Positions 1-64,000 of a stretch of DNA of 64,000 bases are shown here, in pieces. Both the position numbers and the translations under genes were made by a program. Source of the DNA: Pyrofollis japonicus. GTDB taxonomy: Archaea; Thermoproteota; Thermoprotei_A; Sulfolobales; Pyrodictiaceae. The stretch is from positions 1,789,126 to 1,853,125 of the forward strand of contig NZ_AP028634.1 in the NCBI RefSeq assembly GCF_033097485.1, written 5' to 3'. The number at the start of each line of letters is the position of its first letter. Positions within the stretch are counted from its first letter, which is position 1. Under the pieces are notes generated by a model, which worked only from the letters and a program-made list of their open reading frames with translations, was not told the origin of the DNA and did not search any database.

Positions 1-107
1 ACCGCGCCGAGGAATTTTGCATGGCTTATAGCTCTTTGCATCATCAAGTAAGTAACATCATAGTTGAACTCGGAGACCACGATTCCGAGTCGTATCTGGT
101 CGCTCAT
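1..107 (-). CDS. ribH: 6,7-dimethyl-8-ribityllumazine synthase, N-terminal part
   Basis: Partial gene, start at 105-107 (ATG), running off the left edge with 35 codons visible. The translation contains [13 protein letters not shown], the first beta strand and substrate loop of lumazine synthases, which condense 5-amino-6-ribitylaminouracil with dihydroxybutanone phosphate. It is the last visible member of the minus-strand riboflavin group, 109 bp downstream of riboflavin synthase. That gap holds its own TATA-like element near 145-154, so it may be transcribed separately. The family call is firm although only the N-terminus is seen. Confidence 0.85.
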
Positions 108-144
108 CTCTACTCACGCCCGTTAGAGGGGACATAAGCCGCAA

Positions 145-154
145 CTTAATATAG
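145..154 (-). promoter_or_regulatory. TATA-like element upstream of ribH
   Basis: On the minus strand this reads CTATATTAAG, about 40 nt before the ribH ATG. It suggests ribH can be transcribed independently of ribC. Inferred from sequence only. Confidence 0.4.
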
Positions 155-216
155 TAATCACGTGGCTGCTGCTAATCTTTGTTTTAACTAAACTGATTGA
201 CGTTGAGCCGACGTCT

Positions 217-684
217 CTACGGCATTATGGGGCCAGCGTCCGGTCTGCCCTGTCTTCGCCCAGTCCCGGCCCTCCTGGTTAATTCTTCTGGATTACGTAG
301 CAGCAGGTAGAGGTTCTCAGCGTGCTTAGATGCCCTGTCTCTAGCTATCTCGAATAGAGTTTCTTCGTCGTCCGATTCATCCTCGTGAACAGTGACATCA
401 ATTATGTGCCTCCCTAGCTCGAGCTGCACCATCTGAACAGCCAAGGAATATACAGCGTAACTTATCTTGTCAGTAAGACTGGAGCCTACCCAACCGAGCA
501 CCATGCCAGCGTCACAGTTTTCTTGCATCATTAGCCTCTTTATCGCTACCGGTATATCCTTTATACCTGGTACTGTTACGCGAACTATTTCCGCGTCGGG
601 CATAAGATTTTGAAGGGTTTCTATAGCATAACGCGCCATGTCAACTCTTGCAAAGGTTGTATCTACAATACAGATCTTCACCAA
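217..684 (-). CDS. ribC: Archaeal-type riboflavin synthase
   Basis: About 155 aa. This is the archaeal (MJ1184-type) riboflavin synthase, unrelated to the bacterial/fungal trimeric enzyme and related to lumazine synthase. It dismutates two 6,7-dimethyl-8-ribityllumazine molecules to riboflavin. The N-terminus KICIVDTTFARVDM and the GWVGSS segment near residue 65 are typical. TTG at 684 (or GTG at 681) follows a GAGGTAG Shine-Dalgarno. It overlaps the 3' end of ribB by 44 bp, implying coupled translation. The C-terminus is a basic, Gly/Arg/Pro-rich tail. Confidence 0.88.
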   Translation of the reverse strand: MVKICIVDTTFARVDMARYAIETLQNLMPDAEIVRVTVPGIKDIPVAIKRLMMQENCDAGMVLGWVGSSLTDKISYAVYSLAVQMVQLELGRHIIDVTVHEDESDDEETLFEIARDRASKHAENLYLLLRNPEELTRRAGTGRRQGRPDAGPIMP

Positions 685-1354
685 GCTTCTCTACCTCACT
701 GATAATCTCACTACCCTCTACTACAACAGTGCCGAGTTCTTCTGCAACTTTTCGGGCTTTTTCAACACTTAGCGCTGTACCCTTGTCAAGCATCTCAACA
801 ATAACCGCTGATGGTGAGAGACCGGCTAGCATTGCCAAGTGGAGGGATAGCTCTGAATGGCCTTTTCGCTCTTTTAGGCTACGACCAAGCAATATGGGTA
901 CGTGACCCGGTGCCACGAAGTTTTCTACAAAGTATTTTCGAGCCTCACTGATATTTCCTTTCGTTATTAGCTCGAGCACATTGTGGAGTTCTCTAATTGT
1001 TATTGCTCTATCATTGTCGCGGATACCCGTCTTTGCCTTTAGGCTGTTAACCCATACCGAGAAAGCTGGTTTATCGCCATACCCGAGCGTGCGCCTGGTG
1101 AGTGGCGCAAGCTCAGGGAAGGCAGCATATATTTCATATGCGTATCGGAGACCTATTAGTGAGCCAGCACGTAGGGGCATGACGTAGCATATTAGCCCGC
1201 CCGCCCTCGTCCTCATCTCGTAAATCGTGTCAGCAGTTACTGCTGATGCGTGTATAGCGTAGTCTACCTCGTCTTCGCGACCATAGTCATCATGTATTAG
1301 TACTGGTTTACCCTTTGCAAAGAGTTCTATTGCTTTCTCGATTGTCTTGTTCAT
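641..1354 (-). CDS. ribB: 3,4-dihydroxy-2-butanone-4-phosphate synthase
   Basis: 237 aa, the usual length for stand-alone RibB. It converts ribulose 5-phosphate to the four-carbon unit used by lumazine synthase. The N-terminal metal/substrate loop DDYGREDEVDY (residues 22-32) and the RTRAGGLICY segment near 50 match the active-site signature. The late HSELSLHLAMLAGL segment matches the conserved HTEA/AxDLxxLAGL region. The ATG at 1354 is preceded by GGTGACGCAGCC. It lies between the pyrimidine reductase and riboflavin synthase in the same minus-strand unit. Confidence 0.93.
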   Translation of the reverse strand: MNKTIEKAIELFAKGKPVLIHDDYGREDEVDYAIHASAVTADTIYEMRTRAGGLICYVMPLRAGSLIGLRYAYEIYAAFPELAPLTRRTLGYGDKPAFSVWVNSLKAKTGIRDNDRAITIRELHNVLELITKGNISEARKYFVENFVAPGHVPILLGRSLKERKGHSELSLHLAMLAGLSPSAVIVEMLDKGTALSVEKARKVAEELGTVVVEGSEIISEVEKLGEDLYCRYNLCKS

Positions 1355-1422
1355 GGCTGCGTCACCGCGCAGCTGTAATCGTACAAGAATTGTGGCGGAT
1401 GACCGGCTCCTTAAAACCTGAA

Positions 1423-2184
1423 CTATTTCTGAGCTTTCTGTTTGTCATTAATTATTTTGCGAAGCTTCTCAGACAGACAGTACTCTATGGGGCTTCGTTC
1501 GAGGAGTGGTTTACAACATGTATCCAGTACCTTTAACCCTATGTGTACACAGTTGCCACAAGGACATTTCTCAACACATTGGAGCTTTAATTGCGGCCCT
1601 TCACGCGTTGTCGGAAATCCCTTCATAGCTGGGTCGTGGAAGAAGCTTGTACCCGCGCCAAAAACATATGGCGTTATAGTTGTCCGGATTTCATCGACTA
1701 CCCTACTAGCTATGAGGCTATAGTTAAGCCGCCCCCCGCCTTCAACCAGTATACTTTTAATTCCATATTGCTCGGCAAGTACCCTAAGAGCTTCTTTCAT
1801 GTCAACAACGCCATCTTTGCCGACAACGTGTACTTTTGCCCCAGCTTTTTCTAGCTGCCTTATTTTCTCAGCATTATCTGAGCCAGTTAACACTATGACT
1901 TGTGGGCCGGGTTCTCGGAAAAGCCGCAGCCCCTTATGCACCCTAAGGGTGCCATCAACGACCACTCTATAATATTTCTCCGTTTTGGGCAGCAAGCGTT
2001 TACGAAGAGAGGGGTCATCTATGAGAGCGGTTGACGCACCTATCATTACTGCTTCAACGGCTCCTCGTAGCAAGCGTAGCCGTGTAAGATCATAGTGACA
2101 GCTTAGCTCGCTGAAGCCTGTAGCAGAGGCCAGTCTGCCATCAACGGTTATCGTTGAGAATATTATTACGTATGGTCTTTTCAT
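1423..2184 (-). CDS. 2,5-diamino-6-ribosylamino-pyrimidinone 5'-phosphate reductase (RibD C-terminal type)
   Basis: 253 aa. NADPH-dependent reductase of the RibD C-terminal/DHFR-like family, reducing the ribosyl side chain in archaeal riboflavin synthesis. Family motifs are STITVDGRLA (residues 11-20), GASTALIDDPSLRKRL (about 48-63) and ILVEGGGRLNYSLI (about 145-158). ATG at 2184 follows GGAGGCGT at 6 nt. It is longer than plain archaeal reductases: the last 50 or so residues carry CVEKCPCGNC and further Cys residues, which look like a metal or disulfide site (inference). Neighbours ribB, ribC and ribH fix the pathway. Confidence 0.88.
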   Translation of the reverse strand: MKRPYVIIFSTITVDGRLASATGFSELSCHYDLTRLRLLRGAVEAVMIGASTALIDDPSLRKRLLPKTEKYYRVVVDGTLRVHKGLRLFREPGPQVIVLTGSDNAEKIRQLEKAGAKVHVVGKDGVVDMKEALRVLAEQYGIKSILVEGGGRLNYSLIASRVVDEIRTTITPYVFGAGTSFFHDPAMKGFPTTREGPQLKLQCVEKCPCGNCVHIGLKVLDTCCKPLLERSPIEYCLSEKLRKIINDKQKAQK

Positions 2185-2212
2185 CGCGTACGCCTCCTAA
2201 GCTAAGGGTTCT

Positions 2213-2758
2213 TCAGGTTGCTTCTTGTATAGCTTTTTTAGCTCTCTTTATGGTGCCTGTAGTCCTCACGGGTATAATGATTGCTTTTTGCTGACCTATC
2301 CTCCTCACAAGCCCCATTGCCGCGAGTACAACGTACTTCGTATCATGGGTACAGCGCACAATGCCTGCTGCTTTTTCGGGGTCATAGTAAACTAGCTGAA
2401 CTCCTCCAAGAGCAACAGCAATTTGTCCTCCCAGTCTCTCAACGGCTCTTAGTATGGCTTTCTCAACATCCTGTGGCGAGGGAGGCTCCGAGCCCTCATA
2501 TGCTACGTAGAATGCTATGTAGCGACGTCTACGCTTTGCTCTGAGCTTGCGCAGAAATTCCTCCGCTTCAAGGCTTTGGAGTGCCGCGAAAGCTGCGCGT
2601 GCAACTAGTTTATTCCACCTAGAGATACGTGTAAGTGTTTTCTCTAATTCAGCCACGTACTTCTCGAGTATTCTAAGCCTTCTTGATACAATGTATGAAT
2701 AAATTGAGGCAAATACCGAAACAGCTGCAAGAGCCGCTACCAATAGCCATTGATACAT
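2213..2758 (-). CDS. rnp2: RNase P protein component 2 (Pop5) with N-terminal membrane helix
   Basis: 181 aa. The C-terminal ~105 residues (from RRRRYIAFYVA near 77) are a Pop5/Rpp14 domain, which pairs with Rpp30 in archaeal RNase P to mature tRNA 5' ends. In front is an unusual extension: a hydrophobic helix (about 4-26), then a charged probable coiled coil (about 29-50). ATG at 2758 has GGGTG seven nt upstream, directly after the rpp30 stop, so the long form is well supported. A shorter form would need CTG after GGAGGAATTT near residue 70. The Pop5 call is firm; the membrane location is inference. Confidence 0.85.
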   Translation of the reverse strand: MYQWLLVAALAAVSVFASIYSYIVSRRLRILEKYVAELEKTLTRISRWNKLVARAAFAALQSLEAEEFLRKLRAKRRRRYIAFYVAYEGSEPPSPQDVEKAILRAVERLGGQIAVALGGVQLVYYDPEKAAGIVRCTHDTKYVVLAAMGLVRRIGQQKAIIIPVRTTGTIKRAKKAIQEAT

Positions 2759-2761
2759 TTC

Positions 2762-3409
2762 TTACACCCTTGGCTTCTTCGAGAAGACTATAGAGGCCGG
2801 GTATCCTGTCACAGCTAGTTTTGCAATATTCTCTGGAAGCCCAAAAGACACTAAGAGGGCGCGCATGCTTGCATAGTGCCATATTTCCCACTTGCTACGC
2901 GCACCGCTTGTCACTACTAGGCGTGCCTCGTAGGCTGCAGCCCTTCTCGATATTATCATGAGCCCCCTCATCGTTCTTCGTGGATCATCTCCGTACAGAA
3001 CTGGGCGAAGGCATACTTCTACTCCGCTGCCCCCTTCTCTGAGCAGATAGGCCTGGCTCTTATCCATGTACCTTGCCATTCCTGGCGGGAGATATACTAG
3101 TGCTACTCGTGGATCACGTGCAGCGTAACGGGCTACTTCCGCGTTCCTAGGCTTCACAATAATTAGGTCGTGAGTAAGTACAGCTCTTCGTATATTTTTC
3201 AAGGCCTTCTGCCATTTCTCTGCCTCAATGGTTATCCTTGTATACGTCTCAAGGCCTGCTTCTCGAAACGGCTTAGCCAGCTCAGAGGCCTTACGAGGAT
3301 CCGGGTTATCTATAGCAACACAGCTAAATCCCATAGAGTGTAGCTCGTTAGCTATTTCGTAGGCGTCTCGGAGACTTCTTGGAGCTACATGGAGGTCGCA
3401 TATCTTCAA
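2762..3409 (-). CDS. rnp3: RNase P protein component 3 (Rpp30)
   Basis: 215 aa TIM-barrel-like Rpp30, the partner of Pop5 in archaeal RNase P. The N-terminal KICDLHVAP, the SMGFSCVAIDN segment and VVTSGARSKWEIWHYASMRAL near the C-terminus are typical. The TTG start overlaps the stop of the upstream RNA-binding gene (TTGA), and the stop is 3 bp before the Pop5 ATG. The three genes therefore look translationally coupled as one RNA-processing unit. Confidence 0.92.
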   Translation of the reverse strand: MKICDLHVAPRSLRDAYEIANELHSMGFSCVAIDNPDPRKASELAKPFREAGLETYTRITIEAEKWQKALKNIRRAVLTHDLIIVKPRNAEVARYAARDPRVALVYLPPGMARYMDKSQAYLLREGGSGVEVCLRPVLYGDDPRRTMRGLMIISRRAAAYEARLVVTSGARSKWEIWHYASMRALLVSFGLPENIAKLAVTGYPASIVFSKKPRV

Positions 3410-3858
3410 TCTAGTAGCCCCACTTCTTGAAGAATTTTCATTGCTTTGCCGAGTTTAGGGGCACCACGCAACTGTATAACTACATGGACAACATCATCGC
3501 CATCGTGAAGACGGATTTCACCTCTGTAGGCGTCTTGTTTACTAAAGCGCAGAAAGAGGCGGCCACTCTTCTCGTCATAGCGTGACTCTACTATCATTGT
3601 TAGGATCTTCTTGTCTTGTTCATTAAGCATTGAAGCGAATTCCTTCACGAATTCTTCTGCATCTTTTCCGTCAAGCCGGGCAACGATGCGGGTAATAGGA
3701 TTATTGTAGTGGCCCTCTAGAACCGTCTTCTCGATTCTAAGCCTTGGTCGAAGCTTCTCCGGCACGATATTGAGTAATGCCTGCTCGACTCTGGCAGGAT
3801 CCTCGGTTGCGTGTGCATGTGCAGCTATTTCAACTCTGACTATTTTTGTAAACGCCAT
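3406..3858 (-). CDS. Exosome-associated RNA-binding protein (COG1325-like)
   Basis: About 150 aa from ATG at 3858; a 10-codon-longer TTG start at 3888 is possible. I prefer 3858 because GAGG lies 9 nt upstream and a TATA-like CTTTAAC lies about 35 nt upstream. It resembles the archaeal COG1325 family found in exosome/RNase P operons: KIVRVEIAAHAHATEDPARVEQALLNI at the start and HDGDDVVHVVIQLRG near the end. Likely RNA-binding in the exosome/RNase P context; the biochemical role is inferred from gene order. Confidence 0.75.
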   Translation of the reverse strand: MAFTKIVRVEIAAHAHATEDPARVEQALLNIVPEKLRPRLRIEKTVLEGHYNNPITRIVARLDGKDAEEFVKEFASMLNEQDKKILTMIVESRYDEKSGRLFLRFSKQDAYRGEIRLHDGDDVVHVVIQLRGAPKLGKAMKILQEVGLLD

Positions 3859-4023
3859 GCTTGCAGCCTCGTTGCCAAAGTCTAACACTGTTAAAGCGTA
3901 AACACGGCTTCAAAACCGAGAATAATAAGTAATGGAGTATGATAACAAATTGCGATGACTCGTATTGCGGCTATTATAAAACCCTATCATATGTTCAAAA
4001 TTTTAGAATTTTTGTAAACTAGA

Positions 4024-4704
4024 TTACTGGAGGTCTCCTTTGTGGTACTTTTCTCGTATCTCGTCTGGAGCTATAAGGCGTGCACCACGATGGGCCTCGT
4101 GGCGCTTCTTAAGCTCTCTTTCCTTCTGTTTCTTCTTCCACTTATGCTTGTGTGTCCCTTTAAGCCCGCGTGTCTTGCGGAGACCGCGCATTTTCTTGCC
4201 AGCACTTGTAAGGCCTCTGAAGACTCTACCGCGGTGCTGTTTCTCGCATATCCATTTCAAGTCCTTATCCCTACAAATTGCTGGATGATTTCTATCAACT
4301 AGTATCACTTCGTACCACTTGTACTCTCCGTCTTCAGCAACATAGTAGCTGTTCAGTACCTCCATGTTTGGGTACTTGCGCGCTGCTCGCTCTTCCGCAA
4401 TAAGCCTTGTAGACTTTGCTGGAGCGTAGCCATATACGCCCATTCTTTTTGGCCTTCTACCCTTGTTCGGCCTTGGTCTATTGAGGCCTCCCTTCCTTAC
4501 GCGGACTCTTACTACAATTATTCCTTGTTTTGCCTTGTATCCTAGGCTCCTTGCCCTATCCAGGCGTGTTGGTTTGTCTATCCTTACTACGCTTGGCTGC
4601 CTTCTCCACTCCATGAGCCTCTTTTTCCAGAGCTGCGCAAGCTCTGGTATTTCTTCACGCTGCTTCCACGTTTCACGTAAATAATGATAAAGCCCGTGAG
4701 CCAA
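4024..4704 (-). CDS. rpl15e: Large ribosomal subunit protein eL15
   Basis: 226 aa with the typical [13 protein letters not shown]-terminus, a basic middle ([18 protein letters not shown]) and [18 protein letters not shown]. The start is TTG at 4704 preceded by GGGGAG. A TATA-like TTTTAAAG near 4770-4777 lies further up. eL15 is a structural 50S protein. It is followed, after a 165-bp gap, by the exosome/RNase P genes, a conserved archaeal order. Confidence 0.96.
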
Positions 4705-4768
4705 TAGCGTTCTCCCCGCCCATACTACTGCTTGGTTTCGTACCCTAGTGCTAGCGATATCCCTCCCC

Positions 4769-4777
4769 CTTTAAAAC
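4769..4777 (-). promoter_or_regulatory. TATA box for eL15
   Basis: The minus strand reads GTTTTAAAG followed by GGGGAGGG. A transcription start about 25 nt downstream would leave a leader of about 40 nt containing the GGGGAG SD of eL15. The rest of the 4705-4953 gap shows no convincing gene. Confidence 0.5.
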
Positions 4778-4953
4778 ACTACACGCGATACCCTTGCGTC
4801 GACATATACAGACCACAGCAATTGTAATAGGTCTTTTAGGAAACCGGTATGTATGGTGTGAAAAGGCAGCGTATGATGTATTGCCCGCATTACCGATGGC
4901 TGGCAGTTCTTCTGCACCGATGAGGAGAGAGTGCGCCCCGGCTGATGTCTTCC

Positions 4954-6180
4954 TCATGCCCTATGTGCTGCTGCCGCGACCACCTTTATAACATCATTGT
5001 CTTGGAGAACATAGTCTTCGCCTACACGAGTTTTTGTCTTCGCATTTATAGCGTATAGGAAGGTCTTCCCGAGATCAGTGTGTATCATGTATGCAAGTTC
5101 TCTTGCAGTTGTTCCACGGGGCACAAGATATGCATCTGGCAATACTCTTCCACGGCTATCAGTGAAGCGGTTTACGTCTTCAACCGGGTAGACTACTATC
5201 ATGTCAAGCAGCTCGAAGAACGTTTTATTGAGTACTTGTTGAACACCGGTTGAGCCCCATTTCTTTAGCACGTTTTCACGAATATATTCAAGGGCTTTTA
5301 GCTGTTGTTGCGAAAGTTTATCTTCTTGCAATACCTCGAAATCACTATCGCCTGGAAGATATTTTATTAAACCTGCCCTCGCAGCTCTTCGCAGCGCAAG
5401 TTCAGCTGCCGCACTTGTGGGGACAACAGGGTATGGAAGCTCTTTCTGCATTCTCCTTATATTTTCTTCAGCAGATGGAAGATCTGCCTTATTGGCTGCT
5501 ATTAGCATTGGCTTTGCTAGTCTTAGCCCCTTTGCAAATTCTCTCAAATCCTCGCGGCTCCAGCTAGATATCGGCTTGGCTACTAGGCCAGCATAGCTCA
5601 GAGCTTTCTCAACATGATATCTGCGTATACTTAGCCCACTTAGCCGCTGAGTTAGTGCCTCAACTATATTCTGGCCAGTAGTAGAAACTTTCATTGCGAA
5701 ACGGTCCCAATCATTAAGCAGTATGTTGAAAATCCATTCCTCGATCTCTGTTTCGAGCCACCTAACCTCGTCTACTGGGTCATAGCTACCAGGGGGTACC
5801 GGGTTACCGAGCGCATCCGTTGAGCCAGAGGCGTCTACAACAAGTATTATAGCATCGGCCCTCCTTATTGAGTCAAGGAACTTATTGCCTAGCCCTTTGC
5901 CTTCGTGCGCGCCAGGTATTAGACCTGGTGTGTCAACTATCTTCACTGGTATGAAGCGCCAACCATCGACACAATATCCAGAAGCCGGGTCACAACGAGG
6001 CAATCCTAGTTCTACGTGGACGCATCTCTTTCTAACATATCCTATACCGGTGTGAGGCTCTAGAGTAACGAATGGCCTATTCCCGAGCTCTACTGATGCA
6101 AGTGTTGCCGCGGCAAAGAAGGTTGATTTACCAACATTTGTCTTACCGACGAGTCCTGCTTGTCTTTCTGGAGGAGGCAT
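4954..6180 (-). CDS. YchF/Obg-family GTPase with TGS domain
   Basis: 408 aa. The G domain begins at residue 9: G1 GKTNVGKS (12-19), G3 DTPGL (about 83), G4 NKAD (about 230). A helical region follows, and a C-terminal TGS domain covers about 325-405. This matches archaeal COG0012 GTPases, ribosome-associated P-loop proteins. ATG at 6180 follows GGGGTG. It sits between Ndk and eL15 genes, fitting a translation-related role. The exact cellular function of the archaeal form is not established. Confidence 0.88.
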   Translation of the reverse strand: MPPPERQAGLVGKTNVGKSTFFAAATLASVELGNRPFVTLEPHTGIGYVRKRCVHVELGLPRCDPASGYCVDGWRFIPVKIVDTPGLIPGAHEGKGLGNKFLDSIRRADAIILVVDASGSTDALGNPVPPGSYDPVDEVRWLETEIEEWIFNILLNDWDRFAMKVSTTGQNIVEALTQRLSGLSIRRYHVEKALSYAGLVAKPISSWSREDLREFAKGLRLAKPMLIAANKADLPSAEENIRRMQKELPYPVVPTSAAAELALRRAARAGLIKYLPGDSDFEVLQEDKLSQQQLKALEYIRENVLKKWGSTGVQQVLNKTFFELLDMIVVYPVEDVNRFTDSRGRVLPDAYLVPRGTTARELAYMIHTDLGKTFLYAINAKTKTRVGEDYVLQDNDVIKVVAAAAHRA

Positions 6181-6253
6181 TGCTACACCCCTAGTCTTAC
6201 CTGTTCTACATCCGTTACAGACTCTTTGTCGATTACAGTTAATAAGGAGTAGT

Positions 6254-6283
6254 AGAGAAGACTGTACTGTGTACTCTTCTAGT
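6254..6283. other. Imperfect hairpin between ndk and the GTPase gene
   Basis: Plus strand AGAAGACTGTAC, TGT, GTACTCTTCT: a 10-bp stem with a 2-nt bulge. It lies 80-110 bp past the ndk stop and 75-105 bp before the GTPase start, so it could be a processing or termination site. The rest of 6181-6364 holds nothing else recognisable. Confidence 0.35.
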
Positions 6284-6364
6284 GCTAAAGGGAATTAATT
6301 GCTTCTTCGTGGCGAAAAATGCTTACAGGAGGAAAACTTCTTTGCATAGAAAGCGTGTTTTCGC

Positions 6365-6823
6365 TTAATAATCTCCTACTATTTCATCGTCCGAGAAGAA
6401 GACCTTGTATTCACGCTCAAATGACTCTTTGCTATCACTAGCGTGTATTACGTTTGCACCTATGTCTAAGGCGAAGTCTCCTCGTATTGTGCCTGGAGGA
6501 GCCTGCCTTCCATCAGTAGGCCCAATCATTAGACGGACAACATCTATTGCACTATCGCCTTCAAGTATCATTGCCACAACTGGTCCACTTGTAACAAAGT
6601 TAACCAGCTCTTCGAAGAACGGTTTCCCTCTATGTACTTCATATAGTTTCTCTGCTTCCTCGCGGCTGAGCCACTTCATTTTCAAAGCCTTTATCTTAAA
6701 GCCCTTTCTTTCGAAGCGTGAAATTATCTCTCCTACGAGCCCCCTCTTCACTCCATCAGGTTTTATCATTACAAATGTCTTCTCCACTGCCAAGGTTTGC
6801 TCCCTCGTATCTCCAGCCGTCAC
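6365..6823 (-). CDS. ndk: Nucleoside diphosphate kinase
   Basis: 152 aa. Transfers gamma-phosphate between NTPs and NDPs through a phosphohistidine. [17 protein letters not shown] opens the domain and NVIHASDS (His near 127) is the active-site signature, with [17 protein letters not shown] intact. A short N-terminal tail of about 14 residues precedes the domain. GTG start at 6823. Ndk commonly travels with eL24, eS28 and eL8 in archaea; here two plus-strand genes separate it from eL24/eS28. Confidence 0.96.
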
Positions 6824-6939
6824 CTTTTTGCCTCTATCCTAAAAGCCTATTGCCTTTGAAGGCGAGATGCAAGGATTAGCGATGGCCTCTAGGTTTAATT
6901 GTTTCGCTCAGCCCGGATAATGACAAGGGGTATGCATAC

Positions 6940-7821
6940 TTGCTCGTAGGCGTAATTGGCTTAGGGAGAATGGGCACAGCACTGGCTAAGCGCCTCCGAA
7001 GTAAGGACTTTGATATAATAGTATGGAATAGAAGTAGAGAGAAGGCCGAGAAACTAGTCAAGGAGATAGGTGGAGAAGTTGCTTCTTCTCCAAGAGATGT
7101 TGCAGAGAGAGCGGACTATACGCACATAATTGTGAGCGATGATGTGGCGTTGTTCGACGTTACCATGGGGCCAGGCGGTGTTCTTGAAGCAGTGTCACCT
7201 ACTGTGCTCGTCAACCATGTTACGTGTACGATAAGGGCCTCGATTACTCTTGCAGAGAAGGCTAAAACCAAAGCCTTTCCCTACGTAGAGGCACCAATAA
7301 TTGGAGGACCATCCGTACTCGAGAAAGGAGATGCAATAATACTCTGCAGCGGAGACGAGAGCCACTGTGGCGCTGAAAGCATAGCTGCACTCGGCGACGT
7401 CATTTATCTTGGGAGCCCGCCTCGCGCGCTCGCAGCTAAACTAGGATTCAATCACATAATTCTCGGTATTGTATCATCTCTTGCTGACGCATTTGGACTA
7501 GTCGAGGCTCACGGAATAGCATGGGAGAACTTCGTCAACCTCGTCCTCTCAAAGACGTGGCTTAAGAGCGTTGTAGATAGGTATGGTGAAAGGTTTAAGC
7601 TTAGAGGGAAGTCGAGCTTTGCAGCGCGCCTAGCTGCAAAAGACGCGCTTTACGTTGCCAACGCTCTTGTCGAGAAAGGCCTTGATTCAAGCCTTGCGGC
7701 CGCTGTGGCAAACCACTACGCAGCTATGGTGCGCGAAGGATACGCCGAAGAAGACTATCCCGCAGTGGCAGAATTCTTTGCTAAATACGGGAGAGAGCTA
7801 AGGAAGAAGCCTAGAGACTAG
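6940..7821 (+). CDS. 3-hydroxyisobutyrate/6-phosphogluconate-type dehydrogenase
   Basis: 293 aa from TTG. The N-terminal Rossmann fold carries GVIGLGRMGTALA, and the central EAPIIGGPSVLEKGDAIILCSGD segment matches the GGxxxAExG substrate motif of the beta-hydroxyacid dehydrogenase family. The family lysine is probably in AKLGFNHIILG. Members oxidise beta-hydroxyacids or reduce short aldehydes such as glyoxylate or succinic semialdehyde; the substrate here cannot be told. Divergent from ndk, and 17 bp before an EamA transporter, probably an operon. Confidence 0.82.
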   Translation: MLVGVIGLGRMGTALAKRLRSKDFDIIVWNRSREKAEKLVKEIGGEVASSPRDVAERADYTHIIVSDDVALFDVTMGPGGVLEAVSPTVLVNHVTCTIRASITLAEKAKTKAFPYVEAPIIGGPSVLEKGDAIILCSGDESHCGAESIAALGDVIYLGSPPRALAAKLGFNHIILGIVSSLADAFGLVEAHGIAWENFVNLVLSKTWLKSVVDRYGERFKLRGKSSFAARLAAKDALYVANALVEKGLDSSLAAAVANHYAAMVREGYAEEDYPAVAEFFAKYGRELRKKPRD

Positions 7822-7838
7822 ACAAGGTAACGGGTATC

Positions 7839-8717
7839 TTGGCCTCGGGGAGCCTACTGGGAGCCGCTGCTATACTTGTTACAACTTTTTCTTGGAGCTT
7901 AGCACCAGTGTTCGTGAGCCGGGCAACACAAAGGCTTCCTTCGCTAGACCCTCTGCTCTTTAATGCTGCGCGCATGGTGTTTGCACTACTAATACTGGTC
8001 CCTTCGGCGACCCTGATCGAGGACTTTCCCTATGTACCCTGGCTTGACATGAGATTTGAGGCGGGGGTTTGGATTGGTGGAGTTCTTAGCACTTTAGTAG
8101 GAGATACACTGTTTGTTTACAGCGTTAGTATAATTGGTGCAAGCAGGGCACTCCCGATATCGTATTTGTTCATCATTTGGAGCGCTATCTACGACTACGT
8201 TACAGGGGCTATTGGCGTACGTGCTCTTTTTTCAGCGTTGCTAGCCTTCACTGCAGTATGGCTTGTATCGCGCAGCATAAGAAAGGAAAACGTAAACCGG
8301 GAGAGCGGAGCTTACCGGGCAGTAATGGCTGCTGTTGCTACTTCTCTTATCTGGGCTGTAAGCCTCTATGCTTACAAATATGCTACGGAGATCAGCGGAG
8401 AACTCAGCATAGCAGCAGCTCGCTCCATAGCAACGGTAGTTGTGCTTGCGCCACTTCTTCCACGTATAAGAACTATCGCCAAGGTTATTGATGATACGTT
8501 TATGAGCTCGTTCTTCGGCTATGTCTTGGGAACAATAAGCTTTCTTGTAGCTCTACGACTGCTTCCTGCAAGTATTGTGGGGATAGGCATGGCGTTGACC
8601 CCGCTGTTAACGCAGCTACTGTCGGTCATTATAGCACATGAGAAGCTTAGCAAGGACGTGCTTATAGGAGGTATACTGATAGCCCTGGCTATAGGGCTTA
8701 TCAAAACATATGCATAG
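7839..8717 (+). CDS. EamA/DMT-family transporter
   Basis: 292 aa with about ten hydrophobic helices arranged as two five-helix halves, as in drug/metabolite transporters. The second half begins near YRAVMAAVATSLIWAVSLYAY. The C-terminus ALTPLLTQLLSVIIAHEKLSKDVLIGGILIALAI carries the typical P...L....L.EK.....GG.LI.. pattern. TTG start. It probably exports or imports a metabolite linked to the preceding dehydrogenase; the substrate is unknown. Confidence 0.8.
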   Translation: MASGSLLGAAAILVTTFSWSLAPVFVSRATQRLPSLDPLLFNAARMVFALLILVPSATLIEDFPYVPWLDMRFEAGVWIGGVLSTLVGDTLFVYSVSIIGASRALPISYLFIIWSAIYDYVTGAIGVRALFSALLAFTAVWLVSRSIRKENVNRESGAYRAVMAAVATSLIWAVSLYAYKYATEISGELSIAAARSIATVVVLAPLLPRIRTIAKVIDDTFMSSFFGYVLGTISFLVALRLLPASIVGIGMALTPLLTQLLSVIIAHEKLSKDVLIGGILIALAIGLIKTYA

Positions 8718-8793
8718 AACGACGAAAATACGTAGAAAGCCGCCACGCCTTAAGCAGGAAAGACTCGCTGAGGGCTAAGTGGTTGCAAAGTTC

Positions 8794-8979
8794 CTAGCGG
8801 CGTAGCGCAGTATACCGTTTAGTCCACTTGAGCTTTCTAGGATCTCGCTTCATCTTCCAGAGCTTGAAGCACTTGCTGCTACAGAACCATAGCGTTGTGC
8901 CATCGTTTTTCACGTACATTAGGCCAGTGCCTGGCTCGATTTCTTTACCACAATATGCACACGTGTGTACTATGGGCAT
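8794..8979 (-). CDS. rpl24e: Large ribosomal subunit protein eL24
   Basis: 61 aa. Zinc-ribbon ribosomal protein with [13 protein letters not shown] and [21 protein letters not shown] (four Cys ligands). ATG at 8979 follows GGAGGTAATAAGCC, and the stop of eS28 is 6 bp upstream, so the two are coupled. Typical archaeal length. Confidence 0.97.
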
Positions 8980-8985
8980 GGCTTA

Positions 8986-9237
8986 TTACCTCCTTCTACC
9001 TAGTTTCCTAGCCTCACGCTCCGTCTCGCGCAGTATAACTATGTCGCCCAGCCTTACTGGACCGAGCACGTTTCTAGTGAGCACTCTACCCCTATCTCTT
9101 CCCTCGAGGACTCTCACTCTAACCTGTATTACCTCTCCATGTACCCCAGTACGACCAATTATCTGTATCACTTCCGCAGGGAAGCCTATCTCCTCTATTA
9201 TGTTGAACTCCTTGCGCTCCTCGCCCTTTGCGCTCAA
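8986..9237 (-). CDS. rps28e: Small ribosomal subunit protein eS28
   Basis: 83 aa. OB-fold 30S protein with [45 protein letters not shown] and the [11 protein letters not shown] tail. The TTG start at 9237 overlaps by 10 bp the possible 5' end of the opposite-strand gene. A TATA-like CTTAAAGG at about 9270-9277 could serve both directions. Confidence 0.97.
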
Positions 9238-10055
9238 AGCGTACCCCGGACAACTCGATACGTACTGGGGCCTTTAAGAAGCTCTCTACTATAGTGGCCA
9301 AGAGGGGGATATCGGTGCTGGATGTCGCCGGAGCGCTTCTGGATGCATATAGGTTGTCAGCGCTTAAAGGACTTGTAAAAGACCCCAGAAAAGCCCTTGC
9401 GGTTATGTACGCACACAAGATTTGCAGCAATCTAGATGGGTGCAGGGCAGAAATAGCGTTACCGGTAACGCTCTACACGATAATAGCCATAGGTAAGGAA
9501 CATATTGAGATTAGCGATAAACTTCCCAAACATATTCAACAACACATAGAAAGAGCACTACGCGAAGTAGAAGACGCCGCAGTACGTGCACCCACCTCAA
9601 TTTATGCCCAGGTAGCACTCGACGCCGATGCACTCTCGAGAATAGGAGCGCTATCACTAGTACTTAGGAAGATACAAATGCAAGACATATCCACATTCCT
9701 TGGATTCATGGCCGAGGCCCTTAGCTATGCTTATGCATCAGATTACATACTCTATACTAAGCCTGCTCGCCAGATGATCCAGATCCTTAAGCCACACACA
9801 ATTGCTTATGCAAAGTGGCTCATTGAAGAATTAAGTCTTATCGGGATAACAGCCACCATAAAGGCTGACAGAACTCCCGAAGGCCTTGTAGCTTACATAG
9901 ACCTCATACAGTGCCTCAATGAGCGTAGCTTTAAGTTGGCAACACTAAAACCGTCAAGGAATTGCACTAGGTATATTGTTGAGTATGAATGCAGATTACT
10001 TGGAAACAAGATACAATATGAGATCTGTGTACCGGAATCAACGAGAACGAGGTAA
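9228..10055 (+). CDS. Uncharacterised protein with degenerate HD-like helical domain
   Basis: 275 aa from TTG at 9228, or 253 aa from GTG at 9294. The latter lies about 22 nt after CCTTTAAG (9271-9277), so a leaderless GTG start is plausible. The helical region [16 protein letters not shown], and later [16 protein letters not shown], is laid out like an HD phosphohydrolase (helix with H, later DADRLDxIGA), but the HD ligand pair is missing. It would therefore be inactive as a metal hydrolase. This similarity is my inference. The C-terminus is beta-rich with several Cys. Function unknown. Confidence 0.6.
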
Positions 10056-10143
10056 CTTGTTCGAAAGAGTAGATATGGTGCCGTATAAGTGTTAAAAAGA
10101 GCATAGTCGAGTAGCTTCGCTTTTAAGAGGGCTGCGTAGCATC

Positions 10144-10530
10144 TTAGCTTGTAGCTGCTTTTGTCTTTAGCTCGTTAACCGCCTTAATTATCTCGTCTAC
10201 GAGGTCCTTTGCCTCTCCCGGGTCTATGATGCAGGCGCTTGCAGCTGCAACCTCTATACCGGCTGCTTCGCCTAGCCTCTTCTTGCTTGGGACGTAGACG
10301 TAAGGTACCTTCTTTTCCTCGCAGAGGAGTGGTAGATGCGCAACAATCTCTGGCGGGTCAACATCCTCTGCTATGAGAACTAGCTTTGCTAGGCCTCTTT
10401 CTACGCACTTCGTTGTCTCATTTGTACCCTTCTTTATCTTACCCGTTTTTCTCGCTATTTCAAGTGCTTTGTATGCTTTTTCGGCTAGTTCTTCTGGTAC
10501 CTCGAATCTCACGTAGAAGGGCTTACTCAT
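10144..10530 (-). CDS. rpl7ae: Large ribosomal subunit protein eL8 (L7Ae)
   Basis: 128 aa. Kink-turn RNA-binding protein of the 50S subunit, also a core protein of archaeal C/D and H/ACA sRNPs and of RNase P. The RNA-binding loop [27 protein letters not shown] and the [22 protein letters not shown] segment are intact. ATG follows GGAGGATGAGCC. Its presence fits the candidate C/D box and kink-turn RNAs seen elsewhere in the window. Confidence 0.97.
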
Positions 10531-10623
10531 GGCTCATCCTCCTCCCGGGGCCGGTCGTCGCCCCTAGCTAGGGACTAGGCATGTGAATAGGGGTTTAGAA
10601 AACTAGCGCCAATACGTGCTCGG

Positions 10624-12405
10624 CTAGGCATGCGAATAGATTGCAACTATTTTTCTAACGTTATTATTGTCGTCTACTTCGACGGAATCTATGCGGGCAA
10701 ATCCTATCCTCACGAACTGTACTACCTCGCCCACACGTATAGTCTTTATAGCCTCTTCTGCTACGCCCTTGCGATACTCTATGTCGAGACCCTCTGGAAC
10801 CATAAGCAGCAGCGATATGTTATTCTCACTTGGAACCCATTGAATTATTGGGGCTCCGTACTTTCTTGCCTCGTCAACGCTGAGACTATGGAACCGTGCA
10901 CGCAGTGGGGTCTTCTCTGCCTCAACAACCTCTATGTTAAACGCCTCCATGAGTCTTACTATCTTGCTATTTCTCACTAGTTTCAGGTCGTCGCTTGATA
11001 TGTAGATGGTCGTTGTTGGGCCTTTTACCTTGATTGGCCTTGAGCCTAGCTTACCGTTTGGATGAAACGGTATATTGAATTCCTTTTCGCTCCACGGTAG
11101 ACCCTCAACAAGTAGTGGCACTGGATTAATTACTGCCATTATTCTCTTAGTGTGGTTATCTATTATTGACCTGTTTATCGCCGCAAGGTTTGCGAAACTT
11201 ATGCTCGCATCAGTATACTTTACGCCAACTTCTAGTATGATTTGCCTTATTGCTTCGGGGCTGAAGCCTCTACGGCGTAGACCGGCTATTGTAGCGAACC
11301 TGGGATCGTCAAATCCGCTTGCTGCACCAGCTTCATAGAGCTTCTTGAGAGTAGACTTGCTCATTATGAAGCCTTCGAGTTTGAGCCTACCGAAGTGGAC
11401 AACGTCAGGGTACTTCCAGCCCAGACAGTTATATACGTATTTTTGCTTCTCCGTATTCTGCATATGCTCCTTAGCTCTGAGTATATGGGTCACACCCATA
11501 AGATGGTCGTCGACGCCTGCAGCGAGATTATATGTAGGCCAGACAGTGTACTTGTCGCCAACGATTGGATGCGGATATAGCTCCGGATTTATTATTCTAA
11601 AGGCAACCCAGTCACGAATGCTTGGGTCAGGATGACGTGGATCAGTTTTTATGCGTAATACGGCCTGGCCTTCATCGAAATATCCTTGAAGCATTTTGTC
11701 CCAAAGCTCCAGGTTTTCTTCGGGAGACCGTAGGCGTGGAGGATACTTTTCTAGAAGGCCTTTGTTCCTGTACTTTCTGAACTCCTCGCTGGGCTTATCA
11801 TCTACATATGCACAGCCTCGTTCGAGAAGCTTTCTAGCAATATCGTAGTAAATAGACATTCTAAGGCTTTGGATGTATTCCTCATCCCATTTTAGGCCTA
11901 GCCACTTAAGATCCTCCCTTATTGCTTCATATGCTTCAGGAAGAGGAGTCTTTGTGCGTGGATCTGTATCTTCGAAGCGCAGAATGAAACGTCCCTTGTA
12001 CATTACTTTGTACTCGTAGCTTAATATAGCGGGACGCGCGTTTCCAAGATGTATTGCGAAATCTGGATTCGGGGCAAAACGTGTAACAACTTTGCCTTCA
12101 ACGGCTCCTGGCAAAGGTGGCAATGTCTTCTCTTTTTCCTCCCTTGATTTTCGCCTTTCTAGAACCCAGCTGTACTTTTCCTCAAGAAGCCTCTTCTGTT
12201 CATCGATTGATAGCGAATTTATCTCTTTAACTATCTCAGCCACTATCCTCGCTATCTCCTTGGCGTGTCTCCGCAGCTCCGGCTTTTCGGCAATAATCTT
12301 CCCCATTACGGGGCCTACGGCTGCTTTCCCCGAGTGCTCAACAGCGTTTAGTAAAGCGTATGCTTTTGCAAGCTCTCGTACCTGTTCAACGTCGTACTCT
12401 GATAT
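10624..12405 (-). CDS. gltX: Glutamyl-tRNA synthetase, archaeal type, apparent ATA start
   Basis: 593 aa if it starts at ATA 12403-12405; the first canonical codon (ATG 12306) would delete 33 residues of the conserved archaeal N-terminus (AKAYALLNAVEHSGKAAVG). A TGA lies two codons before the ATA, so no ATG/GTG/TTG is available upstream. GGGAGGTGGTGA (12409-12420) is ideally placed for the ATA. Class I signatures: HLGN (HIGH equivalent) in RFAPNPDFAIHLGNARP, and MSKS in GFIMSKSTLKKL. A GlnRS-like beta-barrel C-terminus marks the archaeal GluRS family. It charges tRNA-Glu, and tRNA-Gln where amidation is used. The start overlaps the DUF2118 gene by 20 bp. Confidence 0.93.
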   Translation of the reverse strand: MSEYDVEQVRELAKAYALLNAVEHSGKAAVGPVMGKIIAEKPELRRHAKEIARIVAEIVKEINSLSIDEQKRLLEEKYSWVLERRKSREEKEKTLPPLPGAVEGKVVTRFAPNPDFAIHLGNARPAILSYEYKVMYKGRFILRFEDTDPRTKTPLPEAYEAIREDLKWLGLKWDEEYIQSLRMSIYYDIARKLLERGCAYVDDKPSEEFRKYRNKGLLEKYPPRLRSPEENLELWDKMLQGYFDEGQAVLRIKTDPRHPDPSIRDWVAFRIINPELYPHPIVGDKYTVWPTYNLAAGVDDHLMGVTHILRAKEHMQNTEKQKYVYNCLGWKYPDVVHFGRLKLEGFIMSKSTLKKLYEAGAASGFDDPRFATIAGLRRRGFSPEAIRQIILEVGVKYTDASISFANLAAINRSIIDNHTKRIMAVINPVPLLVEGLPWSEKEFNIPFHPNGKLGSRPIKVKGPTTTIYISSDDLKLVRNSKIVRLMEAFNIEVVEAEKTPLRARFHSLSVDEARKYGAPIIQWVPSENNISLLLMVPEGLDIEYRKGVAEEAIKTIRVGEVVQFVRIGFARIDSVEVDDNNNVRKIVAIYSHA

Positions 12406-12895
12406 ACTTCACCACCTCCCTGGGTGACACAAAGACTATGTTCTTTTCATATGTTCCCTCGGGAGCAGAGTAAATGTAAACCACTATGCCTTCAACATGG
12501 GTCTTTATGCGCCTCATCTCGTGCTTGCCTGTCAATACGAAGCCTATCGTGTCCCATTTCTTCAGTTTTTCTCCCTCACAGACCTCTATAGAAGCCCTTA
12601 TTCCTTCAACTGGGATAGGCTCTATAGGTGCATCCTTTGGTACAAATACTCCCTTGTCGTAGCCAGGTGGAAGCAAAACAACGAAGCCTTTTTTGACACG
12701 TTTTTCCACAAGGTCTATGAAGTCGATGGCTGAGCCATATATTATCTTGCCGAAACAATGTTGTTCTTTGCTACATTCTCTTACTACTTTAGCCTCCATT
12801 TCATTAGTTAACATGAGGTACTCAGTAGACTCAACTCCTTCAACGTAGAGTCGCGGAATATGGTATGGGTGTTTCTCGCAATAGCTTGTGTTCAA
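12386..12895 (-). CDS. DUF2118 family protein
   Basis: 169 aa from TTG at 12895. It resembles the archaeal DUF2118 (COG4072-like) family. The C-terminal half has a biotinyl/lipoyl-like beta pattern: EVCEGEKLKKWDTIGFVLTGKHEMRRIKTHVEGIVVYIYSAP, where VEGIVVYI resembles the end of a lipoyl-type hammerhead. No biotinylation MKM motif is seen (the equivalent is KHEM). Sits between prenyl diphosphate synthase and gltX in the long minus-strand train. Function unknown. Confidence 0.7.
   Translation of the reverse strand: MNTSYCEKHPYHIPRLYVEGVESTEYLMLTNEMEAKVVRECSKEQHCFGKIIYGSAIDFIDLVEKRVKKGFVVLLPPGYDKGVFVPKDAPIEPIPVEGIRASIEVCEGEKLKKWDTIGFVLTGKHEMRRIKTHVEGIVVYIYSAPEGTYEKNIVFVSPREVVKYIRVRR
12409..12420 (-). 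promoter_or_regulatory. Strong Shine-Dalgarno upstream of the ATA codon of gltX
   Basis: The minus strand reads GGGAGGTGGTGA, then AGT, then ATA. The GGAGGTG core ends 7-8 nt before the ATA. It lies inside the 3' end of the DUF2118 gene. There is no other start codon in frame between the preceding TGA and the conserved N-terminal region. Confidence 0.7.
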
Positions 12896-12918
12896 GGCCT
12901 GCTTCCTTGCGGCTTTCC

Positions 12919-13920
12919 TTATTTTGTTCTCTGTGCGGCGAAACGTGCTAGGTCAATAAGTATCTTCTTTGCATCGTTATCGGGCAGCACACTTAGAGCA
13001 CTTATCGCTTTCTCGGCATACTCATTAGCAAGTTTTTCTGCATACTCTATTGCTCCACTTTTATGTATCAGGTTTGCAGCCTCTTCGAGCTCTTCTCTAT
13101 TTGCTTGCCTATTTCCGAGTACCGACATTAGCTTTTCTTTCTCCTCGCCCTCCAGCTGCGATAGCGCATATATGATCACTATTGTCTTCTTTCCTTCACG
13201 TATATCGCTATAAACGGGTTTCCCTATTTCCTCCTCCTTGCCGGCAACACCGAGAATGTCGTCCCTGATCTGGAAGGCTATTCCAAGGTTCCTGCCATAT
13301 AATGAGAGGCTGGAGAGAATCGATTCGTCACTAGTTGCGACTAAGCCTCCAAGTACTGCCGAGGCCTCGAAAAGTGCACCAGTCTTCTTGTATATCATCT
13401 GGAAATAGTCATCTATGTCAACGTCCTCAAGCTCCTCGAACATCATATCCATTGCTTGGCCTTCAGCTATTACCGCTGCTGCATGAGCAAGTGTTCTTAG
13501 AGCCCTTGTTATACGGTTATGTGGTATACCCTTACTCTCCGCGTCACTAAGTACTTCGAAGGCCTTCGCAAACAAGAGGTCGCCAGCAGTTATCGCCATA
13601 GCTTCGCCCCATAGCTCGTGAACCGTGGGGACACCCCGACGGAACTTGTCCTTATCCATGATATCATCATGGATTAGTGTAAAGTTGTGAACAAGCTCTA
13701 CTGCAGCAGCAAAGGGTAGCGCCTTTTCAGCTACCTCGCCGAGAGCTTCGGTCACGGCAACTACTATTGCAGGTCTAAGCCGCTTGCCCCCTGCACGAAT
13801 TAAGTGAAGAGCGGCATTATAGAGGTCATCAGGCTTGCCTTGAACTCTTGCATAGATATAGCCATCAACGAGTCCAGCTACCCTTTCGAGGTATTTTGCT
13901 ATGTGCTCCGGGAGTTTCAT
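12919..13920 (-). CDS. Geranylgeranyl/polyprenyl diphosphate synthase
   Basis: About 333 aa. Builds C20-C25 chains from IPP and DMAPP for archaeal ether lipids. The first aspartate motif is LIHDDIMDKDKFRRG and the second FQIRDDILG; GGKRLRP binds IPP. ATG at 13920 is 7 nt after GAGGTGC; an in-frame ATG two codons earlier is too close to the SD. It follows IDI-2 and isopentenyl phosphate kinase, giving a contiguous lipid-precursor set. Product chain length cannot be read with certainty. Confidence 0.92.
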   Translation of the reverse strand: MKLPEHIAKYLERVAGLVDGYIYARVQGKPDDLYNAALHLIRAGGKRLRPAIVVAVTEALGEVAEKALPFAAAVELVHNFTLIHDDIMDKDKFRRGVPTVHELWGEAMAITAGDLLFAKAFEVLSDAESKGIPHNRITRALRTLAHAAAVIAEGQAMDMMFEELEDVDIDDYFQMIYKKTGALFEASAVLGGLVATSDESILSSLSLYGRNLGIAFQIRDDILGVAGKEEEIGKPVYSDIREGKKTIVIIYALSQLEGEEKEKLMSVLGNRQANREELEEAANLIHKSGAIEYAEKLANEYAEKAISALSVLPDNDAKKILIDLARFAAQRTK

Positions 13921-13971
13921 AAACATGCACCTCTACAAGGGATTAACATAAGCTGCCACTTTCTTACCTAG

Positions 13972-15105
13972 CTAGGCACATTTTTCTCCAGGCTCGGTTA
14001 GTATACGAGTAGCTTCAAAGTATAACTCTCTATCTACGCCCCTCTCACGTAGGATCTCGAGAAGCCTAGGCCCAAGTATTACAGGCTTCTTACGTAGAGA
14101 CGCGATATTATTGGATCCAGTGAGGAAGAGGGCTGCACGTATTTCGGTGATAAAGCGTTTAATAAGGGCCTTTATCGCATCAGAGCCTCCAACACTGTAT
14201 GACCTTATTACTGGTAGCGCTATCCCCGCGATATCAGCCCCTATAGCTACTGCCTTTGCAGCATCGAGTCCGCTTCTTATTCCACCGCTTGCTATGATGC
14301 ATGCATCTGGTGCGGCCCAGCGGGCCTCTATTACTGCTTGTGCCGTCGAGACACCCCAATCAGCAAATGTTGATGCAGCCTCGGCAAGAACTCGCTCGTT
14401 CTTTATTTGTGCACGATGCATTTCGACTTTTATCCAGCTTGTCCCACCAGCGCCTGATACGTCAAAGAACCTTATACCTATTGTTCTCAGCGAATAGACG
14501 ACGTCGTAGTTAAGACCTTGGCCTGTTTCCTTAATTATTAAGGGCTTGCCTAGCGAGTCCACAGCTTCGGCTAGTTTTTCTATAACCCCTTGGTAATTTA
14601 CGTCGCCTTCTGGCTGGAATGCTTCTTGGCCGGCATTTAGGTGGATTGCTATTGCGTCTGCATCTATCATTTCAATTGCCTTTCTTAGCTCGCTAACACT
14701 ATATCCCTTAGCTAGTTGGGGTGCACCAATATTGGCTATGAGAGGAATATGCGGGCCACACTTTCTAGCAATACTAAAAGTGTATGCAAGCTCCGGATGC
14801 TCTATGGCTGCACGTTGACTCCCCACACCCATTGCAAGTCCAAGCTCCTCTGCCGCCTCTGCAATGGCGCAATTTATTTCTGCAGCTACGTCGTGCCCAC
14901 CAGTCATCCCAGTTATCATTAAAGGCGCACTAAGCCTATATCCCAAGAATTGTACATCAGTTCTCACATCGTTCATATCTATTTCGGGTAGAGCATTATG
15001 AAGCAGCTCTACTTCCTCGAACAAAGTTGACTTAGATTTATGCTCAACATCATTGTCAAGCACTATTCTGATGTGATCAAGTTTTCTGAGAGGAGTTAGC
15101 CCCAT
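13972..15105 (-). CDS. fni: Type 2 isopentenyl-diphosphate delta-isomerase
   Basis: 377 aa FMN-dependent IDI-2, interconverting IPP and DMAPP. MITGMTGG (about 59-66), MGVGSQRAAIEHPE (about 96-109), KETGQGLNY and SGGIRSGLDAAKAVAIGAD map onto the FMN-binding TIM barrel. ATG follows GAGGTAG. The gene lies 12 bp after isopentenyl phosphate kinase. Confidence 0.95.
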   Translation of the reverse strand: MGLTPLRKLDHIRIVLDNDVEHKSKSTLFEEVELLHNALPEIDMNDVRTDVQFLGYRLSAPLMITGMTGGHDVAAEINCAIAEAAEELGLAMGVGSQRAAIEHPELAYTFSIARKCGPHIPLIANIGAPQLAKGYSVSELRKAIEMIDADAIAIHLNAGQEAFQPEGDVNYQGVIEKLAEAVDSLGKPLIIKETGQGLNYDVVYSLRTIGIRFFDVSGAGGTSWIKVEMHRAQIKNERVLAEAASTFADWGVSTAQAVIEARWAAPDACIIASGGIRSGLDAAKAVAIGADIAGIALPVIRSYSVGGSDAIKALIKRFITEIRAALFLTGSNNIASLRKKPVILGPRLLEILRERGVDRELYFEATRILTEPGEKCA

Positions 15106-15117
15106 GTTTTTTCTACC

Positions 15118-15912
15118 TCAGGGCGTTATTCGAGTACCGTAAGTTCTACCCTCAGCTAGGGCCCGGAGACTACCTTCCCTGTGTCCATTGATAATCCAGA
15201 CTTCTTGAATATTGCTACACCAGTTTTCATGTATGGCGGCTAGTTTGCGTTTTATGCCACCTGTGACGTCTATAGCTGTGCTACCGCTAGCAGATACATA
15301 AATGTCGCGAATGTCGTTTAGAGACAATGTCTCTATGACTCTGCCTTCATCGTCTAATATACCGTCTACATCTGTTACATATATGACTTTGCTTGCACCT
15401 AGTGAACATGCCAGCTCCATGGCCAGCTCGTCTCCTGATACAATGCACCATCCCTCACCGTTATCACAAGGATAGATATCGCCATACGTTAAAGGAGTAA
15501 TTCCTTTTTGGAAGGCTCTTAACGCGTGTCGCCAGTCACAATTTGGGTTAAGATTTCTCGGCATACACATTGCATGAGGAGGAAATATTGTTGTAAGTAC
15601 TCCACTTGACGCGAGAATGTCCGAAACTAGTAATGCTAGTTCTAGCATAGCATTGGAAACAACGTGTATCATATCGCGGGCATCAGCGTTATTTTCCTTC
15701 TCGATCGCTACTGCATAGTGGCCGTAACTGCCGCCGCCGATAACTATACCGACTCCTATATCTTTGACTGCAAGGTCGGCTATTTCGTTGCCTATACGCT
15801 TGATTAGATCTACATTAGGCGTAAATGGTTTATTTTTGTAAGTTATAATGCTGCCACCGAGCTTTATAACGTAAATGTTACGGGGTCGCCTAGTTTCGAG
15901 TCCTTCTTGCAT
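15118..15912 (-). CDS. Isopentenyl phosphate kinase
   Basis: 264 aa from ATG at 15912, which follows AGAGGGTAT; an upstream in-frame ATG at 15945 has no SD. Amino-acid-kinase fold: VIKLGGSIITYKN at the start, IGGGSYGHYAV (His expected to bind isopentenyl phosphate) and VSGDELAMELACSLGASKVIYVTDVDGIL. It phosphorylates isopentenyl phosphate to IPP, the last step of the archaeal mevalonate route. It overlaps the upstream GHMP-like gene by 49 bp. Confidence 0.92.
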   Translation of the reverse strand: MQEGLETRRPRNIYVIKLGGSIITYKNKPFTPNVDLIKRIGNEIADLAVKDIGVGIVIGGGSYGHYAVAIEKENNADARDMIHVVSNAMLELALLVSDILASSGVLTTIFPPHAMCMPRNLNPNCDWRHALRAFQKGITPLTYGDIYPCDNGEGWCIVSGDELAMELACSLGASKVIYVTDVDGILDDEGRVIETLSLNDIRDIYVSASGSTAIDVTGGIKRKLAAIHENWCSNIQEVWIINGHREGSLRALAEGRTYGTRITP

Positions 15913-16715
15913 ATTGCATATACCCTCTGAAGTGATGGTGTCCATTTACAGCCCGGATCGGGAAGTGATGCGCCGTAGAGCATGTAGTAGGCTGCATTCT
16001 CTATTCTTATATTAAGCTCGACTTCTTGGAAAATGTTGTCGGGTTCTTGGAGTTCTCTAATAATATTTGCTGTCTCGATTACGTTTACACCGAGTAGCCT
16101 CGTGATAGCTGAGGCTAGAGGGTCTTGAATATTCTGAGATAAGTCCTCGCCTATGTCCTCCTCGCCGACGAGCTCTAGTACTAGTTCCCTCTTGGTATCT
16201 AATACTATGGGTTCCTCCCCCTTCCTATAGATGATGCTTTTTCCACGAATCATTGCCGTCCTCAATGCATCAATGAAGTCAAGGCCTATTCCGGCCTCTT
16301 GATCTATGTCGCTTGCTGCTTGGAGAATTTCATCAGCAGAGAGTTCATAGCCGCCGGTTTCTGAGACAGCTTGGATTATTGCCAATGTTGCAGCGGCGTA
16401 GATTGAAGATGCTGGTGGGTAAGAGGTTTTGCTGACACGGGCTTCTATCTCGATGTAGAGGGGCTGCTCAAGCCTGGTAGAAACTTCGTCTATAAACGAC
16501 TTAAGTGCGATTTCGTAGCGCCATCCGAGCTGTAATCCTTTTATGACTGCCCTTGAAGCCTTATCTTCTTCTCCTAACCCCACTCGGAGCAAGATATCCG
16601 CATCGTTGCTTACAAGGACTATGTATGGATTATTCCTATTTGGCAGCGGGACTCCGAAGAAAACTATTGCTAGAGGCGATGTATATTCAAACATATCTAT
16701 TGCGTCATTAGGCAT
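15864..16715 (-). CDS. GHMP-kinase-like protein in the mevalonate kinase position, motifs degenerate
   Basis: 283 aa from ATG at 16715 (GAGGTGA upstream). Layout follows mevalonate kinase: an N-terminal strand-loop (TSPLAIVFFG in place of APGK...FGEH), a central YPPASSIYAAATLAI (near 100-115) where the Gly-rich P-GSGLGSSAA loop is expected, and GLDFIDALRTAMIRGKSIIYRKGE (near 144) matching SGIDNAISxYGG with an Asp retained. The C-terminus ends as VTFTL just where the third motif (KLTGAGGG) should lie. All three nucleotide-binding motifs are thus altered, so kinase activity is doubtful. Position between MEMO1-like and IPK is the usual mvk slot. Confidence 0.65.
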   Translation of the reverse strand: MPNDAIDMFEYTSPLAIVFFGVPLPNRNNPYIVLVSNDADILLRVGLGEEDKASRAVIKGLQLGWRYEIALKSFIDEVSTRLEQPLYIEIEARVSKTSYPPASSIYAAATLAIIQAVSETGGYELSADEILQAASDIDQEAGIGLDFIDALRTAMIRGKSIIYRKGEEPIVLDTKRELVLELVGEEDIGEDLSQNIQDPLASAITRLLGVNVIETANIIRELQEPDNIFQEVELNIRIENAAYYMLYGASLPDPGCKWTPSLQRVYAICKKDSKLGDPVTFTL

Positions 16716-16738
16716 ATGCTTCACCTCAGAGGCCCATA

Positions 16739-17605
16739 TTACACTATTATAATTGAAGCATAGCCTACCACTCCCAGATCGCCGCCAGCAATGTCTCCGC
16801 TAGTAGCATATCCGAGTACCTTAGCCTCGCTAGCCCCTATGAGCTTTGAGTAATACATTGAAACACCTAGCGGCCCCGTTCCACATATGGGGGCAGCTTC
16901 CTCCTCAACAACCCTATAGAGGTCATTAGGGCTCAGAGACACTATAGTATTAATTATCTTTAAATCGATCCTATGCGCATTTTCATTATCAAGATAGTGG
17001 CTTAAATCGGATGTTGATATCAATACAATATCTCTGTTAACGTTTTTTGCGGCTTCATAAATAGCTGATGCAACAATCTCTGCCGCTTCTTGAGACTGCT
17101 CATACATGACTATAGGTACTATTCTAAAGTTATTGCCAAACATGTACTGGAGGAACGGGAGCTGAACCTCTATACTATGCTCGAACAAGTGTGCCTTCTC
17201 ATCTACGTATTCCTCGCCTAAGAGCTTTTGAAGTTCTTCAACGAACTCCTTATCTATGTCTACGCTACCTAGAGGAGTAACCCATTTACCAGCAGGGAAA
17301 ATAGCAATTGGGGCGCCGAGTCCGGTATGATTAGGGCCCACTATGACATAAGTTTGAGCTGGCCCGTCTAACGCGAGCTGATAGTAAACATGTGCAGCGA
17401 TAGGTCCACTATACATCAGACCCGAGTGCGGTGTTATTGCTGCTTTTATCCTTGGTTTTCGCCTCTTTGCTTCTCTTTGTGGAAGGTCCTTTGGTCCGTA
17501 AGGGTGCAGGAAGGCCCATTTAATCTGGTCGACTAACAAGTCCTTGTTTTCTTCGTAAAATATGCCTGCAACCGCGGGTCTACGAACTAGCTGTTTCTTC
17601 GCCAA
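16739..17605 (-). CDS. MEMO1 family protein
   Basis: 288 aa, the usual length. Archaeal MEMO1/COG1355 proteins have a dioxygenase-LigB-like fold and often lie in the mevalonate cluster. Conserved segments: RRPAVAGIFYE, TPHSGLMYSGPIAAHVYY, VIVGPNHTG, STSDLSHYL and ICGTGPLGVSMYY, which hold the His/His/Cys metal-like triad. TTG start; a TATA-like TTTCTATAATT lies about 45-55 nt upstream. Biochemical role unsettled; human MEMO1 is described as a redox-linked metal protein. Confidence 0.9.
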   Translation of the reverse strand: MAKKQLVRRPAVAGIFYEENKDLLVDQIKWAFLHPYGPKDLPQREAKRRKPRIKAAITPHSGLMYSGPIAAHVYYQLALDGPAQTYVIVGPNHTGLGAPIAIFPAGKWVTPLGSVDIDKEFVEELQKLLGEEYVDEKAHLFEHSIEVQLPFLQYMFGNNFRIVPIVMYEQSQEAAEIVASAIYEAAKNVNRDIVLISTSDLSHYLDNENAHRIDLKIINTIVSLSPNDLYRVVEEEAAPICGTGPLGVSMYYSKLIGASEAKVLGYATSGDIAGGDLGVVGYASIIIV

Positions 17606-17784
17606 TTATATCGCCCGATTCGTTGCAAGCACTAGCCGATACGTGGGAAACAATTATAGAAACATGTTTTGCATCCGTGAACATATTGTGCTTCAAGTAC
17701 CAAGTTAGTTATATTATCCGGCTCCACGGAAGCATGTGAAAATTGTATTAGTTAGGTTATTTTTATCTAAAAGTTGGGTTTTGC

Positions 17785-18414
17785 TTAGTGTCTCCTAGGT
17801 CTAAACTCGAAAGCCTCTGGAGGCTCTGGTAGATCTTGATCTGGCCTTAGTTTTCCTTGTTCGCGTAGAATTTCCCTTGTTAGTACCCAGTATGTTAAGG
17901 CAAGGCTTCTCCTACCCTTATTGTTGACCGGGATTACTAAGTCAATGTTGTCGATTCTGTTATCGGTGTCTGCAAGGGCTACGACTGGTATACCCATCCT
18001 GGCAGCCTCGTCTACCGCTTGGCTGTCAGCCCTCGGATCACTTACAACTATTACGTCTGGCTCGAGATACCATTCAAGGCTTGGGTTTGTGAATGTACCG
18101 GGCATTATTCTGCCAAGGACAGTCTTGCAGCCAACATATGTGCAGAATTTCTGCACAGGTTTTTGCGCATACTGTCTTACGGCTACAGCAACTATTTTTT
18201 GCGGCTCGAATCTTGATAGGAACTTTGCCGCTATTCGAAGTCTTTCGTCAGTCTTTCGTATATCGAGTATGTAGAGGCCGTCTGGTCTTACTCTATAGAC
18301 GAAGCGCCTCATGTAAGCAGTGCAGATATGGGTACCTATGTGCATACCCGATGATAAATATCTCTCAAGCGGTAGTAGCAGCTCTATCGATTCCCTTGTC
18401 TGCTCCGCACTCAT
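17785..18414 (-). CDS. rps2: Small ribosomal subunit protein uS2
   Basis: 209 aa from ATG at 18414 (MSAEQTRES). An in-frame extension to 18513 encodes a Cys-rich, unconserved stretch and is unlikely to be translated. [71 protein letters not shown] and [10 protein letters not shown] are typical of archaeal uS2. A TATA-like CATATTTAG near 18454 gives it a promoter independent of the uS13-Rpo10 genes upstream. Confidence 0.96.
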
Positions 18415-18605
18415 AGCCTCGCATCCCCTCTGCGAGAACATGCAACCGGGTCTAAATATGCATGATGCCCGACTCGCCCCAACGCAAAACAAGTACAACA
18501 ATCGTGGAAGCAAAGGAAGCTAAGAATATGAGTGAGGGAAGTAGAATGCTGAAAGAATATAACGACAAAACATGGAATAGTTGAAGAAGGGCAACGAGAG
18601 GTTAC

Positions 18606-18806
18606 TTAGAGTATTCTTTTGAAGCGACGTACCTCATATATTGCCGGCACATGAGCAAGCAAAGTCTTTCTGCAACAATATCTTTTCACACCAAGTTCGT
18701 CAAGGACTTTTTCTGGGTCCTCCCCATTTTTTACTCTTCTATAAAATTCCTCCCAGTATTGTGCTAGCGGTGCACCACACGTGAAACAACGTATTGGAAT
18801 TATCAA
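18606..18806 (-). CDS. rpo10: RNA polymerase subunit Rpo10 (RpoN)
   Basis: 66 aa from TTG at 18806, with AGGTGAT eight nt upstream. A longer reading to 18941 overlaps uS9 and is not needed. Zinc-bundle subunit with IIPIRCFTCGAPL, YCCRK and a typical length for archaeal Rpo10/eukaryotic Rpb10. It anchors the Rpo3-Rpo11 assembly platform, and Rpo3 is encoded in the same gene train. Confidence 0.95.
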   Translation of the reverse strand: MIIPIRCFTCGAPLAQYWEEFYRRVKNGEDPEKVLDELGVKRYCCRKTLLAHVPAIYEVRRFKRIL

Positions 18807-18813
18807 GCCTGTA

Positions 18814-19275
18814 TCACCTGTAGCTTTTTTGCCAACGTCTTCTAGCACTCCTGCGCATTGGCTTCTCTGGCTCTGTCTGCCTGGGGTCGCCCGATAACAT
18901 TGATCTATCATACTCCTCATATATCTTGCGGAGCGCTTCACTACCAGTATACGCTACAAGCCCACGCGCAATTGCCATTCGTACCGCATCTGCTTGGCTC
19001 ATATACCCGCCGCCGCGAACAGTTACACGAATATCGACACTGTTTGCTATATCCTCGCCCGCTAATAGGAGGGGCTCTATCATCTTCCACCTGGCCATTT
19101 CTATAGGCCATAGCTCTACCGGCACACCGTTTATCCATACGCGTCCCTTGCCGGGCTTGATCACTGCCCTGGCTATGCTTGTCTTACGCCTACCAGAAGC
19201 TACGACTATTCTCACCGGCTTCTCGGTTTGGAGATATGCCCCTAGCAGCCGAGGCCTTACTGCTTCGCTGCTCAT
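18814..19275 (-). CDS. rps9: Small ribosomal subunit protein uS9
   Basis: 153 aa. VASGRRKTSIARAVIKPGKGRVWINGVPVE and RGGGYMSQADAVRMAIARGL are diagnostic; the C-terminal RRRWQKSYR tail reaches the P-site tRNA in known ribosomes. The ATG overlaps the uL13 stop as ATGA. An N-terminal extension of about 20 residues precedes the conserved core. Confidence 0.97.
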   Translation of the reverse strand: MSSEAVRPRLLGAYLQTEKPVRIVVASGRRKTSIARAVIKPGKGRVWINGVPVELWPIEMARWKMIEPLLLAGEDIANSVDIRVTVRGGGYMSQADAVRMAIARGLVAYTGSEALRKIYEEYDRSMLSGDPRQTEPEKPMRRSARRRWQKSYR

Positions 19276-19754
19276 TGCTTGCTAAGCACCCCCTTCCAGC
19301 CGAGCTTCTGAGCAAGTTCTCCGACACGTATAAACTTGTGTCCCAGCTTCCGGGCATCAGCGAACTCGAACTTTGTGAATTCTTTGCCCTGGAGCTCCTT
19401 GGGCACACCAATGTATACTTTGAGTCTACGTAGGGCTTCTCTACCCTTTTGCTTCTCTTTAGGAAGCATGCCTGCAACGGCCTTTCTTAGTATGAATATT
19501 GGCGAGCGTGGTCTGTGGGGGCCCCACTTATATGGATTTACGTGGACCTTTAGTTCCCACCATATTCTGTAACTCCTAAATACTCTTAGAGGGTCACCGC
19601 TTATGACTGCATTTTCGGCATTTACTACATAGACTCTGTAGCCTTCAAGCAACTTCTTTGCTACTGCAGCTGCAAGCCTTCCCAGCACCTGGTCCGATGC
19701 ATCAATGTAGAGTACTCTTTCAGGAGGTCTAGGAGCTTCCACTTTGACGCTCAT
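19272..19754 (-). CDS. rpl13: Large ribosomal subunit protein uL13
   Basis: 160 aa from ATG at 19754, with GGTGA five nt upstream; a TTG four codons earlier is less likely. LYIDASDQVLGRLAAAVAKKLLEG and VNAENAVISGDPLRVF, then RSPIFILRKAVAGMLPKEKQKGREAL, match archaeal uL13. It lies between eL18 and uS9 with a 13-bp gap and an ATGA overlap. Confidence 0.97.
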   Translation of the reverse strand: MSVKVEAPRPPERVLYIDASDQVLGRLAAAVAKKLLEGYRVYVVNAENAVISGDPLRVFRSYRIWWELKVHVNPYKWGPHRPRSPIFILRKAVAGMLPKEKQKGREALRRLKVYIGVPKELQGKEFTKFEFADARKLGHKFIRVGELAQKLGWKGVLSKQ

Positions 19755-19767
19755 GGTTTTCACCAAC

Positions 19768-20139
19768 TCATATTATGATTTTAATATTACTTCCACGCGG
19801 GTTCTCCTCTATGAGCTTAAGTACGTGAATAACACGGCCGCCAGCACTTGTTATCTTCCTTACGGCTTCCTCACTGAATGCTACCGCCGCGACGGTCACA
19901 GGATGATCTAAAGTCCCAGCGCCCAATACTTTGCCCGGAACAACTACTGTGTCACCGGGCTTCGTGTAGCGATTTATCTTGCTTATGTTCACCTCAATGC
20001 GCAATCTTCGTGGCCTATCAAGTAGCTCAGCAACGTATCGCCAGATAGGTGCCTTATACTTATTTGCAGCGCTTCTCAGCTTTCTGAGCGTCATCCTCAA
20101 TACTATATTCGTTGGCCCCGTTCTCTTGACGGCTTGCAT
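19768..20139 (-). CDS. rpl18e: Large ribosomal subunit protein eL18
   Basis: 123 aa. LRKLRSAANKYKAPIWRYVAELLDRPRRLRIEVNISKINRYTKPGDTVVVPGKVLGAG is characteristic. ATG at 20139 follows GGGGTGTGA. The gene lies between Rpo3 and uL13, the conserved archaeal order. Confidence 0.96.
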   Translation of the reverse strand: MQAVKRTGPTNIVLRMTLRKLRSAANKYKAPIWRYVAELLDRPRRLRIEVNISKINRYTKPGDTVVVPGKVLGAGTLDHPVTVAAVAFSEEAVRKITSAGGRVIHVLKLIEENPRGSNIKIII

Positions 20140-20153
20140 ACAGCGTCACACCC

Positions 20154-21014
20154 CTAGCTTTGCTCCCGGCGTAGCTCCCTAATCTGTGCTAGGAGGTTTT
20201 CAGCTTTCCTAGCCACCGCCTTAGCAGCCTCAATAAGTATTCGCTCAGGAGGAAGTGCACCAGTTGACTCTACTTTCAAAATATACTCTTTATCATTATA
20301 CGTCAGCTTTACACCCTTGGAGCATTTCCTTGTAATACACCAATAAAGACCAGATGTATTGATATCGTTCAATATCTTTATTCTACCCTGCTGCTTGGTC
20401 TTTATGATCTCCGCTATATCGGGGTAGCCCATTTCTATACATTTGAGGCATTCATTATCCATGTCGTTTATATTGAACTCTAGCTCAGGCACGTACCTAT
20501 GTGCCGCAACGCTTACCGGCATCCACTTTGCGTGTTCTTTTCCATAACCTAATCTGGCATACGCTTGTAAACGTAGGCGCTGATCAGGGGCCATTAAGAC
20601 TATAGGCATATTTTCATAAACAGGCTTCACATCGGGATCAGTTGCTTCAAGGTCTCCGCTATACACCATGCGTTCCTCATTGCCCGTTTCTATCTCTAAC
20701 CTTAGAACAGCGTAACAGTCGGGGTCACCGAGTCTAGCGTTTTGGCATTCCTCTGGCCGCTTATACTTCTCAAGAGCATCCTCGCTTGTGAGTGGTATCA
20801 TTGCGAGTCTATGAGCTATTATTTCGTCGTAGAGGACGGTGTTATTTTCAAATATTTCAACGTAGTCTATAGCCATCACAGGCACTTCAGTATAGCTTGC
20901 ACGCCGTATAGCATTTACGAGTGGTAACGGAATATTCTTCATATAAATGCGTATTATATTAGCTGTCTTGTCAAGAATGCAAATCTCCTTTCCATTTATC
21001 GCGCCAGAGGACAT
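20154..21014 (-). CDS. rpo3: RNA polymerase subunit Rpo3 (RpoD)
   Basis: 286 aa, the alpha-like platform subunit. IPLPLVNAIRRASYTEVPVMAIDYVEIFENNTVLYDEIIAHRLAMIPL is the N-terminal dimerisation domain. A ferredoxin-like insertion contains CLKCIEMGYPDI and WCITRKCSKG: four Cys plus neighbours, as in crenarchaeal Rpo3 proteins that hold an Fe-S cluster or disulfides. The domain returns with VESTGALPPERILIEAAKAVARKAENLL. In the train with uS11 and eL18. Confidence 0.95.
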   Translation of the reverse strand: MSSGAINGKEICILDKTANIIRIYMKNIPLPLVNAIRRASYTEVPVMAIDYVEIFENNTVLYDEIIAHRLAMIPLTSEDALEKYKRPEECQNARLGDPDCYAVLRLEIETGNEERMVYSGDLEATDPDVKPVYENMPIVLMAPDQRLRLQAYARLGYGKEHAKWMPVSVAAHRYVPELEFNINDMDNECLKCIEMGYPDIAEIIKTKQQGRIKILNDINTSGLYWCITRKCSKGVKLTYNDKEYILKVESTGALPPERILIEAAKAVARKAENLLAQIRELRREQS

Positions 21015-21096
21015 GGAACATATAACCTCTTAACTATACTATCAGGCCTAACAATCGATGTACGGATAAAGCTGCATAAGGTTGTAAAAAGCTGTT

Positions 21097-21498
21097 TTAG
21101 ACGCGGCGTCCTCTTCTGCCACCTGGCCTACGAGTAGTATCGTGTGGTATCGGCGTTACATCCTCAATTCTGCCGATAATGAACCCTGCTCTTGCAAGCG
21201 CTCTTATAGCTGCCTGAGCGCCAGGACCTGGTGTCTTTGGCCCATGTCCTCCCGGTGCACGCACCTTTATGTGGAGCGCAACTATGCCTTTCTCCATTGC
21301 TTCTTGAGCTACTCTGCTAGCAGCTAGCATTGCCGCGTATGGGCTCGGCTTTTCTCTATCAGCTTTTACGACCATGCCTCCGCTTGCTCTTGCTACTGTC
21401 TCTGCACCAGTAAGGTCTGTTATATGGATAATTGTATTGTTGTAGCTTGAGTATATGTGGGCAACACCCCACTTGATCTCACGCGCTGAAAATGCCAT
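21097..21498 (-). CDS. rps11: Small ribosomal subunit protein uS11
   Basis: 133 aa from ATG at 21498, 5 nt after GGAGGTGA; an overlapping GTG three codons earlier sits within the [53 protein letters not shown] and the C-terminal [19 protein letters not shown] are diagnostic of archaeal uS11. Confidence 0.97.
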
Positions 21499-21520
21499 GG
21501 GCTTCACCTCCCCTCGTTAA

Positions 21521-22051
21521 TCACTGAGCCTGTGATTCGGATGTACCTTCTTCTTGGACAAGACGTGCTCTAAGAGGGCTTGTGGGTGCATAATCTATAA
21601 GGTCTTCTTCGTGCCTCTTAACAAGGTAGCCAGGGCTTCTTATACGCCTCCCGGCAAGGGCTATATGGCCGTGAACGATTAATTGACGGGCCTCGTAGAT
21701 TGAGCGTGCCAGCCCTTTCTTATAGACTATTGTTTGGAGGCGCCTCTCAAGGAAGTGCTCGGCTGTTAGCCCGAGAACGTCGTCTAGCGTAGCATTTTCT
21801 GGCAACACACCGAGTTCGTAGAGTTTTGAAAGAAGCAGTTTTGCTTGCTTCTCCCTCGCCTCCGGCGAGAGAGCTAGTAGACTTCGCGCACGATGCCTGA
21901 AGTACCTAGCTAGTGTCTCTAGCTTCCAAAGCTCCCTCTTGTTTCTTAGACCATACTTACCAAGGAGTTCTATTTCGCGAACGAGACGCTCCTTAATCCA
22001 AGGATGCCTAGGACCAACCCAGGTTTTTCTAGGCTTTTTCGGATCACCCAT
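21521..22051 (-). CDS. rps4: Small ribosomal subunit protein uS4
   Basis: 176 aa. [41 protein letters not shown] opens it, and the S4 RNA-binding motif [43 protein letters not shown] spans about 105-150. ATG follows GGGTGA at 7 nt. A 30S assembly primary binder. A short Ser/Gln-rich tail ends the protein. Confidence 0.97.
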
Positions 22052-22070
22052 ACATGTTCACCCTTTACCG

Positions 22071-22520
22071 CTACCTGCTCCTTTTCACACCAATAGTCAT
22101 GCCGAGGCGACCTGTCGTAGCTGTTCTCTGACCGCGCACTTTGAGTCCTAGTGCATGGCGTATACCTCTCCAGCTCTTTATCCTCTTCTCCCTCTCTATA
22201 TCGCGACGAGCATAGTATATCAAGTCAGCACCGACGAGGTGTATATCTTTACCGGTTTCGTAATCCTTACGCCTATTAAGCATCCATACGGGAACGCCTA
22301 CAGCTAATGGATTGGAAAGTGCGCTCTCAATTTTTTCTATCTCGGTATCTGTTAAGAAGCCTATTCTCTTATGCGGGTCTATACCTAGTAGACGGCAGAG
22401 AGTGAGCGCTAAGTTTACTCCAACTCCCTTAATCCTGGCCAGTCCATAAGGTACCTTTAGATCGCCCGGAATATCCGTTCCAGCTATCCTAACGATGTAA
22501 CGATACTGCTGCTCGCTCAG
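22071..22520 (-). CDS. rps13: Small ribosomal subunit protein uS13, apparent CTG start
   Basis: 149 aa when read from CTG at 22518-22520. The conserved N-terminus (SEQQYRYIVRIAGTDIPGDLK) lies entirely upstream of the first ATG (22283). The frame from the preceding TGA (22587-22589) to that ATG contains no ATG, GTG or TTG. GAGGTGGT (22526-22533) ends 5 nt before the CTG, and a TATA box at 22572-22581 predicts a transcript start near 22551, leaving a 30-nt leader. GLARIKGVGVNLALTLCRLLG and the RIKSWRGIRHALGLKVRGQRT tail identify uS13. First gene of the ribosomal/polymerase train. Confidence 0.93.
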   Translation of the reverse strand: MSEQQYRYIVRIAGTDIPGDLKVPYGLARIKGVGVNLALTLCRLLGIDPHKRIGFLTDTEIEKIESALSNPLAVGVPVWMLNRRKDYETGKDIHLVGADLIYYARRDIEREKRIKSWRGIRHALGLKVRGQRTATTGRLGMTIGVKRSR

Positions 22521-22525
22521 CCCGT

Positions 22526-22533
22526 ACCACCTC
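22526..22533 (-). promoter_or_regulatory. Shine-Dalgarno deciding the CTG start of rps13
   Basis: GAGGTGGT on the minus strand, then ACGGG, then CTG. The core GAGGTG matches the archaeal anti-SD. No other candidate start codon lies within reach, so it decides the start call. Confidence 0.7.
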
Positions 22534-22571
22534 GCTACCCAAACCCGCTGAAAGCCTACACAGACCCCCGC

Positions 22572-22581
22572 TATAAATAAA
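22572..22581 (-). promoter_or_regulatory. TATA box of the uS13 gene train
   Basis: TTTATTTATA on the minus strand, directly after the candidate sRNA (its D box ends at 22587). Expected transcription start near 22551, about 30 nt ahead of the CTG start. Confidence 0.6.
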
Positions 22582-22583
22582 GC

Positions 22584-22651
22584 TGCTCAGCCGCCACGGT
22601 AGGCATCAAAGCCCTTCCAAGGGCTCATATGGGCAAGTCTTCATCATAGCA
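22584..22651 (-). ncRNA. Candidate C/D box guide sRNA
   Basis: On the minus strand: C box ATGATGA (22641-22647), 12-nt guide AGACTTGCCCAT, D' ATGA (22625-22628), a short GC-rich self-complementary spacer, C' TTGATGC (22603-22609), 12-nt guide CTACCGTGGCGG, D box CTGA (22587-22590). The two exact 12-nt spacings fit archaeal dual-guide sRNAs that direct 2'-O-methylation. TAATATAG at about 22674-22681 is a TATA box about 26 nt before the predicted 5' end. D' is imperfect. Predicted targets read ATGGGCAAGTCT and CCGCCACGGTAG; I cannot search for them. Confidence 0.6.
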
Positions 22652-22673
22652 GGGCAGAAAAGTGTGCTTACAC

Positions 22674-22681
22674 CTATATTA
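22674..22681 (-). promoter_or_regulatory. TATA box of the candidate sRNA
   Basis: TAATATAG on the minus strand, about 26 nt before the C box region. Its spacing fits a transcript beginning at about 22651. Confidence 0.5.
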
Positions 22682-22729
22682 GTTAGTTGCCGCCAATAAC
22701 GCAGGAGAAGAAAGGACAGTGGACCGGCT

Positions 22730-22804
22730 TGGTGCCGCCGCGGGGATTCGAACCCCGGACCGCCCGGTCTTCAGCCGGGCGCTCTCCCGCTGAGCTACGG
22801 CGGC
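22730..22804 (-). tRNA. tRNA-Phe (GAA)
   Basis: Full cloverleaf on the minus strand: acceptor GCCGCCG/CGGCGGC, D arm GCTC...GAGC, anticodon stem CCCGG with loop CTGAAGA (anticodon GAA), T arm CGGGG-TTCGAAT-CCCCG, discriminator A. The CCA is encoded (22730-22732). No intron. Confidence 0.97.
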
Positions 22805-22997
22805 ACCCCCGTGGAAGACTCACAATAGTACAACCCCTTCTTAAGACTTTATCCCTAAACAACATAGTTTTTGTTAAGTGAGGCTCAGATTTTCCGGCTC
22901 TCTTCATCCTCTTCGAGAGTCGAGAGACCCTCTTCTCAGCACCACCAAGGCAAATATACCCCCTGTGCTGGGTATAAGCTATCTTCACGTGGAGAGC

Positions 22998-23076
22998 GCG
23001 GCGGTCGTCTAGCCTGGACTAGGACGCCGGCCTTCCAAGCCGGTGATCCCGGGTTCAAATCCCGGCCGCCGCACCA
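22998..23076 (+). tRNA. tRNA-Gly (TCC)
   Basis: Acceptor GCGGCGG/CCGCCGC, anticodon stem CCGGC/GCCGG with loop CTTCCAA (TCC), T arm CCGGG-TTCAAAT-CCCGG, discriminator A, encoded CCA. GTATAAGC about 25 nt upstream is a fitting TATA box. No intron. Confidence 0.97.
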
Positions 23077-23173
23077 ACCCCTACTCTATATCTCCAACTC
23101 AATTCTAATTCTTTCGGGACCAGGCGTCTCTTGAACGGGCTCTTAAGTTTCAGCTTGCTCTGCCAGCAGCCCA

Positions 23174-23180
23174 TTAAATA
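23174..23180 (+). promoter_or_regulatory. TATA box of the HerA-like gene (leaderless)
   Basis: TTAAATA centred 26 nt before the ATG at 23203, so the mRNA probably begins at or next to the start codon. No Shine-Dalgarno is present. Confidence 0.55.
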
Positions 23181-23202
23181 GTGCACTTCTTTCTGGGCAT
23201 AC

Positions 23203-24636
23203 ATGTTCCGAGTTCACCGTAAACGCTATTTCTGTGTCAAAGGGTATTCGAAGAAATTTTATGACGTTTTACAACTGTACTATAACGTTCTTAGAAGTCA
23301 CAACGCCCAATACATCTACTTGTGCAAGAAGGGTTCATGTTATTCCTACATAGAGGCTGATGCATCTATTCCGCGCGCACTTCTAGAGGCACCGGGACTC
23401 GAAATCGAAGAAGTACGTGATATCAAGAAATGCAGTAACGGGTTATTGCTGTTCCCAGAGCCCAGCGAAGAAGCATTCCTTAGAGCTAACTATATCGAAA
23501 AAGGAGAGTATAGAAGTAAACAATGCATAAGGCTTGGAAGGGCCGGCGATAGGCACGCCTGTGTTGATATCAAAGATGTTACACGTCATGTTCTTATAGT
23601 AGGATCCACAGGATCAGGTAAAACTCATACCGCCGCAAGATTAGCTTACTGTTTAAACAACTACGATACAAGCGTTATAATACTGGACTGGCATGGCGAG
23701 TACGAGCGCATATTAAGCAGGCTGGCGAAGAACAACCAAAGAGGCAACATCATAGGCTACTCCTATCCACACTTGCCTAAGCTACCGCTTATTAGCGATA
23801 TATTCCCCCTAGAAGTTTCTCTTGAAATACTTGAACGCATACTTAATCTAAGTATATATCAATCTTCATTACTGGGGGCAATACTTCTAACCATTTATCG
23901 GAAGGGTATAAATGCTAATGATTTAAAGAAAGCCGAGTCCACTATAGGTTCACGCATGTTAGAGTCAATATCGAATATGGTACGCGCCAAAAAGGACTCT
24001 GACGTTGATTTATATTATCTCTATGAGCTTCTGTTGCACCTATACGAAGAACTAGCTCAAGACTATTCTGTTTCGAGGGCTGAGAGAGAGATCTGGGCAG
24101 CGCTAATAAGGAGGATACAATCACTGATTGCTAGCGGATTCCATGAACTATTTACTATTTACGGGAAACCACCCATTAATTCTATATATAATAAAAACAT
24201 AATTATATATGATTTGAGCTCAATATATTCTGCGAAAATTAGAAGGCTTTACGCATACTACCTCCTATATACTTTGTTTTTCTATAAAATTAACACAAAA
24301 AATGATATTAACAATGTAGCAGTAGTCGTGGAAGAAGCACACAATCTACTAGACCTAGACATTGTCCCCATTATCTTACAAGAAGCCCGTAAATACAATC
24401 TCGGCCTAATAGTGGTGACACACTCTCCGTCGCAGCTTCCACTGGTAGCACAAGCCAACTTAAACACATTAATCATACATAGACTTATTGGAGAAAACGA
24501 TATCAATTTTATCAAAACAATTATTGATTTAAGGGAATTTTATGAAATAATCACAAAGTTAGAGCCATCAGAAGCACTACTTATAACTAATCAAGCTAAA
24601 GAAATCGTTACAATAAGCCTCAGTGACAATTGTTAG
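23203..24636 (+). CDS. HerA-like P-loop ATPase (DUF87)
   Basis: 477 aa. Walker A GSTGSGKT at 134-141, SVIILDWHGEYERIL after it, Walker B VAVVVEEAHN (about 379-388), and the VTHSPSQLPLVAQANLNTLIIHRL segment typical of HerA/FtsK-type DNA-pumping ATPases. The first ~120 residues are Tyr/Cys-rich and unrecognised, not the usual HerA beta-barrel. No nurA nuclease is adjacent. The 3' half is markedly more A+T-rich than its surroundings. Followed 88 bp later by a winged-helix gene; both lie between tRNA genes. The ATPase call is secure; a DNA-processing role is inferred. Confidence 0.8.
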   Translation: MFRVHRKRYFCVKGYSKKFYDVLQLYYNVLRSHNAQYIYLCKKGSCYSYIEADASIPRALLEAPGLEIEEVRDIKKCSNGLLLFPEPSEEAFLRANYIEKGEYRSKQCIRLGRAGDRHACVDIKDVTRHVLIVGSTGSGKTHTAARLAYCLNNYDTSVIILDWHGEYERILSRLAKNNQRGNIIGYSYPHLPKLPLISDIFPLEVSLEILERILNLSIYQSSLLGAILLTIYRKGINANDLKKAESTIGSRMLESISNMVRAKKDSDVDLYYLYELLLHLYEELAQDYSVSRAEREIWAALIRRIQSLIASGFHELFTIYGKPPINSIYNKNIIIYDLSSIYSAKIRRLYAYYLLYTLFFYKINTKNDINNVAVVVEEAHNLLDLDIVPIILQEARKYNLGLIVVTHSPSQLPLVAQANLNTLIIHRLIGENDINFIKTIIDLREFYEIITKLEPSEALLITNQAKEIVTISLSDNC

Positions 24637-24660
24637 CATCAACAATGCCCGTAGTAAAAC

Positions 24661-24670
24661 CGTTTAAATA
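24661..24670 (+). promoter_or_regulatory. TATA box of the winged-helix gene
   Basis: CGTTTAAATA, about 60 nt before ATG 24725, leaving a leader of about 30 nt that contains GTGGGAG just before the ATG. It shows the gene has its own promoter rather than relying on the upstream ATPase. Confidence 0.5.
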
Positions 24671-24724
24671 TTGAAAGCAGCCAGAATATGAAGAACGGTA
24701 AGTGAAAGAAACGAGAGTGGGAGA

Positions 24725-25282
24725 ATGAGCATTGAAACGTTAACGGATTCTAAAAGACGACTACTTAGACTCGTTGCCGAGAAAAAAGAAGTAGAAATCT
24801 CGACACTCGCAAGAGAAGTTGGTCTAAGGCCATCAACCGTAAGAAAATATGTAGCTGAACTCGAAAAAATGGGGCTTGTCGAAAAAATAGGCAATACAGT
24901 ACGAATCACTGATACAGCACTAAAGCTTCTAACCAAAGAAGAAAAAGAAGAAAAGAAAGAAGAAGTTAGAGCAGAAGAATTCGAGTTCTCAGACGAAGCG
25001 CCGAAATCGTCAGCTCAAATTATTGAACCATTCTATTTCATATATAAAGGTAACCTCGTACCTCTCAGAATTAAAGATGCTCGTCAACTAGCAGCAGCAA
25101 TAGTTTACGGACTTATAGAGCCCGAAGAACTAAGCTACGTATTAAAGACAGGATATCTGACTACATGGCTTAGCCAAGTCCTTAAAGAAGATGAGCTTGC
25201 AAAACAACTAGAGGAATTAAAAGGACTTGAACCTCCTCAGCTCCTCGACGAAGCTGTACGAATAATGAAGAAATTCTTGTAG
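24725..25282 (+). CDS. Winged-helix DNA-binding protein with C-terminal helical domain
   Basis: 185 aa. Residues about 5-70 form a MarR/ArsR-like winged helix (EISTLAREVGLRPSTVRKYVAELEKMGLVEKIGNTVRIT). A highly charged linker (KEEKEEKKEEVRAEEFEF) follows. The C-terminal ~90 residues, with LKTGYLTTWLSQVLKEDELAKQLEEL, form a helical module resembling small stress-linked GxLxxWLxxVLxDxxLA domains (inference). Probably a transcription factor sensing something through the C-terminal domain. A T-run downstream (25354-25359) may end transcription. Confidence 0.75.
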   Translation: MSIETLTDSKRRLLRLVAEKKEVEISTLAREVGLRPSTVRKYVAELEKMGLVEKIGNTVRITDTALKLLTKEEKEEKKEEVRAEEFEFSDEAPKSSAQIIEPFYFIYKGNLVPLRIKDARQLAAAIVYGLIEPEELSYVLKTGYLTTWLSQVLKEDELAKQLEELKGLEPPQLLDEAVRIMKKFL

Positions 25283-25350
25283 CCTCTATCCCTATAGTCT
25301 GATTAATTTTAAGCCACGAATAAGAATTGGGTTCGCGTTATCAAATTCAG

Positions 25351-25360
25351 TTCTTTTTTA
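25351..25360 (+). terminator. T-rich transcription stop after the winged-helix gene
   Basis: TTCTTTTTTA about 70 bp after the stop codon, the longest T-run nearby. Archaeal RNA polymerase ends on T-tracts without needing a hairpin. Confidence 0.35.
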
Positions 25361-25384
25361 CATGCACTAAGGCGTTACCGAGAT

Positions 25385-25472
25385 TGGTGCGGGGGGTGGG
25401 ATTTGAACCCACGCCGGCCTACGCCAGCGGGTCTTAAGCCCGCCCCCTTTGACCTGGCTCGGGCACCCCCGC
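25385..25472 (-). tRNA. tRNA-Leu (TAA)
   Basis: Class II tRNA on the minus strand: acceptor GCGGGGG pairing CCCCCGC, anticodon stem GCGGG/CCCGC with loop CTTAAGA (TAA), a long variable arm (TGGCGTAGGCCGGC), T arm GTGGG-TTCAAAT-CCCAC, discriminator A and encoded CCA. It differs from the tRNA-Leu (TAG) gene at 27698 at only two positions. Confidence 0.96.
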
Positions 25473-25593
25473 ACCATTCCCAGACTTATGATACTAAAGG
25501 GTCAGCCTATCTAAAGCCTTATTGCAAAGAGCTGCAAGGAAAAGAACAAACCTAGGCAAAAATCATTACTAATCAATACCTTATTAAGTCAAA

Positions 25594-25890
25594 TTATTCT
25601 TCAGCGCCCTCAAGCTCCTCTTGAAGAAGTTCTTGAAGAACTTCTCTATACTCTTCACGCTCTTGTTCCCACTCCTCTAGAGACTTCGGTGGTTTCCTCT
25701 TAGCCTCGCTCACCTTCAGCGTAGTAATTGTTCGCTCCTCGGCGGAAGTTTGTTCTCTAATCGTATAGTCCTTTAACTGATTCGCATCAACGACTTCAAC
25801 ATAGCCGCATCGCGTGCATCGGAGAATTATCTTGCCGTCCTGCTGGCCAGCTGGTATCATTAGGCCCCCGCAACGCGGACAGAACTTCAA
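25594..25890 (-). CDS. TFS/Rpb9-like N-terminal zinc ribbon protein lacking the C-terminal ribbon
   Basis: 98 aa. KFCPRCGGLMIPAG...LRCTRCGY (Cys 4, 7, 25, 28) is the N-terminal zinc ribbon of archaeal TFS and Rpb9, which docks on RNA polymerase. The second ribbon of TFS, which carries the acidic hairpin that stimulates transcript cleavage, is absent. Instead there is a Lys/Pro linker and a strongly acidic helix (EEWEQEREEYREVLQELLQEELEGAEE). The stop codon is clean, so this is a designed short form. It may be a polymerase modulator. ATG at 25890. Confidence 0.75.
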   Translation of the reverse strand: MKFCPRCGGLMIPAGQQDGKIILRCTRCGYVEVVDANQLKDYTIREQTSAEERTITTLKVSEAKRKPPKSLEEWEQEREEYREVLQELLQEELEGAEE

Positions 25891-26102
25891 AGGTACTCCC
25901 CACGGCTTAAGCGCTCAATAAGGCTACAAGCCAAAGCCGCTATAGCCAAAAGGACCCTATATATGTTTTCCGCAATATGAAGAAATACAGAACTCATAGA
26001 CAACGTGATGCCCTACCGCAGCATAGGCAACCGATAAACGTATGGTCAAGAATGCTAAGCGTCCGCAGAGTGAAGAGAGGATAAGAGATTGAAGAAGTAT
26101 TG

Positions 26103-26180
26103 TGGTGGGCCCGCGGGGATTTGAACCCCGGACCTCCGCCGTGTGAGGGCGGCGTCCTAACCAGGCTAGACGACGGGCCC
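26103..26180 (-). tRNA. tRNA-Val (CAC)
   Basis: Acceptor GGGCCCG/CGGGCCC, anticodon stem CCGCC/GGCGG with loop CTCACAC (CAC), T arm CGGGG-TTCAAAT-CCCCG, discriminator A, encoded CCA. No intron. Confidence 0.97.
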
Positions 26181-26485
26181 ACCTACCCATGATATTCTGA
26201 GAATTACTCCTTTTCTGAGGTTCAATAAGTCTTTTGCTACAAGGGGATTAATTTTAACTCCTCTGCATGCTATAGTGTTTCTATAACGGCGGATGGTAGT
26301 AGATGATACTATATTTGCGTAATACAATTGAAGGAGTTCGATGAGGATATAGCCACCGGCCGAGTGCCCCAGGCTGCTCTTCGAGATGAAATGAGGAGAA
26401 CCCGCGCGGCCGAGCAATGTTTTCAAGGAGGCTATGCAGAGTAACTCCATTCCTCATTTAACCCCCTAGAATGGGCTAGAGGCGG
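26181..26485. other. 305-bp intergenic stretch without a supported gene
   Basis: Between tRNA-Val and the aminopropyltransferase gene. A 94-codon minus-strand reading frame exists but runs through the tRNA gene and resembles no family. CATTTAACC near 26454-26462 is a plausible TATA for the downstream plus-strand gene. Nothing else recognised. Confidence 0.5.
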
Positions 26486-27436
26486 TTGGGAGACCCAAGC
26501 TTGGAGCAGAAGAGTCCTAGGCTTCCATGGAGGCTGGTTATTGAGTGGACTAGTGAGGGCGAGGGATGTTTCCGCGAGATTAAGAAGGTATATGCCGATA
26601 CAAGCTCGGCGTTCCAAACAGTAATGGTTGCCGAGCTTGCTAGCTTAGGCAAATCGCTTATAATAGATGGAAAAGTCCAAAGTAGTATCAGCGACGAACA
26701 TTGGTATCATGAGGCTCTAGTACACCCTATACTACTAGCGCACGATAATCCTAGGCGCGTGCTTATTCTCGGCGGAGGCGAGGGTGCTACAGCAAGAGAG
26801 GTGCTTAAACACAGTACTGTTAAAGAAGTGATAATGGTTGACATAGATAGAAGTGTCATTGATTTTGCTAAAAAATATCTAGAGGAGTGGCACCAGGGAG
26901 CCTTCAACGATGATCGATTGAGACTCGTCATTGATGACGGCCGGGCTTTTGTCGAGAAAGCTGCTAAAAACGGCGAGGCTTTTGATGCAGTAATTCTTGA
27001 TCTTGTTGATCCGACAGAAGGCGGCCCTGCAGTGAGACTCTATAGCCTTGAGTTCTACACCATCCTCAAAGACGTTGTTGGCGATAAAGGAATAATTGTG
27101 ACGCAGGCGACGTCCCCGACTCTGACTCCCAGGGTCTATGCGATAATATTCAATACGATTTCGCGCGTATTCGGCATAGCAAGGCCATACGTGACATATG
27201 TGCGAAGCTACAATGGGTTATGGGGGTTCGTGAGCGGCTCTGAGAGCATTGACCCAGCAAAGCTAAGCCCGCATACGGTGGCTGAGCGCATAAAGAGGCG
27301 CATAGAAGGCAAGCTCCGATTCTATGACGAAGTAACGCATATGTGGATGTTCTCACTCCCAAAACCTATAAGGAATCTATTATCAAAGGTAAAAGAATAC
27401 GCAACGGACAATAACCCAGTGTTTGTCCCGATCTGA
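26486..27436 (+). CDS. speE: Polyamine aminopropyltransferase, thermospermine-synthase-like
   Basis: 316 aa from TTG (GAGGCGG upstream). SpeE fold: IIDGKVQSSISDEHWYHEALVHP, the nucleotide-binding GGGEGATAREVL, then DDGRAFV. The active-site loop DLVDPTEGGPAVRLYSLEFY resembles that of thermospermine/long-chain polyamine synthases (DLxDPxEGGPxxxLY) rather than the DSSDP/DSTDP of spermidine synthases. It transfers aminopropyl from decarboxylated S-adenosylmethionine. Branched or long polyamines stabilise nucleic acids in hyperthermophiles. Substrate choice is inferred from the loop. Confidence 0.87.
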   Translation: MGDPSLEQKSPRLPWRLVIEWTSEGEGCFREIKKVYADTSSAFQTVMVAELASLGKSLIIDGKVQSSISDEHWYHEALVHPILLAHDNPRRVLILGGGEGATAREVLKHSTVKEVIMVDIDRSVIDFAKKYLEEWHQGAFNDDRLRLVIDDGRAFVEKAAKNGEAFDAVILDLVDPTEGGPAVRLYSLEFYTILKDVVGDKGIIVTQATSPTLTPRVYAIIFNTISRVFGIARPYVTYVRSYNGLWGFVSGSESIDPAKLSPHTVAERIKRRIEGKLRFYDEVTHMWMFSLPKPIRNLLSKVKEYATDNNPVFVPI

Positions 27437-27511
27437 CCTTTATACACACATACCGAGTAAGAGATAAGTGCCTACCCATGATTCTGAGCTACTATAAATG
27501 GGAGACTAGGC

Positions 27512-27629
27512 GCCGGGGTGGCCGAGCGGTCCAAGGCGGTGGGCTCGAGACCCTTTTCCGGCTGCATGGAAGCGGGAGACCCACTGCCCCGCAAGGGGCG
27601 CGCGGGTTCAAATCCCGCCCCCGGCGCCA
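27512..27629 (+). tRNA. tRNA-Ser (CGA) with 29-nt intron
   Basis: Class II tRNA: acceptor GCCGGGG/CCCCGGC, anticodon stem GTGGG/CCCAC with loop CTCGAGA (anticodon CGA, 27546-27548), a variable arm with GCCCCGCAAGGGGC, T arm GCGGG-TTCAAAT-CCCGC, discriminator G, encoded CCA. The direct repeat GAGACCC at 27547 and 27576 brackets a 29-nt intron. With the canonical 37/38 position it spans 27550-27578; the repeat leaves the exact junction ambiguous. TATA-like CTATAAAT lies about 20 nt upstream. Confidence 0.94.
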
Positions 27630-27697
27630 CACCTTAAGCTACAAAAACTCCCCGCAAAAGAAGAGAAGCTACAGAGATACCTGGAGAAGGCCTGGGT

Positions 27698-27785
27698 GCG
27701 GGGGTGCCCGAGCCAGGTCAAAGGGGGCGGGCTTAGGACCCGCTGGCGTAGGCCTGCGTGGGTTCAAATCCCACCCCCCGCACCA
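27698..27785 (+). tRNA. tRNA-Leu (TAG)
   Basis: Acceptor GCGGGGG/CCCCCGC, anticodon stem GCGGG/CCCGC with loop CTTAGGA (TAG), long variable arm, T arm GTGGG-TTCAAAT-CCCAC, discriminator A, encoded CCA. Almost identical to the inverted tRNA-Leu (TAA) at 25385. Confidence 0.97.
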
Positions 27786-27805
27786 CAACAATCTGGCTTA
27801 GCCAA

Positions 27806-27836
27806 CTACGAGTTCAATTCTCGTGCCCAAGGACAC
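27806..27836 (+). other. T-arm-like remnant downstream of tRNA-Leu
   Basis: ACGAG-TTCAATT-CTCGT is a 5-bp stem with a 7-nt loop fitting the TTCRANY T-loop consensus, followed by GCCCAAG, G and ACA where an acceptor strand would be. No matching 5' half is seen nearby. Could be a decayed tRNA 3' end or chance. Confidence 0.25.
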
Positions 27837-27865
27837 ACGATTGCCTCTTCTCACTGATAAGAGGT

Positions 27866-27927
27866 GTAGTGACGAGGTTCGCTAGGTCTGATCGCGGAAG
27901 ATGATGTAGTATGGCGGAGGCTGAGCA
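27866..27927 (+). ncRNA. Candidate C/D box sRNA
   Basis: C-like GTGACGA (27869-27875), 12-nt GGTTCGCTAGGT, D' CTGA (27888-27891), a 9-nt spacer, C'-like ATGATGT (27901-27907), 13-nt AGTATGGCGGAGG, D CTGA (27921-27924). The order and spacing fit an archaeal dual-guide sRNA, but both C boxes carry one mismatch and no clear TATA box is seen 25 nt upstream. No gene is evident elsewhere in 27786-28018. Confidence 0.4.
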
Positions 27928-28018
27928 CACAATTCTAGACCAGGCATGCTTATCTTACATGGATATCCGAAACACGTTTCTAGCCTAAAGGTATTCTGCA
28001 GCTTATAAGGGTGAATTC

Positions 28019-30088
28019 ATGAGGTTCGGTAGATTATCAGCGACTTCTATAGTTTTCTTGTCGCTAGTCATGCTCCAAGCATCATTAATCGGTGCCTCGG
28101 CTCAGAGACCATATCAGTGGATGACAACAGTGGAAATGCTTGTCCCGGCTGTCGCCGAGACGCCTAGTGGCTATATCGGTGTAGCGTCTAAGCTTGTTGT
28201 TAGAGTAGCATACCCTGGAAGCGGGACTGTTTACTTTTCTGCTGATCCATTAACAGAGCTTGATACACAAGCTGCAGCAAGGATAGCCGCAATAGTAGCT
28301 GCTACTCTTGCTGGAAAGAACTTCTATATGTATGACTACTTTGTACACCTTGAAGCGAACTCAACTATTGTTGGAGGCCCCAGCGCTAGTGGAGCTATGG
28401 CTGTTGCCATCCTAGCAGCCCTAAGGGGGAAGACTATACCGCAAAACTTCTCGATGACTGGAATGATTGACCCGGACACAACGCTTGGACCCGTTGGCGG
28501 AATACCGCAAAAACTCGAGGCAATGGCCGAGAAAGGAGTTAAGGTATTCGTGGTTCCTGTCGGACAATCAATAGCCCTTGACCTGAACACAGGCAGATAT
28601 GTCAACGTTACCGCGCTCGGAGAAAATCTTGGAGTAAAGGTCATTGAAGCAAAGACTGTTCTAGAAGCATACCTTATAGCTACACACGACGAAGAACTTG
28701 CGGAAAAGACAAAATCTCTTAGGAAAATAAGTATAGATATCTACGAAGCGCTGCCAGGCCTTAAAGACGATCTAGAGAAAACAATTACCATGTTCGAATC
28801 GTATGCGGAGTCAAATATAACTTGTGCTAAAAGCCTTGTAAATAACGCCGGTCCCAGTATCCAACGCTTGGCAAAAAGGTTAATAGAAGACGCAAATACA
28901 TTGCTTAAAGAAGCTAATGCTCTCCATAAGAAGGGTTTCATATATTCAGCCGCATCAAGAGCCTTTGGGGCATCCATAGACGCCACATTTGCTTGTCTCT
29001 TACTCAAGGCCTTCTCGTCGCAAAACCCCGAACAATTGCTTATAAACGAAACTACTACTCTCTTATCTCTATCAAGGTCTCTATTAACCGGAGCAAATAA
29101 TCTTATATCTAAATTCATAACGGGCAACAGGATAACCGATGTAGGCTTACAAGTGCTTATTGCAACTGAAAATAGGGTTGCGGAGGCACGTGAAACTATA
29201 AGTAGTGCAAATCAATACCTTAGTGCTGCAAGGTCTAGCCTAGGCTTTAACAGGGTTGATGCACTTATATCAGCGTTACATGATGCTGTCTATGCATATC
29301 ACAGGTCATTAACAGCATTACAATGGGCAAACATGCTGAGCCTACAAGGGGCAGGCCAACCTATTAGTAATGACCGCTTAATATCTCTTGCGAGAACATA
29401 CTACTATATCGCGTCATCAGCTGCGACGTATCTGCAAGCACTTGCCTCAAGTATTGGCGTACCGACACAACCCCCCGAAGCTCTTGCAAAGGCAGAAGAA
29501 CTACTAAGAAGTACCAGGGGCGAAAACCTCACTGCAAGCATCAATGTATTATCGCTAAGTGTTACAGCGCTAGCTGAAACAACAACATCCCTATATCAGC
29601 TCTTTATGCAACAAAACGTGGAGAAAATGCTAATGGCCTCACGCGACGCACTAAGACTCCTAATAGGCATTGCATATAAAGGAGGAACCATTCCGGTGCT
29701 TCCCCTCCTCTACGCAGAGTACTCTGAAATACAACAAGACATGGCTATCAGGATAGCTTTGAATATGCAGGCCTCGAGCTATGCACTATTACTAGCAATT
29801 CTATCAGAGCATAGAGGAAAATTACCAACAACTACAACATCGCCTTCTACACTAGTTATAACTAAGACAAAAACTATAACATCGATTATAGAAAAAACAA
29901 TAAATATTACTAAAACAACAACAATTACTTTAAGCTCAACAAAAACCATTACAACAACTGAGATAAAAACAACGACTATAGAAACAAGACCTTCGATTGC
30001 TGAATACGCGCAACTCGCCACAATATCGATCATTATAGGCGTTGCTATAGGCTATATAATAGGGCGAACAAGGCCATCTTCACTCTAG
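28019..30088 (+). CDS. Extracellular membrane-anchored Lon-type (S16) serine protease
   Basis: 689 aa. Signal peptide about 1-28 (ending IGASAQ), then an S16 Lon-like protease domain (about 35-230): catalytic Ser122 in VGGPSASGAMA and Lys165 in LGPVGGIPQK. A long helical region (about 240-600) rich in Ala/Ser follows, then a Thr-rich stalk (TTTTSPS...TTTIETRPS) and a C-terminal transmembrane helix (about 660-683) with a short basic tail. Matches the archaeal COG1750-type predicted serine proteases: no ATPase domain and facing outside, unlike LonB. GGGTGA precedes the ATG. It converges with the phosphatase gene, overlapping by 4 bp. Confidence 0.83.
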   Translation: MRFGRLSATSIVFLSLVMLQASLIGASAQRPYQWMTTVEMLVPAVAETPSGYIGVASKLVVRVAYPGSGTVYFSADPLTELDTQAAARIAAIVAATLAGKNFYMYDYFVHLEANSTIVGGPSASGAMAVAILAALRGKTIPQNFSMTGMIDPDTTLGPVGGIPQKLEAMAEKGVKVFVVPVGQSIALDLNTGRYVNVTALGENLGVKVIEAKTVLEAYLIATHDEELAEKTKSLRKISIDIYEALPGLKDDLEKTITMFESYAESNITCAKSLVNNAGPSIQRLAKRLIEDANTLLKEANALHKKGFIYSAASRAFGASIDATFACLLLKAFSSQNPEQLLINETTTLLSLSRSLLTGANNLISKFITGNRITDVGLQVLIATENRVAEARETISSANQYLSAARSSLGFNRVDALISALHDAVYAYHRSLTALQWANMLSLQGAGQPISNDRLISLARTYYYIASSAATYLQALASSIGVPTQPPEALAKAEELLRSTRGENLTASINVLSLSVTALAETTTSLYQLFMQQNVEKMLMASRDALRLLIGIAYKGGTIPVLPLLYAEYSEIQQDMAIRIALNMQASSYALLLAILSEHRGKLPTTTTSPSTLVITKTKTITSIIEKTINITKTTTITLSSTKTITTTEIKTTTIETRPSIAEYAQLATISIIIGVAIGYIIGRTRPSSL

Positions 30089-30942
30089 ACCCATGGAACG
30101 TCTTCGGGCCGGTAAACATTTATCAAAACCTCTATTCTTTCCCTAATATAGTTGGATATTAGCTCAGTAATTTCTTCCCTAACCTTCTCAGTACTCTCCT
30201 TAAACGGTCTAGCATTCGCTGGATGCGCACGACGGGGAATCCAGACACTAATTTCGAGCATACCCTTTCTTGAAGCTATGCGTGCTACACTATATTCAAA
30301 GTGCTTAGAAAGAATAGACGCTGCCTCTGATAACGGGGTTTTACCTTGAATAGATTCTATAGCCTCTTTAACAGGATCGCGGCGACTAATCATTGACAAA
30401 TTTAGGGCAAGTAAGAGAATGTATTCAGGCACCGGGTCATCAACGTCATATTCCCGGAGTTTATCCACTATATTGGCTCGTTTTGCGAGAGAATAAGCCT
30501 CTACAACACTAAGCTGAGGAGCAGTCTCAATACCACAGCCTATGCGTTGACTTACTTCTGTCAAGGCTTCAGGTAATGATAGCTCCTCAACATCTATTAG
30601 CCATGAGGCAGCTATCACTGCACTACGGCCACAGCCTCTGAAACAGTGTACAAGAGCGGGCTCGACGAGTTCCTTAACGATTTTTACCGTATCAATCAGT
30701 GTAGGTGCATTATATTCTCCTATAGGCCTCCATATGACTTTTATCGTATTATTGAAGTTTCTAAGAGTTCTTGGATCATACCCCCCGCTTAGCACGTGCT
30801 CGCTCGGCGAAGCAAGTGAAACCACAGTATTGAACATATTTGCTATTTCCTCCTCCTCGCCTCTACGAGGCATCGGTGATACTGCCAGCCTGTTCTCACG
30901 AACCCATTTTATGCGTAGACCGGGAGCCCATTCGAAAGTCAT
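30085..30942 (-). CDS. Protein tyrosine/dual-specificity phosphatase-like protein
   Basis: 285 aa. The HCFRGCGRS loop (Cys100, Arg106) is an HCx5RS phosphatase signature following PALV, as in dual-specificity phosphatases. The N-terminal ~95 residues contain LAVSPMPRRGEEEEI and VVSLASPSEH, typical of the DSP start. The C-terminal ~130 residues are an unrecognised mixed domain (RKGMLEISVWIPRRAHPANARP). ATG follows AGGTGATGTGTC. It lies 15 bp after the NikR-like gene, probably in the metal-uptake transcript. Confidence 0.8.
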   Translation of the reverse strand: MTFEWAPGLRIKWVRENRLAVSPMPRRGEEEEIANMFNTVVSLASPSEHVLSGGYDPRTLRNFNNTIKVIWRPIGEYNAPTLIDTVKIVKELVEPALVHCFRGCGRSAVIAASWLIDVEELSLPEALTEVSQRIGCGIETAPQLSVVEAYSLAKRANIVDKLREYDVDDPVPEYILLLALNLSMISRRDPVKEAIESIQGKTPLSEAASILSKHFEYSVARIASRKGMLEISVWIPRRAHPANARPFKESTEKVREEITELISNYIRERIEVLINVYRPEDVPWV

Positions 30943-30957
30943 GACACATCACCTTCG

Positions 30958-31341
30958 TCACTTTGCAGAAAACGGTACATAACGTATGGTGCATTTACTT
31001 ATGTTCTCAAGGTCCGAGTGAAGCTCAGCAATTCTAGTTGAGGGGCCCTTCACAACTAGAATTTCGAGACAAAAACCATCTATATGCTGATGAAGGGAGC
31101 TGACAACTATATCGCGATACTTTTCAACAATCCTTGCAAAATCAACTCCAGCATCTTTACTAACAGCGATCATCACCCCTCGACAATCGTGCTCATACAA
31201 GTAGTGCGCATGCTCATGCAGAAACGACTCAAGTGCGCGCTCAACAAGGCGTGACCTATCTATGCCTAAACGTTTAGCGAGTTTGTCAAGCCAGTTAGCT
31301 ATATGCTCTGGAACCGAGACTCCAAATCGGCGCCGAGGCAT
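30958..31341 (-). CDS. NikR-like ribbon-helix-helix metal-responsive regulator
   Basis: 127 aa. Residues 1-45 form a ribbon-helix-helix (RRFGVSVPEHIANWLDKLAKRLGIDRSRLVERALESFL). The rest is an ACT-like NikR domain with LHQHIDGFCLEILVVKG: His84, His86 and Cys91 correspond to E. coli NikR His87, His89 and Cys95. The spacing to Cys is one residue shorter, and the partner His76 position reads AVSKDAG with no His. The metal may therefore differ from nickel. ATG follows GAGGTAG; cotranscribed with znuB and znuA. Confidence 0.8.
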   Translation of the reverse strand: MPRRRFGVSVPEHIANWLDKLAKRLGIDRSRLVERALESFLHEHAHYLYEHDCRGVMIAVSKDAGVDFARIVEKYRDIVVSSLHQHIDGFCLEILVVKGPSTRIAELHSDLENISKCTIRYVPFSAK

Positions 31342-31349
31342 GGCTTATG

Positions 31350-32228
31350 CTACCTCTTTAACAATATTAATACAACGTATACGCCAAGCATTGAAAGGCC
31401 GATTGCACCCGAAGGCGCTATAGGAATAATGAGGCTTATGAGCATTCCTATCGAAGTTGCTATAAGGGATACAAGCACTGATACAACAAGAGCATCCCTC
31501 GAACTCTTAGCATATATAGACGCTATTGCACCGGGCAACAAAAGTAATATATGTTCTAAAATAAAACCAACAACCCTTATTAGTGAGACAACAAGAGCAC
31601 CAAGAAGCGTGAACAGTGCCAAATCATAGGCCCAGAGCTCTATACCGCTAAGCATAGCAAGGTCTCTATCTATGCCTAGATATACTTGACCGTGATAAGT
31701 AAACACGACGACAAGAACGGCGAAAACCAAGGTCGCGATAACGACTAGGAGTTCCTTGCTAGTAACTAGCAGGGGGTCACCGAACACTACGGAGAGCACA
31801 TCGAATGGTACTGGAAGGCTTGTCTTAACATAATATGCTTCAACTACGCTCATAGAGCTAGTAAATGCTATGAGAGTTGAAGCCGCAATATCTGGGTCAA
31901 CACCCTTAAACACCATGTACCCTGCAATATAAATTGCAAGCACACCTATTATAATGGATAGAGTGTACAACGCGTAAGTATTGGAGACCCCGATGCCAAT
32001 GAGATAAGATACTATAATTGCCCCAAGGGCTGCAAAGAGGCCTGAATGGGGTGCTGCACCTGCAAGAAAGTAGAGCTTACGAGCAGCAATGAGGGGGGAT
32101 ACGAGTCCGAGCAGCAATCCTGCAGCCAATAGGGAAAAAGCTGGCACCCATTCGATATAACTACCAAATAAATAAAGCATAATAGAGGCGAAAACAATGG
32201 TTAGTACACAAAGCATACGCATTTTCAT
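31350..32228 (-). CDS. Metal ABC transporter permease (ZnuB/MntB family)
   Basis: About 292 aa from ATG at 32228 (GGTGG upstream); longer in-frame starts overlap znuA. Eight or nine hydrophobic helices, with the family segment LAGAAPHSGLFAALGAIIVSYL and the late VRVVGFILEHILLLLPGAIASIYAKS. It forms the membrane channel for Zn2+/Mn2+ import with the adjacent binding protein and the divergent ATPase. Follows znuA by 16 bp. Confidence 0.87.
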   Translation of the reverse strand: MKMRMLCVLTIVFASIMLYLFGSYIEWVPAFSLLAAGLLLGLVSPLIAARKLYFLAGAAPHSGLFAALGAIIVSYLIGIGVSNTYALYTLSIIIGVLAIYIAGYMVFKGVDPDIAASTLIAFTSSMSVVEAYYVKTSLPVPFDVLSVVFGDPLLVTSKELLVVIATLVFAVLVVVFTYHGQVYLGIDRDLAMLSGIELWAYDLALFTLLGALVVSLIRVVGFILEHILLLLPGAIASIYAKSSRDALVVSVLVSLIATSIGMLISLIIPIAPSGAIGLSMLGVYVVLILLKR

Positions 32229-32244
32229 AAAACCACCCATCGCT

Positions 32245-33162
32245 TCATCCTTGTTCTTGGAGTATTCCCCAAGCTTGGGCCACAATAACCTCTAATTTCG
32301 AAGGAATACTGCCCGGGAGAAACGGGGCAGGAACACATAGCTTTTTGACACCATATTTGTTCGCAAGCTCATTAAGCGTCTCATCGGCTTTCGTTAACGG
32401 ATCACATTTGTTGGGATCCTTTGTAACTATTACTGCAAGATCTACTTTCTTACCTTCCAGCATTTCCTTTATCTTTGAGTAGCTTTCAGTAGTGACCCCG
32501 ACCTCGGGGCTAATCATTAGAAGCGCTTTGATCCTCACACCGAGCCATTCAACGGCATACTGCGTTAATGGAGTCGAACCAACCGCGTCTAAATTAAGCC
32601 GAGGAGCCTTATTAGCCAATTCCTCTACATATTTTATTACTTTATCTGCATTTGCAGTATAATTTTGCGCACAAACAGGATTGATTTGCGCAAGTTTTCT
32701 TGAAACATATTTTATGAAAATTATATAGTTCTGTGGATCATATATTGGCATGTGAAGGTTAGGAGTACTTGTACCAGCAATATTTTCTATCCTAATACCC
32801 GGAATACTAGGAATTTCGATGAGTTTTGACTTATCGATTTTCTCACGAAGCTGAAGCTCGAAGGGTGCATGGGCTGTTGATATTATTAATGACGCCTTTT
32901 TAGCCTTCTTTATATCGTCAATGCTAAGCGAATAAGTATGTGGATCAACACCTGGTGGTGCGATACTATAAACTTTATCGTCCTCACAAACTACTTGATC
33001 TATATCATCTACTAGGTCGTGGAAAGTAACGAGTATGGTTATTCCCTTAGAGCTTTTCAGAGCCGCCTCTTTTTCATGACCTGCGTAGAAAATGTACCCA
33101 GCTATTATCGCAGCAAGCACTATCAGTGTGATTATCGTGAGCCTTGCAGACCGTGCTTGCAT
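32245..33162 (-). CDS. Metal ABC transporter substrate-binding protein (ZnuA family)
   Basis: 305 aa. An N-terminal membrane anchor (about 8-27) follows a short basic start. Metal-site His residues are visible in VTFHDLVDDI, GVDPHTYSLS and NLHMPIYDP (the NPHxWxDP-like motif), as in cluster A-I Zn/Mn binding proteins. No His-rich loop. The ATG at 33162 has a TATA-like CTTTAAATTT about 60 nt upstream, shared with the divergent znuC. Confidence 0.87.
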   Translation of the reverse strand: MQARSARLTIITLIVLAAIIAGYIFYAGHEKEAALKSSKGITILVTFHDLVDDIDQVVCEDDKVYSIAPPGVDPHTYSLSIDDIKKAKKASLIISTAHAPFELQLREKIDKSKLIEIPSIPGIRIENIAGTSTPNLHMPIYDPQNYIIFIKYVSRKLAQINPVCAQNYTANADKVIKYVEELANKAPRLNLDAVGSTPLTQYAVEWLGVRIKALLMISPEVGVTTESYSKIKEMLEGKKVDLAVIVTKDPNKCDPLTKADETLNELANKYGVKKLCVPAPFLPGSIPSKLEVIVAQAWGILQEQG

Positions 33163-33211
33163 AGTCAGGATCCCTCTGTGTTCTTTCTTAGCATTCCCCT
33201 CTAGCTACTAT

Positions 33212-33219
33212 TGTGCACA
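33212..33219. promoter_or_regulatory. Palindromic operator copy 1
   Basis: TGTGCACA, a perfect 8-bp palindrome 2 bp from the shared TATA element. It is repeated exactly at 33245-33252, 33 bp (about three helical turns) away. Proposed site for the NikR-like protein (inference). Confidence 0.55.
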
Positions 33220-33220
33220 C

Positions 33221-33230
33221 AAATTTAAAG
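33221..33230. promoter_or_regulatory. Bidirectional TATA region between znuA and znuC
   Basis: AAATTTAAAG reads as a TATA box in both directions. For znuC (GTG 33253) it is about 27 nt upstream, giving a nearly leaderless mRNA. For znuA it leaves a leader of about 35 nt. The two TGTGCACA palindromes flank it. Confidence 0.5.
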
Positions 33231-33244
33231 CTCTTTTCATTAAC

Positions 33245-33252
33245 TGTGCACA
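33245..33252. promoter_or_regulatory. Palindromic operator copy 2
   Basis: TGTGCACA within the 12-bp perfect palindrome ACTGTGCACAGT (33243-33254). It covers the predicted znuC transcription start and abuts the GTG start codon, so bound repressor would block initiation. Confidence 0.55.
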
Positions 33253-34062
33253 GTGGGTTTCAGCATGCTTAGCACTAAGTTAAGCACAAGACCCGAAACA
33301 GAACACTTTAAGCAAAACATACGAGTAGAAAACGTCGTAGTTAAGTATGGGGACTTTATCGCACTTGAGGTAGAGCGCCTTGACCTTCGGGGCCCAGGTC
33401 TTATACAGATACTAGGGCCGAACGGAGCAGGCAAAACAACGCTCTTGAGAACAATTCTTGGCCTGATTAAACCCTATAGAGGCCGAGTAGAAATATGTGG
33501 AATAGATGTTACAGGTAATCCCCGGCAGGCCGGTACTTGTACCGGCTATGTTCCGCAAATACTCTCGACCGTGCTGCATTATCCGCTAACTCCTTGGGAA
33601 CTTGTCTTCTATGAGTTAAAGCTTAGGAAGCTACTAAGCGATAAAGCTCAGATCATCGAGGCGCTACGTAGAGTAGGATTACCCGAAAGTGTTTGGCATA
33701 AGCCGTTACGCAACTTAAGCGGCGGGCAACGACAACGAGCCTTTATAGCACGGGCGATAGCGTATGACCCGCCGATACTGTTGATGGATGAGCCATTTTC
33801 CGCCGTAGACCCTGCTGGAAGAGCTGAACTAGCCAAGCTTGTAGGCGAACTATCAGAATCAAGGCTTGTCATAGTTACAAGTCACGACCCAATGCTCTTG
33901 TTGAGGTATACTAAGGAAATAGTCCTGGTTAACAAAAGGATTGTTGCTGCAGGTTTGCCTAGCAGCGTATTGAGAAGAGACATTTTGGGGAAAGTTTATG
34001 GCGAATCAATTATGTGGGTTGAGAGACACATACATATAAGTGATAGCCATATATCTAGTTAG
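33253..34062 (+). CDS. Metal ABC transporter ATPase (ZnuC family)
   Basis: 269 aa from GTG. Walker A GPNGAGKTT (55-63), Q-loop GYVPQ, signature LSGGQRQR, Walker B ILLMDEP and H-loop VTSHD are all intact, so it should be an active ATPase. It powers the permease and binding protein encoded divergently. An N-terminal extension of about 20 residues precedes the ATPase fold. Converges with the tRNA-binding protein gene, overlapping by 4 bp. Confidence 0.9.
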   Translation: MGFSMLSTKLSTRPETEHFKQNIRVENVVVKYGDFIALEVERLDLRGPGLIQILGPNGAGKTTLLRTILGLIKPYRGRVEICGIDVTGNPRQAGTCTGYVPQILSTVLHYPLTPWELVFYELKLRKLLSDKAQIIEALRRVGLPESVWHKPLRNLSGGQRQRAFIARAIAYDPPILLMDEPFSAVDPAGRAELAKLVGELSESRLVIVTSHDPMLLLRYTKEIVLVNKRIVAAGLPSSVLRRDILGKVYGESIMWVERHIHISDSHISS

Positions 34063-34748
34063 CCTCTCACTATCTCGTATATTATCTTTTCAACCTCCTT
34101 CCAATCAATTAGTTCTCGTTTTGGTCTTTTACCGACACAACTAGGGTCATTAATCACGTCGCTACAATACATGGCCTCACTAATCTCACCACGCAGCTCA
34201 ACTGGAGGCAGTATGGCCGCTGCCCTTATCTCATCCCTCTTTACACCCTCTATATTGGTCACTATCGTATAGGTTAGAACACCCTTGGCACGAGTAACAT
34301 AGAGTTTGTCTGCATTCGGGTGGCGAGCTACGCTCAATATTTTTACGCACTCAATATCGACCGCGTATAGAGGGTCGTTTTCGTCTCCTAGTACAAGCCT
34401 ATATGGAAGCCCATAGAGTATCCTAATAGCGTATTTTGCGCGTGCAATGCTCATTTTCGCTTTCTTATCAAGACTTATTGTGCGTAACTTATCCCACGGC
34501 AAAAGAATCTTACTTATTTCCTTTGATAAGTCTTGCAGCTTTCTTACAGCCTCATGTTCTGCTAGCATCCGTGGAGGCAGAAAGCTATATTTTATACTCA
34601 TTAGGAGGCTTCTGGCTTCGCGAATAAGTTCTTCAAGCTTTCTCCACTCAATAACCCCAGGTATACTGCGTGTTCTCACAATATTTTCCAAAAGCCCTAA
34701 TGCATGCTCGGCTACGAGGATCCGATAGTCGTTGCGAGTATCACTCAT
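34059..34748 (-). CDS. Helical protein with C-terminal tRNA-binding OB-fold (EMAP/Arc1p type)
   Basis: 229 aa. The N-terminal ~120 residues are helical and unrecognised. The C-terminal ~100 match the OB-fold of Trbp111/MetRS-C/EMAPII: VKILSVARHPNADKLYVTRA, TIVTNIEGVKRDEIRAAAILPPVELRGEISEAMYCS. Such domains bind the outside corner of tRNA or serve as docking modules. The N-terminal half may be an oligomerisation or synthetase-docking part. Alone on minus, with a TATA-like CTTTAAGG region upstream. Confidence 0.72.
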   Translation of the reverse strand: MSDTRNDYRILVAEHALGLLENIVRTRSIPGVIEWRKLEELIREARSLLMSIKYSFLPPRMLAEHEAVRKLQDLSKEISKILLPWDKLRTISLDKKAKMSIARAKYAIRILYGLPYRLVLGDENDPLYAVDIECVKILSVARHPNADKLYVTRAKGVLTYTIVTNIEGVKRDEIRAAAILPPVELRGEISEAMYCSDVINDPSCVGKRPKRELIDWKEVEKIIYEIVRG

Positions 34749-34832
34749 AGAGACATCACTACCGATTCATTCTAGATACTTTAAGGTTAATTAAGGTTTT
34801 AAATATACACTATGCCTCCCGGCTACTAGGTC

Positions 34833-35198
34833 TTATTCTTCTACTTCCGCGAGGCGCTCAAGGACGAGCCTTAGCTGGCCAAGAACCCATTGCTTTTTAT
34901 CTTTAATTCTCTCAACTAGCTTCATTATATCGTTTTTCGTGAACACGTAGAGGCCGTAAGGCGTGTAAAGCAGTTCATTACAGTGCCACATGTAGGGCTT
35001 TACGCTCCCCTCTGCAACGATTTTAGCATAAACCCACTCACCTTCGATAAAAACAGCAATTAGAATACCGTCACCCCCATCGCAATAAATCAACGAGCAC
35101 GTAGCGCTTTCCTCAACAACGCCACTTTTAGAGCAGACACCTTTCTCGCGCAAAGCTCGCCTTATTTCGCTAAAGGACACTGAATCGGTGCTCTGCAT
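34833..35198 (-). CDS. Hypothetical protein, Cys-containing small beta-rich domain
   Basis: 121 aa. I do not recognise it. The sequence has a short N-terminal helix (SFSEIRRALREKGV), a beta-rich centre with several Cys and paired aromatic residues (LIYCDGGDGILIAVFIEGEWVYAKIV), PYMWHCNELLYTPYGLYVFTKND, and a C-terminal amphipathic helix. No signal peptide or membrane helix. Codon pattern and composition match the neighbours. Confidence 0.55.
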   Translation of the reverse strand: MQSTDSVSFSEIRRALREKGVCSKSGVVEESATCSLIYCDGGDGILIAVFIEGEWVYAKIVAEGSVKPYMWHCNELLYTPYGLYVFTKNDIMKLVERIKDKKQWVLGQLRLVLERLAEVEE

Positions 35199-35490
35199 GC
35201 CCCATTACATCCCTCGTCTAAGCTCCTAGGGTAATCACTAGACCAGAGGCAATTAAACCCCTTTTGATGCTCCATACTATGTTTTGGAGACAATGACATA
35301 AGTATGATGACCCCGCGCCTCCGGAGCAATTGAAAGGCGATGAAGATGGTCTTGAGTGCTGATTCTTTCCATGTCTAGAATTCTCGCGTAGAGGGTACGT
35401 GGAACGTAGGCCATACTAAGTATGAAGAATCGAAGAGGTGGAATCAATAAATGCATAGATGGACAAAGTTTGTAAAAAGCTAAGGTTGCT
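35199..35490. other. 292-bp gap with a possible sRNA and no supported protein gene
   Basis: A minus-strand frame of 74 codons has no family features. On the plus strand 35304-35362 carries C-box-like and D-box-like elements (listed separately). Nothing else recognised. Confidence 0.4.
35300..35366 (+). ncRNA. Weak C/D box sRNA candidate
   Basis: C box ATGATGA (35304-35310) and D box CTGA (35359-35362) are 59 nt apart end to end, with an internal CGATGAA (35338-35344) as a possible C' 14 nt before D. A D' of TTGA at 35330 is 19 nt from C, so that half does not fit. A TATA-like CATACTAT lies about 26 nt upstream. Confidence 0.3.
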
Positions 35491-35868
35491 TTACTCCTCA
35501 ACTGTTATGTCTTTTCTCTCTTCCCATACACCGTGTAGGTTACAGTAAGCGAGTGCATAGATTGTTCCGCTTTTCTGGAGCTTTATTGTAATCGTTACCT
35601 CTGGCTCGGCGTAAACGGGTTCTAGCTCAATGCTTGCAAGCCTTATCGGGTTGAATGTTCTACCCTCTTCGTAGAACCATAGCTCTATGCGGCGTATTGA
35701 GTGCTGTGGCTCGTTTGGATGAGGGCCTACCTTTACTTTTACTGTGAAGGGTTCTCCCTTCTTCACCTTGTCTGGTGCTTCAAGCTTGGGTGTGTGGCTC
35801 TCGGCCTTTGTAGCTACAGGGCCGCCGGTCTCCTTTGTATATATGAGTTCGCCGAATTTCTTTGCCAT
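35491..35868 (-). CDS. sor: Superoxide reductase (neelaredoxin type)
   Basis: 125 aa, one-iron class: no N-terminal desulforedoxin domain. Active-site ligands are visible: ESH near residue 24, the HPNEPQH pair near 50-56 and YCNLHG near 108-112, giving the Fe(His)4Cys centre with the nearby Glu. It reduces superoxide to peroxide with electrons from rubredoxin-like carriers, a detoxification route of anaerobes. TATA-like CATAATATT lies upstream of the ATG. Monocistronic. Confidence 0.93.
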   Translation of the reverse strand: MAKKFGELIYTKETGGPVATKAESHTPKLEAPDKVKKGEPFTVKVKVGPHPNEPQHSIRRIELWFYEEGRTFNPIRLASIELEPVYAEPEVTITIKLQKSGTIYALAYCNLHGVWEERKDITVEE

Positions 35869-36004
35869 TCTTCTACACCATTTGTCATGTAATATTATGC
35901 GTTAGCAGAAATAGTTTTTGTTTTATGGGGTTTGTAAAGTATGGCACAACCTAGTATCATTAACTCGCGTTTAAGAAAAGGTTCTAGACTAATTTATTAA
36001 CAAG

Positions 36005-37426
36005 TTGGCTACCGCCTCAATGCTTGGTAAGATAACGGTGTACGTAAAGATCATCGCATCAATAGGCCCGGCCTCAAGCAATCCCTCAATAGTGGAGCGC
36101 ATGGTTCTTCTAGGCGTTAATGGTTTCAGAATAAATTTTGCTCACGGAGACCCCTCTGCTTGGAAGAAGTATGTCGATACAATAAGGGAGGTCGAAAACA
36201 AAACCGGTACACCCCTAACGATTATAGGCGACCTAGTAGGGCCAAGCATTAGGCTCGGTATCTTGGAGGAACCTGTACTTCTTAATCCTGAAGATAGAGC
36301 CACAATAATCTATGCAGAGAAAAGTGCTGGCGGCGACTCTAAAGAGATACCGCTTCCCCTGAAGCGCTTCTTTGAAGTAATAGACGATGGAGACGTGCTT
36401 GTGATGGACGATGGCAGAATCCAGCTACGTGTCATTAGAGTTGAGGGAGTAAGAGCAGTTGTTGAGGCCCTTACACCAGCAAAGATAACTTCAAGGAAAG
36501 CTATCGTTGTAAGAGGCAAAGAAGTTGACTTGCCTACTCTGACTCAAAGGGACCTCGAGGCACTTTCATTCGCAGTAAGCGAGGGACTTGATTACATTGC
36601 ATTGAGTTATGTCCGTAGTCCGCGCGATCTAAAGGTGCTGAAGAACCTTATCCGAGAAAAAGGAGGCGACCAACATGTCGCAGCAAAAATAGAAACCAAA
36701 AGCGCTATAGAAAATCTTCCTCAAATAGTAGACGAGGCTGACCTCGTAGTGGTTGCTCGCGGAGACCTAGGAATGAATTATGGACTTGAAGAAATACCGT
36801 TGTTGCAAGAGAGGATTGTTGAGCAATCAAGGAGGCTCGGCAAACCCGTAATTGTTGCGACACAAGTTCTTGAAAGCATGGTCGAAAACCCTAGTCCTAC
36901 CCGTGCAGAAATAACTGATATTTACGTAGCAGTTAGCCAAGGCGTAGATGCGATCATGCTTACCGGAGAGACATCTATTGGAAAGTATCCCATAGAAGCA
37001 ATTAGGTGGCTCAAACGAGTATTAAGACGCGCTGAGGAAACAATTTCTGTTAAGAGGTATAAACCCGTTGAGGAACGATGGGCGTATGCCAATAGTATTG
37101 TTGAGACAGCAGAAACCATGGGAGCTAAAGCAATACTAATCTACTCAATGCATGGTACTCTCCCACCTAAGCTAGCAACATCTAGACCAAAGGTACGCGT
37201 AGTAGTTGGGACAAATAGTGCAAAGATTGCACGCCGCATATCACTGCTCTGGGGGCTTGAAACGCTAATAATTCCCGCTCATAGCTATGAGGAAGGGCTT
37301 AGAAAGCTAGAAGAAGAGCTCTGTAAGAGGGATGAGCTATCAATAGGCGACATAGTGGTAAAGGCTTATCGCTTAGAGAATGAAAACAGAATGATCATTG
37401 CAAGCCTAATGGAGTGCAAAAAATAA
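36005..37426 (+). CDS. pyk: Pyruvate kinase
   Basis: 473 aa from TTG; CGTTTAAG about 30 nt upstream suggests a near-leaderless mRNA. KIIASIGPASSNPSIVERMVLLGVNGFRINFAHGDP, then GDLVGPSIRLG, the Lys in HVAAKIETKSAIENL, ARGDLGMNYG, TQVLESMVENPSPTRAEITD and VDAIMLTGETSIGKYP cover the catalytic barrel and B domain. It makes pyruvate and ATP from PEP, feeding the 2-oxoacid:ferredoxin oxidoreductase encoded next on this strand. Confidence 0.95.
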   Translation: MATASMLGKITVYVKIIASIGPASSNPSIVERMVLLGVNGFRINFAHGDPSAWKKYVDTIREVENKTGTPLTIIGDLVGPSIRLGILEEPVLLNPEDRATIIYAEKSAGGDSKEIPLPLKRFFEVIDDGDVLVMDDGRIQLRVIRVEGVRAVVEALTPAKITSRKAIVVRGKEVDLPTLTQRDLEALSFAVSEGLDYIALSYVRSPRDLKVLKNLIREKGGDQHVAAKIETKSAIENLPQIVDEADLVVVARGDLGMNYGLEEIPLLQERIVEQSRRLGKPVIVATQVLESMVENPSPTRAEITDIYVAVSQGVDAIMLTGETSIGKYPIEAIRWLKRVLRRAEETISVKRYKPVEERWAYANSIVETAETMGAKAILIYSMHGTLPPKLATSRPKVRVVVGTNSAKIARRISLLWGLETLIIPAHSYEEGLRKLEEELCKRDELSIGDIVVKAYRLENENRMIIASLMECKK

Positions 37427-37450
37427 TTCCAATACATCTAACTTGCCTTG

Positions 37451-37993
37451 CTAGCACTTTCTCATCTTCGCAAGCAAAATGATGAGCCCTATTGTTTTCA
37501 CTATGTCGCCTATTAATGGCACTACAGCAGCCCTCTTTGTCAACAAGACAAGTGGCAGAGTCAATGTGAAGAGCGACACACCGCTAATAAAGAGCATTGC
37601 ACCCGTATTCTCGTAGCTCTTAAGCTCCCTATATAAGGGATAGGCGAGCATTATCTCGTTAAAATACGCCGCAATGAGGAATGTTGCACCAAGTGTCTCG
37701 TTAACCGCTGTGCCTAACCCTACTCCTAGAATCGCTAAGAGAAGCACTATTGGCGCAAATCTTCGCATATACTTGCTTGCAATCGTTGCGCTTTTTGCGT
37801 AAGAACCACCAGCTACTATACCTATAATGATTAGGGTTACGGCTAATACTAGTGCTTTTCCACGAAATAGTATCGTGTACCCATACCCGTATATATCCGT
37901 TAGGAGTATTGCAATAATTATTGCTGCTACGATGCTTGCTATATTCCCTATCTTGAGCATTGTGCACTCTCTTTGCCTCAATTTATTCCCCAT
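37451..37993 (-). CDS. Small membrane protein of unknown function
   Basis: 180 aa with about five or six hydrophobic helices and a short basic N-terminus. No family recognised. GKALVLAVTLIIIGIVAGGSYAKSA and NETLGATFLIAAYFNEIMLAYPLYREL are its more distinctive parts. ATG at 37993 is about 24 nt after CTTTAATTT, favouring a leaderless start there; an internal ATG at 37960 is possible. Divergent from the oxidoreductase operon. Confidence 0.6.
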   Translation of the reverse strand: MGNKLRQRECTMLKIGNIASIVAAIIIAILLTDIYGYGYTILFRGKALVLAVTLIIIGIVAGGSYAKSATIASKYMRRFAPIVLLLAILGVGLGTAVNETLGATFLIAAYFNEIMLAYPLYRELKSYENTGAMLFISGVSLFTLTLPLVLLTKRAAVVPLIGDIVKTIGLIILLAKMRKC

Positions 37994-38059
37994 AATATCT
38001 TTGCATATTTTGCTTTAATTTTTAGTAGCCGCGGACCAAGCACACTCATTTTAACACAC

Positions 38060-38074
38060 GTTAAATATATATTA
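38060..38074 (+). promoter_or_regulatory. TATA box of the 2-oxoacid oxidoreductase operon
   Basis: GTTAAATATATATTA about 40 nt before the ATG, the strongest TATA match in the window. It fits a highly expressed central metabolic operon. Confidence 0.6.
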
Positions 38075-38107
38075 TGGAACGAGACTATCATTTATGTTGG
38101 GTAGAAC

Positions 38108-41027
<2,920 letters not shown>

Positions 41028-41041
41028 TCATTTTTATCCTT

Positions 41042-41869
41042 TTAAGCACATTTGCTTAAAACTCCGTCAAATACGAGAGTAGAACCATTCATATAGTCGC
41101 TGAAAGGAGACAAGAGGAAAGCAAGTAGCGCTCCAAGCTCCTCCGGTTTTGCTACTCGTTTCAAAGGCGTAGCTTCTAATACGAATCTTTTCCATGCCTC
41201 TTCAAAGCTTATTCCAAGCCTTTCGGCCATTTTTTGAATATTCTTCCTTGCTCCTGGTGTATCGAAGCTTCCCAGGAGTACCGTGAAAGCACGTAAACCC
41301 TTATCCGCATATTGTAGTGCAATACTCTTAGATAGTTGAACGAGGCCAGCCCTTGCCGTGTCAGCTAACACGAATATCGGCATGGGCTGCTTAACGGAGA
41401 CCGATGAAAGGAATATAATGGTTCCTTTGCGTTTCTTCTCAAGAACTAGGCGTGCAAAGACTGAGGCGAGATAGCCTGGTGCAACCGTGTGGCGCAGTGC
41501 CGCTTCGACCCAGTCTTCGTATCTAGCTTCATGCAGATAGCATGGTTCGCACCCGATATTACCTATGTTAAAAACGATGCCATCAAGTCCTTCCAACTGT
41601 TTCTCTGCATCAAAGACAGCCTTCTCTACGCCCTCCCTGGTGGTTAGGTCTGCGACTATACCTAGAGGCTCATAGTCACTGTACTCCCGTATCTCATTAA
41701 CGGCCTTGTCAACATTCTCGGGACTTCTAGAAACTATGGCGACCCTTGCGCCGAGAGATGCCAGTTCTCTTGCAGCATAGAACCCTATACCTTTAGTCGA
41801 GCCTGTAACGAGTACACGTTTACCTCTAACAAGGTCGCTGAGGCTATTTAGTATCGACTTCGTCTGCAA
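41042..41869 (-). CDS. Short-chain dehydrogenase/reductase lacking the YxxxK motif
   Basis: 275 aa. The Rossmann start VLVTGSTKGIGFYAARELASLGARVAIVSR, DLTTREGVEKAV and FNIGNIG match SDR enzymes. The catalytic Ser is in FLSSVSVKQP, but the expected YxxxK reads ADTAR in FVLADTARAGLVQLSKS. This resembles the SDR subset with an N/A...R substitution, so the reaction is uncertain. Start is TTG-type at 41869. Adjacent to kptA on the same strand. Confidence 0.78.
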   Translation of the reverse strand: MQTKSILNSLSDLVRGKRVLVTGSTKGIGFYAARELASLGARVAIVSRSPENVDKAVNEIREYSDYEPLGIVADLTTREGVEKAVFDAEKQLEGLDGIVFNIGNIGCEPCYLHEARYEDWVEAALRHTVAPGYLASVFARLVLEKKRKGTIIFLSSVSVKQPMPIFVLADTARAGLVQLSKSIALQYADKGLRAFTVLLGSFDTPGARKNIQKMAERLGISFEEAWKRFVLEATPLKRVAKPEELGALLAFLLSPFSDYMNGSTLVFDGVLSKCA

Positions 41870-41877
41870 GTAGCATC

Positions 41878-42561
41878 CTAGTTGGAACTAGTTACTGAAA
41901 ATTGCTTTAGTATCTTAATGCATTCAGGGGGAACACGGCTAGCAAGGTATACCGTTTTACCAGCTTTTACCAAGTATATGCCGTGGCTGTACAAGCACTC
42001 GATATCAATAGATAGCACAACGACATCTCTCCCGTGACGCTTAGCAGTCTCAATAGCATCCTCAAGCCGATCTGTAAGATGAACTGCTATACGTTTCATC
42101 GGTTTTAGTCCTTCCTTCAGTATTGAGGGAAGCTTAGAGCGCACTGTACCATGAAAAAGTATCTTTGGAGCCTCTTCTGCTCTTAGCGGCTTGTATTTGA
42201 GCTGCACGTTTATGCTATGACCATAAGCGGCTCTGATGAACCGTTTATCGGGTGAAAGCTGAAACCTTCCTTTCGGGTCAAGAAGGGCTACGGCAACCAC
42301 ATGCTCCGGTCGAACCCATTGATAGAGTTCTCTATTTCTCCACCTCTCCCTTATAGCGCGGGCTAGCTCGTGAACACTAACCCATCCTTCGTTGTTGAGC
42401 TTTAAGCCGGCCTCTTGCGGTATATGGCGCAAAAGGGCGCTCATAAGCTTGCTTAAGCGTAGTCTCTGTTCAGCACTTAGTAGGAGTTCTGCTGGTTTTC
42501 CGCAGTGAATCGGCTCTTCTGTGTATGCTCCGCAAACTCTGCATCGGTAAATGGGTTTCAA
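41878..42561 (-). CDS. kptA: RNA 2'-phosphotransferase (KptA/Tpt1)
   Basis: 227 aa. Residues 5-22 form a zinc-ribbon-like knot (CRVCGAYTEEPIHCGKP). The KptA domain then shows LSKLMSALLRHIPQEAGLKLNNEGWVSVHELA, ILFHGTVRSKLPSILKEGL and HLTDRLEDAIETAKRHGRDVVVLSID. It transfers an RNA 2'-phosphate to NAD+. In archaea the role is not tied to tRNA splicing as in yeast. Lies 8 bp after the PP-loop enzyme gene. Confidence 0.92.
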   Translation of the reverse strand: MKPIYRCRVCGAYTEEPIHCGKPAELLLSAEQRLRLSKLMSALLRHIPQEAGLKLNNEGWVSVHELARAIRERWRNRELYQWVRPEHVVAVALLDPKGRFQLSPDKRFIRAAYGHSINVQLKYKPLRAEEAPKILFHGTVRSKLPSILKEGLKPMKRIAVHLTDRLEDAIETAKRHGRDVVVLSIDIECLYSHGIYLVKAGKTVYLASRVPPECIKILKQFSVTSSN

Positions 42562-42569
42562 CGCGCTCC

Positions 42570-43913
42570 CTATACTTCCTTATCGTCTAGGGCCTGGGTT
42601 TTCTCTGCTCTAACAATTCTCGTAGCTTCTTCCGCTAAGTCAACAGCCTCTCTATAGGCTCTTAGAACGATTGAAGCGATAGCTTCTACTGCCTTGTCCG
42701 GATTAATTACAGGTGCCTTAGGAAGCTCCTCCACCCATAAGCTTCTATACATTTCCTCTACCTTGGCTGCATGGAGTTCCTCTAACTCTTTGCTCATAAG
42801 GTGCTTCTTAGCAAGATAGAGCTTCTTAGCAAGAACCGGGTGGAAGCGCCATAGATGCTGCGACCGGAACTCGTCCCAAGGTATACCTTCTTGCTCATAG
42901 AGCCTCCTATAGCTCGTCTTCATCGCAGCCTCTATGAGTCCTGGATCCTCTACTAGGCGAAAGGCATTGTCCCCGAGCTCGTGCAGGGATTTGTAAGGAC
43001 AAAAAGTGCACGCAACACGAGGCAATCCATCAAGATAGTCAGGGTGGACAACACCAGACTCGCGTACAACCTTTACAACATCAAGGAGTGTCCAGACATA
43101 GATGGGGCGGAACCTGCCCCCACTATACAGTCTTGGAGACTTAGGAGACATGTGGTAAAGCCTGTAGAATCTCTTAAATGCCTCCGTCATTCTGTCCCCG
43201 TCAGCTATTATGTGTGGCCGTCGTTTCTTCTTCAGCTTCTTAATCGGCCGAAGCTTCATATAAGTACACCATCGACGCCCCCGGAAGGGCAATCCTTCCT
43301 CTAATAACCGCTTCTTCATGAGATCGCGATCGGCTTCAACAACCTCTATTTCTGCTCCAATTTTTTCCGCAGCCCTAATCGCGAAATCAATATTCCTTAC
43401 AGCCTCGAGAAACGAAACATGGCTGTAGACTGCATATACATTAACTCCTTCAAGGAGCTTCGATATTTCTACAACAGTTCTAAGAACAGATGCACTATCT
43501 TTCCCGCCGCTGAAATTAACCATGATTGTCTTATTTCGAAGTTCATCACCATGCTTATCTATAACCCATTTTGAGTAATCTCTAACACTCTTCACAACGT
43601 ATAAAAGAGGCCAAGGGATATCTTCAACAAGCCTTGCATACTCTATTTTTACACCATTAACGTTTAGTATACCTCTATGAATATATTCATCTATTCTCAG
43701 AGCTATTGAAGGCTCTATCCACATATACGATCCGAGACGCTTTCCCTCACTACTATAGAGTACCGTAAAGTCGGCGGAGGATAACACGTAACCAACAACC
43801 CTACCATTCTTCAGCGCAGGATAGCGCTCCACCTTGGCTCCCGGAACCACGGGTTCTGGCTTAGAATCCAATATTTTAATCGCTGTTAAAATGGTATTAG
43901 ACAAACATTGCAT
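42570..43913 (-). CDS. PAPS-reductase-like PP-loop enzyme
   Basis: 447 aa. The PP-loop VNFSGGKDSASVL (about 150-162) marks the COG0175 (PAPS reductase/ATP pyrophosphatase) fold. RRWCTYMKLRPIKKLKKKRRPHIIADGDRMTE and VACTFCPYKSLHELGD hold Cys residues. The N-terminal ~120 residues precede the loop and look PUA-like (PGAKVERYPALKNGRVVGYVLSSAD), which would suggest an RNA substrate (inference). The family adenylates or thiolates substrates. Just upstream of kptA, which also acts on RNA. Several starts are possible within the first 12 codons. Confidence 0.75.
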   Translation of the reverse strand: MQCLSNTILTAIKILDSKPEPVVPGAKVERYPALKNGRVVGYVLSSADFTVLYSSEGKRLGSYMWIEPSIALRIDEYIHRGILNVNGVKIEYARLVEDIPWPLLYVVKSVRDYSKWVIDKHGDELRNKTIMVNFSGGKDSASVLRTVVEISKLLEGVNVYAVYSHVSFLEAVRNIDFAIRAAEKIGAEIEVVEADRDLMKKRLLEEGLPFRGRRWCTYMKLRPIKKLKKKRRPHIIADGDRMTEAFKRFYRLYHMSPKSPRLYSGGRFRPIYVWTLLDVVKVVRESGVVHPDYLDGLPRVACTFCPYKSLHELGDNAFRLVEDPGLIEAAMKTSYRRLYEQEGIPWDEFRSQHLWRFHPVLAKKLYLAKKHLMSKELEELHAAKVEEMYRSLWVEELPKAPVINPDKAVEAIASIVLRAYREAVDLAEEATRIVRAEKTQALDDKEV

Positions 43914-43969
43914 AAATAAGGGCCCACAATAGGTGTTGATAAGTAATAGATTTGATGCGCAAAAACGCT

Positions 43970-44998
43970 TTAGAACGGGGAATACCCTTCACGCAGCCAT
44001 TTAGCAACATCCATTGCGTGATAAGTTATTATTATGTCGGCACCCGCTCTCTTTATTGCAGTAAGTATCTCAAATGTAACAAGTTTTTCATCAATCCAAC
44101 CTTTCTCTGCTGCTGCCTTGACCATAGAGTATTCTCCGCTTACATTATATGCTGCAAGAGGATAGTGGGGATAATTCTCCTTGATCAACCGTATAACGTC
44201 GAGATATGCTAGGGCTGGCTTGACCATAAGAATATCAGCTCCTTCTTCAATATCCAAGAGAGCCTCCTTTAGTGCCTCCATTGCATTCCTTGGATCCATT
44301 TGGTAGCTCCTTCTGTCGCCGAACCGTGGAGCAGAATCTGCCGCTTCGCGGAAAGGCCCATAGAACCCGCTCGCATACTTGATGGCATAGCTCATTATGC
44401 CGACTTCACTATATCCCTCCTCGTCAAGGGCCTCACGGATAGCAGCAACCATTCCATCCATCATCCCAGATGGCGCTACGAAATCAGCTCCAGCTTCTGC
44501 ATGGACAACCGCCATCTTAGCTATGACGTCTAGCGTTGAATCGTTATCTATTAGTGTTCTTCCATGCTTTTCAACGGGTATACCGCAATGTCCGTGGCTC
44601 GTGTATCCACAAATACACACATCTGTGAAAATGAGTGGCTCCCAGCCAAACTCTTTCCTTATAAGCCTTATCGCCTGCGGAACCGGGCCATTAGGGTCAT
44701 AGGCAGGAGTTCCCGTATGGTCCTTCTTTTCCGGCTTTGGCACACCAAATAGGAGAAACGCCTTAATTCCATGTTCTAGTGCTTCTCCGACAATCTTTAC
44801 CACGTCTTTTACCGGATAACGGTAATAGCCAGGCATAGCATCAATAGGCTCTGGGTTCTCAATGTCATCCTTAACGAAGATAGGCATTATGAGATCGTTG
44901 ACGGATATACTGGTCTCAGCTACTAAGTCTCGTATAGCCTTACTCAGTCTAAGTCTACGTGGCCTAGTCTGAGGAAACATCGGCATAACAAGATTCAC
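43970..44998 (-). CDS. hemB: Porphobilinogen synthase (delta-aminolevulinate dehydratase)
   Basis: 342 aa. Condenses two 5-aminolevulinate molecules. The zinc-binding CICGYTSHGHCG marks the Zn-dependent class. The two active-site Lys are in SYAIKYASGFYGPFR and ILMVKPALAYLDVI. VAPSGMMDGMVAAIREALD and YNVSGEYSM are also typical. Divergent from a chelatase-like gene, suggesting a small tetrapyrrole group; no other hem gene is in the window. Confidence 0.96.
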   Translation of the reverse strand: MNLVMPMFPQTRPRRLRLSKAIRDLVAETSISVNDLIMPIFVKDDIENPEPIDAMPGYYRYPVKDVVKIVGEALEHGIKAFLLFGVPKPEKKDHTGTPAYDPNGPVPQAIRLIRKEFGWEPLIFTDVCICGYTSHGHCGIPVEKHGRTLIDNDSTLDVIAKMAVVHAEAGADFVAPSGMMDGMVAAIREALDEEGYSEVGIMSYAIKYASGFYGPFREAADSAPRFGDRRSYQMDPRNAMEALKEALLDIEEGADILMVKPALAYLDVIRLIKENYPHYPLAAYNVSGEYSMVKAAAEKGWIDEKLVTFEILTAIKRAGADIIITYHAMDVAKWLREGYSPF

Positions 44999-45092
44999 CA
45001 GGAAGCTCTGCCAGTCTAAGGGCTATGTGCTAGGAGAAATTAATTCACTGCCCTTCCAGCAACAACACTACATTCTCGGAGGCAAACCCGGT

Positions 45093-45695
45093 ATGCAAAG
45101 AAGCATTATCATAGTCTATCATAAGCCGGGAACACCCGAAGAAGCTCTGCCAATTATAAGAAAACTAACCCACATGGTCGAAGACGCCCTAGGGCTAAGG
45201 GTTATAGCTAAGACAATAGAAAGTGTTGAATATATTGATTGCGAAGAATCTATCGAAACATACCTATTATTACCAACAAGAGGCGGCCACTGGCTAGAGC
45301 TTGTCGAAAAAGGATGTAATCCAAAAACGCCCCCAAAATATCTAATAGCATCAATAATTGTAAGAGAACTTGCAAAGAAGCATCGTCAGAGACCCCTCCT
45401 GGTTTTCCTCAAGTCGAAACGAGCACAAATACTCCAAAGCCACGATGCCACAATGATAAACGAGTTTGTAAAGCTTCACGGCTACGAGACACAAACACAA
45501 ACACTACTACGAACAACAGATGACATCAAACCATCTAATGCTGACATCATAGTACCATTAGCAATGCTTCCAGGACGCTTTACAGAGAATGCCCAACGAA
45601 CAGCAAGGCTATATGGAATAGAGTCTCTTGGAGCCATGCTATCTTATGGGTTCCAAGACATAGCTACATGGATAATAGAAACTGGGAAAGAATGA
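45093..45695 (+). CDS. Uncharacterised protein, possibly CbiX-like chelatase fold
   Basis: 200 aa from ATG at 45093, 10 nt after GGAGG; an upstream TTG in frame is less likely. It starts SIIIVYHKPGTPEEALPIIRKLTHMVEDALGLRVIAKTIES and includes ETYLLLPTRGGHWLELV and ADIIVPLAMLPGRFTENAQ, laid out like the two halves of CbiX/sirohydrochlorin chelatases (VGHGS..., PLFLxxGxH...). The first catalytic His is in VYHKPG and the second in GGHW. Divergent from hemB, which fits a tetrapyrrole role. The fold call is inference. Confidence 0.5.
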   Translation: MQRSIIIVYHKPGTPEEALPIIRKLTHMVEDALGLRVIAKTIESVEYIDCEESIETYLLLPTRGGHWLELVEKGCNPKTPPKYLIASIIVRELAKKHRQRPLLVFLKSKRAQILQSHDATMINEFVKLHGYETQTQTLLRTTDDIKPSNADIIVPLAMLPGRFTENAQRTARLYGIESLGAMLSYGFQDIATWIIETGKE

Positions 45696-45744
45696 ACCAA
45701 AATCATAAACCCCCTAAACTACCCAAAATACAACGGAGAACCGC

Positions 45745-46078
45745 CGAAGAGGGCGCCGCGCGGGAAGGGCCGGGGGCTCGCCCTCCCCCACGCCCGAAAC
45801 GGGCGCAATGCGGGGGCCAGTAACCCCTGTGCGGCCTTGTAGTAGCTACAGCGGCCCCAGCCGACCAATGACCCCCGTCCCGCGGGGCCGGCGGCGGCGG
45901 AGCCCCCTCCGGAGGGAGGGAGGCTACCGCCCTTACCGGGGGAAACAGGCCAGGCCCGGAAGGGAGCAACCTAACCCCGGACGTCCGGCGTTCGCGGGGG
46001 AACGGGGTGAGGCAACGGCTGGGATAACCGCTGTAGCTACTACAAGGCCGCACAGGGGGGCCGCGCGGGCCCTCGGCA
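45745..46078 (+). ncRNA. ffs: Signal recognition particle RNA (7S RNA)
   Basis: A GC-rich ~330-nt block. The helix 8 apex GGCCAGGCCCGGAAGGGAGCA (near 45949-45969) is the universal SRP54-binding signature, with AACCTAACCCC following. The ends pair: GCCGAAGAGGGC...CCGCGCGG at 5' and CCGCGCGGGCCCTCGGC at 3', forming archaeal helix 1/5. CCTAAACTA about 25-30 nt upstream is a plausible TATA. Ends are set by pairing and may be off by several nt. Together with SRP19 and SRP54 it targets proteins to the membrane. Confidence 0.93.
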
Positions 46079-46121
46079 AAGGTTCTAAAATAACCCCTGG
46101 CTAGTCCTATTGATAATTAGT

Positions 46122-46214
46122 GGCCCGGGTATCGCCCGGTGACGGCGCCGCGTAGCGGCGCCTTGGATGAAACCGGGTATCCGTTCCAGGCCCCCTGGCG
46201 GGGGCATACTCTTC
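46122..46214 (+). ncRNA. GC-rich structured RNA candidate downstream of SRP RNA
   Basis: About 90 nt of high G+C in an otherwise A+T-richer gap. CCCGGT (46135-46140) pairs with ACCGGG (46172-46177), enclosing an internal loop GAC / TTGGATGAA and an inner 8-bp stem GGCGCCGC-GTA-GCGGCGCC. The GA/TGA loop resembles a kink-turn (the L7Ae site). A CCCCCTGGCGGGGG hairpin follows, then a pyrimidine tract and a T6 run at 46235. TCTAAAATAAC near 46084 is a possible TATA. An H/ACA-type RNA would need ACA, which I do not see. Class unknown. Confidence 0.45.
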
Positions 46215-46335
46215 TCTTATATCATAATCACGAGTTTTTTGATGTGTTATTTTGCCTGGCTATGCGTTAGGCATAAAATGGTTAGCTATGGGATTGTTTA
46301 TGAAGCATTTGCCGGCAGAGTTCTTAGAGCCGGTT

Positions 46336-46815
46336 CTAATCAGTTATGGCGATGTATTCAGGTAGCCATGTAAGAAGTTCTTCTATTACTTGGTCAGGGT
46401 CAGTGATCTCTTCAACTTCGCCTTCCTCGGCTGATATTATGCCTTGGAGAGCGTGTATGATTGCTGATAAGGTTAACGTGTATGATTCCTTCATAAGCCT
46501 CGATAGCTTGTCTGCGGCTTGAACTATATGTTGCCATGCTTCTTTTCCCTCCACTGCTATGCAGAAGTCGTCGGGCTCTTCTAAGCCAAAATGACATATA
46601 AGGTATGTTTCATCATCTATCTTTACAGCTACTATTCTCGAGCCTCTATATTCTTCTGTTGCAATTATTCTTTCTTTCATACCATTCTCGACAATCTTTC
46701 TTAGTGGGAGCTTCTGGCTTGGTGGCCCGCTTATACTGCCTCTGAGCTTTAAGCCTCTGAGCGGCTCGAGTGCGTTATATACATCATCGTATTTTACTGA
46801 TACCTGCATGCTCAT
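46336..46815 (-). CDS. Hypothetical protein, acidic, single domain
   Basis: 159 aa. Not recognised. It begins MQVSVKYDDVYNALEPLRGLKLRGSISG, has a beta-rich middle (GSRIVAVKIDDETYLICHFGLEEPDDFCIAVEGKEAW) and a helical acidic C-terminus (IISAEEGEVEEITDPDQVIEELLTWLPEY). Soluble, no signal peptide. The ATG follows GGAGAA. Composition matches the neighbours; a roadblock/profilin-like mixed fold is conceivable but unsupported. Confidence 0.55.
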   Translation of the reverse strand: MSMQVSVKYDDVYNALEPLRGLKLRGSISGPPSQKLPLRKIVENGMKERIIATEEYRGSRIVAVKIDDETYLICHFGLEEPDDFCIAVEGKEAWQHIVQAADKLSRLMKESYTLTLSAIIHALQGIISAEEGEVEEITDPDQVIEELLTWLPEYIAITD

Positions 46816-46872
46816 GGATATTCTCCTCTCTTCGCCCCCGTAGAACGAGTTTATTCCAAGGTTTTTATCTTG

Positions 46873-48144
46873 CTAAAGCTTCATGAATTTTGCTATGAAG
46901 AAGCCCTGGGTTTTATGAATATGTGGTAAGAGGCGCTGTGCGCGAGGAAGCTTTTTGAGTTTCTCGCCGATAACGGGTTCCGGTTCTACAAGCTCTGCTT
47001 CTTGGACGGCCTCAATTACTCTTCTTACCACCCTGATTGTCTCGCTATAAGTGAGTGTACATACACTATACACGATTACGGCTCTGCGAGGCGCTGCCTC
47101 AAGAACCGAGCGCAGCATTCTCTCCTGTAGCCTGCTGTAGAATTTAAGGTCGCCCCGGGTGAGCCACATCTTTACTTCGGGCTCATATTGAAGTCTACCT
47201 ATATCCGTGCAGGGAGGGTCCACTATCGCTGCGCCGAAGGTTCTCACATAGATTGAGCGTGCATCGCCTGCCACAAGGTCAACTATATGATCTATGTGGA
47301 GCCTTCTGAGCGTGTGCCTTGCTTCTCGTATTCTCTGCGGCTTGAGGTCCCCTGCGATAACGTAGCGGGCTCCAAGCCATGCCATATGGCTTGCCTTTAT
47401 TGCTGCGCCAGCTGTTGGGTCAATACCGATTTTGTCTTGAGGAGAAGCTACATGGCTTACGAGGGCAGAGGCCTTATCTTGTAAAACGTAGAGGCCTTGC
47501 TGATATTCCTTCGTCTTAGCTGCCTTGGACGCGCCCTTTACTATCCTAGCGACATCGTACAAGTGTTTATCGGGCTCTATGATTATTCCATATGCTTTTA
47601 GTCTTAGTGCTAGGTCTTCGAATTTTACGCTTGGCGCAAAGCGTATCCATCGCTGCGGGTCCTTGTTAAGTGCTTGAAGTAGTTGTGAAACGTTTTCTAT
47701 GCCTGCTGAAACAAGCTCTTCGATTATCCATCGTGGAAAACTATAGAGAACACTAAGCTTGTCTATTCCGCTAAGCCCCTTTACGAATTCTCTTGGATCA
47801 GCGCCGCGCAACTCAAGGATTTTTTCTGATTCTACTCCGGCTCTTGGTGCTAACTTTCTGGCACGTGTAGGTTTAAGTTTACCACTTATAGCCTCATAGA
47901 CGAGTACTCGTGCAAGCATCCATTTTGTGGAATGGTTTGGAGGCCCATATCCATATGACACGAGTATACGGTCTAGGAGCATATAGTTTCTAGCAACGCC
48001 TAGCGTTAAGACCCTAACAATAGGCTTCATGTAATCCATCTCGGGGTGTTTGGAAAAGAACCTTGTTGCTACATCCCTTAGAGATGTCCTAGAGTGAACA
48101 GTCTCTGCTAATATTATGGCTGCAACCTCCTCTGGCAGCATCAT
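46873..48144 (-). CDS. NOL1/NOP2/Sun-family RNA m5C methyltransferase
   Basis: 423 aa. A RsmB-like N-terminal helical (NusB-type) region is followed by a Rossmann methyltransferase. The SAM loop reads GIDPTAGAAIKASHMAWLGA instead of the usual CAAPGGKTxH. VDPPCTDIGRLQYEP is the PPC motif IV, and YSVCTLTYSE the motif VI TCS/T-type Cys. Both catalytic Cys are therefore present. Probably methylates cytosine in rRNA or tRNA; the target is unknown. Confidence 0.87.
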   Translation of the reverse strand: MMLPEEVAAIILAETVHSRTSLRDVATRFFSKHPEMDYMKPIVRVLTLGVARNYMLLDRILVSYGYGPPNHSTKWMLARVLVYEAISGKLKPTRARKLAPRAGVESEKILELRGADPREFVKGLSGIDKLSVLYSFPRWIIEELVSAGIENVSQLLQALNKDPQRWIRFAPSVKFEDLALRLKAYGIIIEPDKHLYDVARIVKGASKAAKTKEYQQGLYVLQDKASALVSHVASPQDKIGIDPTAGAAIKASHMAWLGARYVIAGDLKPQRIREARHTLRRLHIDHIVDLVAGDARSIYVRTFGAAIVDPPCTDIGRLQYEPEVKMWLTRGDLKFYSRLQERMLRSVLEAAPRRAVIVYSVCTLTYSETIRVVRRVIEAVQEAELVEPEPVIGEKLKKLPRAQRLLPHIHKTQGFFIAKFMKL

Positions 48145-48205
48145 TCATACCCTGTAGCTTTTCCTTTCTATCCCTTGCTCATTACAGCCACGAATACGAC
48201 GCCGC

Positions 48206-48214
48206 CAATATAAT
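48206..48214 (+). promoter_or_regulatory. TATA element of the tldD-tldE operon
   Basis: AATATAATT. The implied transcript start near 48236 lies downstream of ATG 48217 but upstream of GGAGG (48256-48260) and TTG 48271, which decides the later start. Confidence 0.5.
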
Positions 48215-48270
48215 TTATGGAGCCGCTGTACCAGGTACAAAGTAGCCCTCTCTCTGGAGGATACCGGTCC

Positions 48271-49698
48271 TTGTCTAACCCTGACCCATCCCTGCTTCAA
48301 AAAGCTATAGACTTGATGCAGAGCAGCGGAGCTGAGTACGCCGAGGCACGCTACCACAGCCTTAAGAGGACGACAATACTGATGATAAACGGCGTAGTAA
48401 TGGGTGTCGAAGTTAGTGCGCAATCCGGCATAGCCACACGCGCTATAGTCAATGGAGGACTGGGGTTTTCCTCTGCTACACGCATAACGAGTGAAGATGT
48501 TAGGGATGCCGCCCTTAGGGCTGTATCGGCCGCGAAAACATCGTCGCGCGGTGTTAGGCACGGCGTGCAAATGGGCCCCGGGAGACTGGGAAATGCTCGC
48601 TATAGCGTTTTAGAGCGAAGAAAACTTGAGGATACTCCGCTGGATTCCAAGATTAGCTATCTTTCCGAGATCTATAAGGTGCTTGAACTCGAAAAGAACG
48701 GGTTTAAAGTGAGTAACACAACCGTTATATATAGTGAAACAATCGAAGAAAAAATATTGTTAACCAGTGATGGAGCTTTTATTGAGAGTAGGGTTCCGCG
48801 TGTAGCAGTAATGTACAATCTTGCAGCGACATACGAGGATAAGCGGGCAAATCGGTTCGGAGAGGTAGGCGCCAGTGGAGGCTACGAGCTTCTAGATAGT
48901 TTCAATCTTCAAAAAAGGATAAGTGACGACATAGAGAGTCTCTATACTGCATTAGTGAAGGCAAGATCTCCTCCGCGTGGACGTATGGATGTTGTATTAT
49001 CCCCGGAGATTGTTGGGCTCATGGTTCATGAATCAGCCGGGCATCCTAGCGAAGCTGACCGTGTACTTGGCAGAGAAGCAGCACAGGCAGGGATGAGCTT
49101 CAGAACAACCTATAAAGAGGATAGAATCGGAAGCGATGCGGTAACAGTTGTTGATGATCCAACTATTCCTGGTAGCTTCGGCTTCTATCTCTACGATGAC
49201 GAAGGAGTTGCAGCACGAGAGAGAATACTCTACAACCACGGAATGCTTGCAGAGCTACTACACAATAGGGAGACAGCTGCCGTCTATGGCGTTGAGAGCA
49301 ATGGAGCAGCAAGAGCCATGGACTATAAGAGCGAACCCATTGTAAGAATGGCTAATACCTATATGAAGCCCGGTACTTATAGCTTTGAAGAACTTATAGA
49401 GGACATAAAGCAAGGCATCTACATGAAGAAGTACATGGAGTGGAATATCGATGATATTCGTTGGGGGCAGAGATACGTTGCCCTCGAAGCATATGTTATA
49501 GAAAACGGTGAAATAAAAGACCCTGTCACAAATGTAGCCTTAGAAGTCACGACGAAACAATTATACAGCTCCATAGATGCCGTCGGCAAGGATCTCGTTT
49601 TCTATGCGGGTCTCTGCGGAAAAGGCGAACCCCCACAAGGGGTTCCTGTATGGATGGGAGGTCCTCATGTAAGGCTTAGAGGGGTGACAATACAGTGA
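48271..49698 (+). CDS. tldD: TldD-like zinc metalloprotease subunit
   Basis: 475 aa from TTG at 48271 (GGAGG 10 nt upstream); an in-frame ATG at 48217 lies before the predicted transcript start. The HEXXXH motif is present as MVHESAGHPSEADRVLGREAAQAG. SFGFYLYDDEGVAARERILYNHGMLAELLHNRETA and the GGPHVRLRGVTIQ end are also typical. TldD and TldE form a heterodimer that cleaves unfolded peptides; in bacteria they mature microcin B17. GTGA overlap with tldE couples the two. Confidence 0.93.
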   Translation: MSNPDPSLLQKAIDLMQSSGAEYAEARYHSLKRTTILMINGVVMGVEVSAQSGIATRAIVNGGLGFSSATRITSEDVRDAALRAVSAAKTSSRGVRHGVQMGPGRLGNARYSVLERRKLEDTPLDSKISYLSEIYKVLELEKNGFKVSNTTVIYSETIEEKILLTSDGAFIESRVPRVAVMYNLAATYEDKRANRFGEVGASGGYELLDSFNLQKRISDDIESLYTALVKARSPPRGRMDVVLSPEIVGLMVHESAGHPSEADRVLGREAAQAGMSFRTTYKEDRIGSDAVTVVDDPTIPGSFGFYLYDDEGVAARERILYNHGMLAELLHNRETAAVYGVESNGAARAMDYKSEPIVRMANTYMKPGTYSFEELIEDIKQGIYMKKYMEWNIDDIRWGQRYVALEAYVIENGEIKDPVTNVALEVTTKQLYSSIDAVGKDLVFYAGLCGKGEPPQGVPVWMGGPHVRLRGVTIQ

Positions 49699-51008
49699 GT
49701 GACCTAAGAGTCCTAGCTGAGCAGATAGCTAACCGCGTAAAAAGCAAAACTGACGAGTACATAGTTAAGCTAAGCCTAGTGAAGGATTTAATGGTGAAGT
49801 ATGCTCGGGGAGAAATAAGTGTAACACAGTCATGGAAGACGCTAAGGCTTGAACTATATGTTGCAAAGAATGGGAGAATAGCTGTAAGCAGCTTTGAATC
49901 AGAGAACCCAGAGAACCTTGTAGAGAAGGCATGTAGCGTCCTAGACTTCTTAAAACCATCGCCGTTCTATGCTCCGCTCCCCGAACCTAGCGGCGAGCCC
50001 TTGTCCTACGTAGACAGGAATATAGTTGATATAGTTGAGAGCGGTGATGCAAGTAAACAAGTAGAGGAAATAAATGCGGCAGAAGCGGGTGACGTGGCAG
50101 GCAAGGTAGAGTTCGGCCACACAGCTACCACGCTCCTTGGAAGCAATGGCGCGGACTTATATTACGAGGCAACGAGCTTCAATGGCTACCTGCGAGTGTT
50201 CAGAGGAGAGAGCAGTGGGCAATGGAGCTGGACAAGTACTTCGTATGACCCATCACTAGCAAGGCGAGCCATAGACACCGCCTCACATCTTGCGGATACT
50301 TGTTCAAAGTTACCAAAGAAACAAGTAAAGCCCGGCAAGTACAGAGTACTCTTATCACCAATGGTTGCCGCCAACCTTGTCGAACATATTGTCTCTGCTG
50401 CAAGTGCTGGCAGCATCGTATTTGGAATAAGCTTCTTTGCAGGCAAAAAGCCCGGCGAAAAAGTTCTAAGCGAAAAACTAACCATACTAGACAAGCCACG
50501 AGATACTTCTCTCCCGTTCTTCAGAGGCTTCGACGACGAAGGCGTAGCCACACATGACAAGCCAGTGATTGAGAACGGCATCCTAAAGACGCTGCTCCAT
50601 AACTCCAAGACAGCAAAGGTGATGAACGCGAAAACTACTGGCAACGCGGGCTGGATAATGCCCCATCCATTCAATATAGAGGTATTGCCAGGCGATAATA
50701 GCCTCGACGAGCTAGTTGAGCAGCTTCGCGACGGCATATACATCACGAATAACTGGTATACGAGGTTCCAGAACCACGTTGAAGGTGTATTCTCTACTGT
50801 CTCGAGAGACGCAGTCATAGTATACGAGGGTGGAAAACCCGCTTATTGTACTGAGCGCATAAGAATAGCAGACAAAATGCCACGCCTATTCTCCTCAGTT
50901 GAAGCCCTAGGAAAAGAACTATGGCAAATAGAGTGGTGGGAAGTATCTCATCCTACAAGAATACCCCACATATTGCTAAGCGAGGCAAACATATCATTAC
51001 CACGATAA
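49695..51008 (+). CDS. pmbA: TldE/PmbA-like protease subunit
   Basis: 437 aa from GTG overlapping the tldD stop. The same fold as TldD but no HEXXXH, as expected for the non-catalytic partner: NLVEHIVSAASAGSIVFGISFFAGKKPGEKV in its place. DTSLPFFRGFDDEGVATHDKPVIENGILKTLLHNSKTA and SVEALGKELWQIEWWE are family segments. Function follows from the TldD pairing; the natural substrates in archaea are unknown. Confidence 0.92.
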   Translation: MSDLRVLAEQIANRVKSKTDEYIVKLSLVKDLMVKYARGEISVTQSWKTLRLELYVAKNGRIAVSSFESENPENLVEKACSVLDFLKPSPFYAPLPEPSGEPLSYVDRNIVDIVESGDASKQVEEINAAEAGDVAGKVEFGHTATTLLGSNGADLYYEATSFNGYLRVFRGESSGQWSWTSTSYDPSLARRAIDTASHLADTCSKLPKKQVKPGKYRVLLSPMVAANLVEHIVSAASAGSIVFGISFFAGKKPGEKVLSEKLTILDKPRDTSLPFFRGFDDEGVATHDKPVIENGILKTLLHNSKTAKVMNAKTTGNAGWIMPHPFNIEVLPGDNSLDELVEQLRDGIYITNNWYTRFQNHVEGVFSTVSRDAVIVYEGGKPAYCTERIRIADKMPRLFSSVEALGKELWQIEWWEVSHPTRIPHILLSEANISLPR

Positions 51009-51200
51009 GATTCGGGATATTGTATTAGCCGCATAACTTTTTCTACAGCAGCACATTAAGCATTAGGACTATCTTTATTAGATTTTTGCCCTAAAACTAG
51101 AGTTTAAGGGAACCAAATTACTATCTCTCGCCTAGTCTCTCCACCATCTACCAAGTACCTTGGCCGGCCCGTCCTAGATAACGCCGTAGTAGGTGAAACA

Positions 51201-51581
51201 ATGACAACATCCAGCAGAGTAGAGGCCAAGAAGACGAGAAGCGAGATAAAGAAGCAGCGCATGATAGGCGGGATTCTCGCCACCATAGGCTATATATTGA
51301 GCCCATTATCATGGTGGAATGACGCGATAGTTAATATCCCGTTGAGCCTCGCAATAGCATACTTACTCAACAAAGCTTTCGGCTTAAACAAACTTGCCGG
51401 GTTCTATCTAGGCTACATGTTTACAAACGTTCTAGGCATGTACCTGCTTCTCTACGGTGGCATGCTGGCAGTAACGAGAAAAGCTAAGCTCTCAAAGAGG
51501 GACGTCGTTATTTCTTCACTGGTAAGCCTGGTATACACTATTGCAGCGTCTATTATACTAAGGATCTTGGGGATTCTATAG
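51201..51581 (+). CDS. Small membrane protein, three transmembrane helices
   Basis: 126 aa. A charged N-terminus (VEAKKTRSEIKKQRM) is followed by helices at about 22-58, 66-88 and 103-123. GYILSPLSWWNDAIVNIPLSLAIAYLLNKAFGL is distinctive; the pattern resembles archaeal small membrane proteins of unknown role. ATG follows AGGTGAAACA. The 3' end overlaps the convergent hydrolase gene by 6 bp. Confidence 0.65.
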   Translation: MTTSSRVEAKKTRSEIKKQRMIGGILATIGYILSPLSWWNDAIVNIPLSLAIAYLLNKAFGLNKLAGFYLGYMFTNVLGMYLLLYGGMLAVTRKAKLSKRDVVISSLVSLVYTIAASIILRILGIL

Positions 51582-52670
51582 CAGGTCGATTAGGGGTTTC
51601 TTGCCGAGAAGCTCTGCCGCTGTTAGGATGCTTACTCCGAGCTTCCTTGCCTCCCTGAATACTTTTGATACTCTTTCACGCCATCGTTTTTCTCTTAAAA
51701 GATGATGATCATACACTACTAGGCGTGGCTGTGCCTCAAGTATCCTTATTGCATTATCTATTGCTCTCTCGAGGTTTATACGGTTAAGCATATAGGGATA
51801 GAGATACGTTGGCGGGCCATCAAGTATAACTATATCGGGCCTCGTTTTGAATATCTCTTCTGCATAGTCCTCTATTATTGGGCCCATGATGTCGCTGCTG
51901 TAGAACATTTTGATATTTCTGATACGTGCTTCAAATCCTATGACCCATCCCGTTCGGTCGTATTCAACTCCATGAAACCAGGGTTCAGTGAACTTTAACT
52001 CTATTCCACAAACATTTTGAGTCCTAGAATCGGCCCATCTTATCGCAGAGCCGTCTGGTAAAGACAGTTCCTTTATCCAGGGCTCCGAGAGCCACTTTTC
52101 CCTAAGCTTTCTAAACCAGGACTTTCCTCTTTCTAAGAGCTCCCTACGTCTACTATCATAGTTTCCGAAGCTCCTGGACATAGCTATTGTAAGCTTCTCC
52201 GTGGGGTCGCCAATGCCTATTGGAGCCGGTTTATCATAGATCATCACGCTTTGATTAGATAGGGTCGCGATGAGTGATTCGTAAAAGGTGCGTGCACGCT
52301 TCCATTGACTCTCGTTTATGTATACGTTAGGGTTTTTTGCAAGAATAAGCTTTGACCTGAATAGAGTTAAAGGCAGCAAGGGCTCGCCAGGACGAGGATA
52401 GTGATCATAATGATAATGTGTTATAATTACTGCTCTCGTTGAGGGTTCGCCTAGGGCCTTAGCTATTTTCCTTAATGCTTCTGCTCGTAACTCTTCTTTC
52501 CTGCTGGGAGACAAGGGGTAGCTTGGCTGCATTGCTGCCGCTCCTGGGTCAACAACAATGTTACAGTCGTTGCCGAGAATCTTTATTGAAGCCGATTTTG
52601 CACCCAGACTATCAAACCATAGTACTTCAAATACCTCTAAGATGTCTAGCCTCCGAACCACCTCTAACAA
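51576..52670 (-). CDS. UPF0282-like metallo-beta-lactamase-fold hydrolase
   Basis: Up to 364 aa. The metal motif THYHYDHY (about 105-112), the conserved DSLGAKSASIKI start with IVVDPGAAAMQPSYPLSPSRKEEL, YSSDIMGP, ILDGPPTYLYPY and YDHHLLRE match archaeal UPF0282/COG2248 predicted hydrolases. A TATA-like CTTAAAC near 52683 suggests initiation at GTG 52661 rather than TTG 52670. Substrate unknown. Confidence 0.83.
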   Translation of the reverse strand: MLEVVRRLDILEVFEVLWFDSLGAKSASIKILGNDCNIVVDPGAAAMQPSYPLSPSRKEELRAEALRKIAKALGEPSTRAVIITHYHYDHYPRPGEPLLPLTLFRSKLILAKNPNVYINESQWKRARTFYESLIATLSNQSVMIYDKPAPIGIGDPTEKLTIAMSRSFGNYDSRRRELLERGKSWFRKLREKWLSEPWIKELSLPDGSAIRWADSRTQNVCGIELKFTEPWFHGVEYDRTGWVIGFEARIRNIKMFYSSDIMGPIIEDYAEEIFKTRPDIVILDGPPTYLYPYMLNRINLERAIDNAIRILEAQPRLVVYDHHLLREKRWRERVSKVFREARKLGVSILTAAELLGKKPLIDLL

Positions 52671-52715
52671 TCTTTGTTTAAGAGACCCCTTGTCAAACGA
52701 TTGATCACCTATGTT

Positions 52716-53780
52716 TTATACCGATAATAGTTCTGTAAGCAGTTTCTTGTATACAGGCAGCTGCCATTCTAAGCCGCACTCATCGTATTCGTCTTCTTTA
52801 CCAAGTACCGATTTGTCGCATCTAATGACAATGTCGTAAGCTTGGAGAATCTCAGCAACACGTGGGTGTATATTGCCGAGATCGTCTAACGCGTTCCTAA
52901 GCTCTTCTAGAAGACCCTTATTCTCTATTATCCTTATGACTCTGCGGAGACGTGCCTTCAAAGCGCTTAACCAGAATAAGTGGTCGCCCCGATACCTCTT
53001 CGCGAGAACTAATGTTTCGCCTGGATTCCCTCCCGTGAGTTCCCATAGTTCTGAAGGCGTTAGCGAGAAATTCACTTGGAGTGATTCGAGCAACTTATAA
53101 TAAGGCTCTTTTTCGAGCCCAACAATTCTAGCAAAATCCATAGCAATGCCGAGGACGTGTCCCTTGTTCTCAATCTCTTGAAGCCCTAGCTGGGTCCCCC
53201 CAGCTATTATTGTAACGCCTCTAGCCCTCCACTGGATGAGCTTTCTCGCCGAAGCCTTGAGAGAATCAAGATACTCCGGTGTACGCGTAGGCCCAATTCC
53301 TTTGTCAATGTGGTCAACTATTATTACTGCTCTTTTATCGCGAATATTGGGCAAACCCAGCCTTATGGCAATAATAGGCAGCGTATATAGGAGCGCGCGC
53401 CCCGGCTCCATCTCGGTACTAGAAGCCATACTTAGAACTAGCCCTTTGATTCTATCCGTCGCCACAACTGCCCTTGCTACATCATCGCCCTCTATGGAGT
53501 CTATATATAGTACTGTGTATTCGTCGTTGCGTGCAAGGCGTGCTGCAAAACCTCGTAAAACACTTGAAACACCTACTCCTTTAGCGCCATAAATGTACAT
53601 AACTTTTATTGTTCCATTAGTTTTGTTAGTGTATTCTTGTAAAGATTTTAACTCCTTTTCACGCCCTATGAGCAAAATACTCTTTCCACCACTCTTGTAA
53701 ACTGTACTGAAATCCTCTTTTAACGGAAAGCTTCTCAGAGCACCCTGCCTGGTAGCCGCGTCCTGAATAGCTTTTGACAA
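52716..53780 (-). CDS. STAND/archaeal-ATPase-like protein with altered Walker A
   Basis: 354 aa. The layout follows archaeal AAA/STAND ATPases: LLIGREKELKSLQEY (about 36-50), a P-loop-like GAKGVGVSS (65-73), Walker-B-like RAVIIVDHID, IAGGTQLGLQEI (sensor-like), and LTGGNPGETLVLAKRY as in Orc1/Cdc6-like ATPases, then a C-terminal helical part. The P-loop Lys is replaced by Val71, which should abolish normal ATP hydrolysis. TTG start. Divergent from the flippase gene. Confidence 0.72.
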   Translation of the reverse strand: MSKAIQDAATRQGALRSFPLKEDFSTVYKSGGKSILLIGREKELKSLQEYTNKTNGTIKVMYIYGAKGVGVSSVLRGFAARLARNDEYTVLYIDSIEGDDVARAVVATDRIKGLVLSMASSTEMEPGRALLYTLPIIAIRLGLPNIRDKRAVIIVDHIDKGIGPTRTPEYLDSLKASARKLIQWRARGVTIIAGGTQLGLQEIENKGHVLGIAMDFARIVGLEKEPYYKLLESLQVNFSLTPSELWELTGGNPGETLVLAKRYRGDHLFWLSALKARLRRVIRIIENKGLLEELRNALDDLGNIHPRVAEILQAYDIVIRCDKSVLGKEDEYDECGLEWQLPVYKKLLTELLSV

Positions 53781-53840
53781 GACACAGCGCGGGGATGGAT
53801 ACTGAGAAGGCTCGGCATTACGACTGCTATTATACTAAGA

Positions 53841-55256
53841 ATGGCCTCCGCTTTGATCGCATTACTAATTAGCACTATAGCTTCGTTTATACTGGTTAGG
53901 AGGCTAAGCCCAAACGACTACGCTATATACCAGACTATAACTAAGAGAGCCGTGTTCTTTGGCTCAATTCTTTTAACACTTATGGGTGATTGGGCCTATA
54001 GATACAATGCTCAGAAGATACCTGGATCATGGGAGGCCGGTATAGCGCTATCTCTGCTCTCTGCGCTATTTTCGGCGCTAGTAGGGCTCATTGTAGCCGC
54101 TTACTTAGGCGTTGGTGGCTACTTGCTGCTCGTTGCATCCATTACTGTGGCAATGATGAGCATGTATAACGCTATAAGAATATTAATGAACGCTCTTCGC
54201 CCAATAAGGTATGCAGCTCTAACACTGATTTATAGAACTATATATACCGGGATGATCGTGGCTCTGGTTTATTTAGCGCATGGCGGGTTACTAGGTGCAC
54301 TACTTAGTGCAATATTTGCCTCTACTATTTCCGCGTTTTCGGGCTATAGTTGGACACGTAAAGCTAAACCATCGCCGAACTCGTGGAGAAGGATTCTCAG
54401 AGAATGGTTTAGATACGGTTATGTGTATGTTCCGAGCGTAATAACCGTAATCCTTGCAAGTCTTGATGCAATAATTGCTGATAGGATTTGGGGGAAGGAG
54501 GTTGTAGCTGCTTTTTTTGCGACTCTCATAGTGTTCTCCTTGTTAAGAGAAGCTATAATGCAGGGATTCGGCTATATCTCCACATATCTTCTACGGGGAG
54601 GAATTGTTGAAAATACACTTGGGGCAATGCGTTTCTCGCTTTTCGCAATTACACCGCTTCTCGTATTTGCATTTGCCCATCCTGATCACATAATTTTTCT
54701 TATTAATCCTCGTTATAGTTGGGCTACCAGCGCGGTAAGGTACCAAGCGATTGCAGCACTTATGGTATTATACGAGTCGTTCTTGGGATCCATTGTCAGC
54801 GGCCTTGCTAGGGGCGATGCCGAAAATGCACGTAACAAAGTCTTAAAGATATCGTTGCTCGTGCTCTTTTCTAGGAGCATCTATATAGTCCTTATGATGG
54901 TACTACTTATTGCATCATCTAGCAAGGCCGCTGCTGTAAATGCATGGGTGTTTTCATCGATCATTGCGCCGCTCATAACAAGCATCGGCTTCCTGGTACA
55001 CTTTAAGCCACTTAGCAGAGAGGATATCGCGTTCGTAACATTACCGGTCATCGTCTATATTGCGCTAAGCTATATAGTCGCATACTTTATACCTGTACCC
55101 CTTCCATCGCATAGATTTTTCGTAGAGCTTAAAGTTATAGGTAAGCCTTTCATTGTTTATACTTTCATCGCATATACTCTATGTATACTTGCTGACCCCT
55201 ATATTAGATCGAAGCTATCCAGGAACGTGTTGACGAAGATTCTCGGTTCCCGCTGA
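53841..55256 (+). CDS. Oligosaccharide flippase/Wzx-like membrane protein
   Basis: 471 aa from ATG, about 12-14 hydrophobic helices. FILVRRLSPNDYAIYQTITKRAVFFG near the start is the family signature LxxxLGPxxYGLY. It probably moves lipid-linked sugars for surface glycan. An upstream open frame (RGWILRRLGITTAIILR) looks like the usual N-terminal amphipathic helix but has no ATG/GTG/TTG before the TGA near 53776; only ATA or CTG would serve. No glycosyltransferases lie alongside. Confidence 0.8.
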   Translation: MASALIALLISTIASFILVRRLSPNDYAIYQTITKRAVFFGSILLTLMGDWAYRYNAQKIPGSWEAGIALSLLSALFSALVGLIVAAYLGVGGYLLLVASITVAMMSMYNAIRILMNALRPIRYAALTLIYRTIYTGMIVALVYLAHGGLLGALLSAIFASTISAFSGYSWTRKAKPSPNSWRRILREWFRYGYVYVPSVITVILASLDAIIADRIWGKEVVAAFFATLIVFSLLREAIMQGFGYISTYLLRGGIVENTLGAMRFSLFAITPLLVFAFAHPDHIIFLINPRYSWATSAVRYQAIAALMVLYESFLGSIVSGLARGDAENARNKVLKISLLVLFSRSIYIVLMMVLLIASSSKAAAVNAWVFSSIIAPLITSIGFLVHFKPLSREDIAFVTLPVIVYIALSYIVAYFIPVPLPSHRFFVELKVIGKPFIVYTFIAYTLCILADPYIRSKLSRNVLTKILGSR

Positions 55257-55325
55257 TTTATTCTTCTGATATCTTATTTCTTGACAGAGAACCTAACGCG
55301 TTTAAGGGGTTCTTTATTTCATTTC

Positions 55326-55379
55326 ATGACGGAGGCTGCTGAGAGATTAAGCATATGTATTAAGAGGGCAAAGTTTTGA
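55326..55379 (+). CDS. 17-codon upstream mini-ORF before the ClC channel gene
   Basis: ATG at 55326 about 20 nt after CGTTTAAGG, reading a 17-residue peptide ending in IKRAKF. Its stop overlaps the clc ATG as TGATG (55377-55381). It could serve as a coupled leader ORF. Coding status unproven; listed for its arrangement only. Confidence 0.3.
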   Translation: MTEAAERLSICIKRAKF

Positions 55380-57298
55380 TGAAGCTGAGCATTGAAACAA
55401 TAATTTCGCCAAAGAGTTTAAGGTCATTCAATCTCCGCATCAGGTATAGGTTCGCACAACTGGCAGCAAAGCTAACGTTCCTAGAGAAGTGGCTAATTCT
55501 TGGCACCGTCATAGGAGCAGCGAGCGGATTATTTGCCTCATTCTTCTACGTATTGCTTGAACTCGTCACATCGTTAACAGCAAGATTCCTCGGCGCAGGC
55601 ATTGGGGCAAGAGGCTACACAGACCTCGGGGTCGCCGTGCTCGATAATGTAGGCCGCGTAAATACGTTACTCGTTATCCCGGCAATAGCTGGGGGTGCAG
55701 TGGTATCATCGCTTCTTGTTTTCAAATTTGCACCGGAAGCCGAGGGCCATGGTACTGATGCCGCAATTAGGGCGTTTCACCGCTTTGCCGGCATCCTGCG
55801 CACCCGCGTCCCCGTAATAAAAGCCATAGCATCAGCCTTTACCATAGGAACTGGCGGCAGCGGCGGAGTTGAAGGACCAAGTGCATTAATGGGTGCGGGT
55901 ATTGGAAGCACACTTGCTCAACGCCTACGCCTAGGATTATGGGATCGGAGAATTGCCTTGGTCTCCGGCATGGCTGGAGCCCTTTCAGCGCTCTTCCGGG
56001 CCCCTATTGGGACTGCAATATTTTCTGTTGAGGTATTGTTCCGCCGCGATATAGCTGTACAAGCACTCGTCCCTTCACTAATTGCTGCCATAGTTGGCTA
56101 TGCAGTAACGCTGCCCTTCTGGGGCTATAGTGAGGTATTCCCAAAGATACGGGCCGATACACGGGTACTATACACCGCTAGCGCAATTGGCAGCTACATC
56201 ATTCTAGCCTTCTTTGCTGCAATCTTCGGCCTGTTCTACGTATTTGCATTCTACAAGGTTAGAAAGCTATTCTCACACTACGTTAAGAGGACTTGGCTAA
56301 GGCCAGTCCTTGGCGCGTTGATAACCGGGATCATGGGCTTGATTCTACCGCATATTCTTGGGTCAGGTAGGCAACTCCTTACAAGGTTCCTTGAAGACCC
56401 GCACATAGTCTTAGGCTGGCTCCCTCACAACTCAACCACGTGGATAGCACTAGCACTAATAATTGTTGCACTTGCAAAAATGGTGGCTACAGCTTTTTCT
56501 ATAGGAACTGGTGGCAGCGGCGGAGTCTTCGCTCCTGGCATCATGGCCGGTGCACTCATAGGGTACGCGTATGGAGTTATTATCGGAAGGCCTCTCAGCG
56601 GTATTGATCCATTAATATACTCGTATCTCGGCATGTCAGCATTCTTTGCAGCAGCATCGAAGACCCCGCTTGCAACCTCGCTTATGGTTGCAGAGATGAG
56701 CGGTAACTATGGCCTACTGGTACCGGCCCTACTTGCAAGCTATCTTGCACGAGAAATAAGCGGTGAATACACTATCTATGAGTCACAGCTACCCCATAGG
56801 GTGAGGCCAGAGGTAGTCAACATAGAGGCCGTGCTTACTATGCTTCGCCGCAGAGGCCTCGCCATAGGTGTGAAGGCTTTAGAGATACACGAGAGCAGGT
56901 TTAAGCCGCTAAAAATAAGCGATACTGTTGCAAAGGCGATCGAGCTTATAGCGGGACTAAGACAACACATCATACCGATAATTGATGAAGATGGGAGAGT
57001 TCTTGGAGCAATAGACGCTTCTTTCCTTGAAAAACTTCTAGCAACTCCTCCGGGAACACCTATAGGTCAAATAGAGATACGAAAGCCACCTATTGTTTAC
57101 GAAGATGAGGACCTTGTGCACATAATGACTGCACTTGAAGAAGCTGAAGAAGAGGGCATAGACTATGCAATAGTTGTTAACAAGGATTTGAAATATAAGG
57201 GTGTAATACTCTATCAGGATATCGTGGCTGCAACAATAGCTTCATATCTCTATACTACGAACAATAAGAGATCAAAAATAATAAAGAAGAGTAGATAA
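55379..57298 (+). CDS. ClC-family chloride channel/transporter with C-terminal CBS pair
   Basis: 639 aa from ATG at 55379. The N-terminal cytosolic part is about 35 aa, then ~12 helices. Ion-path motifs: GTGGSGGVEGPSALMG (with the gating Glu) and GTGGSGGVFAPGIMAG, plus GMAGALSALFRAPIGTAIFSVEVLFRRD. The C-terminal ~120 residues form a CBS domain pair (IIPIIDEDGRVLGAIDASFLEKLL; YAIVVNKDLKYKGVILYQDIV), likely binding a nucleotide. Exchanger or channel cannot be told. Confidence 0.9.
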   Translation: MKLSIETIISPKSLRSFNLRIRYRFAQLAAKLTFLEKWLILGTVIGAASGLFASFFYVLLELVTSLTARFLGAGIGARGYTDLGVAVLDNVGRVNTLLVIPAIAGGAVVSSLLVFKFAPEAEGHGTDAAIRAFHRFAGILRTRVPVIKAIASAFTIGTGGSGGVEGPSALMGAGIGSTLAQRLRLGLWDRRIALVSGMAGALSALFRAPIGTAIFSVEVLFRRDIAVQALVPSLIAAIVGYAVTLPFWGYSEVFPKIRADTRVLYTASAIGSYIILAFFAAIFGLFYVFAFYKVRKLFSHYVKRTWLRPVLGALITGIMGLILPHILGSGRQLLTRFLEDPHIVLGWLPHNSTTWIALALIIVALAKMVATAFSIGTGGSGGVFAPGIMAGALIGYAYGVIIGRPLSGIDPLIYSYLGMSAFFAAASKTPLATSLMVAEMSGNYGLLVPALLASYLAREISGEYTIYESQLPHRVRPEVVNIEAVLTMLRRRGLAIGVKALEIHESRFKPLKISDTVAKAIELIAGLRQHIIPIIDEDGRVLGAIDASFLEKLLATPPGTPIGQIEIRKPPIVYEDEDLVHIMTALEEAEEEGIDYAIVVNKDLKYKGVILYQDIVAATIASYLYTTNNKRSKIIKKSR

Positions 57299-57301
57299 AA
57301 A

Positions 57302-58021
57302 TCATTGAAAATACCTTCTGAGTAACAAGGGATCATCCGTCATAATGTAGTCTACAAGTTCAACAATATTAGAAATCTTTTCCGGTTCATTAACTGTCCA
57401 AATCGCCGTCCTGGCACCTCGCTCTCTTACAGCCTTAAGGTAATTTACAAATCCTTTTACTCCTATAATTTCTATTCCATCTATTGGTGGATTAACACTA
57501 TATAGACTGAGCTCATCTACTAGATTCAGTGCTAACTGAGCCTTCTCTAAGCTATCAATATTAATGCCTAGCCTAATACCCTTGTCATTACTTCGTATGA
57601 TTTCTAACACATCAACGTTGAAGCTTATTATCACTACATCCTCTCGTCTCTGGAGCTCATTCACGATCTTTAATGAGGGTAAAGCTGCATCAACGTCTTT
57701 TACCTCTATGAATATCTCATAGCCTCTAGGGATAGCCTCAAGGACTTCACGAAGCGTTGGCACAACTTGCCCCATGCCTACATGGATTGATTTAAGTTCG
57801 GAGACACTGCTTGTCTTAACATCCTTATCGACTCCTGCGACTCTCTTTAGATCTCGGTCATGCACCACTACTACCTCATTATCGGACGTAAGCCAGACAT
57901 CTAGCTCAACGCCATCAGCCCCATATACAATAGCCCCGAGAAACGATGCAACAGTATTTTCCGGGTACCTTCTAGGATACCCTCTGTGCCCAAGTATGCG
58001 AGGAGTCGTTTCACTCACCAC
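57302..58021 (-). CDS. Glycerophosphodiester phosphodiesterase
   Basis: 239 aa from GTG. LGHRGYPRRYPENTVASFLGAIVYGADGVELDVWLTSDNEVVVVHD carries the HRG, PENT and ELDV/H-D catalytic and metal residues of GDPD enzymes. IFIEVKD and ISFNVDVLEIIRSND follow. It hydrolyses glycerophosphodiesters to glycerol phosphate plus alcohol. Near an MFS transporter and glycerol kinase. Converges with the ClC gene, 4-bp gap. Confidence 0.92.
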   Translation of the reverse strand: MVSETTPRILGHRGYPRRYPENTVASFLGAIVYGADGVELDVWLTSDNEVVVVHDRDLKRVAGVDKDVKTSSVSELKSIHVGMGQVVPTLREVLEAIPRGYEIFIEVKDVDAALPSLKIVNELQRREDVVIISFNVDVLEIIRSNDKGIRLGINIDSLEKAQLALNLVDELSLYSVNPPIDGIEIIGVKGFVNYLKAVRERGARTAIWTVNEPEKISNIVELVDYIMTDDPLLLRRYFQ

Positions 58022-58088
58022 TCTCTTATTCTCACACAGTAATTATTTAATTATCCTGTTACCTGATACAAGAAAAACGGGTTAGGCC

Positions 58089-58985
58089 GTGCAGCCCATT
58101 GTCGCTATTGCATCCCTTGTGCTAACGTTTATCGGGTTCCTTACAGCGCTCGCATATGTCTCTGCTCGCCGCCTACTAAAACCTCCACGAAAGGTAGAAG
58201 AATGGAGTCCTCGTGATCTTGGCTTCGATTTTAAAGATGTAGAAGTTGTTACAAGAGATAATGTGAAATTACGCGGCTGGTTTATTGATGTAGGCGGTAA
58301 GAAGACCGTCATAGCTATACATGGATATACTTCAAGTAAGTGGGATACAGGATATATGAAGCCTGTTTTGGAGCTTCTCGCGAAAAGTGGTTACAATGTC
58401 GCAATGTTCGATTTTAGGGCGCACGGTTCAAGCGAAGGGGAATACACTACTCTCGGTTACACAGAGATCGAGGATTATAAAGAGATAATATCTTGGATTA
58501 AGAATCAGTTCCCTGATAAAGCCGTGAAAATAGGCGTAATAGGCTACTCCATGGGTGGAGCTGTTTCTATAATGCTTAATGCATTAGAAGACAGAGTTGA
58601 CGCGACAATAGCTGATAGCCCGTATATTAATATCGTATCGTCGGGAAAGAGGTGGATCAAACGCATTAAGGGCCCAATGAGGTATCTTCTTCTCCTCTCC
58701 TATCCATTAATAATTAGATTCGCATCAAGAATCGCAAAAGTAGACGTAGACGCACTTAATATGATGAACTATGCTGATAAACTCAAAAAGCCTCTTTTAG
58801 TTATTGCAGGCAAAGAAGATGATCTCGTCTCTCTTGACGAAGTAAAAAAGTTTTACGAAAAAGCTGTTTCTTCCGGCAAGCACGTCGAATTATGGATTAC
58901 TGATGCTAGGCATGTCGAATCTATTCTAAAATATCCTCAAGAGTATAGAGAGAAAGTAATTTCATTTCTTGAGAGGTGGTTATGA
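58089..58985 (+). CDS. Membrane-anchored alpha/beta hydrolase
   Basis: 298 aa from GTG. An N-terminal membrane helix (about 3-25) precedes the hydrolase fold. AIHGYTSSKWDTGYM gives the oxyanion HG, GYSMGGAVS the nucleophile Ser, AGKEDDLVSL the Asp and DARHVES the His. Family: serine hydrolases of the BAAT/acyl-CoA thioester or peptidase S9-like type; the substrate is unknown. It ends in an ATGA-type overlap with the MFS gene, so the two are cotranscribed. Confidence 0.85.
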   Translation: MQPIVAIASLVLTFIGFLTALAYVSARRLLKPPRKVEEWSPRDLGFDFKDVEVVTRDNVKLRGWFIDVGGKKTVIAIHGYTSSKWDTGYMKPVLELLAKSGYNVAMFDFRAHGSSEGEYTTLGYTEIEDYKEIISWIKNQFPDKAVKIGVIGYSMGGAVSIMLNALEDRVDATIADSPYINIVSSGKRWIKRIKGPMRYLLLLSYPLIIRFASRIAKVDVDALNMMNYADKLKKPLLVIAGKEDDLVSLDEVKKFYEKAVSSGKHVELWITDARHVESILKYPQEYREKVISFLERWL

Positions 58986-60274
58986 TGAGCGACAAAAAGA
59001 TCCCAAACATTACGGCTATACTATTCTCGCTTGCAATGCTTGTTCTATTTTATTTTGCCGGTGACTACATGTTAGCAGCAGTAATAAAGCCAATGTGGAA
59101 AGAGGGCATCATACCTGGCGACGAAAAAACTTGGAGAGTATACGCAAGCTTATTGAAGACGGTGCCTGGATACGTTGGACTGGCCTTAACATTCCTTTGG
59201 GGAATATTGGCTGATAGGCTCGGCCGTCCAAGGCTCCTGCTTACACTAGGCCTCTTGATCGGATTTTCACTCACAATGGTGGGCCTAGCAACGAACTATG
59301 CATATCTGCTTGCAGTACTAATAGTATTCGGCGTCGCGAAGATAGGAATAGGACCGGTCATCTACGCCTTCATACCCGATATAATGCCTCCGGAGAAAAG
59401 GGGTACAGGCTATGCAGCATACTATGCGCCAAGTGTACTCGGTTTCCTCGTGGGCATGGTTATTGGGGGTATTCTATTCTATTGGCGAGTAGCATATCTC
59501 TTGACAGGGCTCATGGTGATTTTCTTTACAATACCGCTCTACGTATTCTCGCATAGGATAAGAATAGGTGAGGCCGAGAAGCCGGCAAGGCTAGAGGCCT
59601 ATAGTCTGCGCAAGGCGCTTAGGGCAGCCATGAATAGGACCGTATTAATAATGATGTTGCAGATAATCCCTTGGACCATTCCGTGGGGCTTCATAACGCT
59701 CTACGCTGTAGATTACCTCATGACGAGGTGGGGTATAACTAAAGAGGTTGCAAGCGGTGTTCTAGCTATAGCGTCAATATCGATAGCGTTAGGCCATATA
59801 ATTGGTGGAAAGTTATCAGATAGCCGTGTCAACAAAGGCGATGTGCTTGGACGAGTAAAAATCTCAGCTATAGGGATAATAATCGGATACTTAGCTATGT
59901 TAGGGATGTTCGTGTACCCCTATCCCTATGGCTCTACTTCGCTTAAAGCACTACTGCCTCCAACAATTCTAGCACTAGCAGGCCTACTATTCACAACATT
60001 TGCTTACCCAAACATAAGCTCAATTATCAGCGAGTGTGTACGCCCAGAGTATAGGGGGACTGTATTCTCAGTATACAATATACTGAATACCGCTGGGTGG
60101 GCTACAGGGCCAGCGCTATACAGCCTACTTGTAGAGTGGTTCATGGACACTTATCCCGAACGGACAGCAATAATGTATGCGGCTGTAGTACTTGAGTCGC
60201 TATGGCTTGTGAGCCTGGCCGCATGGCTTGTAGTTGCAAAGACTTATCCAAAAGACCGTATAAGTCTACAATAA
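58982..60274 (+). CDS. Major facilitator superfamily transporter
   Basis: 430 aa from ATG at 58982 (GAGGTGGTT upstream), about 12 helices. GILADRLGRPRLLLTLG between helices 2 and 3 is the MFS loop signature. GHIIGGKLSDSRVNKGDVLGR sits between helices 8 and 9. Substrate not identified; the convergent glycerol kinase (13-bp gap) and nearby GDPD make a glycerol, glycerophosphodiester or sugar substrate plausible (inference). Confidence 0.83.
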   Translation: MMSDKKIPNITAILFSLAMLVLFYFAGDYMLAAVIKPMWKEGIIPGDEKTWRVYASLLKTVPGYVGLALTFLWGILADRLGRPRLLLTLGLLIGFSLTMVGLATNYAYLLAVLIVFGVAKIGIGPVIYAFIPDIMPPEKRGTGYAAYYAPSVLGFLVGMVIGGILFYWRVAYLLTGLMVIFFTIPLYVFSHRIRIGEAEKPARLEAYSLRKALRAAMNRTVLIMMLQIIPWTIPWGFITLYAVDYLMTRWGITKEVASGVLAIASISIALGHIIGGKLSDSRVNKGDVLGRVKISAIGIIIGYLAMLGMFVYPYPYGSTSLKALLPPTILALAGLLFTTFAYPNISSIISECVRPEYRGTVFSVYNILNTAGWATGPALYSLLVEWFMDTYPERTAIMYAAVVLESLWLVSLAAWLVVAKTYPKDRISLQ

Positions 60275-60287
60275 CCTGGCTGTTTTG

Positions 60288-61859
60288 CTAACTATATGCC
60301 CATGGAACTTCGCGTGCCCAGCCTAAGGCTCTGCGCAGAGCTGCGCGCCAACCACTGTAGAGCTTATCGCGCTTCTCCGGCTCCATGCTCGGCTTAAACA
60401 CTTTCTCGGGACGCCAGAGCCTCTTTACGTCTTCCACGTTTTTCCACAAGCCTCCAGCTATTCCTGCAAGGAATGCAGCACCCAAGCTTGTTGTTTCTTT
60501 GACGAGAGGCCTTAGCACCTCTATACCGAGGATGTCGGCTAGGAATTGCATTAGAAAGTCGCTTTTCGATACACCGCCATCTGTTTTCAGAGCAGTTATT
60601 TCAAGGCCCGATTCCTCCCTTATAACCTCAACAACATCTCTCGTCATATACGCTATTGACTCCATTACCGCGCGCACTATGTGTCTTCTCTCAGTAGCTC
60701 GTGTCAAACCTATAATGAGCCCTCTTGCATATGGATCCCAGTACGGCGCTCCTAGACCAGTAAATGCTGGAACGAAGTATACTCCACCCGTATCCTTGGC
60801 AGCCTCGGCGAGGGCGTCAACCTCGCCCGGTACCTCTATGATTTTTAAGCCATCCCTTAGCCATTGAATAGCGGCACCCGTTGCGAAGATACTGCCCTCG
60901 ATGGCATAATAGGCGTCCATAGGCCTCATGGAATAATATACTGTAGTAAGCAGCCCTCTCCGAGAATACACTATGTCTTTACCGGTGTTGACAAGGATAA
61001 AGGTACCTGTCCCGTATGTGGCTTTCATGTCTGATTTATTGAACCCTGCTTGACCGATGAGCGCTGCTTGCTGATCACCTATGATACTGCACACAGGGAT
61101 CTCCGCCCCAATAAGTTTCGAGGCCTCAGGACCGGTATGGCCATAACACTCTTTATGGCTTGAAGGCATCGGTAGAGGCAAAGCAGCCTCCGGAATCTTG
61201 TCCATTATCTCGAGAAGTTCGTTGTCCCACTCAAGCTTCTCTATGTTAAAGAGCATAGTTCGAGATGCATTACTATAATCGGTTACGTGGGTGCCTCTTT
61301 TCTCGGGTGTCGGAACATCTCGTGCGCCATGCGTTAATTGCCATACGAGCCATGAATCAATCGTGCCTACAACTGCTTCGCCCCTTTCGAGCCTTGTTCT
61401 AAGTCCCTCAATGTTGTTCATTAGCCACATTATTTTTGTTGCCGAGAAATAAGGATCAGGAATAAGTCCCGTCTTCCTATGTATTAGTTCACCGTAATTG
61501 CGCTTAAGCTCCTCACTGATATCAGCTGTTCTCCTATCTTGCCAGACAATTGCATTGTATAGTGGCTGCCCTGTCCTCGTGTCCCAGACAACGACTGTTT
61601 CTCGCTGATTAGTAATGCCTATAGAGACTATCTTCTTAGGATTTATTCCGCTGTTTTTTATGGCTTCGTGCACTACTTTTTTCGTGTTGTTCCATATCTC
61701 TAGGGGGTCGTGCTCAACCCAGCCTGGACGGGGATAGATTTGCCTATGCTCACGGTAGCTAATACCATTAGCTACCGGTAAACCATCTTCATTAAAGATT
61801 ATTGCTCTAGTCCCGGTAGTACCTTGGTCTATTGCGAGTACATATCGATCCGACACCAA
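60288..61859 (-). CDS. glpK: Glycerol kinase
   Basis: 523 aa from TTG. AIDQGTTGTRAIIFNEDG (phosphate 1), YNAIVWQDRRTADI, GDQQAALIGQAGF, KATYGTGTFILVNTG, FVPAFTGLGAPYWDPYARG and LKTDGGVSKSDFLMQF cover the FGGY kinase active site. Converts glycerol to sn-glycerol 3-phosphate. Archaeal lipids use glycerol 1-phosphate, so it probably serves glycerol catabolism. Converges with the MFS transporter gene. Confidence 0.95.
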   Translation of the reverse strand: MVSDRYVLAIDQGTTGTRAIIFNEDGLPVANGISYREHRQIYPRPGWVEHDPLEIWNNTKKVVHEAIKNSGINPKKIVSIGITNQRETVVVWDTRTGQPLYNAIVWQDRRTADISEELKRNYGELIHRKTGLIPDPYFSATKIMWLMNNIEGLRTRLERGEAVVGTIDSWLVWQLTHGARDVPTPEKRGTHVTDYSNASRTMLFNIEKLEWDNELLEIMDKIPEAALPLPMPSSHKECYGHTGPEASKLIGAEIPVCSIIGDQQAALIGQAGFNKSDMKATYGTGTFILVNTGKDIVYSRRGLLTTVYYSMRPMDAYYAIEGSIFATGAAIQWLRDGLKIIEVPGEVDALAEAAKDTGGVYFVPAFTGLGAPYWDPYARGLIIGLTRATERRHIVRAVMESIAYMTRDVVEVIREESGLEITALKTDGGVSKSDFLMQFLADILGIEVLRPLVKETTSLGAAFLAGIAGGLWKNVEDVKRLWRPEKVFKPSMEPEKRDKLYSGWRAALRRALGWAREVPWAYS

Positions 61860-61934
61860 GAGGGCTAACCGGGATAGTATATTAAGGATGCGGCTTAATT
61901 GCTATATGCACGGCTACATAGCTTGTACCACATC

Positions 61935-62243
61935 TTACTCCTTATGCTTAGCCTCGAAGACGGCAATGCTTTCAGCTAGCTTGACGCTTATGTCGATGCC
62001 AAGGCTCTTTGAAAGTTCATCTGCAAGCTCGCGTAATAAACGCAACATCTTGGCGAGCTTGAGAGGATTCATTATCTCACTAACCGGGAATTTATCAACA
62101 ATGATTTCTGCTTTGGTAGAAAGAAAACGAAATCTTCCTTCATATCCATTTATTTTCCAGTTAAGCTCAAAGAATGTCCTCGACAAATCTATCTCGTGTA
62201 CTTTGTCATCAACCTCAATTCTTATACGGAGTTTCGGAACCAT
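61935..62243 (-). CDS. Hypothetical small protein
   Basis: 102 aa. Unrecognised. Beta-rich N-terminal half (LRIRIEVDDKVHEIDLSRTFFELNWKINGYEGRFRFLSTKAEIIVD), then a helical half (NPLKLAKMLRLLRELADELSKSLGIDISVKLAESIAVFEAKHKE). ATG start. The neighbouring 58-aa gene is similarly small and acidic; they may work together, but nothing shows this. Confidence 0.5.
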   Translation of the reverse strand: MVPKLRIRIEVDDKVHEIDLSRTFFELNWKINGYEGRFRFLSTKAEIIVDKFPVSEIMNPLKLAKMLRLLRELADELSKSLGIDISVKLAESIAVFEAKHKE

Positions 62244-62401
62244 AAATAACCCCGCCGAAGATTGACTAGTCTACCTGCCTACTTAAAATAATGAACCATT
62301 TTTAATTCAGACAATCTTTAATTCTTACGTATTTTTAAAGGGAAAAACATGGATAAAGGTTATTGACTATTTCATTATTTCCGAAGAGGATATATTGATG
62401 T

Positions 62402-62578
62402 CTACTGTTTCTCCTCTTCTTCTTTGTACACTGTTCGAATCGTTATTGTTCCCGAGATATTTGATAAGCTTATGTCTATGCGCTCTGGAGGCTTCTCTGC
62501 CTTGCTTAGCATTTCGACAAACTTGGCTATTACTTCATCGTTTATATCTGCTTCCATGTTTATTTTTATTGTAGCCAT
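62402..62578 (-). CDS. Hypothetical small acidic protein
   Basis: 58 aa from ATG at 62578 (MATIKINME), preferred because the region ahead is unconserved-looking. Pattern: a strand, a helix (NDEVIAKFVEMLSKAEKPP), then two strands (ERIDISLSNISGTITIRTVYK) and an acidic tail. Compact alpha/beta fold, function unknown. The 62244-62401 gap downstream is A+T-rich with no gene. Confidence 0.5.
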   Translation of the reverse strand: MATIKINMEADINDEVIAKFVEMLSKAEKPPERIDISLSNISGTITIRTVYKEEEEKQ

Positions 62579-62686
62579 AGGGTTGCACCTCGGCTTCGTC
62601 AATTACTATTAATAGTTTGGAGAGTGTGTTAAGTTTTAACCCGGTTCCGAGAAAGACTGTACAGCTCAATTGACGACCGCCTAGTC

Positions 62687-64000
62687 TTATTTCATTGTCA
62701 TAAGTGGTGCCCATATGGGTATTGAGAGCACGTACTGAATTATGAGCGAGAGTAGCACAAATGGGACGGAATATTTTAGAAACGTTTTTGGCGTGACCTT
62801 ATATCCTGATTTCTCAGCCATTGCAACCGCGACATAAAGGGCTGGTGCAGCGGCAACAGTTAAGTTACTAGCAAGAGTGGCTGACCAAGCCATGCCCCAG
62901 TACAGTGGCCAGGCGTTAACCCCGCTAAGTGTTGCGGCATCGCGCACGAGGTAGAGAAAAGTCAGCAAGAGAGCATCATGCTCAATTACGGATGCTAGTA
63001 ATGCGACAAGCCAATAGAACACTGTATAGGCTATATAGGGGCTTGCTTCTATGAAGCCTACGAAGTGTTCCGCTATTGAGCGGAGAACGTGGTTAACCTC
63101 AAGCCCGCCCACGAGGCCAAAGAGCGATGCATAGAAGAGTAGTGCACGCCATTCAACATGTTCTAAGGCTTTTTCGAAGCTAACACCTTTTGCAGAGGCC
63201 TTGTTGTATAGTTCTCCGATCAGCGAGGTGATTGCCGCACCCGCTATAGTTATGAAGCCCAATGGGGCTCCGAGAAGAGGCCTAATAGCCATACCTATAA
63301 CAGTTGCGATAAATCCTGCTAAGCCTATTGTTAAAACAGCCTTATTTATTTGCGAACCAGTCTCTGCCTCATCAAGCTTTACCATGCTCTCTGGCTCTCT
63401 CGCCACAAACAACATATACATAGACATTATGACGAGCAAGAATGTCACCGTGAGCAAGGGAAAACTACTCGGCCTACCATGGCTCCATATAAAGTCCAGG
63501 AATTCAGCCCCCGCAATGCTGTGGAGAAGCTGCGGTGGAAGATCACCCATCAGCAGAGCTGTGCCCATGAAGTTTGCAGAGAAGCCTATAAGGAGTATTG
63601 CCAAAACAGGATTGCCTCCTGCGCGGCGAGCTGCCTCGAGAACTATGGAGCCGAAAAGAAGAATTACGAGAACATTGTCAACAAATATAGATACAAAGCC
63701 AGCAAGAATAGCCATAGCTAGCAAAAACTTACGATAGCTCTTCACTCGTTTAGCAACTAGGGATACGACAGCCTCCGCAAAACCACCCTCAATCATATAG
63801 CCTGTTATAACCCACATACCAAGCAGTATCGCGATAACATTCCAGTCGATAATCCGAAACGCTTCAAGAGGACTATATTTGGTAAAGACGATCATAGCTA
63901 TTAAGCCAGCAAGGCCTGCAACACTTTCGTCTACAACTCTTAGAACTATAGCTGCCACAGTGATGGAGAAGATTATTGCTGCTATCGCCTCAGCAGCGGC
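62687..64000 (-). CDS. ArsB/NhaD-type anion/cation permease, 5' end beyond the window
   Basis: At least 437 aa; the frame stays open to 64000 and upstream codons (AEAIAAIIFSITVAAIVL) encode a plausible first membrane helix, so GTG 63958 is probably not the true start. About 11-12 helices. SIFVDNVLVILLFGSIVLEAARR, ANFMGTALLMGDLPPQLL and ASVIEHDALLLTFLYLVRD resemble the two re-entrant NxxT/D motifs of NhaD/ArsB/SLC13 permeases. Could carry Na+/H+, arsenite or dicarboxylates. Confidence 0.8.
   Translation of the reverse strand, partial: AAAEAIAAIIFSITVAAIVLRVVDESVAGLAGLIAMIVFTKYSPLEAFRIIDWNVIAILLGMWVITGYMIEGGFAEAVVSLVAKRVKSYRKFLLAMAILAGFVSIFVDNVLVILLFGSIVLEAARRAGGNPVLAILLIGFSANFMGTALLMGDLPPQLLHSIAGAEFLDFIWSHGRPSSFPLLTVTFLLVIMSMYMLFVAREPESMVKLDEAETGSQINKAVLTIGLAGFIATVIGMAIRPLLGAPLGFITIAGAAITSLIGELYNKASAKGVSFEKALEHVEWRALLFYASLFGLVGGLEVNHVLRSIAEHFVGFIEASPYIAYTVFYWLVALLASVIEHDALLLTFLYLVRDAATLSGVNAWPLYWGMAWSATLASNLTVAAAPALYVAVAMAEKSGYKVTPKTFLKYSVPFVLLSLIIQYVLSIPIWAPLMTMK

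Follow-up and report, generated by a model that had tools for sequence, protein, structure and literature searches.

The essential gene for the archaeal-type glutamyl-tRNA synthetase (GluRS) of the hyperthermophilic archaeon Pyrofollis japonicus (Pyrodictiaceae), gltX, very probably begins at an AUA codon, as judged from comparison of DNA and protein sequences. We estimate at about 85% the probability that it is translated from AUA 12405-12403 by the ordinary initiator tRNA and a strong Shine-Dalgarno sequence (SD). The best reading of the data would be a rare initiation at a near-cognate codon anchored by the SD, rather than a recoded start. The gene lies on the minus strand (10624..12405) of the window, by which we mean the whole 64,000-nucleotide stretch of DNA analysed here. 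The window in turn lies within one contig of 2.0 Mb.

The gltX locus and its N-terminal codons

Counted from ATA, gltX consists of 593 codons. A profile search showed that its product matches archaeal glutamyl-tRNA synthetases over the full length and above the curated cut-offs, with E 2e-234 and 779 bits for NCBIfam PRK04156 (cut-off 516) and E 7e-173 and 576 bits for TIGR00463 (cut-off 402). The minus strand at the beginning of the gene reads ...CACCCAGGGAGGTGGTGA AGT ATA TCA GAG TAC GAC GTT GAA CAG... The order of codons in the gltX frame is TGA (12411-12409), AGT (12408-12406) and ATA (12403..12405, minus strand). The frame is closed by TGA two codons 5' of ATA, exactly as the sequence-only reading had described it, and the open reading frame covers 10624-12408. 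From this TGA to the conserved GluRS N-terminus the frame has no ATG, GTG or TTG. The first of these codons in the frame is ATG 12306 (12304..12306, minus strand), which is located 33 codons after ATA and codes for residue 34. The 3' end of the upstream gene, coding for a DUF2118 protein (12386..12895, minus strand; Pfam PF09891, E 2e-39), overlaps the gltX start, and its TGA is found at 12388-12386.

The 33 residues ahead of ATG 12306 can be aligned with a solved archaeal GluRS (PDB 3AII) from residue 4 of that protein, and position 3 of PRK04156 and position 2 of TIGR00463 fall on gltX residues 7 and 10, respectively. Both the structure and the profile alignments agree with the earlier claim that 33 residues of a conserved archaeal GluRS N-terminus precede the first ATG. 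The conservation of this stretch reaches as far as Bathyarchaeota. When the loci L002 and L003, both of this genus, were compared before the first ATG, 17 of 25 differences were found at third codon positions (binomial p 4e-4). When this genome was compared over the first 33 codons, third positions held 18 of 34 differences with L002 (p 0.014) and 14 of 29 with L003 (p 0.07), so that the third-position excess is weaker with the own genome in the comparison than in the L002-L003 pair. These data indicate that the stretch ahead of ATG 12306 is protein. If translation instead began at ATG 12306, which no canonical codon precedes in this frame, GluRS would be shorter by 33 residues and the upstream part would be left untranslated. 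This alternative had been raised together with the AUA proposal, but it would delete a segment present in 3AII and in both GluRS profiles and conserved to Bathyarchaeota, in which L002 and L003 differ mostly at third positions, and the strong SD sits at ATA. Since these 33 residues are conserved in archaeal GluRS, a start at this ATG is very unlikely, and the codon was rejected on the basis of structure, profile and ortholog comparison.

Shine-Dalgarno sequence, ATA codon and initiator tRNA

In this genome, the 16S rRNA has the 3' tail ...GGATCACCTCC. The sequence GGAGGTG (12413..12419, minus strand), which is conserved in the genus, is complementary to seven consecutive bases of the anti-SD in this 16S rRNA and is separated from ATA by 7 nt. 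This confirmed the presence of a near-perfect SD just ahead of ATA, as claimed before. In 76 genes of the own genome with a canonical start and a strong SD, the spacing ranged from 3 to 11 nt with a mode of 6-7, and the spacing of 7 nt (SD+7) in gltX is close to this mode; it is a good SD at a normal distance. In an SD-anchored tally, which included orthologous duplicates, near-cognate codons were mildly enriched at spacing 7 (5/16 versus 5/54 at other spacings, p 0.04).

The conservation of the start region was analyzed in five genomes of the genus, this one and four congeners ("Pyrodictiaceae archaeon" assemblies). In all five sequenced species of the genus AGGAGGTGG precedes ATA with identical spacing, and ATA is the only codon one position off AUG found at a normal SD distance in every one of them. 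In the four congeners the open gltX frame reaches seven codons farther in the 5' direction, and this extension has no canonical codon. In sister genera the aligned codon is GTG (L012, L014 and L015) or ATG (L017). Both observations speak for the start at AUA proposed in the sequence-only reading. That reading had also considered a base error turning ATG into ATA. One base change would indeed make the codon canonical, but the same ATA is carried by four separately assembled genomes of the genus, and a sequencing or assembly error hiding a true ATG is practically negligible. The 5' end was readable in 84 gltX loci, and 75 of them have a canonical start ahead of the conserved ALLNA motif; the other nine represent the five genomes of this genus, four of them fetched twice. 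Among the loci compared, it is the only genus without a canonical gltX start.

The TCA codon behind ATA is as conserved as ATA itself, and in genus g2 a TTG at SD+10 aligns one codon later than ATA, with TCA. Both facts would fit another non-canonical start, for example TCA right after ATA. However, UCA mismatches AUG at three positions and AUA at one, and the spacing near the canonical mode (SD+7) is that of ATA. Serine follows the aligned start codon in most of the sister genera, as it does in gltX here, and the sister genera with this arrangement place the start at the ATA codon. We consider a start of this kind extremely improbable, and AUA the preferred start codon.

The ATA codon overlaps the TAT ATC codons of the DUF2118 gene, and part of its conservation could be due to this overlap. 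In L003 the overlapping codons of the upstream gene are changed (CAT AAT ATC) and ATA is kept. The same overlap offers a route of termination and reinitiation, in which ribosomes ending the DUF2118 gene would translate gltX and the identity of the codon would matter little. The stop codon of the DUF2118 gene follows ATA by about 17 nt, and genus g2 has the same arrangement with TTG. However, reinitiation cannot serve two other genes described below: rps13 has no overlapping upstream gene, its nearest upstream feature being a tRNA about 210 nt away, and the NusA-like gene is divergent from tRNA-Ala. Moreover, reinitiation would modify the favoured model rather than replace it, with AUA still the start. 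As a separate explanation it is unlikely; coupling to the DUF2118 gene may help gltX.

A single initiator tRNA (A1-U72, GGGCTCATAACCC, anticodon CAU) was found among the 45 tRNAs, and none of the 45 is an initiator with an altered anticodon matching the unusual codon. Because the only initiator tRNA has CAU, a recoded initiator does not explain AUA. Loss of aIF1 was also rejected as a cause, as aIF1 was found in 13 of 13 genomes checked. Neither the CAU initiator tRNA nor aIF1 appears unusual. For the observed anatomy of the start site, we infer as the simplest mechanism that the normal initiator tRNA reads a near-cognate codon fixed by the strong SD. GGAGGTG would pair with the 3' end of 16S rRNA and place AUA in the P site, where the ordinary initiator Met-tRNA (CAU) would accept it through a single third-position A.C mismatch. 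Methionine would be inserted at AUA, and GluRS would then begin with Met-Ser-Glu-Tyr. Initiation would be efficient enough, with the exact placement of the SD making up for the weakness of the codon. Translation of rps13 (from CUG) and of a few more genes in the family probably starts in this way too.

Other genes without a canonical start

The second non-canonical start in the window is that of rps13 (uS13; 22071..22520, minus strand), for which CTG 22520-22518 is the putative start codon. It is preceded by the SD GAGGTG with a spacer of 7 nt, as in gltX. The sequence-only reading was right to name rps13 as a second essential gene with a non-standard initiator and a strong SD. In seven genomes from four genera of Pyrodictiaceae (G000, G005, G006, G009, G011, G014 and G016), the frame contains no canonical codon from its closing stop to the conserved N-terminus, and CTG is the only available start. 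In genus g8 GTG precedes CTG, and a genome of genus g4 has GTG. A canonical rps13 start was found nearby in all 30 sampled genomes of other families. CTG accounts for only 11-16% of leucine codons in these genomes.

Outside the window, a NusA-like gene (G000:C1:1307491-1308024, also L247, minus strand; PRK06418 profile) lacks a canonical start in 12 of the 14 Pyrodictiaceae genomes. In most other families the start is ATG, GTG or TTG directly before K-I-P. Pyrodictiaceae, family f10 and part of f8 have GTA, GTC or GTT in place of this codon, invariably preceded by TCG (10 genomes), ACG (8) or ATA (3), 21 genomes in all. The same three codons occur at that preceding position in 2 of 22 genomes whose later codon is canonical. 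The TCG/ACG/ATA codon is found at SD+6 to +8. This pattern suggests that TCG, ACG and ATA drift at one site in Pyrodictiaceae and two other families. A second candidate start is GUN at SD+10; with TCG/ACG or with GUN, the start would be non-canonical in the 12 genomes. Other canonical codons are present in the NusA-like gene upstream in G013 and G006 and as a GTG inside the SD in G063 and G036, and genus g25 of f10 has ATG two codons later.

A survey of all genes for conserved N-termini upstream of the first canonical start had been proposed earlier. Ours covered stretches amounting to 847 kb in this genome, 536 kb in a congener and 800 kb in another genus. Orthologs were compared for 513 genes from this genome, 446 from G004 and 307 from G011, which added a few cases that appear weaker. 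The names of these genes were assigned by reading the sequence, not by profile search. A small membrane protein gene of G004 has ACG at SD+7, behind GGTG and aligned with the TTG of the ortholog in this genome, and an endonuclease-V-like gene of G004 has ACG at SD+8. In an aldehyde ferredoxin oxidoreductase gene of G011 (G011:C1:1432941-1434872, minus strand), the frame is open for 95 codons without ATG, GTG or TTG, and CTG is located 7 nt after GGGTG, near the ATG of the ortholog. A radical-SAM gene of this genome (G000:C1:1972830-1973702) has ATA aligned with the ATG of a congener (L173, G004:C16:386509-387447), but its strong SD lies 7 nt before TTA, not ATA, and the candidate start is either ATA or TTA. 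Cases seen in a single genome may be errors. The genes flagged by conserved DNA upstream of the first canonical codon were mostly accounted for by tRNA genes, by antisense reading, by overlap with an upstream gene or by a conserved leader.

Non-canonical starts make up roughly 1% of the about 500 genes surveyed, and about 99% have no such defect. The suggestion of relaxed start selection in this organism thus finds limited support: a few conserved genes do appear to lack ATG, GTG or TTG, but only at this frequency and next to an initiator tRNA and an aIF1 that appear normal.

Relation to known systems and significance

Non-canonical starts are established in bacteria, with AUU in infC of E. 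coli, AUC in infC of Streptomyces and GUC in sigR of Streptomyces (PMC5472188). Like gltX, these are conserved genes with a strong SD and a start other than AUG, GUG or UUG, overlooked by annotation with three start codons (PMC5472188). They differ in being bacterial and used for regulation by IF3, whereas gltX would be an archaeal AUA case in an aminoacyl-tRNA synthetase gene, with the start derived from sequence comparison. The closest crenarchaeal example is ribosomal protein L12ae of Staphylothermus marinus, with an apparent ATC start; it is also an essential gene without a valid start, and its start was deduced by alignment with other archaea (PMC2678158). It is, however, a single remark on one genome, whereas the AUA of gltX is kept across a genus and further genes are similar. 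The consulted parts of a survey of start-codon evolution (36 genome triplets, about 69,000 reconstructed ancestral starts) report that a few starts changed to CUG or AUU (PMC5622118); a switch to AUA is not mentioned in those parts, whereas in gltX it is fixed in the genus. In the literature searched, with partial coverage, we found nothing on unusual starts in Pyrodictiaceae, and no case of a housekeeping gene whose AUA start is fixed throughout a genus and accompanied by further non-canonical starts across the family.

In Sulfolobus and Pyrococcus, start selection is controlled by aIF1, which destabilises initiation complexes on non-AUG mRNA (PMC6237735) and discriminates against them (PMC6237735, PMC8211752). 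The same factor is present in Pyrodictiaceae at the gene level. Gene callers allow only ATG, GTG and TTG, and starts of the kind described here are therefore misplaced or missed. The published shares of ATG, GTG and TTG in Pyrodictium delaneyi total exactly 100% (PMC5556600), which means that any gene with another start is misannotated or absent there.

Pyrodictiaceae seem unusually tolerant about the site of translation start. A wider and more doubtful idea, which we put forward only tentatively, is that in Pyrodictiaceae and neighbouring families the pairing of the SD with 16S rRNA at a fixed distance may define the start almost regardless of the codon. AUA, CUG, ACG and even UCG, with two mismatches to the initiator anticodon, would then start essential genes, and the codons would drift at a fixed site. 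If a naturally fixed AUA start is confirmed, and with it the CUG and probable ACG or UCG starts of genes for ribosomal proteins and transcription, Pyrodictiaceae would offer a test system provided by nature. It would allow testing how far SD pairing replaces codon recognition in archaeal initiation, and what role aIF1 plays in it.
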